Shown here one piece after another: positions 1 to 64,000 of a stretch of 64,000 nucleotides of DNA. The translations under genes and the position numbers were made by a program. Each line of letters begins with the position of its first letter. Position 1 is the stretch's first letter. The notes under the pieces were generated by a model. It saw nothing but the letters and a program-made list of their open reading frames with translations. It was not told the DNA's origin and made no database searches. This stretch comes from Thiohalocapsa sp. (GTDB lineage Bacteria > Pseudomonadota > Gammaproteobacteria > Chromatiales > Chromatiaceae), in NCBI GenBank assembly GCA_021736785.1, contig JAIPFF010000017.1, positions 1-64,000 on the forward strand, in the 5' to 3' direction.

Positions 1-1256
1 CGCGCGATCACGCTCTCCTGCGCCGGCTCGTCCAAGCGGCCGGAGTCGATGTGCCCGTCGTCGACGGCGCTTTGCCAAGCGCGCTCTGCGTCGTCCGCCG
101 GCGCGGGGCGGCCGTAGGCTGCCGCCCGCGCCGCGATGGCATCGGCGAACGCCCCCTGCAGGCGCGCGGCATCGATCCAGTCGACCGGGACACGCAGGGT
201 GCGGTATAGGTTGCTCAGGTCGATACCGTTGGCGCGGAAGTCGTCCGTGATCTCGGGCAGGTCGCGGCCGGCCAGCGGCCGGCCGATCAGCCAAGGCTCC
301 AGAAACGCGAGTCCGAAGCCTTCGCCGACACTGGTGGTCACCAGCGCATGGGCGGATGCCAGCAAGGCCGGAAAGCTGTCGACTCGGCTGCCCAGCGCGA
401 ACTCCACCGGCAGGCGGAGCGAGTGCGCGAGCCCCGTCCAGCGCCGATAGCGCGCCTGCTCATGCGGGTTCTGCGGCGCCTGCGTCGTTGCAAACCGGTT
501 CCCTTCGTCGGCCAGCGCGGCCCACAGCAGCAGTTCGCCGAGATTCTTGCGGCGGATTGCCCGCGTTGGATACAGCCACAGGCGCTGGCTGTCGACGCCC
601 TGTTGCGGTGCGGCCGACCGCGCTGCTGCGCCGTCAACGGGCGCGTCGGCCGTCACGGCGTTCGGCAGCAGGTGCAGCCGCGCGGCCTCGATGCCGGCGG
701 CGGCGAGAAAGCGCAGGTCGCGGGCGTTCAGCACCGCGTAGTGGATCTGAGGCGCTTGCGGGTAGAGGAGGGCGGCCAGGCGCCGGCCGTCGCCGTCGGC
801 AAGGCGGTCTCGCAAGCGCGCGTAAAGATGCGGGCGGCCGTCTTCGGCGAAGTCGTGGGGCTGCAGCAAGAGGCGCTGACCGGCGGCGGCGAGCGCCCGG
901 ACCGCGCCCGGCAGCGCGAGATTTTTCCCGAGGCAGTGATTGTGGATGTGCCAGAGATCCGGCGGCCCGCCGAGACGCGCACGGGCACGGGACAGCATTT
1001 CTTCTGCCAGCGCCGCGGGCGCTTGCGGCGCGCGGCGCTCCTCGTAGGCCAGGCCCGGCACGATCTCGACCGCCGCGCCCGCGCCGAGCGGCTGCTGCGG
1101 CGGCTCGCCGGTCAGCACCGACACCCTGTGGCCAGCCGCCGACAGCGTCTCGCAGGCGTGCTGAATGACGCGCGTGACGCCGCCGGTCTGCAGGTGGTAG
1201 TGAACGATGACGATGCGCAACGGCGCTGCATCCGTGCTGTCGAGGGAGGCGGGCAT
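1..1256 (-). CDS. GT4-type glycosyltransferase, C-terminus outside window
   Basis: A minus-strand frame is open from an ATG at 1254-1256 to the left edge, so at least 418 codons are present and the 3' end is missing. The translation is a GT-B glycosyltransferase. It has a Rossmann start IVIVHYHLQTGGVTRV at residues 15-30, WHIHNH at about 102, a PTRAIRRKNLGELL donor-side loop at about 230, and the retaining GT4 signature EGFGLAFLE with Glu312 and Glu320 eight residues apart. It should transfer a sugar from a nucleotide donor; the acceptor cannot be deduced. It is divergent from the second glycosyltransferase at 1643, which suggests a shared glycoside pathway. An open plus-strand frame over 348-1325 is an Arg/Ala-rich shadow with no family motif. 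Confidence 0.85.
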   Translation of the reverse strand, partial: MPASLDSTDAAPLRIVIVHYHLQTGGVTRVIQHACETLSAAGHRVSVLTGEPPQQPLGAGAAVEIVPGLAYEERRAPQAPAALAEEMLSRARARLGGPPDLWHIHNHCLGKNLALPGAVRALAAAGQRLLLQPHDFAEDGRPHLYARLRDRLADGDGRRLAALLYPQAPQIHYAVLNARDLRFLAAAGIEAARLHLLPNAVTADAPVDGAAARSAAPQQGVDSQRLWLYPTRAIRRKNLGELLLWAALADEGNRFATTQAPQNPHEQARYRRWTGLAHSLRLPVEFALGSRVDSFPALLASAHALVTTSVGEGFGLAFLEPWLIGRPLAGRDLPEITDDFRANGIDLSNLYRTLRVPVDWIDAARLQGAFADAIAARAAAYGRPAPADDAERAWQSAVDDGHIDSGRLDEPAQESVIA

Positions 1257-1642
1257 GGGTCTCGGGGCTCGGCGCCGGTGCGCGTTCGGGTGCCGGATAG
1301 TCGACCGGCGCTCGCTGTTCGTTGAGCGAATGGTACCACCCGCGCGCAGGTCGAGCCCTGCATGACGATTGCGCTGGCGATGGCGATCTGCTGATCGCAT
1401 ACCGTGCCCCCCGTGCACGCGGGTCGAGCCGGGGGACTCGCGATGGTATGTTTCATGCCTGCCCGATTGTCGCGGCGGTGCGCGATCGGCCCGCCGTTTG
1501 TCGCAGGCGCGCACGCTCGGGCATTCGCCGACCGGGCACGTCGGGAAACGACGAAGTTTTACATCCGCGACGAGCGCGGGCCGCCGCATGGCGATCCGCA
1601 AGCGCCGGCGCCGGCAAGTCTCTTCGATGAAGCCTCTCGACG
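1257..1642. other. intergenic region between divergent glycosyltransferases
   Basis: About 390 bases that must hold the start signals of both flanking glycosyltransferase genes. Short open frames here have Arg-rich, unrecognisable translations and I do not call them. A small inverted repeat (TCGCT/AGCGA, around 1311-1327) is the only structure I noticed. No convincing -35/-10 pair stands out. Confidence 0.4.
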
Positions 1643-2911
1643 ATGAAACAGCCTGAAAATATCGGATTCGTCTCCACCCGCTTCGCCGGCACCGACGGCG
1701 TGTCGCTGGAGGCGGCGAAATGGGCCGAGGTCCTGTGGGAGAGCGGCCACGTCAGCCACTGGTATGCCGGAGTCCTCGACCGCGATCCCGGCGTCAGCCT
1801 GTGCATCCCCGAGGCCTTTTTCGACCACGCCGAGAACCAGTGGATCAACTCCCAGCTCTGGGGCCGCACCCGCCGCTGCGCCGAGGCCAGCCGCCGCATC
1901 CGCGAGCTGACGGAATACCTGAAGACAACCCTGTACGAATTCCGCGCGCGATTCGAGCTCGACATCCTGATCATCGAGAACGCGCTGACGATCCCGATGC
2001 ACATTCCGCTCGGGGTCGCCATCACCGAGTTCCTGCTCGAGACAGGCATGCCCGCGATCGCTCACCACCACGACTTTCAGTGGGAGCGGCAGCGGTTTCA
2101 GATCTCCGCCGTCGATGACTATCTGGAAATGGCCTTTCCGCCGCGCGTGCCGCACCTGCAGCACGTGGTCATCAATCAGGCCGCGCGCGAGGAGATCGCC
2201 TGGCGCAAGGGACTGCCCAGCATTCTGGTGCCGAACGTCTTCAACTTCGAAAGCCCGCCGGGCGAAGTGGACGCGTACGCGGCCGATGTGCGCCACGCGC
2301 TGGGTCTGCTCGACGACGATCTGTTGATCCTGCAGCCGACGCGGATCGTCCCGCGTAAGGGCATCGAGAACACCATCCACTTGATCCGCCGGCTGCGGCT
2401 GCCGCGCTGCCATCTCGTGATCTCCCACGACGGCGGCGACGAGGGCTTCGAGTACTCGCGCCAGATCCAGCACCTGGCGCACGAAGAGGGCGTGGCGCTG
2501 AAGTTATTCGGTGATCGCATGGCCGACCGGCGCCAGTTCAATCAGGACGGACAGAAGATCTATGTGCTGAGCGACCTTTATCCCCATGCGGACTTGGTCA
2601 CCTTCCCGAGCATCTACGAGGGCTTCGGCAACGCGCTGCTCGAGGCCATCTACTTCCGCCGGCCACTGGTCACCGGGCGCTACTCGGTCTATCAGCGCGA
2701 TATCGAGCCCAAGGGCTTTCGGCTACCCGCCATCGACGGTGTCGTGGACAAGCGCGTGGTCGAGGAGACGCGCCACATCATGGAAAATCCGGCCTACCGC
2801 GAGGAACTGGTGGAGCACAATTACCGCATCGCCGAGCGCTTCTTCGGCTACCGGGTCCTGCGCGACAGCCTGCACAGCCTGATCAACAACGTCCGCAACC
2901 TGACGGAGTAA
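1643..2911 (+). CDS. GT4-family glycosyltransferase, solute-glycoside type
   Basis: A 422-residue cytosolic GT-B glycosyltransferase. It shows an N-terminal GFVSTRFAGTDGVSLEAAKW segment, an HHHDFQWER acceptor-side motif near residue 140, LQPTRIVPRKGIENTI near 230, and the retaining pair in YEGFGNALLEA (Glu326 and Glu334). The N-terminal wording resembles glycosyltransferases found beside GH13 phosphorylases in glucosylglycerate or mannosylglucosylglycerate clusters; that substrate is inference only. The gene ends six bases before the GH13 gene at 2918, so the two are very likely co-transcribed. The start is the first ATG of the conserved region. An alternative role is in an exported oligosaccharide, though no membrane or transport gene is adjacent. 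Confidence 0.85.
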   Translation: MKQPENIGFVSTRFAGTDGVSLEAAKWAEVLWESGHVSHWYAGVLDRDPGVSLCIPEAFFDHAENQWINSQLWGRTRRCAEASRRIRELTEYLKTTLYEFRARFELDILIIENALTIPMHIPLGVAITEFLLETGMPAIAHHHDFQWERQRFQISAVDDYLEMAFPPRVPHLQHVVINQAAREEIAWRKGLPSILVPNVFNFESPPGEVDAYAADVRHALGLLDDDLLILQPTRIVPRKGIENTIHLIRRLRLPRCHLVISHDGGDEGFEYSRQIQHLAHEEGVALKLFGDRMADRRQFNQDGQKIYVLSDLYPHADLVTFPSIYEGFGNALLEAIYFRRPLVTGRYSVYQRDIEPKGFRLPAIDGVVDKRVVEETRHIMENPAYREELVEHNYRIAERFFGYRVLRDSLHSLINNVRNLTE

Positions 2912-2917
2912 TCGCCC

Positions 2918-4822
2918 ATGCGCGTCGTCGAACGCAGCGTCTTCGAGCGCATCCGCGAGCGCCTGCGCACCCTCTACGGCGATGCCTTGCTGGATCGTTT
3001 GATGCAGCGCCTGGACCTCATCGTCGGTCGTTACGGGGTCGGCGTCTCTTGCCCGGAAGACAAACCCTGCCGGCGCTGGGATCAGCGCGACGCCGTGCTG
3101 ATCACCTACGGCGACATGGTCAGCGCCAACGGCGAGCCGCCCTTGACCACGCTGCGCCGGTTTCTGGCGGAGCAGGTCGGCGACGCCTTCTCCGCCGTGC
3201 ACGTGCTGCCGTTCTTTCCGTACAGCTCGGACGATGGCTTCTCCGTCATCGACTATCGGGCCGTGGATCCGGCGCTCGGTGGTTGGGACGAGATCCAGGC
3301 ACTGGCCAACGACTATCGGCTGATGGTGGACCTGGTCATCAACCACGTCTCCGGGCAAAGCCGCTGGTTTCGCGCCTACTGCAACGGCATGGCGCCGGAG
3401 CGGCACTACTTCGTCGAGGTCGACCCGGAGGCCGATTTGAGTGCCGTCGTGCGCCCGCGCACCTCGCCGCTGCTGCGGGCCGTGCACACGCCCGCCGGTC
3501 TGCGCCACGTTTGGGCCACCTTCAGCCACGATCAGATCGACGTCGATTTCTCCAACCCGGACGTGTTGTTCGAGTACCTGGACATCCTGCTCTACTACGT
3601 CCACAACGGCGCACAGATCATTCGGCTCGACGCCATCGCCTATCTTTGGAAACAGATCGGCACCGACTGCATCCACCTGCCGCAGACTCACGAGGTGGTG
3701 AAGCTGCTGCGCGACGTGCTCGACATGCTGGACCCGAGCATCTTGCTGTTGACCGAGACCAACGTACCCCACGCCGAGAACGTCGCCTACTTCGGCGCCG
3801 GCGACGAGGCGCACATGGTCTACCAGTTCAGCCTGCCGCCGCTGCTGCTGCATGCGCTGCATACCGGCAACGCCCGCTACCTGACCGACTGGGCCGCGCG
3901 GCTCGAGCCCCCGCCCCTCGGATGTACCTTCTTCAACTTCACCGCCTCGCACGACGGGATCGGCGTACGCCCGCTGGAGGGCCTCCTGCCGCAAGAGGAA
4001 TTCGATGCGCTGGTGAGCGCGGTGGAGGCCGGCGGCGGCCTGGTCTCCCGGCGCAGCAATGCGGACGGCTCGACGACGCCCTACGAGCTGAACACGACCT
4101 ATTTCGACGCCTTGCGGGTGCCGGACGACCCGCTCGCGTCCATCGCCCGCTTCTTGTGCTCGCAGACCATCGCCATGAGCCTGCAGGGTGTTCCCGGCAT
4201 TTATTTCAATTCTTTGCTCGGGGCATCCAACGATGTTTTCGGCGTCGAGGAGAGCGGGCGCGCGCGCAGCATCAACCGGCAAAAATGGGTCGAGCCGGAA
4301 TTGCTGATGCTGCTCGCCGGCGATTCGGGTCATCAGGCCGGCGGCGTGTTCCCCGAATACCTGCGCCGGCTGCGTCTGCGCGGTGCGCAGCCGGCTTTTC
4401 ATCCGGACGGTCCGCAGCATGTCCTGAGCCTGCCGGCGGGTCTGTTCGGTGTCTGCCGCGATGCGCCGGACGCGAGCCAGCCCCAGAGCATCCAGCACGA
4501 GGGCATCCAGCACGAGGGCATCCAGCACGAGGGCATCCAGCCCCAGCGTCTTTGGATGCTGGCGAACCTGACCGCGCGGACCGTGACCGTCGCCTTCGGG
4601 CGTATCGACCGGCGCTGGAAGCAGTCGCGCTGGACCGAACTGATCGAGGGGCGCCACTACGCGGGCGACGGCGGTGCCGACAAGCTGGTGCTCGCGCCCT
4701 ACCAAGTGCTGTGGCTGGTGCGCCAGACGGCGCCGCCCGGCGCCGCGTCCGGCGACAATGCGCTAGAATCCGCAGCCGGCGGCGATGTCGCGGACTCGGC
4801 GGATGAGCCCCCGACGGCATAG
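2918..4822 (+). CDS. GH13 sucrose-phosphorylase-like glycoside phosphorylase
   Basis: A 634-residue (beta/alpha)8-barrel enzyme of the sucrose phosphorylase branch of GH13. Visible catalytic residues are the nucleophile Asp238 in IRLDAIAYLWK, acid/base Glu280 in LLTETNVPH and the stabilising Asp346 in SHDGIGVRPLEG. DLVINHVSGQSRWF supplies the barrel entry motif. The family cleaves an alpha-glucoside with phosphate to give glucose 1-phosphate; members use sucrose, sucrose 6'-phosphate, glucosylglycerate or glucosylglycerol, and sequence inspection cannot choose. It sits six bases after a glycosyltransferase, and phosphoglucomutase (10042) could feed on its product. A 15-bp repeat adds three EGIQH units at about residues 525-540, and about 40 extra residues extend the C-terminus. 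Confidence 0.85.
   Translation: MRVVERSVFERIRERLRTLYGDALLDRLMQRLDLIVGRYGVGVSCPEDKPCRRWDQRDAVLITYGDMVSANGEPPLTTLRRFLAEQVGDAFSAVHVLPFFPYSSDDGFSVIDYRAVDPALGGWDEIQALANDYRLMVDLVINHVSGQSRWFRAYCNGMAPERHYFVEVDPEADLSAVVRPRTSPLLRAVHTPAGLRHVWATFSHDQIDVDFSNPDVLFEYLDILLYYVHNGAQIIRLDAIAYLWKQIGTDCIHLPQTHEVVKLLRDVLDMLDPSILLLTETNVPHAENVAYFGAGDEAHMVYQFSLPPLLLHALHTGNARYLTDWAARLEPPPLGCTFFNFTASHDGIGVRPLEGLLPQEEFDALVSAVEAGGGLVSRRSNADGSTTPYELNTTYFDALRVPDDPLASIARFLCSQTIAMSLQGVPGIYFNSLLGASNDVFGVEESGRARSINRQKWVEPELLMLLAGDSGHQAGGVFPEYLRRLRLRGAQPAFHPDGPQHVLSLPAGLFGVCRDAPDASQPQSIQHEGIQHEGIQHEGIQPQRLWMLANLTARTVTVAFGRIDRRWKQSRWTELIEGRHYAGDGGADKLVLAPYQVLWLVRQTAPPGAASGDNALESAAGGDVADSADEPPTA
4489..4540 (+). repeat. 15-bp in-frame tandem repeat inside the GH13 gene
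   Basis: Three perfect copies of CATCCAGCACGAGGG (4489-4503, 4504-4518, 4519-4533) plus a 7-base partial copy. The unit is a multiple of three, so copy changes keep the frame and only lengthen a linker in the C-terminal domain. Confidence 0.95.
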
Positions 4823-4859
4823 GCTGTCGTTATCGCCATCCGTTTGCCGGGAGCCGACC

Positions 4860-5381
4860 TTGCGTCTGATCGAGAGCCTGCTGTTTCGCCTTTCGGACCG
4901 TTTACCCTGCCGCATCATCGACGGCGAGCAGGGCGAGCCTTATCTGGAGCGCTATTATCTGTTCGGGCTCTTCGGCTGGCATGCCTACCTGCACCGCTTC
5001 GTCGACTCCGATCCCGACCGCGGCCTGCACGATCATCCCTGGGGGCGTGCGCTGAGCCTGGTGCTGAGCGGCGGCTACGACGAGATCCGATTCGCCGACG
5101 GGCGGCAACAATCGACCTGCACGCGCACCATTCGCCCCGGCAGGCTGAATATGCTGCGCGGCGAGGACTATCATCGGGTGGTGCTGCGCGGCGGTCGGCC
5201 GGCTTGGACGCTGTTTTTGCACGGCCCGCGGGTCAAGGGCTGGGGCTTTCTGCAAGGGCGAGCCTATCGGGCCATGGCGCGCGACGCCGGAGAATTCCGC
5301 CATCGCGATTGGTGGCGGCATGCGCCGCGCGGGCATGTCGTGCGGCTGCAGCGCGGCGTGCGGGAATCGGCATCCGCGTAA
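4860..5381 (+). CDS. small cupin-like protein of unknown function
   Basis: A protein of about 173 residues. The central part HDHPWGRALSLVLSGGYDE followed by LHGPRVKGWGF fits a double-stranded beta-helix (cupin) fold, where the two His and the Glu would bind a metal. No substrate can be named. I prefer the TTG at 4860, which has GGGAG six bases upstream; an ATG at 4785 would overlap the end of the GH13 gene and add 25 Arg-rich residues that look non-native. It follows the glycosyltransferase and GH13 genes on the same strand, so it may belong to the same transcript. No signal peptide is seen. Confidence 0.7.
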   Translation: MRLIESLLFRLSDRLPCRIIDGEQGEPYLERYYLFGLFGWHAYLHRFVDSDPDRGLHDHPWGRALSLVLSGGYDEIRFADGRQQSTCTRTIRPGRLNMLRGEDYHRVVLRGGRPAWTLFLHGPRVKGWGFLQGRAYRAMARDAGEFRHRDWWRHAPRGHVVRLQRGVRESASA

Positions 5382-5459
5382 GCGGGTCGTCGCTGGCGGT
5401 CGCGCATGAATGCCGCCGAGCGAGGGCCGCGGAGGATACCGTCAATCAAGGGAGCCGCT

Positions 5460-5744
5460 ATGCTTCAATGCCTCGCTCGGCCGGCATCGGTCCTGCTCAT
5501 CGCCGTGTCCCTATCCGTGCTCGGGGGTTGCGGTGGTGCGCCGGTGCCCGCGGATGACCGGATGCACGTTCGCTGCCTGTCGGAGCCTGTGGCCGGGGCC
5601 TGTCGCTCTGCGCAACCGGGCTTCTACTACGATTACCAGACCGATAGCTGCAAGCGCTTTCTGAGCGGCGGCTGCGGCGGCCGCGTGCCGTTCGCGAGCT
5701 TGGATGAGTGCGTGCGTACCTGCGGGGGCAAGCCGGGCGACTGA
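5460..5744 (+). CDS. Kunitz (BPTI)-domain lipoprotein, predicted serine protease inhibitor
   Basis: A 94-residue protein. Residues 1-24 are a lipoprotein signal with lipobox LGGC, so Cys24 should be lipidated. The rest is a Kunitz domain with six cysteines (39, 48, 64, 72, 84, 88). Spacings are 8, 15, 7, 11 and 3 residues against 8, 15, 7, 12 and 3 in bovine BPTI. PGFYYDYQTDSC, SGGCGG and ECVRTCGG match family consensus segments. The position after the second Cys, the P1 site in the family, is Arg49, predicting inhibition of trypsin-like proteases. It is likely anchored in the periplasm or outer membrane. The start is the ATG at 5460 with AAGGGAGC upstream. Kunitz domains are chiefly animal proteins, so this occurrence is unusual. 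Confidence 0.85.
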   Translation: MLQCLARPASVLLIAVSLSVLGGCGGAPVPADDRMHVRCLSEPVAGACRSAQPGFYYDYQTDSCKRFLSGGCGGRVPFASLDECVRTCGGKPGD

Positions 5745-5823
5745 TCCTGCCCAAGCGCGCGGTGCCGGCATCCGGTCTCGCCGCATCGGGCGCGGCGGGC
5801 TATGTTTAGCTCACTAGGGAGAG

Positions 5824-5942
5824 GGACCAGAAAACGCGGTTTCCGGATTCCTCCATGTCCAAGCGCTTGGGCGCTTGGACATGGCGGGGCGTCCGGCCCC
5901 GAACGGGAAGCGCCGAATGTTTCAGCGCTTCCCTGGACGTCG
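5824..5942. repeat. structured intergenic repeat, copy 1 (three hairpins)
   Basis: About 120 bases that recur, diverged, at 53783-53902. Hairpin A has perfect 14-base arms (5853-5866 and 5871-5884) around TTGG. Hairpin B pairs GGGGC (5886-5890) with GCCCC (5896-5900). Hairpin C pairs GGGAAGCGC (5905-5913) with GCGCTTCCC (5925-5933). The leading block AAAACGCGGTTTCCGG is shared by both copies. It lies in the gap before the gene at 6036. REP-like element, RNA structure and mobile remnant are all possible. Confidence 0.85.
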
Positions 5943-6035
5943 GCGGCAGCGAATCCGGACATCGGTGTGTCGGTCCCCGCGCTCCGCCGGCGTCGCGGCA
6001 ACGATCCGGTTCGAGCAAACAGCCTGCCTATTTCC

Positions 6036-6506
6036 ATGCGATCAGCTACGACTTTTCTCGCTGCCCTCGCCGCCGTCGTCCTCGTCTTGGCCTCCATCGC
6101 GGCGCTGCAGACGCGCTTCGCAGAGGAGCGCACTCTGGACGTTGCGGGCGACTGGACGTTGTCGCATCAGGTGCGTCGCGGGCCGTTCAAGGGCTGGACA
6201 TTCGACTACAGGCTGCATATCGAAGAGGACGGCGGCCGCCTGCGCGGAACCGGCAAGACCGTGGCCGTCAACGGGCGGGCGCCACGCGACGGGGAGAGGA
6301 CGACGCTACAGGTCATCGACGGGATGCAACGGCGCGGCAGCATCATCGCCTGGGTGTTCGAGCGCAACGGCGAGCGCGCCGGGCGCGGCGCGCTGCGTTG
6401 GCGTGCAGACAGCGACGATCTGCTCATCGGAACCTTCGTCACGACCTTCTACCGCGGCGTCTCGGTTGCGCAGCGCATCGAGGCCGGCAATGCTCCGGAG
6501 CAATAG
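6036..6506 (+). CDS. membrane-anchored or secreted protein of unknown function
   Basis: A 156-residue protein. A hydrophobic segment (residues 7-26, AALAAVVLVLASIAALQ) forms a signal anchor or uncleaved signal peptide. The rest looks beta-rich (DVAGDWTLSHQV, YRLHIEEDGGRLRGTG, LIGTFVTTFYRG), reminiscent of small lipocalin-like barrels, but no family signature is conclusive. I chose the ATG at 6036 because the upstream extension of the open frame crosses the structured repeat and is not protein-like. The gene stands alone between the repeat and a minus-strand mini-lipoprotein. Confidence 0.65.
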   Translation: MRSATTFLAALAAVVLVLASIAALQTRFAEERTLDVAGDWTLSHQVRRGPFKGWTFDYRLHIEEDGGRLRGTGKTVAVNGRAPRDGERTTLQVIDGMQRRGSIIAWVFERNGERAGRGALRWRADSDDLLIGTFVTTFYRGVSVAQRIEAGNAPEQ

Positions 6507-6563
6507 GGCTCCGGGGCAATAGGGCGGCGGGCGGCAAACTGCGGCGCCCGTCATCGGTCTCGC

Positions 6564-6710
6564 TCAGTCGACGCTGACGTGGTCGACGGAGGCCGATATC
6601 TGTCCGTAGACGGTGGGGCCGGTTGTCGTGTCCACGTGCTCGCTGGTCGTGCTGGTGGCCGCGCATGCCGTCAACGACAGCGCCAGCAGGATCGATGTAA
6701 TCGGCTTCAT
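6564..6710 (-). CDS. 48-residue lipoprotein
   Basis: A short minus-strand gene starting at the ATG at 6708-6710, with AGGAG eight bases upstream. The protein begins MKPITSILLALSLTACAATS: a lysine, a hydrophobic core and a lipobox LTAC, so Cys16 should be lipidated. The mature peptide is only about 33 residues, rich in Thr, Ser and Val. Size and form resemble entericidin-type or other small envelope lipoproteins, but no family can be named. The longer open frame upstream is Arg-rich and non-native. Confidence 0.7.
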   Translation of the reverse strand: MKPITSILLALSLTACAATSTTSEHVDTTTGPTVYGQISASVDHVSVD

Positions 6711-6974
6711 GGCTCTGCTCCTGGGCGGATCGCTCGGGATCCTGTTTTGCCGGATTAACGGGCTTTTGACCGGCTCCGAGCGCAACCGTTCGCCCCTGCG
6801 CGGCCAGCAAGGGCTCAATGCGCCCGAGCGCCAAGCGCGACGCCGGCGGAGGCCGCCGCTTGCGATCGTTCCAGGCAGCATGGGCCGGCCGGGCCGTGCC
6901 GTCAAACATCGAGTTTGGCTGATATTCTTAAGTCAGGTTCCACCACATGAGGTCCCGCAGAACGGGATTGGCCC

Positions 6975-7769
6975 ATGACGGCGATGCTGTTGCGGATCGT
7001 CCGGTCTGCGCCGCGCCCGCGCCGGTTGTGCGCCGCGGGTGTCTTGCTGATTTTCGGCGCCTGCTGCGCCCCGCTCGCTGCCGACAACTGGCAGGGCCGA
7101 CTGCAGTCCGGCGCCGGAATCAGCGTCGATCCGCAGACGCATCGCGTCCTGCGCGACGACGGTGGCAATGCGCGGCCCATGTGGGACGGCGTGCACCGAC
7201 TCGAAGACGGCTCCACCATCATCGTCCGCGACGGCATCGCGATCCCGACCGAGCAAATGTACCGGGCCTGGAAGGGCGAGGTACGCCCGCGGCCGGCGTT
7301 CGAGGCACGCTTCTGCAACCAACTGGTGCGCAAGACTTGCGGTTTCGACCTGGGCTGCAACAACAGCGCGTCTTGTCTGCGCGCGCGCAGCATGCTGTCG
7401 GACGAAGCCCGCGCGCAGCAGAGCCTACCGGCATCCGCTGGTGTCCATCCGCAAACCGAGGCCGGCGAGCGCTGCCGAACGGCCTTGCGGGATCCGGCCT
7501 TCATGACCTGCGCCAGCCTGGAATCGAGCCTCGGGGACAGCCGCTGTCGCGACTTGGTCGATCACGTGTGCGGAGCCGAGCGGAGGTGCGCCGGGGCCGG
7601 CGCCTGCGATGCCGCGGAGCAACTCTTGCGCATGGAGACCGAGGTGCGCCTGGAGAACGACGACCCGAGTGCGCCGAGCAGTATCGGGCGCCAGTGCGTC
7701 GAGGCGATGAGCAATGACTTCTTCGTCGCCTGCGACGCGGGCGGCAGCGTCCCGAAGCATCGTCGCTGA
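6975..7769 (+). CDS. exported cysteine-rich protein of unknown function
   Basis: A 264-residue protein with an N-terminal signal peptide (hydrophobic LCAAGVLLIFGACC, possible cleavage after the Ala residues near 35). The mature part starts with DGSTIIVRDGIAIPTEQMY, followed by a Cys-rich stretch with CNQLVRKTCGFDLGCNN, SRCRDLVDHVCGAERRC and a final QCVEAMSNDFFVAC. The paired cysteines imply several disulfides and an extracytoplasmic location. I do not recognise the family. It is convergent with htpG, and a strong hairpin lies between them. Confidence 0.7.
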   Translation: MTAMLLRIVRSAPRPRRLCAAGVLLIFGACCAPLAADNWQGRLQSGAGISVDPQTHRVLRDDGGNARPMWDGVHRLEDGSTIIVRDGIAIPTEQMYRAWKGEVRPRPAFEARFCNQLVRKTCGFDLGCNNSASCLRARSMLSDEARAQQSLPASAGVHPQTEAGERCRTALRDPAFMTCASLESSLGDSRCRDLVDHVCGAERRCAGAGACDAAEQLLRMETEVRLENDDPSAPSSIGRQCVEAMSNDFFVACDAGGSVPKHRR

Positions 7770-7872
7770 AGCTGCGGCCGCCCGCCGAGGCGCTCTGACG
7801 TTGCTTCTTCGTGATGCACGCGTCGCGAAGATGGTGCCGGCGGCCGCATTCGATGTCCGGCGCAACCGTATC

Positions 7873-7909
7873 GGCGGCGCTGCCGCGGGGCGAAGCCCCG
7901 CGCGCCGCC
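7873..7909. terminator. strong GC hairpin between convergent genes
   Basis: CGCGGGGC (7884-7891) pairs with GCCCCGCG (7895-7902) around GAA, and the stem extends through GGCGGCG (7873-7879) with CGCCGCC (7903-7909). It lies between the stop codons of the convergent Cys-rich gene and htpG. No T-run follows on either strand, so a Rho-independent role is uncertain. Confidence 0.45.
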
Positions 7910-7943
7910 GCCCGGCGCGCGATCGGGGTTGCGGCTCGCCGCC

Positions 7944-9887
<1,944 letters not shown>

Positions 9888-10010
9888 GGGATTCGATTAC
9901 CTGTCTTTGGCTCTTGGTCTGTTGCAATGGGAGTGTCGCGAATCCGTGACTCGCCGGCGCGGCGCAACCGCTACAATCGACGCACGCCGGCGTTGCGGGC
10001 GCCGCACTCG

Positions 10011-11682
<1,672 letters not shown>

Positions 11683-11885
11683 CGCGTCGCCAGACCACCG
11701 CCTGCCGGGCCGTTTCTCGCGCCCTTTGTCGGGCCGTAGTGGAGGCGCCGGCGGATGCGCATTTGAATCCACGCGCATTTTCAGGTTGTAATCCGGCGCC
11801 AACGGCTTAACTTCCGACATACGCGACGCTGTTCATCGAAATGCACCCGCTGTCGCGATTTTGAACAACCCAAATGGTGGAAATC

Positions 11886-12047
11886 ATGACCAAGCGCACC
11901 AAGACTGCTCTCACTGCCGGCCTGCTCGGCCTTCTGTTCAGCTTCTCCGTCGTCGGCACCGCGACCGCCGGCGACGGCAAGAGCTGCGACGGCAAGAAGA
12001 AGGGCGACACGGCGGCGACCGTCGTGCAGCAGCTGCCCGCCGCCTAA
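11886..12047 (+). CDS. 53-residue exported peptide
   Basis: A short gene from ATG 11886 with GGTGG upstream and immediately followed by a strong terminator, which supports real expression. The peptide has a clear Sec signal (KRTKTALTAGLLGLLFSFSV, cleavage near TATAG at residue 28) and a mature tail of about 25 residues with one Cys and a Lys-rich GKKKG patch. I know no family for it. It is monocistronic between pgm and the Prx-Grx gene. Confidence 0.6.
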   Translation: MTKRTKTALTAGLLGLLFSFSVVGTATAGDGKSCDGKKKGDTAATVVQQLPAA

Positions 12048-12115
12048 AGCCCACGCGAAGCGGCCGCACGGCCGCGCTCGTGCCAGCCAGCCGCCGATTC
12101 ATTCGGCAGCACGCC

Positions 12116-12150
12116 AAAAACCCCGCCCAGCTCGCTTGGACGGGGTTTTT
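12116..12150 (+). terminator. Rho-independent terminator
   Basis: AAAAACCCCG (12116-12125) pairs with CGGGGTTTTT (12141-12150) across a 15-base loop that can itself fold. It is followed by a T-run and sits about 70 bases after the 53-residue ORF. The symmetric A/T runs would let it work in both directions. Confidence 0.85.
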
Positions 12151-12578
12151 GATTTGACGGGGTATCCGGAGATGGTTCGCCCCGGGGCTGTCTTCGACTG
12201 ACGTCGACTTCCGGCGCCGGGTCTCGAAGGGCGAGGTCTGAACGCCGAGGGGAGGCGGACCACCCGCGTCCGAGAGCCACACGGGCAGCGTCTGCGGGCC
12301 GCGTGTGATGGCGAAATCGGTGAGCTCCGTCACAAGAACGCATGGCCGCGGCCGCGCGGATGATGCTTGTCATCGACCGCAACGACACGTCCCCCCGACC
12401 ATGGGGCGATATGGGCTCGCATGACGTTGCTCTTTCATCGGCTGTACCGATCGATACGATCATATCAATCCATTTTGAAGATGATCTCCGGTGCTTTACC
12501 TTATGCACCGTACGCAGGGCAAACGATGCCCCGCCCGATTTCAACCCATTCAATCAACCCCAAACGGAGCTTTACGCT
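12151..12578. other. intergenic region ahead of the Prx-Grx gene
   Basis: About 430 bases with no convincing gene. The open frame that continues upstream of 12579 lacks a ribosome-binding site and is not protein-like. A relatively AT-rich patch near 12445-12485 (GATCGATACGATCATATCAA) probably carries the promoter. I could not define boxes or a clear OxyR site. Confidence 0.4.
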
Positions 12579-13319
12579 ATGTTCGAAGATCGCACTGGCC
12601 AGTCTGTCCCCCAAGTCACCTTCCGCACCCGCTCGGATCACGACTGGGTGGACGTCACCACCGACGAACTGTTCAAGGGCAAGACCGTCGTCGTCTTTTC
12701 GTTGCCGGGCGCCTTTACGCCGACCTGCTCGTCGTCGCACGTGCCGCGTTACAACCAGTTGGCGCCGCTGTTCAAGCAGCACGGCGTGGACGACATCATC
12801 TGCATGTCCGTCAACGACGCCTTCGTCATGAACGCGTGGAAGGAAGAGCAGAACGCCGACAACATCCGCTTCATCCCCGACGGTAACGGCGAATTCACGG
12901 AGGGCATGGGCCTGCTGGTGGACAAGGACGACCTGGGCTTCGGCAAGCGCTCCTGGCGTTACTCCATGCTGGTCAAGGACGGCGTCGTCGACAAGATGTT
13001 CATCGAGCCGGAAGAGGCGGGCGACCCCTACGGCGTGTCCGATGCCGACACCATGCTGGCCTATGTCGCGCCCGAGGCGGCCAAGCCCGTGGATGTGACC
13101 GTCTTCACCCGTCGCGGCTGCCCGTTCTGCGCCAAGGCCAAGACCATGCTGAAGGAGGCCGGCTACGACTACGAGGAGCTGGTACTGAACCGCGATTACA
13201 CTGAAGAGACGCTGCGGGCCGTGGCCAACGCCACCAGTGTGCCGCAGGTGTTCATCAACGGCGAGAAGATCGGCGGCTCCGACGACCTCGAAGCCTGGAT
13301 GGCCAGCCGCAAGGCCTAA
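12579..13319 (+). CDS. peroxiredoxin-glutaredoxin fusion (hybrid Prx5/Grx)
   Basis: A 246-residue fusion. Residues 1-160 are a Prx5-type peroxiredoxin with the peroxidatic site [14 protein letters not shown] (Cys50). Residues 170-246 are a glutaredoxin with CPFC (Cys181, Cys184), [15 protein letters not shown] and an ending SDDLEAW. Such hybrids reduce hydrogen and alkyl peroxides using glutathione directly, and are known from Haemophilus and purple sulfur bacteria. The start is the ATG at 12579 with ACGGAG nine bases upstream. Glutathione reductase follows 300 bases later on the same strand, giving a complete NADPH-GSH-peroxide chain. Confidence 0.95.
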
Positions 13320-13622
13320 CGCCGAACGAGAGTCAAAAGGCACGACGCAAAACGGCGCATGGAGGCGCCGTTGCGTGCCGATTCGCGCTCGCGCACAGGC
13401 GTTCGCATGTCCCGGCCGTCCCGGCGGGTCGACATGCCCGATCGCAACCGCCGCCGCCTGCGGGAGGCGGCCCCTGTTTCAGACGCCGGTTGTCCAGTGC
13501 AACCGGTTATATTTTGCCGAGCACGCTGCGTTTCGGGGCTCGGTCGCCCGGTACCATCCGGCGCGATCGCCGCTGCAATGCGGCCGCGACCCACGATTCA
13601 CGATCGCCTTTGGAGTCAACCA
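13320..13622. other. spacer between Prx-Grx and gor with a hairpin
   Basis: About 300 bases without a gene. AACGGCGC (13351-13358) pairs with GCGCCGTT (13365-13372) just after the Prx-Grx stop; no T-run follows, so it could be a weak terminator or a processing site. The open frame leading into gor from 13359 is Arg-rich and not protein-like. Confidence 0.4.
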
Positions 13623-14987
13623 GTGGACAAGCATTTCGATCTCATCGCCATCGGCGGCGGTAGCGGCGGCCTCGCGGTCGCGGAGAAGGCCGCCCAATAC
13701 GGCAAGCGTGTCGCCATCATCGAGGCCGCCAAGCTCGGCGGCACCTGCGTGAATGTCGGCTGTGTGCCCAAGAAGGTCATGTGGTATGCCGCCAACTTGG
13801 CCGAGGCCGTGCGTGGCGCGCCGGATTACGGTGTGCAGGCGGAACTGCGCGGTATCGACTGGAAGACTCTGGTCGACGGCCGCGAGGGCTTTATACAAGG
13901 CATCCTCGATTACTGGACCGGCTATGTCGCCGGTGAAGGCATTACCCGGATCGAGGGTTTTGCGCGCTTCGTCGACGCACGCACGGTGGAAGTCGACGGC
14001 ACCCAGTACACGGCCGACCATATCGTCGTCGCCACCGGCGGGCGTCCCATCGTGCCGCCGGTTCCGGGGTCCGAGCTCGGGATCACCTCCGACGGCTTCT
14101 TTGCGCTGGAGCAGCAGCCCAAGCGCGTCTGCGTCGTCGGCGGCGGCTACATCGGCGTCGAGCTTGCCGGTGTGCTGAAGGCGCTGGGCTCGGACGTCAC
14201 CGTGGTGGCGCTCGAAAGCCGGGTACTCGAGACCTTCGATCCGATCGTCAGCGAGACGGTCGCCCACAACATGGCGCACGATGGCATCGAGATGCACCTG
14301 CCGTTCGCGGTCGCATCGCTCGAGCGCCAGGGCGAGAGTATCGCGGTGTTTGCCCGCGACGGCGAAGTGTTGTCCGGTTTCGATACGGTCATCTGGGCGG
14401 TCGGGCGGCGGCCCAATACCGATCAGCTGAACCTGGAGGCCGCCGGCATCGAGCTGCTGCCGAATGGCATCGTGCCCACGGATGCCTACCAGAACACCGG
14501 CGTCTCCGGCATCTACGCCATCGGCGACATCACCGGCCGCGCTCCGCTGACGCCCGTAGCGATCGCTGCCGGGCGCCGCCTGGCGGACCGTTTGTTCAAC
14601 GATCAGCCCGACCGGCGCCTGGACTATGAAAATATCCCGACGGTCGTGTTCGCGCACCCGCCGGTGGGCAGCGTCGGCATGACCGAGGCCGAGGCCCGAG
14701 CCACCGGCAAAGCACCCGTGACCATCTACCAGACCGACTTCCAGCCAATGCGCTATGCGTTGAACCGCCAGGGTCCGCGTACCGCGATGAAACTGGTCTG
14801 CGTCGGCGAGGAAGAGCGGGTCGTCGGCATCCACATGGTCGGCGACGGCATCGACGAGATGCTGCAGGGTTTCGCGGTCGCCGTGAAGATGGGCGCAACC
14901 AAGGCCGACTTCGACAACACCGTTGCGATTCATCCGGTCAGCGCCGAGGAACTGGTGACGCTGAAAGAGCCCCACGCCGACGAGTGA
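13623..14987 (+). CDS. gor: glutathione-disulfide reductase
   Basis: A 454-residue FAD flavoenzyme that reduces GSSG with NADPH. It shows the FAD loop [15 protein letters not shown], the redox disulfide [13 protein letters not shown] (Cys42/Cys47), the NAD(P) loop [13 protein letters not shown], the second FAD motif [16 protein letters not shown] and the C-terminal HPVSAEE carrying the catalytic His/Glu. The start is the GTG at 13623 with GGAG seven bases upstream. It lies downstream of the peroxiredoxin-glutaredoxin fusion, whose glutathione it would regenerate. Confidence 0.95.
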
Positions 14988-15212
14988 GCCCCTCTGCCGC
15001 GGCCGGCCGATGGCCGGTCGCGGTTTCTGTCTGCCCGCGCGCACCCAACGGTCCTTTTCTGTCCGGTCGCCCCGTCCTGGCCGGCCCGTCCCGTCTTGAT
15101 CCCCGCATCGTACCGGCGTCGTCCCGACGCTGTGATCGATCATGCAGGCTCGCCGGCTGCTCCGTGATGGCGGCGTTCGCCATGCTGTCCTGTCTTCGCC
15201 ACGCTGTCCCGC

Positions 15213-15266
15213 CTTCGCCTTCGCCTTCGCCTTCGCCTTCGCCTTCGCCTTCGCCTTCGCCTTCGC
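15213..15266. repeat. hexanucleotide microsatellite (CTTCGC)9
   Basis: Nine uninterrupted CTTCGC units in non-coding DNA, about 245 bases before the pilV start and about 100 bases upstream of the candidate pil promoter. Perfect repeats of this length are prone to slipped-strand changes. Confidence 0.97.
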
Positions 15267-15367
15267 CGCCTGTCGACGTTGCACGGCTGTCATCGGTTGC
15301 AGGGAGCGCTTCAGAGCGAGTTTCCGGCCACCGGATCCACGCCGTTAGCGATTTATACGAAACGTGC

Positions 15368-15396
15368 TCGACTTTTCTCGATCGTAGACATATAGT
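15368..15396 (+). promoter_or_regulatory. candidate sigma-70 promoter of the minor pilin operon
   Basis: TCGACT (15368-15373), a 17-base spacer, then TATAGT (15391-15396), in a locally AT-rich patch. Matches to consensus are 4/6 and 5/6. It would leave a leader of about 110 bases before pilV. Confidence 0.45.
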
Positions 15397-15510
15397 TTTC
15401 ACAACTGGAATCGATACGTGTCCGGCGCGATCGGCTCGGCTGGCTCCCGTGGCCCGAGAATCAGAGTCGCCGTGCACAATCCAGCCAGTGTCGCTTTGCG
15501 GAGGGCTTTT

Positions 15511-16023
15511 ATGCATGCGAAAGACTTGCCGCTCGGGAGGGTGCAGCAGCGCGGGTTCACGCTGATCGAGGTCTTGGTGACCCTGGTTGTGGTCGCGATC
15601 GGTGCATTCGGACTCGCGGCGCTGCAACTCACGGGCATGCGCAGCAATTACAGCGCCTTTCAGCGTACACAGGCGACATTGGCCGTCAACGACCTGGTCG
15701 ACCGCGTTCAAGGCGCCCCGGAGCTGTTTCGCGGCCGCCGGCTCGACACCGCGTCGGCGACCGGCCATGCCGTCTTCGACGCTTGGCGCGACGAACTGCT
15801 GCGGCTTGGTCTCGGTGAACCGTCGCGAGACCGCCGCTTGGGCGAGTTGGACTGCACAGCCGGTAATCGCTGCGGGTCGGGGCACTGCGCCGTCGCCGTG
15901 CGATGGGACGACTCGCGTGCCGAGGCGCCGCCTCCGGTCGTCACTCCGCCCGCGGAAGCGTCCCGTGACGTTTCCGAGCTTGCTTTTCATGTCTGTACGC
16001 GGCTGCCTTTGCCGGCTCGGTAG
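15511..16023 (+). CDS. pilV: type IV pilus minor pilin PilV
   Basis: A 170-residue prepilin. The cleavage site is G15|F16 in QQRGFTLIEVLVTLVV, with Glu at mature position 5, followed by a hydrophobic helix. The rest fits PilV (ALQLTGMRSNYSAFQRTQA) with cysteines in the globular part. The start is the ATG at 15511 with GGAGG upstream. Minor pilins form the tip complex that primes pilus assembly with PilY1. First gene of pilV-pilW-pilX-pilY1-pilE; its stop abuts the pilW ATG. Confidence 0.85.
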   Translation: MHAKDLPLGRVQQRGFTLIEVLVTLVVVAIGAFGLAALQLTGMRSNYSAFQRTQATLAVNDLVDRVQGAPELFRGRRLDTASATGHAVFDAWRDELLRLGLGEPSRDRRLGELDCTAGNRCGSGHCAVAVRWDDSRAEAPPPVVTPPAEASRDVSELAFHVCTRLPLPAR

Positions 16024-17430
16024 ATGCGCGTGCGCGACGTCAACGCAATCGAGCTTGGAGGGCGTTCCGGGACTGTCGCGGCCGCGGCTACCGCGGCCGG
16101 TCCGACCCTGGCGGCAGCCCGATTGCGCGGTTTCTCGCTGGTCGAGTTGATGGTTGCAACGGCCGTCGGCGCGATCCTGCTGCTTGGCCTCACCGATGTG
16201 ATGATCGACAGCAAGACCGCCTACGAGCGCGAGGAGCAGTTCGCCCGCCTGCAGGAGAGCGGACGGGTCGCGGCGCTGGCCGTCGCCCGTCAACTGCGCC
16301 GTAATCGCTCCATGGCTTGCCGGAGTCTCGGCGCCCATGCGGCGCTCGGCACACTCTCGGTGAAGGCCTGCGCCCTGCTGGATCTCGAGGCCGGCGAGCC
16401 CTGCGACACGGATGCCGTGCTGCGCCCCGGTGGCCATCTGCTGGCGCCGGAGCGCGCGCTTGGCTACGACGCCGCCGATGCAGGCAGCACTTGGTGGCTG
16501 GAGGATCTGCCGGCGGCCGGCCGGGCGAATGTGGCCGAGCGCTGGTTGCGCGGTGATGTGCTGGTGATCTGGGGCGTCGCCGATGACGGGGTCGGGCTGC
16601 GCCAGCCGGTGGGAGCGAGCAGGGACGGGCCGTTGCAGCTCGACGCCCTGCATCCGCGCATGTCGCAGCGCGCCCCTGTGCTGATCACGGACTGCCAGCA
16701 TGCCGACGTTTTCGAGATCACCGGTCCGGACGACGCCCGGCAAAGTAGTGCCCGGCCCTACCTGACCCACGGACGGGCGGCGCCGAGGCTCGGTGCCGGC
16801 AACGCCTCCGAGTATCTCGCCAGGGCTTATGACTGGCGACCCTCGCGGTCGGCGGCCGGGCGTCGAATCGCGGCACCGGGTGTACCTGCGCGGGTGCATG
16901 CGCTCGACTACGACGTCTATTTCGTTTGCTGCGCCGACCTGGATACCGGTCGCCTGCAGAGCGGTGCCGATGTGCGCCGCTGCGAGGCCGGCGGGCGCAA
17001 CGCCGACACCGACCGCTTTCGGCCGTCCTTGTGCGGTTGGAATCTTCGAACCGCGCGCTCGCAGCCGCTGGTGACCGATATCGCCGACCTGCGGATCACC
17101 TATAGCGGCGACCGCGACGGCGACGGCCGCCTCGACTTCTTTGCTCACGACCAGTCCCTCAATCCGACCGCGGGCTGGGTCCATCGCCAGCGTGCCTGGG
17201 CGGCCGTGCAAAGCGCCGACGTGGAGGTGCTCGCGGCGTCGCCGCGCGCGACCGGTGTCCTCGAGCCTGCGCCCGCGGCAAGGCAGCACTGGCCACCCAA
17301 CGGCGCCGGCAGCGGAGGCCTGCACCCGGACACCCTCGGCGCGGGACTGGCCCCCGAACGCCGTCTGCACAAGCGCTTTCGGATGACCGTGGTCATGCGT
17401 GCGCGAACCCCTTGGTCGGCCCGACCCTGA
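16024..17430 (+). CDS. pilW: type IV pilus minor pilin PilW
   Basis: A 468-residue protein whose ATG directly follows the pilV stop. The prepilin site is G36|F37 in LRGFSLVELMVATAVGAILL, giving a long 36-residue leader. Downstream are DSKTAYEREEQFARLQESGR, typical of PilW, and a large Cys-containing globular part. An IADLRITYSGDRDGDGRLDF segment near the C-terminus matches the usual PilW ending. At 468 residues it is longer than many PilW proteins. The real start may lie inside the leader, but no better ATG is in frame. Confidence 0.85.
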   Translation: MRVRDVNAIELGGRSGTVAAAATAAGPTLAAARLRGFSLVELMVATAVGAILLLGLTDVMIDSKTAYEREEQFARLQESGRVAALAVARQLRRNRSMACRSLGAHAALGTLSVKACALLDLEAGEPCDTDAVLRPGGHLLAPERALGYDAADAGSTWWLEDLPAAGRANVAERWLRGDVLVIWGVADDGVGLRQPVGASRDGPLQLDALHPRMSQRAPVLITDCQHADVFEITGPDDARQSSARPYLTHGRAAPRLGAGNASEYLARAYDWRPSRSAAGRRIAAPGVPARVHALDYDVYFVCCADLDTGRLQSGADVRRCEAGGRNADTDRFRPSLCGWNLRTARSQPLVTDIADLRITYSGDRDGDGRLDFFAHDQSLNPTAGWVHRQRAWAAVQSADVEVLAASPRATGVLEPAPAARQHWPPNGAGSGGLHPDTLGAGLAPERRLHKRFRMTVVMRARTPWSARP

Positions 17431-17447
17431 CTCGAGGATTTTTTCCT

Positions 17448-18068
17448 ATGTCTATCGATGCGCTTGATTCCGTCGAGCACCGTTGCCGGGCGACGACGCC
17501 GGCGCGCCGCTGTCCTCAGGCCGGTGTGGTCTTGATCTCGGGCTTGGTGCTGTTGTTGGTGATGACGATCTTCGGTGTCGGCGCCGTGCAGACGACGGTG
17601 CTGCAGGAGCGTATCGCCGGCAATCTGCGCGAGAGCGGACTCGCGCTGCAGGCGGCCGAGGCCGCGCTGCAGGCGGCGCTGAGCGGGATCGAAGCGCTCG
17701 ACGAGCCGCCGGCGGCCGATACCACCGATGCGACGATGCGCTGCGCGCGGGCGCTGGTGCCGGCGCGGACCGGCTTTCGCGCCGCGGGCTGCTCGCGGCT
17801 GCCGGAGGTGCTGGCGCTATGGGAGGGCGAGGAGCCGGATTCGAGCGCCGGGATCCCTTACGAGGCCTTTAGCGACGCGGCGCTGCCCGATGTCTACCGC
17901 CAGCCGCGCGCCTATCTGGAATTACGCCATGTGCCGCCGCTCGATGCGCAAGCCGCGGCGAACGGAGCCGGGTCGTACTACGTGACGGTCACCGCTGTCG
18001 GTTTCGGTCGAAATGCCAGGGCCCGCGCCGTGGTGCAATCGACCGTTGATCGGAATTTTGCTCGCTGA
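17448..18068 (+). CDS. pilX: type IV pilus assembly protein PilX
   Basis: A 206-residue protein. The N-terminal QAGVVLISGLVLLLVMTIFG hydrophobic segment and IAGNLRESGLALQAAEAALQA are typical of PilX; the GxxLI-type start replaces the classical GFTLIE. The start is the ATG at 17448 with GAGG upstream, 17 bases after the pilW stop. It acts with PilV, PilW, PilE and PilY1 in the inner-membrane minor pilin complex. Confidence 0.85.
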   Translation: MSIDALDSVEHRCRATTPARRCPQAGVVLISGLVLLLVMTIFGVGAVQTTVLQERIAGNLRESGLALQAAEAALQAALSGIEALDEPPAADTTDATMRCARALVPARTGFRAAGCSRLPEVLALWEGEEPDSSAGIPYEAFSDAALPDVYRQPRAYLELRHVPPLDAQAAANGAGSYYVTVTAVGFGRNARARAVVQSTVDRNFAR

Positions 18069-18077
18069 GCGGTCGCA

Positions 18078-21000
18078 ATGCTTCGCCGAGCCGATAACCC
18101 CGCCTCGCGCACCCGGAGCGCTCGCGTTGCGGCGATCACCCTCGCCGCGGTGCTTGCTTATCCGTGGGCATTGCCGTCGACTGCCGCCGACATCGACGTA
18201 TCGCCGGTGCCGCCCGGCCTGCTGCGCGATGCGCCGCCGAACCTGATCCTCACCGTCGACAACGCGGCCTCCATGGCCCGTGCGTTCAGTCCGAGCGCGC
18301 TCGCCGGGTACGCGTCCGGCGCCGCTTTTACGTCGCCGGATGTCAACCGGCTCTACTACGATCCGTCGCGGCTATACCGGCCCGGTCTCGACGCCGACGG
18401 GCTATCTCTCGGCGATGCCGACTTCGCTGCCGCGGTCTTGTACCCCTATCTCGGTGAAGGCTGCCGCACCCCCGCGCCGATCGACTTGCGCATCGCCTAC
18501 CGCGTCGTTTACGACGATCCGCCGCCGACGCGCTGCAGCCGCGGCGGGGAAGGGCCGGCCGGGGGCGAGGCCGCCGACGCGCCTTCCCACGCGCCTCCCT
18601 ACGCGCCTCCCGGCCCCGCCTACTACCACCTCTACGACCCGAGCAACCGCTACGATCCGTCCGGGACGATACCGCCGCGGGACTGCGGTCCGGCAGGCTT
18701 CGGTTCTGCAGTGACCGGCGCCGTTTCCGGCTCCGGTTCCAGTTCCGGCGCAGGTGCAGGCTTCGGCTGCCGGCGCTGCGGCGACGACTTCGCCTCGCCG
18801 GCACCCGGTACCCCCGATCAATGCTTCGACCGTATCGTCGTCGGCAGCGCGGCGGACTTGGCGATAAGCCGTTGCGCTGACGTCGCGCGCTCGGCGGACA
18901 ACCCCACCGGCTTGAAGCTGCGGGGGCGTCTCGCCGGCGTCGACTGCGTGCCTCGCGCGCTGTCCGGCGACGCCGCCCCCGCGGCCGCGGACGCCGAGAC
19001 CAACTTCGCCAACTGGCTCGTTTACCATCGCTCTCGGCTGCTGCGTGCCAAGACCCTGCTGTCGCACCTGCTGCACGCATTGAGTCCCGCCACCCGGCTT
19101 GCCTACCAAACCACGGACGCGACGAGTACGCTCGCCACCGACGACGGGGGCCCGCTGGCGCCGCGCTTCTCGACGCCGGGACGATCGAAGACCGAGATCT
19201 TCGACTGGCTGTTCGCGCTGCGGGCCGAGGGGCCGGGTCTGCTGCAGGCCGCGCATGCGCGGGCCGGCGTGTTCGTGGCCGGCGGGATCGCGCAAGCAGA
19301 CGACATTGCGCTGCACCGCTTGCAGCCAAGGCTGTCGGAAAGGCGCAGCTGCGGCGCCGGCTGCAGGCGGAATCTGCACCTCGTTGTCTCCGACGGTGAA
19401 TGGCGCGACGTCTGGGCCGGTGGTGGCGAGCCTTGGCCCTGTCCCGCCTCCGCCGCCGGCTGCGGCTATGCGCCCGACGACGACGGCCGCGGCGCGCCGC
19501 TGCCCGGGAACCCATTCGGTATCGGCCGCTATCACCCTAGCGGCGAGGGCGCCCTCCCCTACGCCGACGACAATGTCGGCATGCTGGCGGACCTTTCCTT
19601 CCGCTTCTGGCGCGGCGACCTCGATCCCGACGCGCCGAATCTGCTGCCGCCGCGGATGCCCTTTTTCGGCGAAGGGGACGATACCGACACCGCGTTCTGG
19701 CACCCGGGCAATGATCCCGCAACTTGGCAGCACCTGAACCTGTATGCAATCGGCTTCGGCGGCGGGGCCGTGGAGCCGTTGGAGGCCTGGCCATTCGGGC
19801 GCTACGGCGCCGACGGCGAAGGCGTTGCGAAGCATACGCTCGCCGAGGACGGTTTTCCGTCGGTCGATGCGGCTGTTTACGACAACGACGCGGCGGTGGG
19901 CGATGCCGGCGGCGGCGCGGATGCCGCGGGAGCTTCCGGCACCGGCGCTGGCATAGGCACCGGCACTGGCGATGCCGCGGCGCCGGGCCCGGCGGCGCGC
20001 GCGGACGACCTGTATCACGCCGTGCTGAATGCTCGCGGCCGCTATGCGGATTCGGCACGGGCCGGGCACTTGATCGGCGAACTGACCGACGTGCTCGACA
20101 CCGTGCGTACCGCCGATGTCCGGCAGGCGACGAGCGCGCCGCTCGTGGTGAGCCGTGCGCGCGTCGACGAGCAGACGCTGCTGCTTCAGACGCGGCTCGA
20201 CAGCGATGGTTGGAGCGGCGATCTGCTGGCGTTCCGCGTCTCGCGGGGCAGCGGCAGCCCGCCTTGCCCGGGGCGTGAGCTCGGCAGCCCGTGCGGCTTT
20301 CCCGAGCACCCGCTTTGGCGAGCATCCGAGCAGCTGCCGGCGCCGGGCGCGCGGGTGATCTTTACCTCCGCCGACGGCGAGCCCGCCGTATTTCGCCCGG
20401 GTATTTTCAGCGTGCTGTCGAAGTCGCAGCAGCGCGGCCTGCTCGGCTGCGCGCCGAACCGACCCGCGATCGGCGATTTCGCTTTCTGCCGGCTCGACCG
20501 CCCGCTGCCCGCGGGCGATCCGCGGCGAGTGACGGCGGAAGCGCGGATCGCCTATTTGCGCGGCGAGCGGTCCGCCGGCGACGGTGCGCCAAAGGCCGAC
20601 TCGAGCGCTCCGAGTGCCGGCGCAGATCCCGTTGCGAGCTTCCGGGTCCGCCGCGGCCTGCTCGGCGATATGGTCAACAGCACCCCGGTGGTTGTGGGGC
20701 CGCCGAAAGGATGCTATGCCGACCCGGACTATGCCGCCTTTCGCGCCCGACACGAGGAACGGCCCGAGGTGGTCTATGCAGGGGCCAACGACGGCATGCT
20801 GCATGCGTTCTCGGCCACAAGCGGCGTCGAGACCTTCGCCTATGTTCCCGAGGCGATATATGCGCGGCTGGCAGACCTCACCGAGCCGGGCTACGGCGAC
20901 AGCATCCCCAAGCGCGCATTTGTCGACGGCGGTATCGCCACCGCCGACGTGCGGATCACCGACCGGCGCGGACGCACGGCCTGGCGCACGGTGTTGATCG

Positions 21001-22343
21001 CAAGCATGGGGCTCGGCGCCCAGGGGGTGTTCGCGCTCGACATCACACGCTCGTCCGGTTTGCGCGAGACCGATGCCGAAGACGTCGTGCTCTGGGAATT
21101 CACCGACGCGAGCGTCGGCCGTGCCGGCCTGGACGGCCGCGAGATGGGATTCGCGACATCGCCGCCCGCCATCGTGCGCATCGACGACAATCCCGCCGAC
21201 GGCAATCCGCCGCACTGGGTGGCGCTGGTGGCGAACGGCTACAACAGCACACGCACCGACCTGCATCGGGATATTGCCGGACACTGCTCCGATGACGATC
21301 CCGCCACGGCCTGCACCGTCAGCGAGACCGGCGCCGCGGTCCTCTATGTGCTCGACATCGGCGGCGGCGACGACACCCGCATCCGTGCCGCGATGGACAC
21401 CGGTGCCGGCGCCGGTCATCCGGCGAGCCTCGGGCGCAGCAACGCGCTGGGCCCGGTGACGGCGGTGGACGTCGACGGGGATTTGATCGCCGACCAGGCC
21501 TATGCGGGCGATCTTTTCGGCAATCTCTGGCGCTTCGACCTCACCGATCTTTCCGAGCCGCCGTCGCTGATGTTCGAGGCCCGCGACGACGACGGCAAGC
21601 CGCAGCCCATTACCAGCCGCATCGCCTACCTCCGCCATCCCACCGGCATCGGCGCGCTGTTGTTGTTCGGCACCGGTCAATACCTCGCCTCGGCCGACAA
21701 CAGCGATCGCAGCGTTCAGAGCTTCTACGGAATCTGGGACGACAACGGCGAGGTCCACGGCACTGCCGGCCACGACAGTCCGCCGTCGCGCACGGAGCTT
21801 CTGAGGCAGTCGTTTATACGCATGGGAGCCGGCGGTTCGGACGCGGCCGCGCCAGGCGGCGGCGCGGCGCGGCGCGCAAGCCAGTACCGCATCAGCAGCG
21901 ATGAGAAGGCCGACTGGCGCTCGAGCGGCCACAGGGGTTGGCGGATCGATCTGGTGACCGACGCTGCCCGGCCCGACGGCGAGCGCGTGGTCGCCGCCCC
22001 GCGGGAGCTGAACGGCCGCGTCGTATTTTCCTCGATCGTGCCCGGGTCTTGCTGCGCGGGAGGCGCCGGCGGCTGGCTGACGGTGCTGGACGCGACCGAC
22101 GGTTCTCGGCCGACGACGTCGCCGCTGCAAAACCCCGCTGGCGCAGAAGCCCGCACCGGCGTTCTCGTCAGCAGCATTGGCCTGTCGGGAGAGCAAGGCC
22201 CCGGTGCCTTTGCACCGCCCGCGGTGACGTCGCTCGGCAACGGTGTCGTGCAGATGCTGCTGACCGGCGCCGACGGCGAGGCGATGCGGCTCTTGGAAGA
22301 GACCGGCTCAGTCGATTGGCGCAACTGGCGGCAGCTGCGCTGA
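18078..22343 (+). CDS. pilY1: type IV pilus tip-associated protein PilY1
   Basis: A 1421-residue exported protein: signal peptide at residues 15-36, a von Willebrand A-like N-terminal half beginning NLILTVDNAASMARAF, and a C-terminal PilY1 beta-propeller with YAGANDGMLHAFSA, SMGLGAQGVFALDIT and the calcium loop DVDGDLIADQAYAGD. PilY1 caps the pilus and influences extension, adhesion and surface sensing. The metal-site motif reads DNAAS rather than DxSxS, so the first Ser is missing and classical MIDAS metal binding is doubtful. Ser/Gly/Pro-rich inserts lie near residues 155-180, 210-235 and 615-640. It is preceded by pilX and followed by pilE. Confidence 0.93.
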   Translation: MLRRADNPASRTRSARVAAITLAAVLAYPWALPSTAADIDVSPVPPGLLRDAPPNLILTVDNAASMARAFSPSALAGYASGAAFTSPDVNRLYYDPSRLYRPGLDADGLSLGDADFAAAVLYPYLGEGCRTPAPIDLRIAYRVVYDDPPPTRCSRGGEGPAGGEAADAPSHAPPYAPPGPAYYHLYDPSNRYDPSGTIPPRDCGPAGFGSAVTGAVSGSGSSSGAGAGFGCRRCGDDFASPAPGTPDQCFDRIVVGSAADLAISRCADVARSADNPTGLKLRGRLAGVDCVPRALSGDAAPAAADAETNFANWLVYHRSRLLRAKTLLSHLLHALSPATRLAYQTTDATSTLATDDGGPLAPRFSTPGRSKTEIFDWLFALRAEGPGLLQAAHARAGVFVAGGIAQADDIALHRLQPRLSERRSCGAGCRRNLHLVVSDGEWRDVWAGGGEPWPCPASAAGCGYAPDDDGRGAPLPGNPFGIGRYHPSGEGALPYADDNVGMLADLSFRFWRGDLDPDAPNLLPPRMPFFGEGDDTDTAFWHPGNDPATWQHLNLYAIGFGGGAVEPLEAWPFGRYGADGEGVAKHTLAEDGFPSVDAAVYDNDAAVGDAGGGADAAGASGTGAGIGTGTGDAAAPGPAARADDLYHAVLNARGRYADSARAGHLIGELTDVLDTVRTADVRQATSAPLVVSRARVDEQTLLLQTRLDSDGWSGDLLAFRVSRGSGSPPCPGRELGSPCGFPEHPLWRASEQLPAPGARVIFTSADGEPAVFRPGIFSVLSKSQQRGLLGCAPNRPAIGDFAFCRLDRPLPAGDPRRVTAEARIAYLRGERSAGDGAPKADSSAPSAGADPVASFRVRRGLLGDMVNSTPVVVGPPKGCYADPDYAAFRARHEERPEVVYAGANDGMLHAFSATSGVETFAYVPEAIYARLADLTEPGYGDSIPKRAFVDGGIATADVRITDRRGRTAWRTVLIASMGLGAQGVFALDITRSSGLRETDAEDVVLWEFTDASVGRAGLDGREMGFATSPPAIVRIDDNPADGNPPHWVALVANGYNSTRTDLHRDIAGHCSDDDPATACTVSETGAAVLYVLDIGGGDDTRIRAAMDTGAGAGHPASLGRSNALGPVTAVDVDGDLIADQAYAGDLFGNLWRFDLTDLSEPPSLMFEARDDDGKPQPITSRIAYLRHPTGIGALLLFGTGQYLASADNSDRSVQSFYGIWDDNGEVHGTAGHDSPPSRTELLRQSFIRMGAGGSDAAAPGGGAARRASQYRISSDEKADWRSSGHRGWRIDLVTDAARPDGERVVAAPRELNGRVVFSSIVPGSCCAGGAGGWLTVLDATDGSRPTTSPLQNPAGAEARTGVLVSSIGLSGEQGPGAFAPPAVTSLGNGVVQMLLTGADGEAMRLLEETGSVDWRNWRQLR

Positions 22344-22370
22344 GCGAATCCACTCTGTCGGGGAGACGCC

Positions 22371-22973
22371 ATGTGCTGCCGTGACCGCCAAGCGATTCCT
22401 GATCCGGCCTGCCTTGGCCGCAGCGCCCGTTTTGCGGGCCGGGGGCCGGGACCGATACCGATACCGAACAGATGCGCGCGCGGCGTTCCCCGGTGGCCGT
22501 GGACGCCGCCAGCGCGGCGCTCGCGCCGATCGCATGCGTTCGGCTTCACACTGATCGAGCTGCTGATCTCCGTCACCATCGTCGCCGTCCTTGCTTCGGT
22601 GGCCTACCCCGCCTATCGCAGCCAAGTGGTGCGGGCGCATCGGACCGAGATGCAGGCCGACCTGATGCGGCTGGCACAGTTCATGGAGCGCCTGCACACC
22701 GAAACCGGCTGCTACAACCCGGGTGCGGACAACGAATGCACCGCCGGCACCGGCTCCCCGCCCGCCATCGCAACCAAGAGCGAGCACTATCGGGTCGAAT
22801 TCGTCGGTGAAGTGGACGCGCACCGCTTTCGGCTCCGCGCTATCCCGGTCCCCGAAGGGCAACAGGCTGACGACGGCATCCTCGAGCTCGACCATCTAGG
22901 CCGTCGGTTCTGGGACGAAAACGCCGACGGGGACGTCGACGACCCGCAAGAGAGCAACTGGAAGCGCGGCTGA
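22371..22973 (+). CDS. pilE: type IV minor pilin PilE
   Basis: A 200-residue prepilin with the site G58|F59 in FGFTLIELLISVTIVAVLAS, then AYPAYRSQVVRAHRTEMQAD, typical of PilE, and one Cys pair (GCYNPGADNEC). The ATG at 22371 has a strong GGGGAGA site, but gives a 58-residue Arg/Pro-rich leader, far longer than normal. A single-base shift would join an ATG at 22472 in another frame and give a leader of about 21 residues, so a frameshift cannot be excluded. Last gene of the minor pilin operon; a terminator-like hairpin follows. FimT and FimU genes are absent. Confidence 0.82.
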   Translation: MCCRDRQAIPDPACLGRSARFAGRGPGPIPIPNRCARGVPRWPWTPPARRSRRSHAFGFTLIELLISVTIVAVLASVAYPAYRSQVVRAHRTEMQADLMRLAQFMERLHTETGCYNPGADNECTAGTGSPPAIATKSEHYRVEFVGEVDAHRFRLRAIPVPEGQQADDGILELDHLGRRFWDENADGDVDDPQESNWKRG

Positions 22974-22976
22974 AGA

Positions 22977-23025
22977 CCCCGAGCCGTCCCGGTGCCTCGC
23001 ACCTTGTGGCGTCGGGGATGGTTTT
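22977..23025 (+). terminator. candidate terminator of the pilin operon
   Basis: CCCCGA (22977-22982) pairs with TCGGGG (23012-23017) and encloses GGTGC (22991-22995) paired with GCACC (22999-23003). A TTTT follows at 23022-23025, just after the pilE stop. Confidence 0.45.
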
Positions 23026-23135
23026 CAGGCTGAAGAGCGTATCGGCGCCACCGGGAGCGCAGTGCCGGGCACGAGCAGCACCGGGGCGGCGATGCCGCAG
23101 ACCAGTGGTCCGACTCGTGTTTTCTTCGCTGTCAT
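23025..23135 (-). CDS. 36-residue signal-peptide-like microprotein
   Basis: A minus-strand ORF from ATG 23133-23135 with an excellent ribosome-binding site (CGGAGGATTTTGC before the ATG). The peptide has two Lys and an Arg, then a hydrophobic core LVCGIAAPVLLVPG, then ALPVAPIRSSA and a stop. It looks like a Sec signal with almost no mature part, so it is either a tiny exported or membrane peptide or the surviving N-terminus of a truncated gene. AT-rich DNA upstream (23230-23300) could hold its promoter. Confidence 0.45.
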   Translation of the reverse strand: MTAKKTRVGPLVCGIAAPVLLVPGTALPVAPIRSSA

Positions 23136-23588
23136 GCAAAATCCTCCGACATCGAATCCGAACGCGGCCTCGTGCGGCGTAGCGACGGGGTTCGACCGTA
23201 CCCCGTTTGGATTCGGACCGACCGTGGATCTTCATTCGAATTTCTCTTATCTCTCTATCCGTTTTTGCGAAAGCATCTAGTTTTCTCTATGACTGATGCC
23301 TCAAAGTCCGATTCGCAGTCGGGACGAAACGACCACATGATCCGCCTCAGGGCCTGCTAGGCCTGGTCCAGGTCGCCCGAAGGGACTCGGGAGGGCATGT
23401 GCGGCGGTCGGCCAAGCGCTTGAAGCGCAATACCGTGTGACTCCCTCCCATGTCCTTGTAAGCGAGCCACTTCGCCGGCCGGCGGCGAGGCGCGTCGCAT
23501 CCAGGGGCCGCCTAAACGCCGCAGCAGAGGCGCCGTCGCCGGGACGACGCCACGCTGCGAGGAGTACAAACAACGAGGAGTGAAGAAC
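23136..23588. other. intergenic region and structured leader before sbtA
   Basis: About 450 bases without a gene. The first part (23230-23300) is unusually AT-rich. A possible folded leader lies at 23389-23449: GGGAGGG (23389-23395) can pair with CCCTCCC (23443-23449), enclosing GCGCT (23416-23420) paired with AGCGC (23424-23428). This could regulate sbtA, but no known riboswitch class is recognised. Confidence 0.4.
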
Positions 23589-24593
23589 GTGGAAGTATTG
23601 CTGGACTTCGGCGCGCGGTTCTTGCTGCAACTGCAGTCGCCAACGTTGGCTTTCCTGTTGGGGGGCATCCTGATCGCCGCGCTCGGCTCACGGCTGACGA
23701 TCCCCGACGCCATCTACAAATTCATCGTTTTCATGCTGCTGTTGAAGGTCGGTCTGAAGGGCGGCATGGCAATCGGCGAGGCGGACCTCGCGGCGATGTT
23801 GCTCCCCGCGGTGATCGCGGTGGTCGTGGGCTGTCTCATCGTCGTCATCGGCCGTTATACACTGGCCATGCTGCCCGGTATCCGCACCGAGGACGGGATC
23901 GCGACCGCGGGCCTGTTCGGGGCCGTCAGCGGGTCGACGCTCGCCGCCGGGACGGTCGTGTTGGAATCCGAGGGCATCACCTACGAACCCTGGGCCGTTG
24001 CGCTGTACCCGTTCATGGACATCCCGGCGCTGGTCCTCGCCATCGTGCTCGCCAGTGTCTACTTGAAAAAGAAGGATGGTTCCGGCGAAAAGGTACAGAT
24101 CTGGCCGATCGTGAAGGAAAGCCTGCAGGGCCCGGCGCTTTCGGCGTTGTTGCTCGGGATTGCCCTCGGGCTGTTCACGAATCCCGACCAGGTCTTCGAC
24201 ACCTTCTACGAGCCGCTTTTCCGTGGCCTGCTGTCGGTGTTGATGCTGATCATGGGCATCGAGGCGTATGCTCGCTTGAACGAGCTCCGGCGCGTGGCTC
24301 ATTGGTTTGCCGTCTACGCCGCGGTCATGCCGATCGTGCACGGACTGGTCGCGTTCGGGCTCGGATGGGTCGCCCATGTGCTGGTCGGCTTCAGCCCGGG
24401 CGGCGTCGTGCTGTTGGCCATCATCGCGGGCTCGAGCTCCGACATCTCCGGGCCGCCGACATTGCGTGCCGGCATACCGACCGCCAACCCGTCGTCCTAT
24501 ATCGGCTCGTCGACGAGTATCGGTACCCCGGTCGCGATCGCCATCGGCATCCCGCTCTACATCGGCCTGGCACAGGTGGTCTTCGGAGCCTGA
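23589..24593 (+). CDS. sbtA: sodium-dependent bicarbonate transporter SbtA
   Basis: A 334-residue inner-membrane protein of about ten helices, matching the cyanobacterial SbtA family: QLQSPTLAFLLGGILIAALG, FIVFMLLLKVGLKGGMAI, GLFGAVSGSTLAAGTVVL and the C-terminal GSSSDISGPPTLRAGIP and SYIGSSTSIGTPVAIAIGIP. It takes up bicarbonate with sodium to raise internal inorganic carbon. I prefer the GTG at 23589, with GAGGAG eight bases upstream and an N-terminus like SbtA; a GTG at 23580 would overlap that site. The regulator SbtB follows, supporting the assignment. No carboxysome gene is in view. Confidence 0.93.
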   Translation: MEVLLDFGARFLLQLQSPTLAFLLGGILIAALGSRLTIPDAIYKFIVFMLLLKVGLKGGMAIGEADLAAMLLPAVIAVVVGCLIVVIGRYTLAMLPGIRTEDGIATAGLFGAVSGSTLAAGTVVLESEGITYEPWAVALYPFMDIPALVLAIVLASVYLKKKDGSGEKVQIWPIVKESLQGPALSALLLGIALGLFTNPDQVFDTFYEPLFRGLLSVLMLIMGIEAYARLNELRRVAHWFAVYAAVMPIVHGLVAFGLGWVAHVLVGFSPGGVVLLAIIAGSSSDISGPPTLRAGIPTANPSSYIGSSTSIGTPVAIAIGIPLYIGLAQVVFGA

Positions 24594-24856
24594 CGCGGCG
24601 CCCGACAGGGTCCGAAAGCACTGCTTGTCGAAGAACGGCTCCGGGACAAGCGGCGTCGCTTTACGGGTCGTCGACGGCAGGGACGCCGTGCTCGAGCCAT
24701 AACAGACACGGATCACGGCGTCATCCGAAACGACGACTTGGTTGTATCGGGGACTGTTCGGGAAGCGAGCAGCGATCATTGTGAAGAGTCGGAGCCGGCC
24801 AGTCGTGTGCAAGGATGCGCCCGGCCCCGTCGATCAACGCCAAGAGGTATCAAGTC

Positions 24857-25171
24857 ATGACAGGAAAGGCCACGAAGCTCGTCATCATCACCGAGAAGGT
24901 GCTGCTGAGTAAGGTCACCAAGATCATCCAAGCGGCCGGAGCCACCGGCTACACCGTGATGGCCGCCGGTGGCGTCGGTAGCCGCAATACCCGCTCTTCG
25001 GGTCAGCCGGCCGTCTCGGACACCTTCTCGAACATCAAGATCGAGGTCATCACCGCAAGCGACGACATCGCCCGGGCGATCGCCAAGCAGGTCGCCGAGA
25101 AGTACTTCGACAACTTCTCCGGCATCATCTACCTCGACGATATCGACGTGTTGTTCGCCCATAGTCTTTGA
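24857..25171 (+). CDS. sbtB: SbtB, PII-like regulator of SbtA
   Basis: A 104-residue PII-fold protein. It starts KLVIITEKVLLSKVTKIIQ, has the long flexible T-loop with TVMAAGGVGSRNTRSSGQ, then IKIEVITASDDIARAIAKQV and YFDNFSGIIYLDDIDVLF. SbtB forms a trimer that binds adenine nucleotides such as cAMP or AMP and gates SbtA. The start is the ATG at 24857 with AAGAGG upstream. The chain stops right after the last strand, so the C-terminal Cys hairpin of some cyanobacterial SbtB proteins is absent. It lies 263 bases after sbtA; no gene is seen in that gap. Confidence 0.92.
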   Translation: MTGKATKLVIITEKVLLSKVTKIIQAAGATGYTVMAAGGVGSRNTRSSGQPAVSDTFSNIKIEVITASDDIARAIAKQVAEKYFDNFSGIIYLDDIDVLFAHSL

Positions 25172-25211
25172 TCCTGCCCTGAACCGTCACCGGGGATCAC
25201 GGTGACCAACG

Positions 25212-25249
25212 AAAAGGCCCGGGCCGGCAAGGGATGCCGCCCCCGGGCC
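25212..25249 (-). terminator. hairpin with T-run, minus-strand transcription
   Basis: GGCCCGGG (25216-25223) pairs with CCCGGGCC (25242-25249), with further pairing inside (CGGC/GCCG). On the minus strand the stem is followed by TTTTC (25211-25215 complement). It could end read-through from the tRNA side; on the plus strand it lies 45 bases after sbtB. Confidence 0.5.
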
Positions 25250-25583
25250 GATTGGTTGATGACCTCGAGCGAGAGGGTCGCCACCGTTGCCGCGACGACA
25301 AGGGGCGTGTCGGCCGGATCGGCGGCGTGGAGGCGTTGGCCCGCGCGGCCGAGTCGCGCGCCGGCGACAATCCCCGAGGGGAAATGGACCGCGCGGCCGG
25401 GCGAAACCTTGCGGCGAAGAATGCCTTGCAAGGACTCGCCATCGTGAGCCCCGGAGCAATCGACGGGACAGGTTTTGGCCGCCACTCGGTTTGAAACCCG
25501 GGCTCGCGGGTCGTCGCGAATCCATGTCGGCGTTGGTTGGCGGCGCAGCAACGTCGAATCCTGCGGCTGAAAGGGCCCGGCCG
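25250..25583. other. intergenic region, no gene recognised
   Basis: About 330 bases between two minus-strand terminator-like hairpins. Open frames on both strands (for example 25202-25447) overlap the hairpins or the tRNA and have no recognisable content. Confidence 0.4.
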
Positions 25584-25605
25584 AAAAGGCGTCGAGCACG
25601 TCGCC
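25584..25605 (-). terminator. probable terminator of the tRNA gene
   Basis: On the minus strand GGCG-A-CG, loop TGCT, CG-A-CGCC, then TTTT. It starts 18 bases beyond the CCA end of the tRNA, the right place for a monocistronic tRNA terminator. The stem carries one A-A mismatch. Confidence 0.5.
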
Positions 25606-25622
25606 GGTAGGGTCTTGTTTTT

Positions 25623-25698
<76 letters not shown>

Positions 25699-25835
25699 GG
25701 AGGAGGGCGGGTCCCTGTCGGCTGGACCGGGAGCGGTCTGTCGGTGGCAGTCCGGCGGGGCGTTCGCGCCGCGGGGCTTCCCTGCGCGGCGTTTCCATGA
25801 GGGATCGAGCTCGCCGTCCCTGGCGGATAGTGCGA

Positions 25836-27677
<1,842 letters not shown>

Positions 27678-27738
27678 GCGGGGTACCTGTACGGCCAAGT
27701 CGGCGGATTGGTGTCTGGGGAGGCTCGGGCAACTTTCC

Positions 27739-27747
27739 AGTATAACA
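27739..27747 (-). promoter_or_regulatory. candidate extended -10 promoter for rpoD
   Basis: On the minus strand TGTTATACT: a TGn extension plus TATACT (5/6) about 60 bases before the rpoD start, in an AT-rich patch between dnaG and rpoD. No good -35 is visible, as is usual for extended -10 promoters. It would allow rpoD expression independent of the operon promoter. Confidence 0.4.
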
Positions 27748-27806
27748 GCTGGATGCTGCCGCGTATATGCATAATACTGCTATGGACAGCTATCGTTATC
27801 CATGGT

Positions 27807-29555
<1,749 letters not shown>

Positions 29556-29606
29556 CGCGGCGCCGCCGGGTGTTGGGTTTCGCCGACAAGGCGATGCGCG
29601 GGACCG

Positions 29607-30053
29607 TCAGCCGCCGGCCAGGCGGGACTTGACCAGTTTGCTCACCGCGCCCATGTCCGCGCGCCCCTGCATTTGCGGCTTCAAGATGCCCATGACCTTG
29701 CCCATATCCTTGACGTCGCCGGCTCCGGCCGAGGCGATGGCTTCGCTCACCATGGCATCGATCTCGGCGTCGGTCAGCGCAGCCGGCATGTATTCCTTGC
29801 AAACCCCCACCTCGAAGCGCTCTATCGCGGCCAAGTCTTCGCGGCCGGCCTGCTCGTATTGGGTGATGGAGTCGCGGCGCTGCTTCAGCATTTTGTCCAG
29901 CACTGCCAGCACCTCGGTATCGTCGAGCTCAATGCGCTCGTCGACCTCACGCTGCTTGATCGCGGCGTTGATCAGGCGAATGACGCCGAGGCGGTCTTTC
30001 TGGCCGGCCTTCATGGCCGTCTTCATGTCTTGTTGCAGGCGTTGCTTGAGCAT
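29607..30053 (-). CDS. yqeY: YqeY/GatB-tail-like protein
   Basis: A 148-residue cytosolic protein of the YqeY family, related to the tail domain of GatB. It starts LKQRLQQDMKTAMKAGQKDR, continues LGVIRLINAAIKQREVDERI, and ends ADMGAVSKLVKSRLAGG, all family hallmarks. The GatB tail binds tRNA in amidotransferases; the role of the free protein is not settled. The start is the ATG at 30051-30053. It lies between rpsU and dnaG, a frequent position in gammaproteobacteria. Confidence 0.92.
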   Translation of the reverse strand: MLKQRLQQDMKTAMKAGQKDRLGVIRLINAAIKQREVDERIELDDTEVLAVLDKMLKQRRDSITQYEQAGREDLAAIERFEVGVCKEYMPAALTDAEIDAMVSEAIASAGAGDVKDMGKVMGILKPQMQGRADMGAVSKLVKSRLAGG

Positions 30054-30487
30054 GGGTCTGCTCCGCCGGTGGCGGTTGGGTGTGATTCGACGTCCGCCTT
30101 GGACACGCGGCTGCACGCGGTTCGATGCTGCGATCCGCGGTTCCGCAAGGAGCGGGAACGCGGCGGGCTTCACAAACGAGTTGCCAGGTCCGAGCAAGCA
30201 GCCAAACGATCCGAAGCTCGGTGCCATCGCGCCGACCGGTCGAACCGCGCACCCGCGACTGGGGTAGGCAGCCCGGGATGTTCGGATAGCGCACCGGCTT
30301 GTTTGCAGCGCCTTGCCGTGAGCATTTCGATGACTCGTCGGCAGCGACGGACAGGGCTAGTTCGTCGACGTTGTCCGGACGGCTTCGGATTCGGCTCGGG
30401 TCTGGATTCGGGTGTGGGCTCGGGGCCCGGTTCCAAGCTCCGCGGCCGTGTGGCTCGGGCGCTTTCGCCCGGAGTACCGATCGGCCG
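30054..30487. other. intergenic region between yqeY and rpsU
   Basis: About 430 bases without a supported gene. Around 30385-30435 the plus strand carries a degenerate run of GGCTCGGGT-like units, similar in composition to the perfect repeat in dnaG. The minus-strand frame there gives Pro/Glu-rich sequence but has no ATG or ribosome-binding site. Confidence 0.4.
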
Positions 30488-30703
30488 CTAGAACGGCCGT
30501 TCCCACCGACGCGATTCGCGCGAGACCTTTTTGTGATGGCGCTTCACGGCCGCGGCTTTCTTGCGCTTGCGCTCGGCGGTGGGCTTCTCGTAGAACTCAC
30601 GGCGGCGAACCTCGGCAAGGACGCCCGCCTTCTCGCAGGAGCGCTTGAAACGACGCAGGGCGACCTCGAAAGGCTCGTTCTCTTTGACGCGAACGCTTGG
30701 CAT
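30488..30703 (-). CDS. rpsU: 30S ribosomal protein S21
   Basis: A 71-residue, highly basic small-subunit protein, the normal S21 length. It starts [20 protein letters not shown], with [20 protein letters not shown] and a Lys/Arg-rich tail. It assists mRNA binding during initiation. First gene of the minus-strand operon with yqeY, dnaG and rpoD, with a good promoter about 70-100 bases upstream. Confidence 0.97.
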
Positions 30704-31043
30704 GAAAGATCCTTTGGTTATCTCCCCTGGCGGTCTCCCCGGGGGATGAGCGGTGTGTCTAACGGTAATCTCGTATTATAGTGTGGGTGTTGCGCGGGGT
30801 GCAAGTCATGAGCTTGGGCTCCTGCCTTCGGTGCCGGTCTTGGTCTTGGCCGAACGGCGTGCGGCTTCGCGATGCTGGCCGGATGCCGCCGATATCCGCC
30901 GCGAGCGGCGGGCTCCGCGTGCGCGGGCATCGAATCAATTGGCTCCGCTCCGGTCAAAGCCGCATCCAAAACGCGTGCGCCGAGGGCATCGGGCCAACGC
31001 TGCGAACGCTAACTTATTCCGAAGAGACCCAGGGGAAGACGCA
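30704..31043. other. divergent promoter region rpsU / tsaD
   Basis: About 340 bases. The rpsU side holds the promoter listed at 30775-30804. On the tsaD side I find only the ribosome-binding site AGGGGAAG (31031-31038). The open frame extending tsaD upstream to 30753 has no family content. Confidence 0.5.
30775..30804 (-). promoter_or_regulatory. promoter of the rpsU-dnaG-rpoD operon
   Basis: On the minus strand TTGCAC (30799-30804), an 18-base spacer, then a perfect TATAAT (30775-30780). Transcription should start near 30768, about 65 bases before rpsU. Confidence 0.6.
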
Positions 31044-32078
31044 ATGCGCGTGCTCGGGATCGAAACCTCTTGCGACGAAACCGGCGTCGCCATCTACGAT
31101 GGTGAGCGCGGCCTGCTTGCGCATGCCGTTTACAGTCAGGTAAACCTGCACGCCGCTTATGGCGGCGTGGTCCCTGAGCTGGCTTCCCGTGACCATGTGC
31201 GCAAATTATTGCCGCTGCTGCATCAGGTCATGGACGAGGCGGGCCTGACGCGCGACGACATCCACGGCGTTGCCTATACCGCTGGCCCGGGGTTGATCGG
31301 TGCGTTATTGGTGGGCGCAGGGCTGGGACGCAGCCTTGCCTGGACTTGGGGCGTGCCTGCCCTCGGCGTGCATCACATGGAGGGTCACTTATTGGCGCCG
31401 ATGCTCGAAGATCCGGCGCCGGCGTTTCCGTTCGTCGCGCTGCTGGTATCCGGCGGGCACACGCAGCTGGTGGAGGTCGGCGGCGTCGGCGTCTATCGAC
31501 TGCTCGGCGAATCCGTCGACGATGCCGCTGGCGAGGCCTTCGACAAAACGGCGAAGATCTTGGGGCTGCCCTATCCCGGAGGTCCCGCGCTTGCGCAACT
31601 GGCCGAAAGCGGAGATCCGGCGCGCTATCGTTTCCCGCGCCCGATGACCGACAGGCCCGGTCTCGACTTCAGTTTCAGCGGCCTGAAAACCTACACGCTG
31701 AATGCGCTGCGCGACGAGCTCGCCGCCCGAGACGACCAGGATCAAACCCGCGCCGACATTGCGCGCGCCTTCGAGGAGGCGGTTGTGGATACGCTGCTGA
31801 TCAAGTGCCGCCGGGCGGTGCGCGAGGCCGGCGTCAAGACCCTGGTGCTGGCCGGCGGCGTCAGCGCCAACAAACGTTTGCGCGCGCGCATGGACGAGAT
31901 GATGGCCGCAGAGGGCGGGCGGGCGTTCTATCCGCGTCCGGCGCTTTGCACCGACAACGGGGCCATGATCGCTTTCGCCGGCCATCAGCGCCTGGCGGCG
32001 GGCCAGCACGAAGGGCTTGCGTTCTCGGCGCGCCCGCGCTGGCCGATGGAGACCCTGCCCGCGATCGCGTCGGCCTGA
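31044..32078 (+). CDS. tsaD: tRNA N6-threonylcarbamoyltransferase TsaD
   Basis: A 344-residue enzyme of the ASKHA fold, normal length. It starts [19 protein letters not shown], with the iron-binding HHMEGH motif, [31 protein letters not shown] and [16 protein letters not shown]. It transfers the threonylcarbamoyl group to A37 of ANN-decoding tRNAs, working with TsaB and TsaE. The start is the ATG at 31044 with AGGGGAAG upstream. It is divergent from rpsU, the usual arrangement, and convergent with plsY. Confidence 0.96.
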
Positions 32079-32147
32079 GCGCCGGCTGGCCGCAGCGGGA
32101 AGGCTTGCCGCCGGGCCGCGGGTGGCGGCGACTTAACCGGAGGCCGG

Positions 32148-32792
32148 CTAGGCGTCGGAGCCCGATGCGTCCGGCTCTTTGCGCTCGACCTCGATCTTGC
32201 CTTCGGCGCCGGTGAGCAGGTTGCGGATATTGCTGCGGTGGCGCATGAACAGCAGCGCGGTGATGATCAGCTGCATGCCGATCAACTGCGGCTCGGGCCA
32301 AAACAGCCAGACGATCAGCGGAGCCAGCGCCATCGAGATCAGCGCCGATAACGACGAGATCTTCAGCACTTTTGCAACGAATAGCCAGATGACCGCGACG
32401 GCCAGGCCGATGGGCCAGTAGAGCCCGAACTGCACGCCCAAAGCGGTTGCCACGCCCTTGCCGCCGCGAAAGCCGAAGAACACCGGGTATAGGTGGCCGA
32501 GGAATGCGGCCAGTCCGGTCAGTGCGAGCACGAGCGGGCCGGCGCCGAGCAGATGGGCCGCGATCATCGGCAGCAGACCCTTGACGCTGTCGCCGAATAG
32601 CGTGATGCCGGCAGCGGGCTTGGCTTTGCTGCCGCCGATGCGCAATACGTTGGTCGCGCCGGGATTGTTCGAGCCCAGCGTGCGCGGATCGGGCAGGCCC
32701 ATCAGCCGGCAGACGATGATCGCGCTGGAGATCGAGCCGAGCAGGTAGGCGCCGACGATGAGGCCGATGTCGATCAGGGAAGGCATGTCCAT
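32148..32792 (-). CDS. plsY: glycerol-3-phosphate acyltransferase PlsY
   Basis: A 214-residue inner-membrane protein with about five helices. The three PlsY motifs are visible: GSISSAIIVCRLMGLPDPR, GSNNPGATNVLRIGG (phosphate-binding) and GFRGGKGVATALG. It transfers acyl groups from acyl-phosphate to glycerol 3-phosphate, the first step of phospholipid synthesis. A Lys/Glu-rich cytosolic tail follows the last helix. The start may be the ATG at 32784-32786. It lies between tsaD and folB, as in many gammaproteobacteria. Confidence 0.95.
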   Translation of the reverse strand: MDMPSLIDIGLIVGAYLLGSISSAIIVCRLMGLPDPRTLGSNNPGATNVLRIGGSKAKPAAGITLFGDSVKGLLPMIAAHLLGAGPLVLALTGLAAFLGHLYPVFFGFRGGKGVATALGVQFGLYWPIGLAVAVIWLFVAKVLKISSLSALISMALAPLIVWLFWPEPQLIGMQLIITALLFMRHRSNIRNLLTGAEGKIEVERKEPDASGSDA

Positions 32793-32932
32793 GGCGCGCC
32801 ATTGGACTGTTTGCGCGGCCCGCGGTCAAGCCCGGCCGGCTTGTATTGCCGCCGCCCGCCGCCACCATGCCAAAACCAACCGTGCTCGGCGCCGAATCGG
32901 GCGCGCAACCAACAGCGAGAGGCGAAGACGAC

Positions 32933-33289
32933 GTGGATATCGTTTTCCTGCGCAGCCTGCGCATCGAGACCGTGATCGGCATCTATGACTGGGAGAAGCA
33001 GATCAAGCAGCCGGTCGTACTCGACATCGAGATGGCCAGCGACATTGCCAAGGGGGCGGCCACCGACCGCATCGAGGATGCGCTGGACTACAAGGCGGTC
33101 TCCAAGCGGCTGAAGCAGTTCGTCGGCGACGCCAAGTTCGAACTGGTCGAAACGCTGGCGGAGCGGTGCGCACAGATCATCAGAGAGGAGTTCGGCGTGC
33201 CCTGGGTGCGTCTGACGCTGAACAAGACAGGCGCCGTCAGCGACGCCGACGGTGTCGGCGTCATCATCGAGCGCGGCGAGCGCCGGTGA
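32933..33289 (+). CDS. folB: dihydroneopterin aldolase FolB
   Basis: A 118-residue enzyme of folate synthesis, forming 6-hydroxymethyl-dihydropterin from dihydroneopterin. It begins MDIVFLRSLRIETVIGIYDW, has QPVVLDIEMASDI, LDYKAVSKRLKQFV and FELVETLAERCAQII with the substrate-binding Glu. The start is the GTG at 32933 with GAGAGG upstream. Its stop overlaps the GTG start of folK (GTGA), so the two consecutive pathway enzymes are translationally coupled. Confidence 0.94.
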   Translation: MDIVFLRSLRIETVIGIYDWEKQIKQPVVLDIEMASDIAKGAATDRIEDALDYKAVSKRLKQFVGDAKFELVETLAERCAQIIREEFGVPWVRLTLNKTGAVSDADGVGVIIERGERR

Positions 33290-33840
33290 GCCGGTCCGCC
33301 GCCGCGACCGATTCCCGCACGCGCGTGGGCGAGGACTCCGGCCCGGCCCGGCGGCGCTGCTGGATCAGCGTCGGCAGCAATGTGGACCGCGAGCGTTCCA
33401 TCCGCGGCGCCGTGGAGGATTTGCGGGCCGCCTACGGCGAGCTGGTCATCTCGCCTGTGTACGAGACCGATGCCGTGGGCTTCGAAGGAGCGCCGTTCCT
33501 GAACCTGGTGATCGGCATCGAGACCGAGACCTCCGTCGGTGCCATCAACCGCCGCTTGCGCGAGATCGAAGACGCTCGCGGGCGCGTGCGCGGGCCGAAC
33601 AAATTCGCGCCGCGCACGCTCGACTTGGATCTGCTCACCTATGGCCGGACCGCCGGTGAGGTCGACGGCTGCGTTTTGCCCCGCGACGAGATCTTGAAAT
33701 ATCCGTTCGTGCTGGCGCCGTTGGCGGATGTCGCGCCGCGGGAGCGCCATCCCGAAGACGGGCGCAGCTACGGAGATTTGTGGCGCGCGATGGCCTGCGA
33801 CAGCGGGCCCTTACGGTGCGTCGATCTGCCGCTGGACTGA
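33286..33840 (+). CDS. folK: HPPK, 2-amino-4-hydroxy-6-hydroxymethyldihydropteridine diphosphokinase
   Basis: A 184-residue enzyme that pyrophosphorylates the FolB product. SVGSNVDRERSIRGAV, EGAPFLNLVIGIET and the ATP/Mg signature PRTLDLDLLTYG are clear, as is LPRDEILKYPFVLAPLADVAP. It has about 25 extra N-terminal residues compared with E. coli FolK, before WISVGSN. The start is the GTG at 33286, overlapping the folB stop. Confidence 0.93.
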   Translation: MSRSAAATDSRTRVGEDSGPARRRCWISVGSNVDRERSIRGAVEDLRAAYGELVISPVYETDAVGFEGAPFLNLVIGIETETSVGAINRRLREIEDARGRVRGPNKFAPRTLDLDLLTYGRTAGEVDGCVLPRDEILKYPFVLAPLADVAPRERHPEDGRSYGDLWRAMACDSGPLRCVDLPLD

Positions 33841-33897
33841 AGCGGAATCCGCGGGCGCCGGCGCTTGCGCGGCGAAACCGTGCAATCCGACTACCGC

Positions 33898-34401
33898 TCA
33901 GCCGCTCTGCTCGCTGTCGCCGGAGAGTCCGCCGATCTGCAGCAGCTGCTGCACCAGTTCGCCGGTGTCGTCGCGCTCGTGCAGCTGCTCGAACGGCGTC
34001 CAGGCATAGTCCGCCTCCAGGCGGTACGAGCCCGCGAACGCATCGGGCGGCTTGCCGTTCCAGTCCTGCGGCGACAGCATCGAGAAGTAGGTGCTGCCGT
34101 CGGGCTTGCGGTACAGGTGGTAGATCTTCCCCGGGATGCGCTTGAAGGCGCATTGCGCACGGGTTAGCGCCTGCTCGTCGCGCGCGTCGGTCAGTACCTT
34201 GCGCGCCTCCGCTTGCAGCATTTTGATCTGGTCGGCGATGACGCGCAGCTTCGCCGATGTGCGCGCGTTCAGCATATTTTCCGCGCGGGCAACCTCTTCG
34301 GCCAACTCCGGGGCATGGAACGCGGGCGCCAGGCGGCTGGTCGGGTAGGGGGAGCTGCGGGCGTCGCCGCGATGGATGATCGGTTTGTCGTCGTCGCTCA
34401 T
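33898..34401 (-). CDS. DUF2452 family protein
   Basis: A 167-residue cytosolic protein. PYPTSRLAPAFHAPELAEEV, KLRVIADQIKMLQAEARKVL, FKRIPGKIYHLYRKPDGS and LSPQDWNGKPPDAFAGSYRL match DUF2452 proteins. No biochemical function is known to me. A helical first half is followed by an aromatic, beta-like second half. The start is the ATG at 34399-34401. It lies 23 bases downstream of the SDR gene on the same strand, so the two probably share a transcript. Confidence 0.85.
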   Translation of the reverse strand: MSDDDKPIIHRGDARSSPYPTSRLAPAFHAPELAEEVARAENMLNARTSAKLRVIADQIKMLQAEARKVLTDARDEQALTRAQCAFKRIPGKIYHLYRKPDGSTYFSMLSPQDWNGKPPDAFAGSYRLEADYAWTPFEQLHERDDTGELVQQLLQIGGLSGDSEQSG

Positions 34402-34424
34402 GTCGGCTGCTGGTCGTTTGGCTG

Positions 34425-35195
34425 TTACTGCTGAATGGTGCGCCCGCCGTCGACGGAGATGATCTGCCCGGTGATATATCCCGCATCGCGAACCAGAAAC
34501 AGCAGCGTGCGGGCAATGTCGCCGGGCGTGCCCGGCCGGGCCAGCGCCGTGCGCTCGAGAATCCGGCGCTTGGCGTCGTCGGAAAGGCCCTGCTCGGGCC
34601 ACAGAATCGCGCCGGGCGCGACACCGTTGACACGGACCTCGGGGCCGAGCTCGCGGGCGAGCGTTTGCACCATCATCGCATTTCCGGCCTTCGCCATCGA
34701 ATAGATCGGGTGATCGGCCAGCGGGCGCTCGGCATGGATGTCCACCAGGTTCACGATGCAGCCGCGGCTCGCGCGCAGCAACGGTGCCGCCGCCTGCGCG
34801 AGAAAGAACGGCGCCTTCAGGTTGGTGCCCATCAGCTCCTGCCAGTGTGCCTCGGTGGCCTCGCCGAGCGGTGTCGGGTAGAAGCTGGAGGCGTTGTTGA
34901 TCAGGATATCCAGGCGGCCGCGAAATGCGCTGCAGGACTGCATCAGCAACGCCGGCGCCTGCGCATCGAGCAAATCCGCCTTGACCAAATGCACCGACTC
35001 GCCCCGCGCGCGCTCCAGCTCCGCCTGCAGCTTCTCGGCGGCGTCGGCGGAGCTTCGATAGTGCAGCACCAGATCCACGCCCTCGGCATGCAGCGTACGC
35101 GCGATGCGCGCGCCTATTCGCGCCGCGGCGCCGGTAATCAGGGCGACTTTTCCGCGCAGGTCGGGCGGCGTCGACTCGTTGTCCGTGGGGGTCAA
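34425..35195 (-). CDS. folM: pteridine reductase-like SDR (FolM/PTR1 type)
   Basis: A 256-residue short-chain dehydrogenase. The cofactor loop is ALITGAAARIGARIARTLH followed by LHYRSS (NADPH-type), with LINNASSFYPTPLGEA and the active-site YSMAKAG. Bacterial pteridine reductases keep this TGAARRIG-HYRSS-NNASSF pattern and reduce dihydropterins or dihydrofolate. The neighbouring folB-folK genes support a pterin role. Other SDR substrates cannot be excluded. Confidence 0.85.
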   Translation of the reverse strand: MTPTDNESTPPDLRGKVALITGAAARIGARIARTLHAEGVDLVLHYRSSADAAEKLQAELERARGESVHLVKADLLDAQAPALLMQSCSAFRGRLDILINNASSFYPTPLGEATEAHWQELMGTNLKAPFFLAQAAAPLLRASRGCIVNLVDIHAERPLADHPIYSMAKAGNAMMVQTLARELGPEVRVNGVAPGAILWPEQGLSDDAKRRILERTALARPGTPGDIARTLLFLVRDAGYITGQIISVDGGRTIQQ

Positions 35196-35320
35196 ATCGT
35201 CATCTCCTTCAGGTTGTCAGCGGCAGGGTTGTAGACTGCGCAATCCGCCGAGCGCAGTAGCCGGAGCGCACCGATGTTCTCGTTGAAGCACCCGATCGAA
35301 AACCGGACCCGGAGCGGCAC

Positions 35321-36493
35321 GTGAGCCGCACCGCAGACGACGCCGCAGCGGCTCACGGTGCGCGGCTGGCCGCGTTGCTCCGTGCGCGCATTGCCGAGGC
35401 CGACGGCTGTTTGTCGTTCGACCGCTTCATGGAGACGGCCCTCTACGAGCCGGGGCTCGGCTATTACGTTGCCGGTGCAAAGAAATTGGGGCCGGGCGGC
35501 GACTTTGTCACGGCCCCGGAAATCTCGCCGCTGTTCGGCCGCTGCATTGCGGCGCAATGCCGAGAGGCCCTCGCGGCCGTCGGCGGTGGCGATATCCTCG
35601 AGCTCGGCGCCGGCTCCGGCGCGCTGGCGGCGGATGTGCTCGAGGCCCTTGCCGGCGCAGACGCCCTGCCGGGCTGCTATCTGATCCTCGAGCCCAGTCC
35701 GGACTTGGCCGAGCGTCAGCGGGCGTTGCTGACTGCACGGCTGCCGGCGCTGGTGCAGCGTGTGCGCTGGGTCGCCGAGCCGCCCGCGGGCTTTCGCGGC
35801 GTGGTGCTGGCCAACGAGGTCGTGGACGCAATGCCGGTGCATCGCTTCGCGATCGGTGCGCACGGCGAGATCCTGGAGATCTGCGTCGCTCTCGACGGCG
35901 ACGCGCCGGTCGAGCGCCTGCGCCCGCCCGTCTCGCCGGGACTGACCGAGGCCGTGCGCCGGTTGCAGGCGGTCGGCTTGGCTCGAATCCCCGGTTATCG
36001 CTCCGAGATCAACCTGCGCGCCGATGCCTGGCTGCGGCTTTTGGCCGAGCGCATCGAGGCGGGTCTGGTGCTGTTGATCGACTACGGCTACCCGCGCGGG
36101 GAGTATTACCTGCCGCAGCGCGGCGCCGGCACGCTGATGTGCCATTACCGCCACCGGGCGCACGCCGATCCGTTTATCCACCTCGGCCTGCAGGACATCA
36201 CCGCGCATGTGGACTTCTCCGCCCTCGCCGAGGCCGGCGCCGACGCCGGCTTTTCGCTGGCCGGGTACACCACCCAGGCGAATTTCCTGCTTGGCTGCGG
36301 TCTCGATGCCCTGGTCGCGGAGGCCGCCGACGATGTGCAGACCATGCTGAGCCTCGCCGCCGGCGCCAAGCAACTGCTGCTGCCGTCGGCCATGGGCGAG
36401 CGCTTCCAAGTGCTGGGCCTCGCCCGTGACCTCTCGCCGCCGGACGGTGTCTGGCGCGGCTTTTCGGTGCGCGATCTCAGCGGACGGCTTTAG
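35321..36493 (+). CDS. MidA/NDUFAF7-type SAM-dependent methyltransferase
   Basis: A 390-residue protein of the DUF185 family. FMETALYEPGLGYYVAG, GGDFVTAPEISPLFGRCIA, the SAM loop ILELGAGSGALAADVL, VVLANEVVDAMPVHRF and IDYGYPRGEYYLPQRG are diagnostic. The mitochondrial member NDUFAF7 methylates an arginine of the 49-kDa subunit of complex I; bacterial roles are less clear. The start is a GTG at 35321. It is convergent with an NDUFA9-like gene, another complex I-associated family. Confidence 0.9.
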   Translation: MSRTADDAAAAHGARLAALLRARIAEADGCLSFDRFMETALYEPGLGYYVAGAKKLGPGGDFVTAPEISPLFGRCIAAQCREALAAVGGGDILELGAGSGALAADVLEALAGADALPGCYLILEPSPDLAERQRALLTARLPALVQRVRWVAEPPAGFRGVVLANEVVDAMPVHRFAIGAHGEILEICVALDGDAPVERLRPPVSPGLTEAVRRLQAVGLARIPGYRSEINLRADAWLRLLAERIEAGLVLLIDYGYPRGEYYLPQRGAGTLMCHYRHRAHADPFIHLGLQDITAHVDFSALAEAGADAGFSLAGYTTQANFLLGCGLDALVAEAADDVQTMLSLAAGAKQLLLPSAMGERFQVLGLARDLSPPDGVWRGFSVRDLSGRL

Positions 36494-36645
36494 CTGACGG
36501 TTTTGGCGAACGGTTCGGGCGGATGGTTCGGGCAGGCCATTCCGGCGGACCGGGCCCCGGCCGCCGCGCCCGCCTTCGCGGCGGGGCGTTCCGGATTACC
36601 CAGTGGCGCTTCGGGGCGCTCAGGTCCGGGGCGGCCGGAAGGAGC

Positions 36646-37563
36646 CTAAGGGTGGGCCGGTGCGCCTAAGTAGGTGGGCACCACGGCCTCGATATCGGTC
36701 GGATGGATGCCGAGCTCGAGCAGCCCGTTGTGCTCGCCGCAGACGCTCGGCGTTTGCAGCGACAAGTAGTTATCCCGGGTGAACGGCTTGCCGGGCAGGT
36801 ACTCGAACACCCGCGCCTGCAACCGCGAGCCGAAATCGTTCAGGCCCGCCAGCAGGATCTTTCGCCCGATGCGCTCGGCGGTGTATTCCACGATTTTCTC
36901 CAGCTCCAGCACGCGCGGGCCGCACAGGTCGTAGCGCCGGCCGATGCTCTGCGGGTCGTCGATGCTGCGCGCCATCGCCTCGGCGACGTCGCCGACCCAG
37001 ACCGGCGCGAAGCGTGCATCCGGACAGGCCAGCGGGAAGACCAGCGGCGTCACTTCAAGCAGCGCGGCGAAGCGGTTGAAGAAGCTGTCGCCGCGCCCGA
37101 AGATCACCGAGGGCCGGAAGCTGGTTACCGACAGTCCCTCGGCGGCATGGGCCGCGTCCTCGCCGGCGCCCTTGGAGCGCAGATAGGCGCTGCTGCCCTG
37201 CGTCGCATCGGCCTGCAGCGCGCTCATGTGCAGCAGACGGCCGACGCCCGCCGCAGCAGCCGCGGTCACGATGCGCTGCACCAGTTCCACGTGCACGCGC
37301 TCGAATGTGGTGTCGCCGTCCTCGTTCAGGATACCGATCAGGTTCACGACCAAGTCGCTGCCGCGCAGGCAGTCGGTCAGAGTTTCCTGGTCGAGGCGCT
37401 GCACCGGGCGCAGCTCGACATTCGGATAGAGGTTCAGGTCGCGGTGGCGGTGTGCCCGGCGTGTGGGCAGGACGCACCGGTAACCGGCTTTGGCAAGCCG
37501 CCGGACCAGATGCCGGCCGACGAAGCCGGTGCCGCCGAGAATGCAGGCTTGGTGTTGTTTCAT
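36646..37563 (-). CDS. complex I NDUFA9-type NAD(P)-binding protein
   Basis: A 305-residue atypical SDR/epimerase-like protein. The Rossmann loop is ILGGTGFVGRHLVRRL, with LVVNLIGILNEDGDTTFERV and FRPSVIFGRGDSFFNRFA, all typical of the NDUFA9 branch found in mitochondria and many proteobacteria. The SDR Tyr-x3-Lys is present as YLRSKGAGE. Homologues bind NADPH structurally in complex I; a bacterial role in complex I assembly or in lipid-linked chemistry is unproven. It is convergent with the NDUFAF7-type gene, separated by about 150 bases with a small hairpin (36569-36585). Confidence 0.87.
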   Translation of the reverse strand: MKQHQACILGGTGFVGRHLVRRLAKAGYRCVLPTRRAHRHRDLNLYPNVELRPVQRLDQETLTDCLRGSDLVVNLIGILNEDGDTTFERVHVELVQRIVTAAAAAGVGRLLHMSALQADATQGSSAYLRSKGAGEDAAHAAEGLSVTSFRPSVIFGRGDSFFNRFAALLEVTPLVFPLACPDARFAPVWVGDVAEAMARSIDDPQSIGRRYDLCGPRVLELEKIVEYTAERIGRKILLAGLNDFGSRLQARVFEYLPGKPFTRDNYLSLQTPSVCGEHNGLLELGIHPTDIEAVVPTYLGAPAHP

Positions 37564-37834
37564 TGTTTCCGATCGTCAACGTGTTTGTTCCGGGCAGCCC
37601 GGCGCTGTCGCGGCGTTGGCTGGCGGCCGCCGTTGTCCGGCTGTCGTACCGGCCTCGGAGCGCACGCGCGGCGCAATCGGTGTGCGCTTGCGCGGGAAAC
37701 CCGGCCGGCGGGCGCGCTATTATGCCTTAATCATCCACCCGTTCCGCGGCGAGTTTGCCCGGCGCGCCGCCGGCGGTCCCGATTTGCGCCCTTCCACGGC
37801 GGCGCAGGCGTGTATTTTACCGGTCTGAGTTCTT

Positions 37835-38638
37835 TTGAGCCTTTTGCCGCTGTTCGACTTGATCGCTCTCGTGCTGACCGGAGCCGTTGCCGGCCTGCTG
37901 GCCGGGCTCCTCGGCATCGGCGGCGGCGCCGTCATCGTACCCGCCCTGTTGCTGATCTACGCGCATATGGGTGCCGAGCAGGGTGTGATTGCGCACCAGG
38001 CGGTGGCGACGTCGCTGGCGAGTGTGGTGGCCACCGGCGCAACGTCCGCCTGGGTCCACCACCGCCGCGGTGCCGTCGATTGGCCGCTGTTTCTGCGCTT
38101 GGTGCCGGGCTTGCTCGTCGGCGCCTGGTGCGGCGCGTACGCGGCCGGCTGGATGCCCGGCGATGTGCTGCAGCGGCTGTTCGGCCTGTTTCTGCTGTTC
38201 AGTAGCGCGCGCATGCTGATCGGCGCACCGCCGGCGACGCCTCGGCCGCTGCCCGGCGCTGCCGGGCTCGCCGGTTTCGGTACGCTGGTCGGTGCTTTGT
38301 CGGCACTGCTCGGAATCGGCGGCGGCATCCTGGTTGTTCCGTTTCTTGCGCGCCGCGGTCCGGGCATGCGCCGTGCCGTGGCCACCTCGAGCGCCTGTGG
38401 CGTTCCGTTGGCGTTGGTCGGCAGCGTCGGCTTCGTGCTCGGCGGCTGGGGGCGGGAAGGACTCCTGGCGCACAGTGCGGGCTTCGTCTACTGGCCCGGC
38501 GTCCTGGCGATCGTACTGGCCAGCGTACCCATGGCCGTGCTCGGTGCTCGGCTCGCGCATGGCCTGCCTACACGGACGCTGAAGCGCGTCTTCGGGGCGC
38601 TGCTGGCGGTGGTCGGCATCGAGCTGCTGGCGGGCTGA
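37835..38638 (+). CDS. TauE/SafE family membrane transporter
   Basis: A 267-residue inner-membrane protein with about eight helices and the family's internal duplication: LLAGLLGIGGGAVIVPALLL in the first half and LSALLGIGGGILVVPFLARR in the second. The family exports sulfite, sulfonates or related organosulfur anions; the substrate is not readable from sequence. I use the TTG at 37835; another TTG at 37844 is possible. The 270 bases upstream hold no supported gene. Confidence 0.9.
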   Translation: MSLLPLFDLIALVLTGAVAGLLAGLLGIGGGAVIVPALLLIYAHMGAEQGVIAHQAVATSLASVVATGATSAWVHHRRGAVDWPLFLRLVPGLLVGAWCGAYAAGWMPGDVLQRLFGLFLLFSSARMLIGAPPATPRPLPGAAGLAGFGTLVGALSALLGIGGGILVVPFLARRGPGMRRAVATSSACGVPLALVGSVGFVLGGWGREGLLAHSAGFVYWPGVLAIVLASVPMAVLGARLAHGLPTRTLKRVFGALLAVVGIELLAG

Positions 38639-38665
38639 GCCCGCGGCGTCCGGCGCCCGGTCTGC

Positions 38666-39346
38666 TCAGCGCCCGATGCCGCTGTCGGCGCCCAGCCACA
38701 GGCGCCGATACAGGTAGACCTGGCCGGCCGCGTCGCGCAGCACCAGCCGGCCCTCGAACTGAGCGAATTCATAGGGCTGGGCGTTCTGGTGCTCCGGGTC
38801 GTAGAGCGCGATGCGCTCGCCGCGCTGTTGGATCAACCCTTCGATGAACCCGCCGGTGGGCGCATAGAGTCGGAAGCGATGCCCCCCGACGATGAGTAGT
38901 CCGCCGTTTTGGCCCTCCCAGACGCCGTCGAGCGTGGTCCCGCGCCAGCCCGGCATGCCCGGCATCTGTTCCATCATACGGCCCATGCCGAAGTCGTCTG
39001 CGGGGCCCGGTACGCCGGATGGCCAGGGCAGCTGACCGCCGCCGACGCCCGGAGGCATGCCCGGCATCATGCCGTAGCCCATACCGGGCATGCCGTAGGC
39101 GCGGGGATCGAACGGCGAGCTCTTCGCCGGGCCGTCGTCGTCGAGGAAGCCCATGGCCTCCATCATGCGAGCCATGGCGTTGGCCATGGCGTCGCGGGTG
39201 CTGCCGATGTCGGCCGCGTGCACCGGCGCTGCCGCGCAGCAGAGCACGAGCAACAGCACGGCGGCCGTCGCGCGAAGCGATCGGCGAGCGGAATGGCGAA
39301 GGGTGGCACAGTCGCGCGGGTGGCCGCGTTGTCCGGGTGTTCTCAT
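38666..39346 (-). CDS. exported Met/Gly/Pro-rich protein of unknown function
   Basis: A protein of about 226 residues with a signal peptide (RATAAVLLLVLCCAAAPVHA, cleavage after HA). A short amphipathic stretch with AMANAMARMMEAMGF follows, then a Met/Gly/Pro repeat region (MPGMGYGMMPGMPPG and later RMMEQMPGMPGW), then a compact C-terminal domain (GVWEGQNGGLLIVGGHRFRL, LVLRDAAGQVYLYRRLW). Methionine clusters of this type can bind copper(I), but that is only a suggestion. It is convergent with the TauE gene. The start is one of several Met codons at 39340-39400. Confidence 0.65.
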   Translation of the reverse strand: MRTPGQRGHPRDCATLRHSARRSLRATAAVLLLVLCCAAAPVHAADIGSTRDAMANAMARMMEAMGFLDDDGPAKSSPFDPRAYGMPGMGYGMMPGMPPGVGGGQLPWPSGVPGPADDFGMGRMMEQMPGMPGWRGTTLDGVWEGQNGGLLIVGGHRFRLYAPTGGFIEGLIQQRGERIALYDPEHQNAQPYEFAQFEGRLVLRDAAGQVYLYRRLWLGADSGIGR

Positions 39347-39611
39347 GCACATGGCGCCAATGGTACGCCACGCGAAAGACGTTCGGGCGGCGGGCATGGC
39401 CTATGTCGGGATCGCGCCGCACGCGGGCCGAGCTCGGGCCGCAGATCGGTGCACGATCGCCCGGCGGTCGGTCGTCCCGGCAATGCCGAAGTTTCGGCGC
39501 GCCGGAGGCATCGCAGGGGTAGGGACGGGGCTCCGGACACGTGCCCGATGTGCGCGGCGCTTGAGCGGATTACGCCGTCGCCTATCGGCGGCGCCGGCTT
39601 GCGGCCGTCGG

Positions 39612-41594
39612 CTAGCGCTCGCCGGTCGCGGCCTGGCGCGGCCGGCGCGGCTGAACCGGGCGCAGCAACGCACCGACGCGCGGCCTTTGAGCGCCGAGGC
39701 GCTCGGCATAGATGACCCAGTAGCCCAACACACGCCGCACATAGTCGCGCGTCTCGGGATAAGGGATGGCGGCGATCCAGAGATCCGCCGGCATCGGTGC
39801 GTCCGGCAGCCAGCGGGCGACGGCGCCGGGGCCGGCATTGTAGGCCGCGGTGGCGACCACCGGATGCCCGTCGAAGCGTGCGGCCATGGCCGACAGATAA
39901 TGGCTGCCGAGGGCGATATTCAGTCGCGGGTCGATCAGGTCCAGCGTCGTGGGCGCCGGCCGGCCGACGCGCGCCGCGACCTCGCGGGCTGTCGCCGGCA
40001 TCAACTGCATCAGACCGGTGGCGCCGGCATGGGAGGCCACATCGGCGTCGAAGGCGCTCTCCTGGCGGATCACGGCGTACAGCCATGCCTGCGGCAGGCG
40101 GTTCTCCGACGCCGCCGCGCTTACCAGCGGGCGGTGGGCCAGCGGGAAGCGCAGCGACAGGTCATCCCAAAAGCCGGCGTCCGCGAGTGTGAAAATAGCT
40201 TCGGAATGCAGTCCCAGTGAGGACGCCGCGACCGCGGCCGCGATCAGATCGGCCTGCGACAAGCCCGACGTCATTGCGCGCCATTCGCGGCTGATGTCCG
40301 CGCCGCGACCCAGGCGTCCGAGCTCGCGGATGCGCGAGACGGTTTCGGAGTCGATGAACTGCGCCACGCGGCTGTCTTGCGCCGGCGCGGGCCGGTCGCC
40401 GAGCGCCGGTGCGCGCCCCAGCAGCTCTGCCGCGCGAAAACCCCACAGACTGCGCTCGCCGGCGGCTTCGGCGAACGCATGGGCGGCGGTCTTCAGGTCG
40501 CCGGTTTCGGCCGCGGCCCGCGCTCGCCAATATTGCCATTCGCCTTTGCCGCGCTCCTTGGCGGGCAGCACCTCGATCCAGCCCGGTAGCCAGTCCCGGG
40601 CGCGAAGATGTAGTGCCGCGCGCAGGCGCTCGCGCTGCAGCGGCGTTTGGTCGGCCAGGGGCTCGATCGCGGCCAGGAAGAACAGGGCGTCCCGCTCGCC
40701 GGCGCGCGCGAGACGGCCGCCGATGGCTGCATTGACGCGGTTGCGGGATGCCGGCGGCCAGGGCTCGCGGGTGGCGAGGGTGCTGAAGATTCGGGCTGCC
40801 TCGCGCGGGGCGCGCCGGGCCAGGCGCTCGAGCGCATGGGTCAGCGCCTCGGCACGGCGCGCCGGGTCCGCGGGCAGCGCCGCGTCCGCGTCCGTCAGTG
40901 TCTCGGGGTTGCGATAAACGGCCAGGGTTCGGTCGAGCCAGGTGCGCTGCCCGGCAGGCAAGTAGCGTCGCTGATAAGCAGCGACGCCGGCATTGCCCGC
41001 CGCCAGCGCCAGGTCGACGCGCTGCCAGACCGTTGCCGCATCGAGCCCGCCCGCACTGGCCCAGGCGGAGAACACCGGGTCGCAGTCATCGGGTAGAGAG
41101 CCGCCGGTGAGGTAGACGACGGCGAGACCCTCGAAAGCGGCGTCGGTGCGGCCGGTTTCCAGGAGTGCGCGGCGGTAGCGGCAGGCGCGGGTCTCCGAGC
41201 CATTGTCCAGGTAGCTGTCGACGTAGGCTTGCCAGCGCTTCTCGCGCGAGAGAAGCGCCAGCCACTTACGGCGGACGCGCTCGCCGGGTGCGCTGCCGCG
41301 GTGGCGCTCGATAAATTCCGTGACTTCCGCATCCGCGGTGACGTCGAGCCGATTCAGCAGTGCCTCGGCCTGCAGATAGGGCAGCAGCGGATAGTCGCCC
41401 AGCACCCTGCGCAGGGCGTCGAGGTCCACATCGGCGCCGGCGCGCAGCCCCCGCTCGGCTTCGAGGAATGCGCTGCGCTGTGCCGGCAGCGCAGTGCCGC
41501 TGTCGGCTGCGGCCGCCGCGCAGACTAGGCCCGCTGCCAGTGCGCAGGCGTGCAACAGGGCGCGCCGGGCGCCGTCGAGTAACGGTGCCGGCAT
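39612..41594 (-). CDS. slt: soluble lytic murein transglycosylase Slt70
   Basis: A 660-residue periplasmic enzyme, close to E. coli Slt70. A signal peptide (LLHACALAAGLVCAAAAA) precedes a long helical superhelix of TPR-like repeats. The C-terminal lysozyme-like domain carries WLYAVIRQESAFDADV (catalytic Glu), GATGLMQLMPATAREVA and ALGSHYLSAM. It cleaves the MurNAc-GlcNAc bond, forming 1,6-anhydro ends. I chose the ATG at 41592-41594, which gives a normal signal peptide; the longer frame to 41789 overlaps the divergent gene region. Confidence 0.92.
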   Translation of the reverse strand: MPAPLLDGARRALLHACALAAGLVCAAAAADSGTALPAQRSAFLEAERGLRAGADVDLDALRRVLGDYPLLPYLQAEALLNRLDVTADAEVTEFIERHRGSAPGERVRRKWLALLSREKRWQAYVDSYLDNGSETRACRYRRALLETGRTDAAFEGLAVVYLTGGSLPDDCDPVFSAWASAGGLDAATVWQRVDLALAAGNAGVAAYQRRYLPAGQRTWLDRTLAVYRNPETLTDADAALPADPARRAEALTHALERLARRAPREAARIFSTLATREPWPPASRNRVNAAIGGRLARAGERDALFFLAAIEPLADQTPLQRERLRAALHLRARDWLPGWIEVLPAKERGKGEWQYWRARAAAETGDLKTAAHAFAEAAGERSLWGFRAAELLGRAPALGDRPAPAQDSRVAQFIDSETVSRIRELGRLGRGADISREWRAMTSGLSQADLIAAAVAASSLGLHSEAIFTLADAGFWDDLSLRFPLAHRPLVSAAASENRLPQAWLYAVIRQESAFDADVASHAGATGLMQLMPATAREVAARVGRPAPTTLDLIDPRLNIALGSHYLSAMAARFDGHPVVATAAYNAGPGAVARWLPDAPMPADLWIAAIPYPETRDYVRRVLGYWVIYAERLGAQRPRVGALLRPVQPRRPRQAATGER

Positions 41595-41766
41595 GGTGAG
41601 CCAAGTAGGGGAACGGATGATCACCGGCGCGAGCATAGGATTCGCCGTGGCGAGGGGCAAGCCCGGTCCCTCGGCCGTCGCTGGCCGCGGGCCGCGCCGG
41701 ACTGGAAGCAAAACACCCTTTGCCCGATCATGTCCCCTACGATTCGTAAGCCTTGGAGCAGGCGTA

Positions 41767-42597
41767 ATGACCGCGAAGCCCGACGTCACCGAGCTCAGCT
41801 ACTTGACTGCATTGCTGCGCGAAGTGGCGCGTGAAGAAATCAAGCCGCGCTTCAGGCGCGCGAAAACATCCTCGAAGGCCGACGGCAGCCTCGTGACCGA
41901 GGCCGACACGGCGGTCCAGAACCGCCTGCAGGGGGTCTTCGCCGAGCGCTATCCGGACATAGCGCTGCTCGGCGAGGAGATGTCGCAGCAGGAGCAGGAG
42001 CGCCTGGCGGTGGATGACGGCACCGCCTTCTGGTGCCTCGATCCACTCGACGGCACCAGCAACTATGCCTGCGGCTTTCCCGGTTTCGCGATCTCGCTGG
42101 CGCTGGTGCGCAATGGCCGCGCCGAGCTCGCCGTGATCCTCGATCCGGTTCGCGACGAGTGCTTCACCGCCGCGATCGGCTCCGGCGCCTGGCTGAACGG
42201 CAGGCCGCTGGCGCCCTATGCGCCCGGCGAGGCGCTGGGCGACTGCCTGGCCGTGGTCGATTTCAAGCGCCTGCCGCCGCAGCGCGTGCCGGCCTTGTTC
42301 GGCCCCGGCTCGTTTCGCTCCCAGCGCAACGTCGGCGCGGTGGCGCTGGAGTGGTGCTGGATCGCCTCGGGGCGCTTTCAGCTCTACCTGCACGGCGGCC
42401 AGAAGCTTTGGGACTATGCCGCCGGCCGCTTGATCGCCGACGAGGCGGGGGTGGTCTCCGCGCTCTTCGCGCCCGACGGGGCGGTGCCGCTGCACGGCAT
42501 CGGCCTCGACAAGCGGGTCGCCGTTGCCGCGGCCACACGCGGCCTCTACGAAGCGTGGCTCGACTTCGTCGACCTGCCGCTGAGGCGCGCATCCTGA
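41767..42597 (+). CDS. inositol monophosphatase-family phosphatase
   Basis: A 276-residue enzyme of the Li+-sensitive, Mg-dependent phosphatase superfamily. The metal-binding motifs are DGSLVTEADTAVQ, LLGEEM, WCLDPLDGTSNYACGFPGFA and the C-terminal WDYAAGRLIADEAGG-like segment (WDYAAGRLIADEAG). Substrates in the family include inositol phosphate, histidinol phosphate, PAP and fructose bisphosphate; I cannot choose. The start is the ATG at 41767 with GGAGCAGG upstream. It is divergent from slt. Confidence 0.87.
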   Translation: MTAKPDVTELSYLTALLREVAREEIKPRFRRAKTSSKADGSLVTEADTAVQNRLQGVFAERYPDIALLGEEMSQQEQERLAVDDGTAFWCLDPLDGTSNYACGFPGFAISLALVRNGRAELAVILDPVRDECFTAAIGSGAWLNGRPLAPYAPGEALGDCLAVVDFKRLPPQRVPALFGPGSFRSQRNVGAVALEWCWIASGRFQLYLHGGQKLWDYAAGRLIADEAGVVSALFAPDGAVPLHGIGLDKRVAVAAATRGLYEAWLDFVDLPLRRAS

Positions 42598-42767
42598 GGC
42601 CTGGCCGTCTGCCGCGCGCGCTCCCGCGGCCGGCCCGCGGCGGCGTTTTCGGCGGGCGTCCTTTGTCCGCGACGGGCCGCGGGCTGTTAATTCGGCCCGT
42701 CGACCCTCAATTCCCGGTCCAGCGGCGGGGCGGTGTGCGCTGCGCGCGAACGACCGGGAGAGAACCG

Positions 42768-43211
42768 ATGACCGAAAATATCACCAATCAAGATATGGAC
42801 CTGAGCAGCGGGATCGCTGCTTTCGAGGCGAAACAGTTTTCGCGCGCGACCGGGCTGTTGTCGCCGCTGGCCGAAATGGGCGACGCGGAAGCCCAGTACC
42901 GCATGGCGATCATGGCGCAGAACGGGCTCGGCATGGTCGAGAATCCGTTGTTGGCCTTCAAGTATATGAAGGCGGCGGCCGAAGCCGGGCTCGGGCTCGC
43001 GCAGCACGGCCTGGGCTTCATGTACATGGAAGGCGAATGCACGGAAAAGAGCCCGGAGCGCGCGGTGCAATGGTTCCGTAAGGCCGCCGAGCAGGGCTTG
43101 GCCGGTTCTCAGACGACGCTCGCGATGATGTACGAGGAGGGACGGGGCGTGGAAAAGGACGTGGAAGAGGCCCGCAAGTGGTACCACATGGCGGGCTTCG
43201 ACGAGAAGTAG
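42768..43211 (+). CDS. Sel1-repeat (TPR-like) protein
   Basis: A 147-residue protein without signal peptide, built from about three Sel1-like repeats: AEAQYRMAIMAQNGLGM, GLGLAQHGLGFMYMEGEC and GLAGSQTTLAMMYEEGRGVE, ending KWYHMAGFDEK. Such repeats mediate protein-protein contacts. No enzymatic part is present. The start is the ATG at 42768 with GGGAGAG upstream; the long open frame upstream is a shadow of the phosphatase gene. It is convergent with the DAHP synthase gene. Confidence 0.85.
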   Translation: MTENITNQDMDLSSGIAAFEAKQFSRATGLLSPLAEMGDAEAQYRMAIMAQNGLGMVENPLLAFKYMKAAAEAGLGLAQHGLGFMYMEGECTEKSPERAVQWFRKAAEQGLAGSQTTLAMMYEEGRGVEKDVEEARKWYHMAGFDEK

Positions 43212-43335
43212 GCCGGCCCGAGCGGCGCCCGGTGTCGGCTTGTTGGCGGTCCGGAGCTTGGCCCGGAATTCTGCTCGGAGTCCGGACCGGGATCCGGCTC
43301 GTGCCTCGGCGTACGGGGAGCGGGGTGGATGCGCT

Positions 43336-44403
43336 TCAGCGCGGTCGCCGGGGCCGGCGGCGGCACTCGATGGCCTCCGCAAGCACTTCGAGCATGGGCA
43401 GCGTATCGTTCCAGCCGATACAGGCGTCGGTGACGCTTTGGCCGTAGACCAGGTCTTCCGGCGTGATCAGATCCTGGCGGCCGCCGACCAAGTGGCTCTC
43501 GATCATGACCCCGATGATGCGCCCGTCGCCGCGTTCCAACTGGCCGGCCACGTCCTCGCATACCCGCAACTGCTTGTCGTGTTGCTTGCGGCTGTTCGCG
43601 TGGCTGAAATCGATCATGATTTTCGGCACCAAGCCGGACTTCTCGATCTCCTCCGCGGCGATATTGACGCTTTCCGTATCGTAATTCGGACGGCTGCCGC
43701 CGCGCAGGATGACGTGCGTATCTTCGTTGCCGCTGGTGCTGAAGATGGCCGAGTTGCCGTCTTTGGTCAGCGACATGAAAACGTGGGGGCGTGCGGCGGC
43801 GTGCATGGCGTCGATGGCGACCTTGACGCTGCCGTCGGTGGCATTTTTGAATCCCACGGGACAAGACAGGCCCGATGCCAGCTCGCGGTGGCCTTGGCTT
43901 TCGGTCGTCCGTGCGCCGATCGCGCCCCAGCTCACCAAGTCCGCGATGTACTGCGGGCTGATCAGGTCGAGGAACTCGGTACCGGCGGGCACGCCGAGCT
44001 CGTTGAGATCCAGCAGAAGCTTGCGCGCCAGTCCCAGGCCCTTGTTGATCTCGAAGCTGCCGTCCAGGTTCGGGTCGTTGATCAGACCCTTCCAGCCGAC
44101 GGTGGTGCGCGGCTTTTCGAAGTAGACCCGCATCACCAACATCAGCCGGTCGCTCAGCGTCGGGCGCATTTCCGCCAGTCGGTGTGCGTACTCCATCGCC
44201 GCGACCGGGTCGTGCACGGAGCAGGGGCCGACCACCACCAGCAGGCGGTCGTCCTCGCCGTGCAGGATGCGCTGGATCTCCTGCCGGGCGTTGTGGACCG
44301 TCTCCGCCGCGGCGTCGGTAATCGGAAATTCCCGGTGCAGGTCTTTCGGTGCGATCACCTGCTTGATATCGCGGATGCGCAGGTCGTCTGTTTCGTAAGG
44401 CAT
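43336..44403 (-). CDS. aroG: class I DAHP synthase (3-deoxy-7-phosphoheptulonate synthase)
   Basis: A 355-residue enzyme that condenses phosphoenolpyruvate with erythrose 4-phosphate, the first step of aromatic amino acid synthesis. It shows DDRLLVVVGPCSVHDPVAAM, FEKPRTTVGWKGLINDPNLD, IGARTTESQGHRELASGLSC, ILRGGSRPNYD and MIESHLVGGRQ, the AroF/G/H pattern. Which amino acid inhibits it cannot be read with certainty. No other aro gene is adjacent. Confidence 0.94.
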   Translation of the reverse strand: MPYETDDLRIRDIKQVIAPKDLHREFPITDAAAETVHNARQEIQRILHGEDDRLLVVVGPCSVHDPVAAMEYAHRLAEMRPTLSDRLMLVMRVYFEKPRTTVGWKGLINDPNLDGSFEINKGLGLARKLLLDLNELGVPAGTEFLDLISPQYIADLVSWGAIGARTTESQGHRELASGLSCPVGFKNATDGSVKVAIDAMHAAARPHVFMSLTKDGNSAIFSTSGNEDTHVILRGGSRPNYDTESVNIAAEEIEKSGLVPKIMIDFSHANSRKQHDKQLRVCEDVAGQLERGDGRIIGVMIESHLVGGRQDLITPEDLVYGQSVTDACIGWNDTLPMLEVLAEAIECRRRPRRPR

Positions 44404-44744
44404 GGGTCGGGTCGTACTTCGTTCGCAAGACCATGCAGTATAACCAATTGGCGTACCCGGTCACTGCCTCCGCGTGCCGGCCGGCGGCCATTGCAGCACC
44501 GGCCTGCGCCCACTGCAGCAAATGTTGCGTTTTCCTTGGCGCCCGCGGCGGCCCACCGGTTAAAATCGTGCTTTTGCGACGGCAACCTCGGCCTATTGAC
44601 GGGAATACACGGTATCTTGCCGACATCCGCCCGCACCTGCGTCGAACGATCGGCCGGGCGCGGACCTCGACTCCCGCCGGTCCGCGCCGTCCGCGTGCCG
44701 CATCCGCGCATGTTCTGTATCAACACCCGCCTTCGAAACAAGCT

Positions 44745-45461
44745 ATGAAAAACAAACGCCCCGAGCGGCCGACGCCGCCCCGGGAGACGGATGAGCCCGG
44801 GACGCCGAAACCGGCGCCCGCAGGCCGTGCCGCGAAACGAGCAAAGCGCCAGGCGCGGGATCTCGCGTCATGGGCCACCGAAATCTACGCGGCGCCGCCC
44901 GGCGAGCGCGATGTCTCCGATGCCGTCGATGCGCGCGTCACCGTCAGTACGCGCATGCGCAAGCCGAAAGTCCATCTGACGGCACCGGCAACGGCGCGCA
45001 AGGTCGATCTGTCGCGCTACATGGGGCGATGGTACGAGATTGCCCGGCTTCCCTATTTCACCCAGCGGCGCTGCGTGAAGAACGTGAAGGCGGAATACGC
45101 CCTCGGCGACGACGGCATGGTCTACGTGACCAACAGCTGCGAGCACAAGGACGGCGGCATCGGCGTCGCCAAGGCCGTCGCGCGCGTTGTCGACCGCGCC
45201 AGCAATGCCCGGTTCGAAATCAGCTTCCGCACGCTCTACGGCGTTCACGTGCTCTGGGACGACTACTGGATCATTGGCCTGGGCGAGGACTACGAATACG
45301 CGCTGGTCGGCCAGCCTACGCGTCGGCGCGGCTGGGTCCTGTCGCGCGATCCTCGGCCGGCGGAAGAGGAGATCCGCGGATGGCTCGGCGAGTTCGAGGA
45401 AAAGGGCTTTCCCGCCGACGCGTTCAAGCGCACCCGCCAAGACCCTGTCGAGAGCGACTGA
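44745..45461 (+). CDS. Blc-type lipocalin with disordered N-terminal extension
   Basis: A 238-residue protein. Residues 1-85 are Pro/Arg/Lys-rich and look disordered (KNKRPERPTPPRETDEPG). Residues 88-235 are a lipocalin: LSRYMGRWYEIARLPYFTQR (GxW motif), VKAEYALGDDGMVYVTNSC, VLWDDYWIIGLGEDYEYALV and GWVLSRDPRPAEEEI. Blc proteins are normally outer-membrane lipoproteins binding lysophospholipids, but here no signal peptide or lipobox is seen, suggesting a cytosolic location or a wrong start. The ATG at 44745 has a weak ribosome-binding site. Confidence 0.8.
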   Translation: MKNKRPERPTPPRETDEPGTPKPAPAGRAAKRAKRQARDLASWATEIYAAPPGERDVSDAVDARVTVSTRMRKPKVHLTAPATARKVDLSRYMGRWYEIARLPYFTQRRCVKNVKAEYALGDDGMVYVTNSCEHKDGGIGVAKAVARVVDRASNARFEISFRTLYGVHVLWDDYWIIGLGEDYEYALVGQPTRRRGWVLSRDPRPAEEEIRGWLGEFEEKGFPADAFKRTRQDPVESD

Positions 45462-45522
45462 CGCCTGCCTCGCCGGGCGAGGACGTCGGCGGCGGCGCGG
45501 CCGCGCACGCTGCCGCCGTTGC

Positions 45523-46377
45523 TCAGCGCAGGTTCTTTTTGTAACTCGGCACTTTTGCGTTCTTTGCCTTCGAGAAGTTTGCGAACTCCATGGTCACGCT
45601 CGCCAACTCCACATCGGCGAAGTCTGCGCCTGCCACGTTGGCGCCGCGCAGGATCGCGCCGCCGAGCACCGCGCCGGTGAAATCGACGCCGCCGAGGTCG
45701 GCGTTGCGGAAGTTGGCGTCCTGCGCCGACACGCCCCGCAGCTTCGCCCCGCGCAGATCCGCGCCCTCGAAATTGGCCAGGTTGATCACCGTGAAGCCGT
45801 CGCGCTCGGCGCTGGTCAGGTCGGCGTCGTGCATGCTCGCCTTGACCAGATTCGCGTCATTGAGGTGGCAGTCCCGCAGGTCCGCGCTGCAGAGGTTGGT
45901 CTCGCGTAGATTGGCCTGAATGAACAGGGCCTTCTGCGCGCTCACATGACACAGGTTGCTGGCGCTGAAATCGGTGCCGCGCACATCGGCGCGGCTCAGG
46001 TTCGCCTGCTGCAGCTTTGCGCCGCGAATCTCCGCGTGGCGCAGATCCGCGCCCTCGAGATTCGCTCCGCTCAAGTCGGCGCCGCTGAAGACGGCGGCGC
46101 TTGCGGCACGCTCCGAGCCGGCGCGTACATGAGATAAGTCGGCGCCGGCAAGACCGGCGCCATTGAAATGGGCGCTCAACAGTCTGGCGCCGCGCAGCAC
46201 GGCGCCGGTCAGGTCGGCGTCGACGAGGTCGCTGAACTCCAGGTCGGCGCCGGTCAAATCCGCCCGCCGCAGATCGGCGCCGTTGAGGCGCATGTCCCGC
46301 AAGTCCGCCCCCGCCAACGAATCGGCGTCGATGCTGGCAAGGATCTCGCCGCTGTCTTTGTGCTTGATGTCGACCAT
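45523..46377 (-). CDS. pentapeptide-repeat protein
   Basis: A 284-residue protein made almost entirely of A(D/N)LxX repeats, for example ADLRDMRLNGADLRRADLTG and GADLSGANLEGADLRHAEI, predicting a right-handed quadrilateral beta-helix of more than ten coils. No signal peptide is evident, so it is probably cytosolic. Some relatives protect DNA gyrase from quinolones by mimicking DNA, but most have no known role. It is divergent from trkH and convergent with the lipocalin gene. Confidence 0.9.
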   Translation of the reverse strand: MVDIKHKDSGEILASIDADSLAGADLRDMRLNGADLRRADLTGADLEFSDLVDADLTGAVLRGARLLSAHFNGAGLAGADLSHVRAGSERAASAAVFSGADLSGANLEGADLRHAEIRGAKLQQANLSRADVRGTDFSASNLCHVSAQKALFIQANLRETNLCSADLRDCHLNDANLVKASMHDADLTSAERDGFTVINLANFEGADLRGAKLRGVSAQDANFRNADLGGVDFTGAVLGGAILRGANVAGADFADVELASVTMEFANFSKAKNAKVPSYKKNLR

Positions 46378-46707
46378 GGTGCCGCTCCGCTGTTGTTCTT
46401 CTCCCTACTCACAAATCTAGTCAGAAACGCGACACCCTGCCGCCGCTCGGTGCAAACAAGTCGGTGGCGCAGCCGGGTCATGGCTTCGTGAGTGAGCCAA
46501 TCGGCGTCCGGAGCAGCCGCGTGCGCCGAAACGAAGTTCAGCGGGGGGCGATTCCGATCGGGAATTTACGCAGGCTTTACGCGGCGAAAACGCGGCAAGG
46601 GGGATAATGTACGCAGGTTGGCCCTCCACGGCCGCAGTTGTCCCTTTGTCAGCCCGCTCAAGGTATCGCCGGACCGGCGAGATCCGCTGCAGACTTCGCT
46701 TCTCCCT
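46378..46707. other. divergent regulatory region, pentapeptide gene / trkH
   Basis: About 330 bases without a supported gene. The trkH half contains 11-bp-phased direct repeats and a -10-like GATAAT. Frames extending trkH upstream to 46492 have no family content. Confidence 0.5.
46565..46608 (+). promoter_or_regulatory. candidate response-regulator site and promoter for trkH
   Basis: Direct repeats TTTACGCAGG (46565-46574) and TTTACGCGG (46576-46584) start 11 bases apart, one helical turn, the pattern used by OmpR/PhoB-class regulators. GATAAT (46603-46608) could be the -10 box, with no good -35, as expected of an activated promoter. A third TACGCAGG occurs at 46610-46617. The KdpE-like regulator at 49727 is a natural candidate for binding. 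Confidence 0.4.
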
Positions 46708-48153
46708 ATGCATTGGCGCGCAATCTCACGTTTGTTCGGCATATTGCTTCTGATCTACGGCATCAGCTTCCTGCCGTCCTTGTGTCTGTCCCTGATCTAC
46801 GAGGATGGACAGTGGCACATATTCGCGTATTCACTGCTGCTGACGCTGCTTTCGGGCGTGCTGATATGGCTGCCGAACCGCAAAGAACGCAGTGAGCTCT
46901 CGGTCCGCGATGGCTTTTTGGTCGTTGCCCTGTTCTGGTTCGTGCTCGGGGTCTTCGGCGGGCTTCCGTTCGTGCTCGGACTGCACTTGTCTTTCATCGA
47001 TGCCCTGTTCGAGTCCATTTCCGGATTCACGACGACCGGCGCGACCGTCATCATCGGCCTGGATCAACTGCCGCCATCGATTCTCTACCACCGACAGCAG
47101 ATTCAATGGCTCGGCGGCATGGGCATCATCGTGCTGGCCGTCGCCATTCTGCCTCTGATGGGCGTCGGCGGGATGCAGCTTTACCGCGCAGAGACCTCCG
47201 GTGTGGCAAAGCACGAGAAGCCGACCCCACGCATCGCCGAGACGGCGCAAGCCTTGTGGCTGCTCTACTTCGGGCTGACGGCGGCCTGCTCGCTGGCGTT
47301 CTGGGCAGCGGGCATGACCGTTTTCGATGCCGTCGGCCATGCATTCACGACCATCGCCACGGGCGGCTTCTCGACCCACGATGCCAGCATCGGCTACTAC
47401 GACAGCTGGGTCATCGAGCTGATCGCCATTGTCTTCATGCTCGCCGGTGGCGTGAACTTCGCCATCCATTTCATCGCCTGGCGCAAACTCGATCCTCGGG
47501 CGTACGTCACGGATTCGGAGGTTCGCGCCTACTGGCTGATCTTCATCGCTGCATCGCTGTTCGTCGCCGCTAGCCTGCTCTGGGCACAGGTTTACGCCGA
47601 CGGGATCGAGGCGCTGCGCTATTCGGCCTTCCAAGTCGCATCGATCTTGACCAGCACCGGCTTCGGCACCGCCACATTCGCGCAGTGGCCCCTGCACATC
47701 CCGATGGTGCTGGTCGTCGTCTCCTTTATCGGCGGTTGCGGCGGATCGACGGCCGGCGGAATCAAAGTCCTGCGCGTGATGTTGTTGGCCAAACTGGGCA
47801 TTCGGGAGCTCTTTCAGCTCGTGCATCCCCATGCGATGACGCCCGTTAAAGTCGGCAAGCGGCCGGTGAGCGATCAGGTCTTGTTCTCGGTTTGGGGCTT
47901 TTACGTACTGTATGTCATGACGGCGCTCCTGCTGACCACGGGCATGATGGCGGCGGGCTTGGATCTCGAATCGGCGTTCGGTGCGGTGGTCGCGACGCTC
48001 AACCTGCTCGGTCCCGGACTGGGCGAGGTTGCCGCAAACTTCGCCAGCGTCGACCCGGTGGTGAAATGGCTTGCCGTTTTCAGCATGCTGGCGGGCCGCC
48101 TCGAGATCTTCACGCTGCTGATCCTGTTCTTTCCCGCTTACTGGAGGAACTGA
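46708..48153 (+). CDS. trkH: TrkH-type potassium transporter subunit
   Basis: A 481-residue inner-membrane protein with the four-fold pore duplication of the Trk/Ktr family. Selectivity-filter loops can be seen in SISGFTTTGATVI, AFTTIATGGFSTHDASIG, SILTSTGFGTATF and TLNLLGPGLGE; GGCGGSTAGGIKVLRVMLLA is the characteristic intramembrane loop. It imports K+ and normally needs the cytosolic ring protein TrkA, which is not in view. The start is the ATG at 46708. Its stop overlaps the ATG of the KdpD-like kinase (TGATG), so the three genes to 50437 are one unit. Confidence 0.93.
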   Translation: MHWRAISRLFGILLLIYGISFLPSLCLSLIYEDGQWHIFAYSLLLTLLSGVLIWLPNRKERSELSVRDGFLVVALFWFVLGVFGGLPFVLGLHLSFIDALFESISGFTTTGATVIIGLDQLPPSILYHRQQIQWLGGMGIIVLAVAILPLMGVGGMQLYRAETSGVAKHEKPTPRIAETAQALWLLYFGLTAACSLAFWAAGMTVFDAVGHAFTTIATGGFSTHDASIGYYDSWVIELIAIVFMLAGGVNFAIHFIAWRKLDPRAYVTDSEVRAYWLIFIAASLFVAASLLWAQVYADGIEALRYSAFQVASILTSTGFGTATFAQWPLHIPMVLVVVSFIGGCGGSTAGGIKVLRVMLLAKLGIRELFQLVHPHAMTPVKVGKRPVSDQVLFSVWGFYVLYVMTALLLTTGMMAAGLDLESAFGAVVATLNLLGPGLGEVAANFASVDPVVKWLAVFSMLAGRLEIFTLLILFFPAYWRN

Positions 48154-49730
48154 TGGCGCTGCGGCTCGACCGTATCGTCGGTCCCGCTGCGGGAGGCCGA
48201 AACAGTGCCGGTGGCCGGGACAGTCGTCTGCAAGCCTATCTGCTGGCGCTCGTCGGCGTCGCCGCGGCGCTGGCAACCGCGCTTGTGCTGCGGCCCTGGC
48301 TGCCGCTGGCCAACCTTTCGCTCGTTTTCCTTGTTGCACTGCTGTGGCTGGCAGTGCGAACGGGTCCGCGCCCGGCGCTGTTCGCGGCCCTGCTCAGCGC
48401 CCTTGCCTACAACTATTTTCTGACGGAGCCTTATCACAGCCTGGTCATTCAGCACACCGATGAACTGGTCACCGTCGTGTTTTTCCTGATTGTGAGCCTG
48501 TTCGGCGGCCGGATCGCCGAGCGGCTGCGCCGCCAGCTGCTCGCGCTGCAGACCGCCAACGACCAAGCGCGGTTGTTGCTCGATCTAAGCGAGCGCCTGA
48601 GTGGGTTGACGGATCTCGGCGAGGTACAGAAAGAGACGAGTGCGGTTTTGGCCGCACAGTCGGGAAGGGACGTGGTGCTGTTCGCGCTGTCCGACGACGG
48701 CAAACTGACCCCCGTGGCCGGTGCCGAACGGACGCCCGCCCCGGACACGGCGCTGCTGGCCGCCGCGTATCGGGCCTGCGGTCAGCGTCGGGCGGACGGT
48801 CCCGTGCGCTGCGGCGGCGCCCTCGAGCAATGGCAGTTGTGGCCGCTCGGCGCGGAGCAGGACTGCCTGGGTGTCATTGCGCTCCGCGAGATCTCGCCGG
48901 CGACTACACTCACTGCCCAGCCCGTCGCCACCGAGGCCTTGATCGCCCACGCGGCCTTGGCGATGGTCCGTACCCGCTTGGCCGACCGGCTGCGCCGGGC
49001 ACGCATCGGCGAGGAGACCGAGCGCCTGCGCGCCGCACTGTTGTCGTCGATCTCTCACGATCTACGTACCCCGCTGGCAGCCATCATCGGCGCCGCGAGC
49101 GGCCTGCGCACGCTGGACCGCCAGATATCCGCAACCGATCGCGAGGAGTTGCTCGACACCATCCTCGGCGAAGGCGGTCGCCTCGACCGTTACATCCAGA
49201 ATCTGCTCGACATGACCCGCCTCGGCCACGGCGGGCTGAAGCTCGAGCGCGACTGGGTCGGCGTCGACGACCTGTTCGGTGTGGTGCTGAGCCGGCTGCG
49301 CGAGCCGTTGCGCGCGCATCGCATCAGCCTGCACGCGGCGCCGGACATGCCCCTGCTGTACGTCCATCCCGCATTGATCGAGCAAGCGCTGATCAATGTC
49401 GTCGAGAACGCGGCAAAATTCTCGCCCGAGGGCACCACGATTCGTCTCGCGGCCAGCCTGAGCGGTCCTGACGTGATGCTGAGCGTCGTCGACCAAGGCC
49501 CCGGGATCGTCGCCGCCGAGCGCGAGCGGGTGCTCGATATGTTTTACACCACTGCAGCGGGCGACCGCGGCGGGCAGGGCACCGGACTGGGGCTTGCCAT
49601 CGCCGACGGCATGATCACGGCGCACGGGGGACGTATCGAGATCACCGATGGTCCCGGCGGCCGCGGCACGGCCTGTACGATCTATCTGCCGCTGATGGAT
49701 ATTTCGGCGGCTTCGGAGAGCGATACGTGA
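48153..49730 (+). CDS. KdpD-like sensor histidine kinase lacking the KdpD/USP input domains
   Basis: A 525-residue membrane kinase. Residues 28-115 form the four-helix DUF4118 membrane block (ending AYNYFLTEPYHSLVIQHTDE, as in KdpD). A GAF-like region spans about 160-270, the HisKA site is SSISHDLRTPLAAIIG (His302), and the ATPase has NVVENAAKFSPEG, VDQGPGIV and GTGLGLAI. Full KdpD has a further cytosolic N-terminal part with Walker motifs and a USP domain, absent here. It probably senses K+ or turgor-related signals and phosphorylates the KdpE-like partner. Coupled by codon overlap to trkH and to the next gene. Confidence 0.9.
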   Translation: MALRLDRIVGPAAGGRNSAGGRDSRLQAYLLALVGVAAALATALVLRPWLPLANLSLVFLVALLWLAVRTGPRPALFAALLSALAYNYFLTEPYHSLVIQHTDELVTVVFFLIVSLFGGRIAERLRRQLLALQTANDQARLLLDLSERLSGLTDLGEVQKETSAVLAAQSGRDVVLFALSDDGKLTPVAGAERTPAPDTALLAAAYRACGQRRADGPVRCGGALEQWQLWPLGAEQDCLGVIALREISPATTLTAQPVATEALIAHAALAMVRTRLADRLRRARIGEETERLRAALLSSISHDLRTPLAAIIGAASGLRTLDRQISATDREELLDTILGEGGRLDRYIQNLLDMTRLGHGGLKLERDWVGVDDLFGVVLSRLREPLRAHRISLHAAPDMPLLYVHPALIEQALINVVENAAKFSPEGTTIRLAASLSGPDVMLSVVDQGPGIVAAERERVLDMFYTTAAGDRGGQGTGLGLAIADGMITAHGGRIEITDGPGGRGTACTIYLPLMDISAASESDT

Positions 49731-50437
49731 GCACGAGTGAGCCCGCGGCGGGGCAGCACATCCTGATTGTCGATGACGAAGTGCAGATCAGGCGGCTTCT
49801 GCGGATCAGCCTCAAGAGCCAGGGCTACGAGGTCACGGAAGCAGCCACGGCGAAGCAAGGTGCCGCCTGCGCCGCCGATTGCGAGCCGGACCTGGTCGTG
49901 CTCGATCTCGGACTGCCCGACGCGGACGGCAAACAGCTCCTTGCCGAACTGCGCGAGCGCTCGTCCGTGCCCGTCATCGTGCTGTCGGTCCGTGACAGTG
50001 AAACGGAAAAGGTTCTCACGCTCGACGGCGGCGCCAACGACTATGTCACCAAGCCCTTCGGCATTCAGGAATTCCTGGCGCGGGTGCGCAACTTGCTGCG
50101 TACGGCGCATCAGCCGGCATCGGAAATCCCGTTCGACGACGGCCACCTGCGTGTCGACACCCTGCTGCGCTTGGTGAGCATCGACGGGAGCGAGGTCCAC
50201 TTGACCCGGAAGGAGTATGCCGTGCTGCGGATTCTGGTTGCCCGGGGCGGACGAGTCGTCACCCGATCTCAGCTATTGCGGGAGGTTTGGGGACCAAGCC
50301 ATCTCGAGGATACTCACTATTTGCGCGTCCTCATCGGCAAGCTCCGGCTGAGCCTCGGCGATAACGCGAGCGCGCCGCGCTACATCAGGACGGAGCCGGG
50401 AGTCGGCTACCGCTTCGTCGGCTACTCCCGGGATTAA
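49727..50437 (+). CDS. kdpE: KdpE-like response regulator
   Basis: A 236-residue OmpR-class regulator. The receiver starts HILIVDDEVQIRRLLRISLK, with the phosphoacceptor Asp60 in DLVVLDLGLPDADG and the conserved Lys in NDYVTKPFGIQEFLARV. The winged-helix DNA-binding domain has VHLTRKEYAVLRILVARGGR and ends YIRTEPGVGYRFVGY, the KdpE style. The GTG start at 49727 overlaps the kinase stop. No kdpFABC genes are present, so its target may be the trkH operon itself. Confidence 0.9.
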   Translation: MSTSEPAAGQHILIVDDEVQIRRLLRISLKSQGYEVTEAATAKQGAACAADCEPDLVVLDLGLPDADGKQLLAELRERSSVPVIVLSVRDSETEKVLTLDGGANDYVTKPFGIQEFLARVRNLLRTAHQPASEIPFDDGHLRVDTLLRLVSIDGSEVHLTRKEYAVLRILVARGGRVVTRSQLLREVWGPSHLEDTHYLRVLIGKLRLSLGDNASAPRYIRTEPGVGYRFVGYSRD

Positions 50438-50728
50438 GGGGCGACGGGGTTGATCCACGGTCGACAGCCGCCACAGCGAGCTTCATCCAGCGCGCGGATC
50501 ACCGGCCGCGGCGATCGGAATCGCCCGGAACCGGACGTTCTGCGTGTCGGCGGCGTGCTGAAACAGCCACGTCGCGGCGATGCCCCGGTCGTTCGTACGG
50601 CGGATCGACATCTGCCGGACCATGCGCGGGCGATGTCCCGACGGCGCGTGCGCGCTTGCGCCGATCGGCTATGCTAACGGCCCGGCCAAGATCGGGCACC
50701 GCGACCACACCACTCGAAGGAGACAACA

Positions 50729-52003
50729 ATGAAGATCGAGACTCTTGCGATTCATGCCGGCTTCGAGCCGGACCCGACCACCAAGGCGGTCGCGACGCCG
50801 ATCTACCAGACCACCAGCTACGCCTTCGACGACACGCAGCACGGTGCAGACCTGTTCGACCTCAAGGTGCCGGGCAATATCTACACCCGCATCATGAACC
50901 CCACCAGCGACGTGCTCGAGAAGCGCGCCGCGGCGATGGAGGGCGGCGTCGCCGGCCTCGCGCTGGCCTCGGGCATGTCGGCGGTCACCTACTCGATACT
51001 GACCATCGCGCAGGCCGGAGACAATATTGTCTCGGCCTCGACGCTCTACGGCGGCACCTATAACTTATTTGCCCACACGCTGCCGCGGCTCGGTATCGAG
51101 GTGCGCCTGGTCGCGCCGAACGATATCGAAGCCATGGCCGCGCGCATCGACGCCAAGACCCGCGCCGTTTTCTGCGAGTCCATCGGCAATCCGGCCGGCA
51201 ATGTCGCCGACCTGAAGGCCATCTCGGACATGGCGCATGGCCACGGCGTGCCGGTCATCGTCGACAATACCGTGCCGACCCCCTACCTGTGCCGCCCCTT
51301 CGAGCACGGCTGCGATATCGTCGTGCACGCGCTGACCAAGTACATGGGCGGCCATGGCACGACCATCGGCGGTGTGCTGGTGGACTCGGGCAAATTTCCG
51401 TGGGCCGAGCACGCGGACCGCTTCCCGATGCTGAACGAGCCCGACGTGTCCTATCACGGCGTCGTCTATACCGAGGCGCTGGGCCCTGCCGCTTACATCG
51501 GGCGCGCCCGGGTCGTGCCGCTGCGCAACATGGGCAGCGCCATCTCGCCGTTCAACAGCTTCTTGATTCTGCAGGGTATCGAGACGCTGCCCGTGCGTAT
51601 GGACCGCCACTGCGAGAACGCCGTGGCCGTCGCGAACTACCTGAAGGACCACGCCAAGGTGGAATGGGTGCGCTACGCCGGCCTACCGGACAGCCCCGAC
51701 TATTCGCTGGTACAGCGCTACATGGACGGCGGCAAGGCGAGCTCGATCCTGTCCTTCGGTATCAAAGGGGGTAGAGAGGGCGGCGCGCGCTTTATCGATG
51801 CGCTGAAGCTCGCGGTGCGTCTGGTCAACATCGGCGACGCGAAGACCCTGGCCTGCCATCCCGCGACGACGACGCACCGGCAGCTGTCGCCGGACGAGCT
51901 TGCGGCCGCCGGCGTCTCCGAGGATCTGGTACGGCTGTCGATCGGCATCGAGCATGTGGACGACATCATCGCCGACTTGGAGCAGGCCCTGGCGGCGGCC
52001 TAG
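50729..52003 (+). CDS. metY: O-acetylhomoserine sulfhydrylase MetY
   Basis: A 424-residue PLP enzyme of the Cys/Met metabolism family. KIETLAIHAGFEPDPTTKAV, PIYQTTSYAF, LASGMSAVTYSILTIAQAGD and the PLP-lysine loop HALTKYMGGHGTTIGG (Lys204) are typical of MetY. It makes homocysteine directly from O-acetylhomoserine and sulfide, useful where sulfide is available. A strong GAAGGAG site precedes the ATG. The 290 bases upstream hold no supported gene; a TATGCT near 50670 could be a -10 box. Confidence 0.94.
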   Translation: MKIETLAIHAGFEPDPTTKAVATPIYQTTSYAFDDTQHGADLFDLKVPGNIYTRIMNPTSDVLEKRAAAMEGGVAGLALASGMSAVTYSILTIAQAGDNIVSASTLYGGTYNLFAHTLPRLGIEVRLVAPNDIEAMAARIDAKTRAVFCESIGNPAGNVADLKAISDMAHGHGVPVIVDNTVPTPYLCRPFEHGCDIVVHALTKYMGGHGTTIGGVLVDSGKFPWAEHADRFPMLNEPDVSYHGVVYTEALGPAAYIGRARVVPLRNMGSAISPFNSFLILQGIETLPVRMDRHCENAVAVANYLKDHAKVEWVRYAGLPDSPDYSLVQRYMDGGKASSILSFGIKGGREGGARFIDALKLAVRLVNIGDAKTLACHPATTTHRQLSPDELAAAGVSEDLVRLSIGIEHVDDIIADLEQALAAA

Positions 52004-52141
52004 GCCGAGCCGGCAGCCGCGGCCAAGGCCGCGTTGCGCTCGGGCGCACCGGGATGTGCGCTCGGGAAGAATCACCGGGAATGGACACGATGCAAACCGG
52101 GCGCGGCAGGTGCCGCGCGACGACTAGGTAGATCGCCAGCC

Positions 52142-52834
52142 ATGCGAATCCATGTCCTGCAGCATGTCCCCTTCGAAGGCCCCGCGGCGATTGCGCACTG
52201 GGCCGAAGCACGCGGTCATTCGTTGGCCGTCAGCCATCTCTACGCCGGCGATCCGCCGCCCGATCTGGACAGCTTCGACCGACTCGTCATCATGGGCGGG
52301 CCGATGAGCGTGGTCGACGAGGCCGAGCATAGCTGGCTGGAGCACGAGAAGGCGCGGATCGAGGAGTCGATCCACAGCGGCAAGTCCGTGGTGGGTATCT
52401 GCCTCGGCGCGCAGTTGCTGGCCGAGGCCCTCGGTGCCCGCGTCAGCCGCAATCCGCACAAGGAGATCGGCTGGCTGCCGGTGACGCTGACCGAGGCGGC
52501 CCGCGCACATCCGCTGTGCGCCGATCTTCCGATGACGCAGCAGGTGTTTCAGTGGCACGGCGACACCTTCGAGCTGCCTGACGGCGCCGTGCACCTGGCG
52601 AGCAGCGAGGCCTGCGAGCAGCAGGCGTTCCTGTACGAGAACCGATTGCTGGGGCTGCAGTTCCACCTGGAATCCACCCCCGAAAGTGTCGACGCGCTCT
52701 GCGAGCACTGCGCCGACGAGTTGTTCCCCGGGCCTTACGTGCAGACGGCCGAGCAGATGCGTGCCGCCGAGCCCGCGCGTCACGCGGCCATGCACGCGAC
52801 GCTGGCGACGCTGCTGGACCGGCTGTCCGAGTGA
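52142..52834 (+). CDS. class I glutamine amidotransferase (GMP synthase-like)
   Basis: A 230-residue stand-alone class I amidotransferase. The oxyanion strand is LVIMGGPMSVVDE, the nucleophile elbow is VVGICLGAQLLAEAL (Cys87), and GLQFHLESTPE supplies the catalytic His175 and Glu177. FQWHGDTFELPDGAV is the GMP-synthase-like segment. It probably hydrolyses glutamine or a gamma-glutamyl compound; no synthase partner is adjacent. The start is the ATG at 52142. Its stop overlaps the GTG of tag. Confidence 0.88.
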   Translation: MRIHVLQHVPFEGPAAIAHWAEARGHSLAVSHLYAGDPPPDLDSFDRLVIMGGPMSVVDEAEHSWLEHEKARIEESIHSGKSVVGICLGAQLLAEALGARVSRNPHKEIGWLPVTLTEAARAHPLCADLPMTQQVFQWHGDTFELPDGAVHLASSEACEQQAFLYENRLLGLQFHLESTPESVDALCEHCADELFPGPYVQTAEQMRAAEPARHAAMHATLATLLDRLSE

Positions 52835-53448
52835 CCGGCATGGTGCAGGCCGCGTCGGATGCGCCCGGGCGCTGCGCCTGGTGCGGCAGCGATCCGCTCT
52901 ACGTCGCCTATCACGACGATGAATGGGGCGTGCCGTTGTGCGACGAGCGACGCTTGTTCGAATTATTGATCCTCGAAGGCGCCCAAGCCGGCCTGAGCTG
53001 GATCACGATCCTGTGCAAGCGCGAGGGCTATCGACGCGCCTTTGACGGCTTCGATGCCGGACGCGTGGCCCGCTACGGCGAGGCCGATATCGCCCGGCTG
53101 CGTGCCGATGCAGGCATCGTGCGCAACCGCCTGAAGATCGAGGCGGCCATCGGCAATGCACGGGCGCTGCTTTCGCTGCACGAGGCCGGGCGCACCTTGT
53201 CGGATACCCTGTGGCGGCACGTGGACGGCGAGCCGCGACAGCCATTTCGGGCAAACCTGGCGGAGGTGCCGGCGACGACGCCGGAATCGGATGCCATGAG
53301 CCGGGAGCTGAAGCGGCTCGGGTTCAAATTCGTCGGCTCCACGATCTGTTATGCGCTGATGCAGTCGGCGGGGCTGGTCAATGACCATGTCGCCGACTGT
53401 TTTCGGCATGCGCCGCTGTCGGCGAGCGCCTCCAGCGAGCCGGGCTGA
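52831..53448 (+). CDS. tag: DNA-3-methyladenine glycosylase I
   Basis: A 205-residue base-excision repair enzyme that removes 3-methyladenine. It shows RCAWCGSDPLYVAYHDDEWG with the first zinc ligands, FELLILEGAQAGLSWITILC with the substrate-pocket Glu, and FKFVGSTICYALMQSAGLVN followed by ADCFRH with the last ligands. The GTG start at 52831 overlaps the amidotransferase gene, implying co-transcription. Confidence 0.95.
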   Translation: MTGMVQAASDAPGRCAWCGSDPLYVAYHDDEWGVPLCDERRLFELLILEGAQAGLSWITILCKREGYRRAFDGFDAGRVARYGEADIARLRADAGIVRNRLKIEAAIGNARALLSLHEAGRTLSDTLWRHVDGEPRQPFRANLAEVPATTPESDAMSRELKRLGFKFVGSTICYALMQSAGLVNDHVADCFRHAPLSASASSEPG

Positions 53449-53951
53449 GGGGCAAGGGCGCCTGCGCCCCGCCCGAGCGCCGCGCAGTTGCCTGCGCTTG
53501 TCGGCGGAACGCCGCCGGGTTATTGCGGACTAATCTGCGGCAAAGCACGAATGCGGATGCCGCCGTGTCCGGCGCCGGGATGATGCGCCGGCGCACCGGC
53601 AGATGCCCCGCGGGACCGCGAGTCCGCGTCGGCCGCGATTTCGGTGGGCCCGCGTCGGGCGTCCGATCCATGGCGGCATCCGGATGTTTGCGGGCGCGTC
53701 TTTCACCGCTCGCCATGCGCTTGCGGCATCTTCACTTGCCTGGGGAGACACTGATTGCCCATCCTGGCCAAAAAGCAGACGGTGCCCGAAAACGCGGTTT
53801 CCGGGTCCCCTGCTGTTCAAGCGCTTGGGCGCTTGAAACTGGCGGGGCGTCCAGCCCCACACGGCGAAGCGCGGACTATTTCAGCGCTTCGCCGGGCGGG
53901 AGATTCCCGGATCGGGCGGGTGATTCCCAGAGAATGATTCAGGAGTCGGTC
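53449..53951. other. intergenic region carrying repeat copy 2
   Basis: About 500 bases without a supported gene. The structured repeat lies at 53783-53902, ending about 50 bases before the PDZ gene. The open frame that extends this gene back to 53523 crosses the repeat and is not protein-like. Confidence 0.6.
53783..53902. repeat. structured intergenic repeat, copy 2 (three hairpins)
   Basis: Diverged copy of the element at 5824-5942 in the same orientation. Hairpin A: TTCAAGCGC (53816-53824), loop TTGG, GCGCTTGAA (53829-53837). Hairpin B: GGGGC (53844-53848) with GCCCC (53854-53858). Hairpin C: GGCGAAGCGC (53863-53872) with GCGCTTCGCC (53884-53893). Stems A and C differ from copy 1 at paired positions in ways that keep pairing. 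The upstream block AAAACGCGGTTTCCGG is conserved. Confidence 0.85.
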
Positions 53952-54884
53952 ATGATGAAGCGTTACCGCGCAGCGGTTATCCCCAGCATTACTTTCGTCG
54001 CCGGGCTTTTGGTAGGCGCGGTGGCGTTTTCCAGTCCCCGCGTGCCGGATGCGTCGGGAGAAGCGCCGGATAGCCAACCGCAGATGCCGGCGTCGACGCC
54101 GAGTGCTGCTACCGACGCGGGCGACTCAGCGGCAAAAAGCGCCGCCAGCGTCACGTCGATCTCCGATGATGCCGACGCCTTGCCGTCGGATGCCGCCCCG
54201 CGGGAGGCCGAAGCCGGGAGCGAGCTGCGCCGGCGGATCGAAGAACTGGCCTCCGGCTGGGGTCGCATGGAGGCCGAGCTCGCAACGCTGCGCCAGCGCG
54301 TCGCGGTGCTGGAGCGGCGCGATTCGACGACCGTATCCGGGACGCAGCCGGAACAGGCGCCGGCCGGCGCAACGACCCCCGAGTCCCGGCGCGAGGCCTT
54401 GGTGCGAGCCGGCGTTGCCGGCGACCTGGCCGACGACCTGCTTTGGCGTACCTCGCAATTGTCGCTGCAGCGGTTGGAGCTGCGCGACGAGGCAATGCGC
54501 GACGGCTGGTTCGGGACCGAGCGCTATCGCCAGGAGCTGCGCCGAATCAACCAGGAGCAGGTCTCTTGGCGCGACAGCCTCGGCGCCGACGCTTACGACC
54601 GCTACCTGTTCGAAAGCGGGAGCAACAATCGCGTACAGGTCGACGCCGTGATTCCGGGCTCTGCCGGCGACGACAGCGGGATTTTGCCGGGCGACATCAT
54701 CGAGCGTTACGCCGATGCCCGCGTCCTCGACTACGACGACTTGCGCAGCGCCACCAGCGATGGACAACGCGGCGAGCTGGTGCCGGTAGCGGTGCGCCGC
54801 GGCGGCGAGCTGCTGGAGCTATGGCTGCCGCGCGGACCTATCGGCGTGCAGCTTGAATCCACCCGAGCCGAGCCTGCTCCCTGA
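53952..54884 (+). CDS. membrane-anchored periplasmic PDZ-domain protein
   Basis: A 310-residue protein. One N-terminal membrane segment (AVIPSITFVAGLLVGAVAF) is followed by a Ser/Asp/Ala-rich linker, a predicted coiled coil (SELRRRIEELASGW, MEAELATLRQRVAVLERR), a helical part, and a C-terminal PDZ domain (VQVDAVIPGSAGDDSGILPG, DIIERYADARVLDYDDLR). It probably scaffolds or senses peptides in the periplasm; the layout loosely recalls GspC, but no secretion gene is near. The start is the ATG at 53952 with AGGAG upstream. Confidence 0.82.
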   Translation: MMKRYRAAVIPSITFVAGLLVGAVAFSSPRVPDASGEAPDSQPQMPASTPSAATDAGDSAAKSAASVTSISDDADALPSDAAPREAEAGSELRRRIEELASGWGRMEAELATLRQRVAVLERRDSTTVSGTQPEQAPAGATTPESRREALVRAGVAGDLADDLLWRTSQLSLQRLELRDEAMRDGWFGTERYRQELRRINQEQVSWRDSLGADAYDRYLFESGSNNRVQVDAVIPGSAGDDSGILPGDIIERYADARVLDYDDLRSATSDGQRGELVPVAVRRGGELLELWLPRGPIGVQLESTRAEPAP

Positions 54885-55014
54885 ACCCCGGTAACGCAGC
54901 GTTTGCGCCGACGTCCGATGTTTTCCGGGTTGCATACTGGGTTATTCGCCTGCACAGTAAGGGGACGTGGCCAAAGGCGCATTCCTGCGCCGGCGCAGAC
55001 AAGTGGTTGTTACG

Positions 55015-55437
55015 ATGTCTGAACTTACGCAAGAAGAACGTCTATTGATGACCAGACGTGTCATGAGCCTGCTGGAGAGCTGGAATCTGGGCGCGCAGGA
55101 CATGATCGAGCTGCTGCAGCTCCCGTCGAGCGTCAAGGCGCGCAATATCGCCCGCTTCCGCGAGGAAGAGCCGCTGCCGGCGGACGTGAATGTGGATCGC
55201 CGCGTCTCCTATCTGCTGCGCATCGAAGAGGCGCTGCATACCTATTTCCCGCGCAACCCCGAAATGCGCGGCATGTGGGTCAAGCGGGGCAATAAGCAGT
55301 TCGGCAAGCGCTCGCCCATCGCCGTCATGGTGCAGGACGGCGAGACCGGTCTGATCTCGGTGCTGTCTCACCTCGACTGCACCTTCGCCTGGGATCTGAC
55401 GGGCTCCAAGAGCGAATACAGCGCCGCGACGAGCTGA
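55015..55437 (+). CDS. orphan Xre/MbcA/ParS-type toxin-binding domain protein
   Basis: A 140-residue cytosolic protein. The N-terminal half is helical (LLMTRRVMSLLESWNLGAQD, then RNIARFREEEPL), like the degenerate HTH of ParS/Xre antitoxins. The second half (RRVSYLLRIEEALHTYFPRN, WVKRGNKQFGKRSPIAVMVQ, GLISVLSHLDC) matches the DUF2384 toxin-binding domain. Normally such genes are followed by a RES-domain toxin; here the next gene is the convergent batD and no RES frame is seen. It may therefore be a domesticated regulator. The start is the ATG at 55015. Confidence 0.75.
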   Translation: MSELTQEERLLMTRRVMSLLESWNLGAQDMIELLQLPSSVKARNIARFREEEPLPADVNVDRRVSYLLRIEEALHTYFPRNPEMRGMWVKRGNKQFGKRSPIAVMVQDGETGLISVLSHLDCTFAWDLTGSKSEYSAATS

Positions 55438-55547
55438 GGCGCCGGCGCTCGCGGCCGGCTGCACGAAGGCGCATGCCGTGCCGCAAAACGGCGGATCGTC
55501 GAGGCTATTTCGTCCGAAGCGTCGGGCGCGCGCCGACAAGCCGTTAC

Positions 55548-57437
55548 TTATGATGGCCTAGGGCGCGGATTGAGTGCAGGCAGGCGGCCTCTGCGCATCC
55601 GCGTGGCTGCCATGCTGCGCAGTGTGCCGGTGCCCGGTCTCAGTGCTCGCCTGAAGTTCTTTTTCCAGCGCTTGAAGTCGATGTCGCGCCCGTTGTAAAG
55701 GGCGTTGTCGAGCTCCTGCATCAGCGTCCGGATGCGCTCGCCGTCGGCGCCGGGGCGAAGCTGAAGCAGTCGGTCTGCGATCTTCGGCAACGGCTCGCGC
55801 TCGGGCGTGCGCAGTTGGCGGCACGCCTGCGTCTGAAAGGCCGTCGCCCAAGTGGCCGGATCGGGCGCCGTTTCGGCGGCGACCGCACAGCGGTAGACTC
55901 GGGTGCTCTTGGGTGTCAGCCGTTCGTAGAGGGCGAGCCCCCGGCTCAGCAGGGGACGCGGATCCAGTCGGCTGCCCGCCATCGCGAGCGAGCCTGCGAT
56001 GGCGGAAGCGGCTTCGCGCAAACGGGTGCGAACCCGCGGCCCCGGCGCCGCACCCGCCTTCCCGCGCTTGTCCGAGCCCGGACGGCTTCGCCACCAAACC
56101 CCGCCCCAATAGCCCGCCAGCACCAGGGCCAGGCCCGCCAGCGGCATCCAGACCCAGCGCCAGTCGCCGCTGTCGGTGCGCTCGACCGAGCGCCCGAAGC
56201 CAAACGGTCCGGATTCCCCGGCAACGGAGAAGGTACGAATCGGCTCGCTCGAGGTCTCGCGGGAGGCCGTTTGCACGTTCCACCAGTTCACACGAAGCTC
56301 CGGCAGATGCAGGCGTCCGCCGGAATGGGGTACCAGCGTGTAGTAGTCCGTGCGCTTTCCGAGCAGCCGACGGCCGCCGTCGACTAGCGTCGTGTCCACC
56401 AACGTCTGCTCCCGATAGACGCGGAAATCCTCCGAGCTCAGCATCCGCTCCAGTGACGGCAGCTGCTCGCCGAGCGCGCCGTGGGCCTGCATCAGCAGCG
56501 TCAGCGTCACCGGACGCCCTTCTTCGATTACGCCGCCCTCGTCCAAAGATAAATTCAGCGTCAACGACTCCAGCGGCAGCCACGGCAGCACGCCCGCCGT
56601 CGCCGGGCGGACGCGCAGCCGCAGCGGCTGCGCGGCCTTGGCCGTGAACGGGGCGCCGCCGGCGAGCGTGCCCTCGACCGCCATCGGTCCGACCTCGATC
56701 TCACCGTGCCGCAGCGGCGTGACCGCAAGTACGAACTCGTTGACGATCTCGCGCCCGGACTCGCCGCTGCGGCTGCTGGTGTCGGGCCCCGAGACCTGCT
56801 CCACCAATACCTCGTCGAAGCCGGCGACTTCGGGCGACGCCGTGGCGAGGTTGCCGCTGCTGACCACCCGCAGCCGCACCAGTACGTTCTCCTGCACATA
56901 GGGCGTGTCGTCGCTCAGCTCGACCTCGAGCCGTGGCTGCATGCTCCCGGACCGACCCGCGTAGCCGGGATAACCGCCGCCCGGATATCGCGGAGCGCCA
57001 TATTGGCCCGGCGGATATTGACCCTGAGGGAACTGCTGCGGCGAGAACTGGCGCGGGGCGTAGGGCGTCGCGGCCGGCTGCCCGCCCGGGTAGCCGGCCT
57101 GCGGGTATTGCATCGAGCCCGGCGGGCCGGCGGGCGGGACTTGGGCTGCCGGCGCGCCCTGCATTGGCTGGCGCGGCGCCGGCGGCTGGCCGCGGGCATT
57201 GTTGGGCTCGACCGGGCGGAACTGCCATGGGTTGTAGCTCTGGCGGTTGTAATTCTGCGCGAGGCGTCGGTCGGCGGGGCGCTGCGCATCGCCGACCGAC
57301 TGGGGGGCAGATTTTGAAATGCCGTGGGGCGCCGACCAGCCAAGCGCCTGGCCGCCGGCGATGGAGCCGAGCAGCAGCAAAGCTGCCGCCCGTAAGGCGT
57401 GCCGGGTGCCTTTGCTGCGGCTTGCGGGATTCACCAT
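55548..57437 (-). CDS. batD: BatD family protein with Pro/Gly/Gln/Tyr-rich extension
   Basis: A 629-residue membrane-anchored periplasmic protein. A signal peptide is followed by about 120 low-complexity residues rich in Pro, Gly, Gln and Tyr (FSPQQFPQGQYPPGQYGAPR). Then come the BatD beta-sandwich domains (QPRLEVELSDDTPYVQENVL, VEQVSGPDTSSRSGESGREI), a transmembrane helix near residue 435 (WVWMPLAGLALVLAGYWGG) and a cytosolic tail. Bat proteins work with MoxR AAA ATPases in envelope stress or periplasmic maturation; the exact role is unsettled. Its ATG overlaps the end of batC. Confidence 0.9.
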   Translation of the reverse strand: MVNPASRSKGTRHALRAAALLLLGSIAGGQALGWSAPHGISKSAPQSVGDAQRPADRRLAQNYNRQSYNPWQFRPVEPNNARGQPPAPRQPMQGAPAAQVPPAGPPGSMQYPQAGYPGGQPAATPYAPRQFSPQQFPQGQYPPGQYGAPRYPGGGYPGYAGRSGSMQPRLEVELSDDTPYVQENVLVRLRVVSSGNLATASPEVAGFDEVLVEQVSGPDTSSRSGESGREIVNEFVLAVTPLRHGEIEVGPMAVEGTLAGGAPFTAKAAQPLRLRVRPATAGVLPWLPLESLTLNLSLDEGGVIEEGRPVTLTLLMQAHGALGEQLPSLERMLSSEDFRVYREQTLVDTTLVDGGRRLLGKRTDYYTLVPHSGGRLHLPELRVNWWNVQTASRETSSEPIRTFSVAGESGPFGFGRSVERTDSGDWRWVWMPLAGLALVLAGYWGGVWWRSRPGSDKRGKAGAAPGPRVRTRLREAASAIAGSLAMAGSRLDPRPLLSRGLALYERLTPKSTRVYRCAVAAETAPDPATWATAFQTQACRQLRTPEREPLPKIADRLLQLRPGADGERIRTLMQELDNALYNGRDIDFKRWKKNFRRALRPGTGTLRSMAATRMRRGRLPALNPRPRPS

Positions 57438-59218
57438 GGCCTGCTCTCGCGCAACGCTCCGCCGGTCTCGCGCATGATGCGCAGTTCTTCGAGACGGAAT
57501 TGGTTTTGCATCAACATCGACGGATCGCCCTCCACCTGATCCAGACGCTGCTCGATGATCGCCATGCCGGGGCCGACTACACGCTCGCCGCCGAAGGCCA
57601 TCGCATCGCTGGCGGGATCGTCGCGGTCCAGGTTCTCCCAGGGCAGGTTGCCCTGCTGATCGAAGCGATCGACGGCCTCGGAGGGGCCACCCGCGCTGTC
57701 GAGATCGGAGGCCCGGTCGGGCTTCCGAGCGCCCCGCGGGCGCTCGCGGTCTTCACGCTCGCCACCGCCGGCCTCGTCTTCGCGGGCCTCGCGCTCCTCG
57801 CCGACGCCGGCCTGGTCCGGCTCTGTCGGCGGCTCGCTGCCGCGCTCGCCCTTCGGCTCTTCTTCGGACTCGAGGGTACCCGTGCGCTCCCCCGGCTCTT
57901 CGCCGCCGGCGCCGCGCTCGTCGCGGCGGCCATCGTCTGCGTCGGCCTCGCCGTCGCGGTCTTCGTCCGGCTCGTCGCTCCCGCTTCGGTCTTCGGTTTG
58001 CTGCTCTGCGTCGCGCTCGCCCCGCGTCTCGTCGCGCTCGGTTTGTTCTTCGTCCTCGCGGGTGCCTTTGTCGGGGGTCTCTTCCGGTCGTTCGCCGCTG
58101 TCGCCCGCGGTCTCTTGCGCTGCGTCGCGCTTGCCGGACTCGTTGTCGTCCCGCTCGCTGTCCGCGTCGCCTGGATCCTGCTCCCTGTCCTCCGACGATG
58201 TGCCGGCGGCGTCTTCGCTGTCGCGCTGCTCGTCGCCCGTTTCGCCCGTTTCGCCCGTTTCGCCCGTTTCGCCGGACGCTTCGCTGTCCGTGTCGGTGCC
58301 TTTCCCGTCTTCGGACTCCTGCCCTTCGTTGCCCTGACCGTCCTCCGTCTCCTGCTGCTCCGATCCCTGCTGTTGCTCGGACTGCTGTTGCTCGGACTGC
58401 TGTTGCTGCTCGGACTGCTGCTGCTGTTCGGACTGCTGTTGTTGCTCGGACTGCTGTTGTTGCTCGGACTGCTGTTGCTGCTCGGACTGCTGCTGCTGTT
58501 CGGACTGCTGTTGCTGCTCGGACTGCTGCTGCTGTTCGGACTGCTGTTGCTGCTCCGATTGCTGCTGCTGCTCCCGCTGCTCCTGCTGTTCCTGCTGTTC
58601 CTGCTGTTCCTGCTGCTCCCGCTGCTCCTGCTGTTCCTGCTGTTCCTGCTGTTCCTGCTGTTCCTGCTGTTCCTGCTGTTCCCGCTGCTCCTGCTGCTGT
58701 TCAACGTCGCGGCGCTCGCGCGGCTGCTGCAGGCGGTCCTCGTCTTCCGAGGGTTCTTCCCGGGCCTGGTCTGATTCCGTCTCGGCCCGCGTTTCCTCCT
58801 GCTCGGTCTGCTCGCGCTGCTCGAAGGCCTCCTGCTCTTGGCGGGCCAGCATCCCGCGCGCGAGGGCAAGATTGTGGTGGGCGTCGTCGTGATCGGGTCG
58901 GCGCTCCAGCACCTCCTCGTAGGCAGTCACGGCGCCGGCGAAGTCGGCCTGCATGAAGCGGGCGTTGCCGAGGTTATAACGCGCGTCTTCATGCGACGAG
59001 GCGAGGAACGCTCGTTCGGCTTCGGCGAAACGCCCGGCCCGGTACAGGGCGGCGCCGCGCCTGAACGGATCCGAGAGTGTATCGGCTGCGGCTTCGTACT
59101 CTCCCTGCTCGTAGAGCGCGACGCCATCCTGCTCGGCGGAGCGAAACCAGCCCGCTTGCGCCGCCGCGGCCGAGACAAGACCGAGCAGTGCCGTGAGCAC
59201 GACGAGTCGAGCGCTCAT
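57431..59218 (-). CDS. batC: BatC-type TPR protein with extreme Gln/Glu/Ser repeats
   Basis: A 595-residue protein. A signal peptide (LVVLTALLGLVSAAAAQA) is followed by TPR-like repeats (DGVALYEQGEYEAAADTLSD, DARYNLGNARFMQADFAGAV, HHNLALARGMLARQEQ). About 350 low-complexity residues follow: EQQ triplets, then about ten SEQQQQ units, GET repeats, and an Asp/Glu/Arg-rich stretch. The C-terminus (LPWENLDRDDPASDAMAFGG, IIEQRLDQVEGDPSMLMQNQ) is the conserved end of this family. The TPR part probably binds the VWA proteins. The start ATG overlaps the batB stop (ATGA). Confidence 0.88.
   Translation of the reverse strand: MSARLVVLTALLGLVSAAAAQAGWFRSAEQDGVALYEQGEYEAAADTLSDPFRRGAALYRAGRFAEAERAFLASSHEDARYNLGNARFMQADFAGAVTAYEEVLERRPDHDDAHHNLALARGMLARQEQEAFEQREQTEQEETRAETESDQAREEPSEDEDRLQQPRERRDVEQQQEQREQQEQQEQQEQQEQQEQQEQREQQEQQEQQEQQEQREQQQQSEQQQQSEQQQQSEQQQQSEQQQQSEQQQQSEQQQQSEQQQQSEQQQQSEQQQQSEQQQSEQQQGSEQQETEDGQGNEGQESEDGKGTDTDSEASGETGETGETGETGDEQRDSEDAAGTSSEDREQDPGDADSERDDNESGKRDAAQETAGDSGERPEETPDKGTREDEEQTERDETRGERDAEQQTEDRSGSDEPDEDRDGEADADDGRRDERGAGGEEPGERTGTLESEEEPKGERGSEPPTEPDQAGVGEEREAREDEAGGGEREDRERPRGARKPDRASDLDSAGGPSEAVDRFDQQGNLPWENLDRDDPASDAMAFGGERVVGPGMAIIEQRLDQVEGDPSMLMQNQFRLEELRIMRETGGALRESRPW
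58240..58273 (-). repeat. 9-bp in-frame repeat (TTTCGCCCG) in batC
   Basis: Three perfect 9-base units plus a partial one, read on the minus strand as repeated Gly-Glu-Thr. Unit length is a multiple of three. Confidence 0.9.
58340..58705 (-). repeat. Gln-codon tandem repeat tract in batC
   Basis: A long tract of 18-base units coding SEQQQQ, then 9-base units coding EQQ with some Arg for Glu changes. Nearly all Gln codons are CAG or CAA on the minus strand. It has no stop in several frames, which creates long false ORFs on the plus strand. Confidence 0.9.
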
Positions 59219-60249
59219 CCGCGCGTCCTCGCTGCACGCCCTCTGCCGAGCCAACTGCGAAACTGCGGCAACAGCAGTACGAGCAGCACGAGCACCGGAA
59301 TGTAGAAGCGCTCGTTCCAGACGCGGGTGCGCTCGCGTCCGGCTTCCAGCGGCATTTTGCTCACGGCGGTCGCGGCGAGCAGGGCGCGCGTATCGTCGTC
59401 GCGGTAGTCGGCAAGACGGTAGATGCCTTGGCCGGCTTCGGCGAGGGCCTGCAGCTCGGCACTGTTCAGTGCGGTGCGCACCGGCTCGCCATCGGGCCCG
59501 ATCAGTGCGCCGCCGCGCTGGCCCGGAACGTCGGCGCCGCTTTCCGTTCCCACCGCCAGCACATGCAGCCGAATGCCTTGATCGGCCAGGGCTTGGATGC
59601 GCGCCAGCAGATCCGGCTCGTCGAAATCGCCGTCGGAGATCAGCAGCAGCGCGCGGGAGCTCTCCTGCGGCAGCGCATCGAGCAGCACCATGGCCCGGTC
59701 CAACGCCTGATGCAGCCGGCTGCCCTGCAGCCGCGAGAGGTCGGTGGACAGCGCCGGCAGCGCCAGCATGATGGTGCGGGTGTCTTCGGTCACCGGCGAG
59801 ACCACATGCGGTACCGACGCGAAGGCGATCAGTCCGAGTCGTAATCCGCGGTTTTGAAGGATGAGATCCTGAATCTCCTGGCGCGCGCGGGCGAGCCGGG
59901 TCGGGGCCACGTCCGATGCGTCCATGGATCGTGAGATATCGAGCAGGATCAGCAGATTATCGCCCGGATGGAAGAGGCGCACGTCCTCGTAGTCCCAGCG
60001 CGGGCCGGCCATTGCCGTGAGCAGCAGCAGCCAGAGCCCGGACCAAGCGAAGAAGCGGCTCCAGCGCTCCGATGTCTTCAACTCGCGGGTGCCGCTCAGA
60101 TGCGGCATCAAGTGGGCGTCCGCATAGCGATGAATCGGGCCCTTCGCCGCCCGTGCGGCGCTGCGCCAGAGCCACCAGGCGACCGGCGGCAGTGCAAGCA
60201 GCCCCGAGAACCAGAGCGGCTGAGCGAAATGAAGGCCGGCCTCAGGCAC
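59215..60249 (-). CDS. batB: BatB, von Willebrand A-domain membrane protein
   Basis: A 344-residue inner-membrane protein. N-terminal hydrophobic segments (PLWFSGLLALPPVAWWLW and FFAWSGLWLLLLTAMAGP) precede a VWA domain with an intact metal site LLILLDISRSMDAS (DxSxS), and a last helix FYIPVLVLLVLLLPQF lies near the C-terminus. The start is the GTG at 60247-60249 with GGAGG upstream, overlapping the end of batA by eight bases. It forms a pair with BatA in the MoxR-Bat system. Confidence 0.9.
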   Translation of the reverse strand: MPEAGLHFAQPLWFSGLLALPPVAWWLWRSAARAAKGPIHRYADAHLMPHLSGTRELKTSERWSRFFAWSGLWLLLLTAMAGPRWDYEDVRLFHPGDNLLILLDISRSMDASDVAPTRLARARQEIQDLILQNRGLRLGLIAFASVPHVVSPVTEDTRTIMLALPALSTDLSRLQGSRLHQALDRAMVLLDALPQESSRALLLISDGDFDEPDLLARIQALADQGIRLHVLAVGTESGADVPGQRGGALIGPDGEPVRTALNSAELQALAEAGQGIYRLADYRDDDTRALLAATAVSKMPLEAGRERTRVWNERFYIPVLVLLVLLLPQFRSWLGRGRAARTRG

Positions 60250-61288
60250 TTGCTTCCCTCCGCACGAAGCGGCGCCGGCCTTCCGGGAACACACCGAGAC
60301 CGAGCAGTGCCAGCAGCGCAAGGCCCAGTGGCCAGCGGTACAGCGGCTCGGGCAGATAGGCGGTACGCGTTTCGGTCTCGGTCTTCTCCAACTCGCCGAC
60401 GCGCCGGGAGATCTCTTCCAGCGCACTGGTGTCGGTGGCGCGGAAATAGGCGCCGCCGGTGATGTCGGCGATACGCTGCAATGTGTCTTCGTCCATGGTC
60501 AGGTCGTCCCAGTACTCGATCTTGCCCTCGTGCAGGATCGGAATGCGCTCGCGCTTGCTGCCGACGCCGATCACGTAGATCCGGATATCGGCCATCCGCG
60601 CCAGCGCCGCGGCCTCCAGCGGTTGAAAATTGCCGGCGGTGTTGTCGCCGTCGGCGATCAGGATCATGACCCGCGAGCCTTCCGGGCGGTCGCGGAGCTT
60701 CTTGACGCCGAGGGCGATGGCATCGCCGAGCGCGGTGCTGCCGCCGGCGATGCTGGGCACCACGCCCTCGAGCAATTGATGCACGGCGAAGCGGTCCAGG
60801 GTCAGCGGCGCGAGCACGTAGGCGCCGGTACCGAACAGCACCAGCCCGATACGGTCGCCGGCGCGCTCGTCGATGAAGCGGCCCATGACGCCCTTGACCA
60901 CCTGCATGCGGCTCACCTGCGAGCCGTCCTGGGTGAAATCGAGGGCATCCATGGAGTGGGAAGCGTCCACCGCCAGCATGATGTCGTAACCCGGCGTGCT
61001 GACCTCCGTGTGCGGCACCAGGCATTGCGGGCGCATCAGCGCGAGCACCAGCGCGGCCCACAGCAGGTAGAGGAGCGCTTTGTGCAGCCACCCCGCGAGT
61101 TGTCGGCGCGGGCGCCGGACCTGGTAGGCATCCTTCAGTGCCTCGATGCGCGGGTGGCGCAGGGTCACGCGTTGGCCGCCGGACTGCTCTTCGGCGGCCG
61201 GACGGCGGTCGGGCCATAGCCAGGGCAAAAGGAACGGCAGCGGCAGCAGCAACGCGAGCCAGGGCCAGTGAAATTCGAAGGCCGTCAT
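60242..61288 (-). CDS. batA: BatA, von Willebrand A-domain membrane protein
   Basis: A 348-residue inner-membrane protein. Two N-terminal helices (WPWLALLLPLPFLLPWLW and ALLYLLWAALVLALM), a VWA domain with the metal site YDIMLAVDASHSMDALDF and IADGDNTAGNFQPLEAA, and a C-terminal helix RWPLGLALLALLGLGVF. The ATG overlaps the stop of the DUF4381 gene (ATGA). VWA proteins of this kind are partners of MoxR ATPases and are thought to assist metal or cofactor-dependent maturation. Confidence 0.92.
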   Translation of the reverse strand: MTAFEFHWPWLALLLPLPFLLPWLWPDRRPAAEEQSGGQRVTLRHPRIEALKDAYQVRRPRRQLAGWLHKALLYLLWAALVLALMRPQCLVPHTEVSTPGYDIMLAVDASHSMDALDFTQDGSQVSRMQVVKGVMGRFIDERAGDRIGLVLFGTGAYVLAPLTLDRFAVHQLLEGVVPSIAGGSTALGDAIALGVKKLRDRPEGSRVMILIADGDNTAGNFQPLEAAALARMADIRIYVIGVGSKRERIPILHEGKIEYWDDLTMDEDTLQRIADITGGAYFRATDTSALEEISRRVGELEKTETETRTAYLPEPLYRWPLGLALLALLGLGVFPEGRRRFVRREASA

Positions 61289-61914
61289 GCGGAAGGCTCC
61301 GTGGTGCCGCCGCGCTCGGGTCGCCCGGTCTCGGCGACGCCAGCGCCGGCGCCGGTGCGCCGGCGTGCGGGCAGCAGCCGGCGCAGGCGCGATTCCGGGC
61401 GGTCGGTGCGCGGCGCACGTACCGTGATCCATGGCTCCACGGCGTCGAGCAAGCGGCGCAGCTTGTCTTCGTCCGCGCCGCCGGGCGCTGCGGGTGCGTA
61501 CGGGGCATCGAGCAGCAGGCGCCCCTCGTTGCGCCAGTCGAAGCCCCGCGGATCGTGGCGTGTCAGCCAGTCCAGCCAGTCGTTACCGTGCAGCCCGGCG
61601 CAGGCCGCGCGGCCTTGGCGGGCCATCGCGATCCGCCGCAGCAATTCGGACAACGCCGAAACCCGCTCTTTGAGCGGCGCTCCGGCGCTCTCGCGGCGCA
61701 GCCGTCGCAGTGCACGAGCGGCATCCCAACGCCAGTCGCCGAGGGTGACGAAGGGGATCGGTAGATGCAGCCGCCAATTGGGGCGGAAACGCCAGATCAG
61801 CAGCGACAGCAGCGCGGCCGCGCCGAGCAACAGCCACCAGCCCGGTGCCAACGGCCACCAAGGCGTTCCCAGCGCATCATGGATATCGCGTAGCTGCGAT
61901 GCTTCAGGAAACAT
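61285..61914 (-). CDS. DUF4381 membrane protein of the Bat operon
   Basis: A 209-residue protein with one membrane segment near the N-terminus (APGWWLLLGAAALLSLLIW), preceded by LRDIHDALGTPWWP, the DUF4381 start. The cytosolic part is helical with LSELLRRIAMARQGRAACAG and LHGNDWLDWLTRHDPRGFDW. The tail is Arg-rich and disordered. DUF4381 genes regularly sit between the DUF58 gene and batA; their role is unknown. Confidence 0.87.
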   Translation of the reverse strand: MFPEASQLRDIHDALGTPWWPLAPGWWLLLGAAALLSLLIWRFRPNWRLHLPIPFVTLGDWRWDAARALRRLRRESAGAPLKERVSALSELLRRIAMARQGRAACAGLHGNDWLDWLTRHDPRGFDWRNEGRLLLDAPYAPAAPGGADEDKLRRLLDAVEPWITVRAPRTDRPESRLRRLLPARRRTGAGAGVAETGRPERGGTTEPSA

Positions 61915-61984
61915 GGCCGGACCGGCGGCCGCAATCTGCCGCTTCGCTGCGTGTCTTGTCGAGCTTGCTCGGTGTCATTGGTGA

Positions 61985-62902
61985 TCAGACCGCTCGTGAT
62001 CGAGCCCGTTGCTCGAGACCGTGGATCAGACTTAAATGGATCTCGCGGTCGGTGCGCACCGGCATCAGGATCAGCCCCAAGCGGTGCGCGATGGCCGTCA
62101 GCGTTTCGCGCCGGCGTTCCCAGGCGGCGCGATAGGCCTGCCGGGCAGCATCGTCGTCGGTGTCGATCTCGATCAGCGCGCCGTCGGTGGCGGTGAAGGT
62201 CACCGCGCCCATTGCCGGGATGTCCCAGTCCGCCGGGTCGTCCACCGGCAGCAGCACCACGGAGTTGCGCTGCGTGAGGTTCCCGAGCACGCGCTCGAGA
62301 TCGCGCACCTCGCGGTTCAAATCGGCGATGACGAACACCAGCGAGCCGGTCGGCAGTCCGCGGGTTGCACGCTGCAGGGCGCCCGCCAAACAGTCGATGG
62401 AGGCTTCCTGCTCCGCACCCGAGAGCGTCAGCGTGCGCAGCAATTGCCAAAGCGCGCGCCGGCCCCGGGCCGGTCGGAAGTGCTGCAGGCCGGCCGCGGG
62501 GTCGCCGAATGCCATCCCGCCGACGCGGTCGTTGAGGCGGCTCGCGGCCCATCCGATCAGCGCCGCGGCGCGTGCGGCCTGCACCGATTTGAAGGTGCCG
62601 CGGGTGCCGAAGGCCATGTGCGGGCCGCGGTCGATGCAGAGCACGACGCTGCGCTCACGCTCTTCGCGGAACACCTTCAGGTGCGGTTCGTTGATGCGGG
62701 CGGTGACTTTCCAGTCCATGTAGCGGATGTCGTCGCCTTCGCGGTACTCGCGCACCTCCTCGAAGTTGACGCCCGCGCCCCGGAACACCGACGCATAGAG
62801 TCCGGCGAAGGTGGAATTGACCAGATGATGCGAGGGTACGCCCAGGGTATGGGCCTGATGGCGCAGTTCCAGCAGATCGTCGAGACGCGGGTAGAGACTC
62901 AT
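61985..62902 (-). CDS. DUF58 family protein (MoxR-associated)
   Basis: A 305-residue cytosolic protein. The DUF58 signature EYREGDDIRYMDWKVTAR is complete, followed by a VWA-like half with VVLCIDRGPHMAFGT and VFVIADLNREVRDLERV. DUF58 proteins nearly always follow MoxR genes and are thought to link the ATPase to the membrane VWA proteins. It starts 13 bases after the moxR stop. Confidence 0.92.
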   Translation of the reverse strand: MSLYPRLDDLLELRHQAHTLGVPSHHLVNSTFAGLYASVFRGAGVNFEEVREYREGDDIRYMDWKVTARINEPHLKVFREERERSVVLCIDRGPHMAFGTRGTFKSVQAARAAALIGWAASRLNDRVGGMAFGDPAAGLQHFRPARGRRALWQLLRTLTLSGAEQEASIDCLAGALQRATRGLPTGSLVFVIADLNREVRDLERVLGNLTQRNSVVLLPVDDPADWDIPAMGAVTFTATDGALIEIDTDDDAARQAYRAAWERRRETLTAIAHRLGLILMPVRTDREIHLSLIHGLEQRARSRAV

Positions 62903-62915
62903 GGCGAGCCCCCGC

Positions 62916-63872
62916 TCAGGGAATGGCGACCAGATTCAGCAGCCGGTTGACGAATTCATCGGTCGTGATGCCTTCGGCCTCGGCCTCGAAGGTCAGCAGC
63001 AGCCGGTGCCGGAGGATCTCCGGTGCCACCAACTGGATGTGGTGCGGTGCGACGAAGTCGTCGCCGTCCAGCCACGCACGAGCGCGGGCGCAGCGCGCCA
63101 GGGCGATGCTGGCACGCGGCGAGGCGCCGAAACGGCACCAGCGATCGAGATCCGCGTCGTAGAGCTTCGGATGGCGGGTCGCCTGGACCAAATCGACGAT
63201 GTAGCTGTGCAGCTTCGGGTCGATGTAGAGCTTGGCGACGTCTCGGCGCATGGCGAACAGGTCGCCTTGGCTCAGGCAGGCGGTCGGCGCCTGCTGGGTG
63301 TGCTGCTGCTGCTCGCCGTCGAGGGCCAGGATTCGGAGCTCCTCGTCGCGGGTCGGATAGGTCACCACGGCCTGCATCAGGAAGCGGTCGAGCTGCGCTT
63401 CGGGCAGGTGATACGTGCCCTCCTGCTCCACCGGGTTCTGGGTGGCCAGCACCATGAACAACTGCGGCAGCGGATAGGTACGCTGGCCGACGGTGATCTG
63501 ATGCTCGGCCATGGCCTCGAGCAGCGCCGACTGTACCTTCGCGGGGGCTCGGTTCACCTCGTCGGCGAGCAGCACGTTGTGGAACAGCGGGCCCTGACGA
63601 AACTCGAACTCGCCCTTTTCGTGGCGGTAAATGTCCGTGCCGATCAAGTCCGACGGCAGCAGGTCCGGCGTGAACTGGATGCGGTGAAAATCGCCTTCGA
63701 TGGCATCCGCCAAGGCCTTGACGGCCGTGGTCTTGGCCAGACCGGGCATGCCCTCCACCAGCAAGTGGCCATCGCTCAACAGGCAAACGAGCATGCTGTC
63801 GATAAATTTTTGCTGGCCGATGATGCGTGACGCGATGTGCTCGCGCACTGGATTCAGGTCTGCGGGTGTCAT
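62916..63872 (-). CDS. MoxR-type AAA+ ATPase
   Basis: A 318-residue AAA+ ATPase. Walker A is LVEGMPGLAKTTAVKALA, Walker B is FHNVLLADEVNRAPAKVQSA, and sensor 1 is FMVLATQNPVEQEGTYHLPE. It acts as a hexameric chaperone-like motor with VWA-domain cofactors. First gene of the minus-strand operon moxR-DUF58-DUF4381-batA-batB-batC-batD. The 128 bases between it and the right edge should hold the operon promoter. Confidence 0.95.
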   Translation of the reverse strand: MTPADLNPVREHIASRIIGQQKFIDSMLVCLLSDGHLLVEGMPGLAKTTAVKALADAIEGDFHRIQFTPDLLPSDLIGTDIYRHEKGEFEFRQGPLFHNVLLADEVNRAPAKVQSALLEAMAEHQITVGQRTYPLPQLFMVLATQNPVEQEGTYHLPEAQLDRFLMQAVVTYPTRDEELRILALDGEQQQHTQQAPTACLSQGDLFAMRRDVAKLYIDPKLHSYIVDLVQATRHPKLYDADLDRWCRFGASPRASIALARCARARAWLDGDDFVAPHHIQLVAPEILRHRLLLTFEAEAEGITTDEFVNRLLNLVAIP

Positions 63873-64000
63873 GCTCGATACTGCTCGGCGTTTTTGGTGA
63901 CTTCGTCGGGTTGACCCGGTCCGCGCGGCCCGCGGCGACCGAGCGGAGCGTCGGCTATCCTGATGCTTTTGCGATGGCGGTGCAAGCCTTAGCGAAGTTA

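Follow-up and report, generated by a model that had tools for sequence, protein, structure and literature searches.

Textbooks treat Kunitz inhibitors as animal proteins, and PF00014 is mostly an animal family, within which channel-blocking and other non-inhibitory proteins also exist. BPTI (aprotinin) and the other animal single-domain inhibitors (PF00014, MEROPS I2) share with the bacterial protein described here the predicted fold, the six cysteines and a reactive loop with Arg or Lys at P1, together with Gly12 and Gly36-Gly37 (BPTI numbering), but the bacterial family adds a lipoprotein anchor and a D24-Y25 pair that is present in 61 of its 62 members. It also differs from nine animal domains that we compared, which carry N-x-[FY] where 58 of the 62 bacterial domains have xPF, and its last loop is one residue shorter. 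The third Kunitz domain of the carboxypeptidase inhibitor SmCI (PDB 4bd9) is the best match of our protein among PDB sequences, with YYYDY common to both, but SmCI is a three-domain animal protein with a 12-residue loop, and we do not take the likeness as a sign of descent. Boophilin, which comes up below, is a tick protein. Two other inhibitors found in bacteria, ecotin and alpha-2-macroglobulin, have folds unrelated to the Kunitz fold.

What ecotin (PF03974) and bacterial alpha-2-macroglobulin have in common with our protein is the proposed protection of bacteria from foreign proteases (PMC5893882, PMC8080830), ecotin being reported to shield Pseudomonas aeruginosa from neutrophil elastase (PMC5893882) and alpha-2-macroglobulin domains being described in Vampirococcus (PMC8080830). 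Kunitz domains are themselves already known from bacteria, five having been reported in Acinetobacter baumannii F6W77 (KABP1-5), of which KABP1, modelled on boophilin, and KABP5 reportedly inhibit factors Xa and XIa, with P1 Arg proposed as key (PMC11511053). Unlike our protein, that one has five domains and a 15-amino-acid signal and is presented as an exotoxin. The string 'contamin' is absent from the main text of that paper, so animal contamination of that Acinetobacter assembly is conceivable and worth checking. Within the open PMC literature, we found no paper joining Kunitz domains with Chromatiaceae and, by title, none on a bacterial family of this kind. What appears to be new here is that purple sulfur bacteria have a conserved family of anchored Kunitz proteins, together with the loop signature of the bacterial domains, a natural paired loss of cysteines and a pairing with a cupin gene.

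The Kunitz lipoprotein gene and its domain

The gene occupies positions 5460–5744 on the forward strand of the window, by which we mean the whole 64,000-nucleotide stretch of Thiohalocapsa sp. DNA analysed (assembly GCA_021736785.1, contig JAIPFF010000017.1), as an open reading frame of 94 amino acids with its stop codon at 5742–5744. A ribosome-binding-site-like AAGGGAG (5448–5454) stands 5 bases upstream of the ATG; an alternative upstream start at 5406 (112 amino acids) was set aside because this stretch and the signal peptide suit 5460. On the 3′ side lies a terminator-like stem-loop (5777–5799) whose occurrence is at chance level (one found versus 0.9 expected). The putative signal peptide (5460–5528) is hydrophobic, and its end forms, with Cys24 (codon 5529–5531), a lipobox by motif inspection, LGGC, with Gly at +2. 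From the anchor Cys a linker of 14 residues (5532–5573; 12–22 across the family, median 15), with a conserved Val two residues ahead of the first domain cysteine, leads to a domain that extends from Cys39 to Cys88 (5574–5723). Within this domain, Arg49 (5604–5606) corresponds to BPTI position 15, that is P1, and together with Gly46 and Gly70-Gly71 ahead of the fourth cysteine gives a reactive loop suited to trypsin; D58-Y59 (5631–5636) corresponds to BPTI 24-25, and V76-P77-F78 (5685–5693) lies in the shortened bacterial loop.

In a Pfam search the protein's sole match was to PF00014 Kunitz_BPTI (E 7e-11, 42.6 bits versus a cut-off of 21), with none to the ecotin profile, and NCBIfam, PHROG and PADLOC likewise yielded no match. 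The six cysteines are in Kunitz order with spacing 8-15-7-11-3, the last long loop being one residue shorter than in BPTI. A phmmer search against PDB sequences returned 101 distinct sequences at E ≤ 1e-3, and the best 60 of these all carry names of Kunitz-domain proteins. AlphaFold2, given 35 aligned mature proteins, produced a model (mean pLDDT 81.6, pTM 0.65) that shows the elements typical of the Kunitz family: a short helix near the N-terminus, a beta hairpin and a helix at the C-terminus. Confidence is lowest over residues 1–10 of the model, which belong to the linker. With this model as query, the 50 matches listed by Foldseek were Kunitz proteins only (best E 8e-5, TM 0.79 by target); those listed by VIA-align 2 were all Kunitz by title, a BPTI variant aligning across 57 residues with an rmsd of 1.9 and a Z of 7.4 (below 8).

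Profile match and predicted fold thus confirm what the earlier note had proposed from the letters alone, one real Kunitz/BPTI domain, in a predicted lipoprotein, and its readings of the cysteine spacing, of Arg49 as a trypsin-type P1 and of the lipobox hold in the sequence, the last being kept as a motif in 62 of 62 family members. That note had also asked for a profile search, which found the Kunitz family, and for a structure prediction with a particular disulfide pattern. The predicted fold is indeed Kunitz; the pairing 5-55, 14-38 and 30-51 would follow from the spacing, the fold and one relative in which C14 and C38 are lost as a pair. This relative, from Chromatium okenii (locus L045, 6979–7212, identical in sequence to L093), has Gly and Arg in place of C14 and C38, which are the partners of one BPTI disulfide, in a domain that is otherwise intact, and their joint loss lends backing to Kunitz pairing. 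Each feature whose test gave a clear outcome places the protein in PF00014, from which we infer that it may act as a Kunitz inhibitor.

Carriers, loop signature and origin

The host genome has no PF00014 match other than the window protein. Among 93 genomes searched, 21 (host counted) have a Kunitz match, including eight of nine other genomes of the host's genus, and none was found in 14 control genomes. In the host's family the gene is carried by 62 of 210 genomes (host counted), spread over 17 of 61 genera with one match per genome, and was not found in the other 148. Elsewhere, matches came from 3 of 368 other genomes in a class sample and 2 of 397 in a phylum sample, the two samples overlapping. 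A scan of named records with a single pattern containing the YDY motif, which is blind to Kunitz proteins lacking it, returned 35 loci: 34 have titles of Chromatiaceae or its genera by NCBI taxonomy (Thiohalocapsa, Thiocapsa, Halochromatium, Marichromatium, Chromatium, Thiodictyon, Candidatus Thiosymbion and others) and one is titled Gammaproteobacteria bacterium. Record titles place the gene in cultured DSM strains as well. Viral contigs, plasmids and phages contained no relatives of the gene, and there is hence no sign of mobile carriage.

We read the domain in all 62 carrier genomes of the family. Exactly 8-15-7-11-3 was found in 61 (60 of the 61 relatives besides the host), the Chromatium okenii protein being the exception, and all 62 have, on inspection, a lipobox-like motif with no Asp at +2, where this residue would hold a lipoprotein back in the inner membrane. 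After an uncounted number of pairs with pS outside 0.05–0.7 had been dropped, dN/dS was below 1 in all 96 remaining close pairs (median 0.13), which indicates purifying selection, although the pairs overlap and are not independent. The existence of relatives in 61 other family genomes, every one with a lipobox and 60 with the same cysteine spacing, and dN/dS below 1 make the gene more than a product of chance. Judged from sequence, the Kunitz lipoprotein is a resident, conserved family of purple sulfur bacteria and not a one-off import.

The shortened loop reaches beyond this family. Five other proteobacterial Kunitz domains (L022, L023, L024, L060 and L061), three of them lipoprotein-like and two ordinary secreted-like on inspection, also have an 11-residue loop with [VI]PF, and none of the five has the DY pair. 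In the family itself, the loop ahead of F45 reads VPF in 42 of 62 members and xPF with a different first residue in 16, and departs from this pattern in four. In each of 60 PDB chains listed, many of them BPTI variants, the matched span by our reading exceeded that of the bacterial profile by one residue or more. We built a maximum-likelihood tree on 50 columns, omitting the indel column, from 61 distinct family, five other bacterial and nine animal domains (75 sequences). It split the animal domains from all the bacterial ones with an ultrafast bootstrap of 90, while the family parted from the remaining sequences with 68; both values are below the usual 95. The tree is one of few columns, with nine animal domains, no protists and one bacterial phylum. 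Bacterial Kunitz domains therefore appear, with moderate support, to be separate from the nine animal ones.

These data bear on whether the gene was recently acquired from an animal, or is eukaryotic contamination of the assembly, a reading suggested by the mainly animal membership of PF00014 and by the sparse occurrence of the gene in the class (3 of 368 other genomes). Against it stand bacterial neighbours in a synteny common to several genera, the lipobox in all 62 members, the presence of the gene in cultured strains, the one-residue shortening common to Chromatiaceae and five other proteobacteria, and the animal/bacterial split at a bootstrap of 90, short of the usual 95. We consider such an origin highly improbable. 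The split and the shared loop argue against recent transfer from animals, and an ancient transfer may have taken place. The notion of the gene as an oddity probably acquired from eukaryotes, for which the earlier note proposed a phylogeny as a check, fits poorly with 62 carriers, a bacterial loop signature and a tree that sets bacterial domains apart, with moderate support, from the nine animal ones. A lipid-anchored branch in phototrophs, with a consistent structural difference, turns the age of the fold, or a wider native range for it, into a testable question.

The reactive loop and possible functions

Our preferred reading, held with modest confidence on the strength of sequence and model, is that the protein is an envelope-anchored, single-domain Kunitz inhibitor of trypsin-like proteases, most likely foreign ones. 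The lipoprotein would be exported and, with +2 not Asp, sorted to the outer membrane, its N-terminal lipid fixing the single domain to the envelope; the domain would fold with three disulfides, and the P1 Arg loop would act by the standard mechanism, entering the S1 pocket of trypsin-like (S1A) serine proteases and so blocking their active site. The targets would be proteases of predators, grazers or competitors, most likely not the cell's own, and the protein would serve as an anchored shield for envelope proteins, working like ecotin or bacterial alpha-2-macroglobulin. In its favour, P1 is basic in 38 of 62 members (Arg in 34, Lys in four), and Gly37 is kept in all 38 of these. On the other side, the remaining 24 have a non-basic P1 (Ser, Ala, Gly, His, Pro or Asp, making eight residue types in all), Gly37 being gone in 13 of them. 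Moreover, the lipoprotein may face the periplasm instead of the outside, which would not suit a surface shield, and the 148 of 210 family genomes in which the gene was not found also count against this reading.

Non-basic P1 and loss of Gly37 go together (Fisher 3e-7 over 62 genomes; p 0.037 on hand-tallied genus-level combinations). Counted on the domain tree within the family, changes of Gly37 number about two and changes of P1 class about seven (two and 10, respectively, with animal and other bacterial domains included), and since the same residues went into building that tree we regard the association as a hint. About seven switches of P1 class within the family are as expected for an inhibitor with changing targets. 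As part of the best explanation, it seems reasonable, from the residues alone, to suppose that in some lineages the loop altered its specificity or lost trypsin-type activity.

The same variability can be read in another way, with the Kunitz fold as a binding or structural module that does not inhibit proteases and whose real interface is formed by D24-Y25 and the N-terminal Val. By BPTI numbering, D24-Y25 lies away from the reactive loop; as a conserved patch in that position it is unaccounted for by inhibition, and so counts against an inhibitor role. The pair and V3 are each kept in 61 of 62 members while P1 takes eight residue types; residues vary more in the reactive loop than elsewhere in the domain (mean entropy 2.19 versus 1.55 bits); and in several genera the loop is degraded and the gene still under purifying selection. 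However, changing protease targets would also yield a variable loop, and basic P1 occurs with Gly37 in 38 of 62 members, the window protein included. A non-inhibitory module is, in our judgement, unlikely.

Regulation of an envelope serine protease of the cell itself (e.g. of HtrA/DegP type), exerted where the outer membrane faces the periplasm, is the other function to be weighed. Trypsin-family PF00089 matches occur in 57 of 58 family genomes searched, eight of them in the host, and the default topology of lipoproteins is periplasm-facing, both of which would suit such a role. The best of the host's eight matches (E 6.5e-21) falls in a low-scoring band that is nearly universal (91 of 93 genomes match) and that we infer to be HtrA-like; near-universal HtrA-type proteases contrast with a patchy Kunitz gene, and HtrA prefers small aliphatic P1 residues, not Arg. 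No protease was seen among the recurrent neighbours identified, part of those listed having been classified. Strong trypsins, defined as PF00089 matches at E < 1e-38, a cut set after the gap in the list had been seen, occur in 4 of 21 Kunitz-bearing versus 5 of 37 Kunitz-free family genomes (p 0.71, 58 genomes), and we rejected a cognate strong trypsin as the target for this want of co-occurrence. Regulation of the cell's own protease thus seems quite unlikely to us, and the earlier note's suggestion to that effect was not backed by these counts. As high-scoring trypsins are absent from the host genome and do not co-occur with the gene, foreign targets are favoured.

As to whose proteases these might be, host defence, also raised in the earlier note, is unlikely as a general role because most carriers are, we presume, free-living phototrophs. 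A simple link to predators meets a difficulty too, in that Vampirococcus lugosii is reported to prey on and kill a Halochromatium-like bacterium (PMC8080830), yet the genus that holds the Halochromatium loci has a degraded loop, with basic P1 in none of eight genomes and Gly37 lost in seven; either this lineage escaped the need for the inhibitor or its protein has another job. Ecotin (PF03974) was found in 0 of 21 carriers, the host among them, versus 3 of 37 non-carriers, too few to count. A bolder proposal, which we advance tentatively and hold to be rather doubtful, is that the domains with an 11-residue last loop, mostly with hydrophobic-Pro-Phe, form an old native bacterial Kunitz branch and that the purple sulfur bacterial protein is an anchored shield against predator and grazer proteases in ecotin's place. 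If the branch were native and old, animals may not be the fold's only ancient home. Whether bacteria eaten by bacteria and protists use protease inhibitors as a defence is a second testable question.

Gene neighbourhood

Directly upstream of the Kunitz gene lies a cupin-fold gene (4872–5381, forward strand; its start codon is not settled, the open reading frame beginning at 4785), which matches a PHROG annotated 'cysteine dioxygenase' and no Pfam family. Wherever the two genes occur in one family genome (19 of 19), the Kunitz gene is directly 3′ of the cupin gene on the same strand, a firm observation. These genomes belong to three genera, two of which have differing further neighbours, sugar genes in Thiohalocapsa and rubrerythrin in Thiocapsa, the latter identified by a Pfam run on one cluster member, from Marichromatium. 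Co-occurrence of the two genes gives a Fisher value of 9e-4, uncorrected for relatedness; the cupin gene is absent from 43 of 62 Kunitz carriers, and the Kunitz gene from 16 of 35 genomes with the cupin gene.

Further upstream (1643–4822) are a glycosyltransferase, which resembles mannosylglucosylglycerate synthase with a score well under its cut-off, and a GH13 sucrose-phosphorylase-like gene. This pair, possibly an osmolyte locus, also adjoins the Kunitz gene in Thiohalocapsa, Halochromatium, Lamprobacter and Thiosymbion loci. On the downstream side, most Thiohalocapsa loci and one Halochromatium locus have a cysteine-containing protein with no Pfam match, which lies at 6975–7769 in the window. 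The GH13 gene itself contains, at 4496–4540, a short in-frame repeat, HEGIQ, in three copies.
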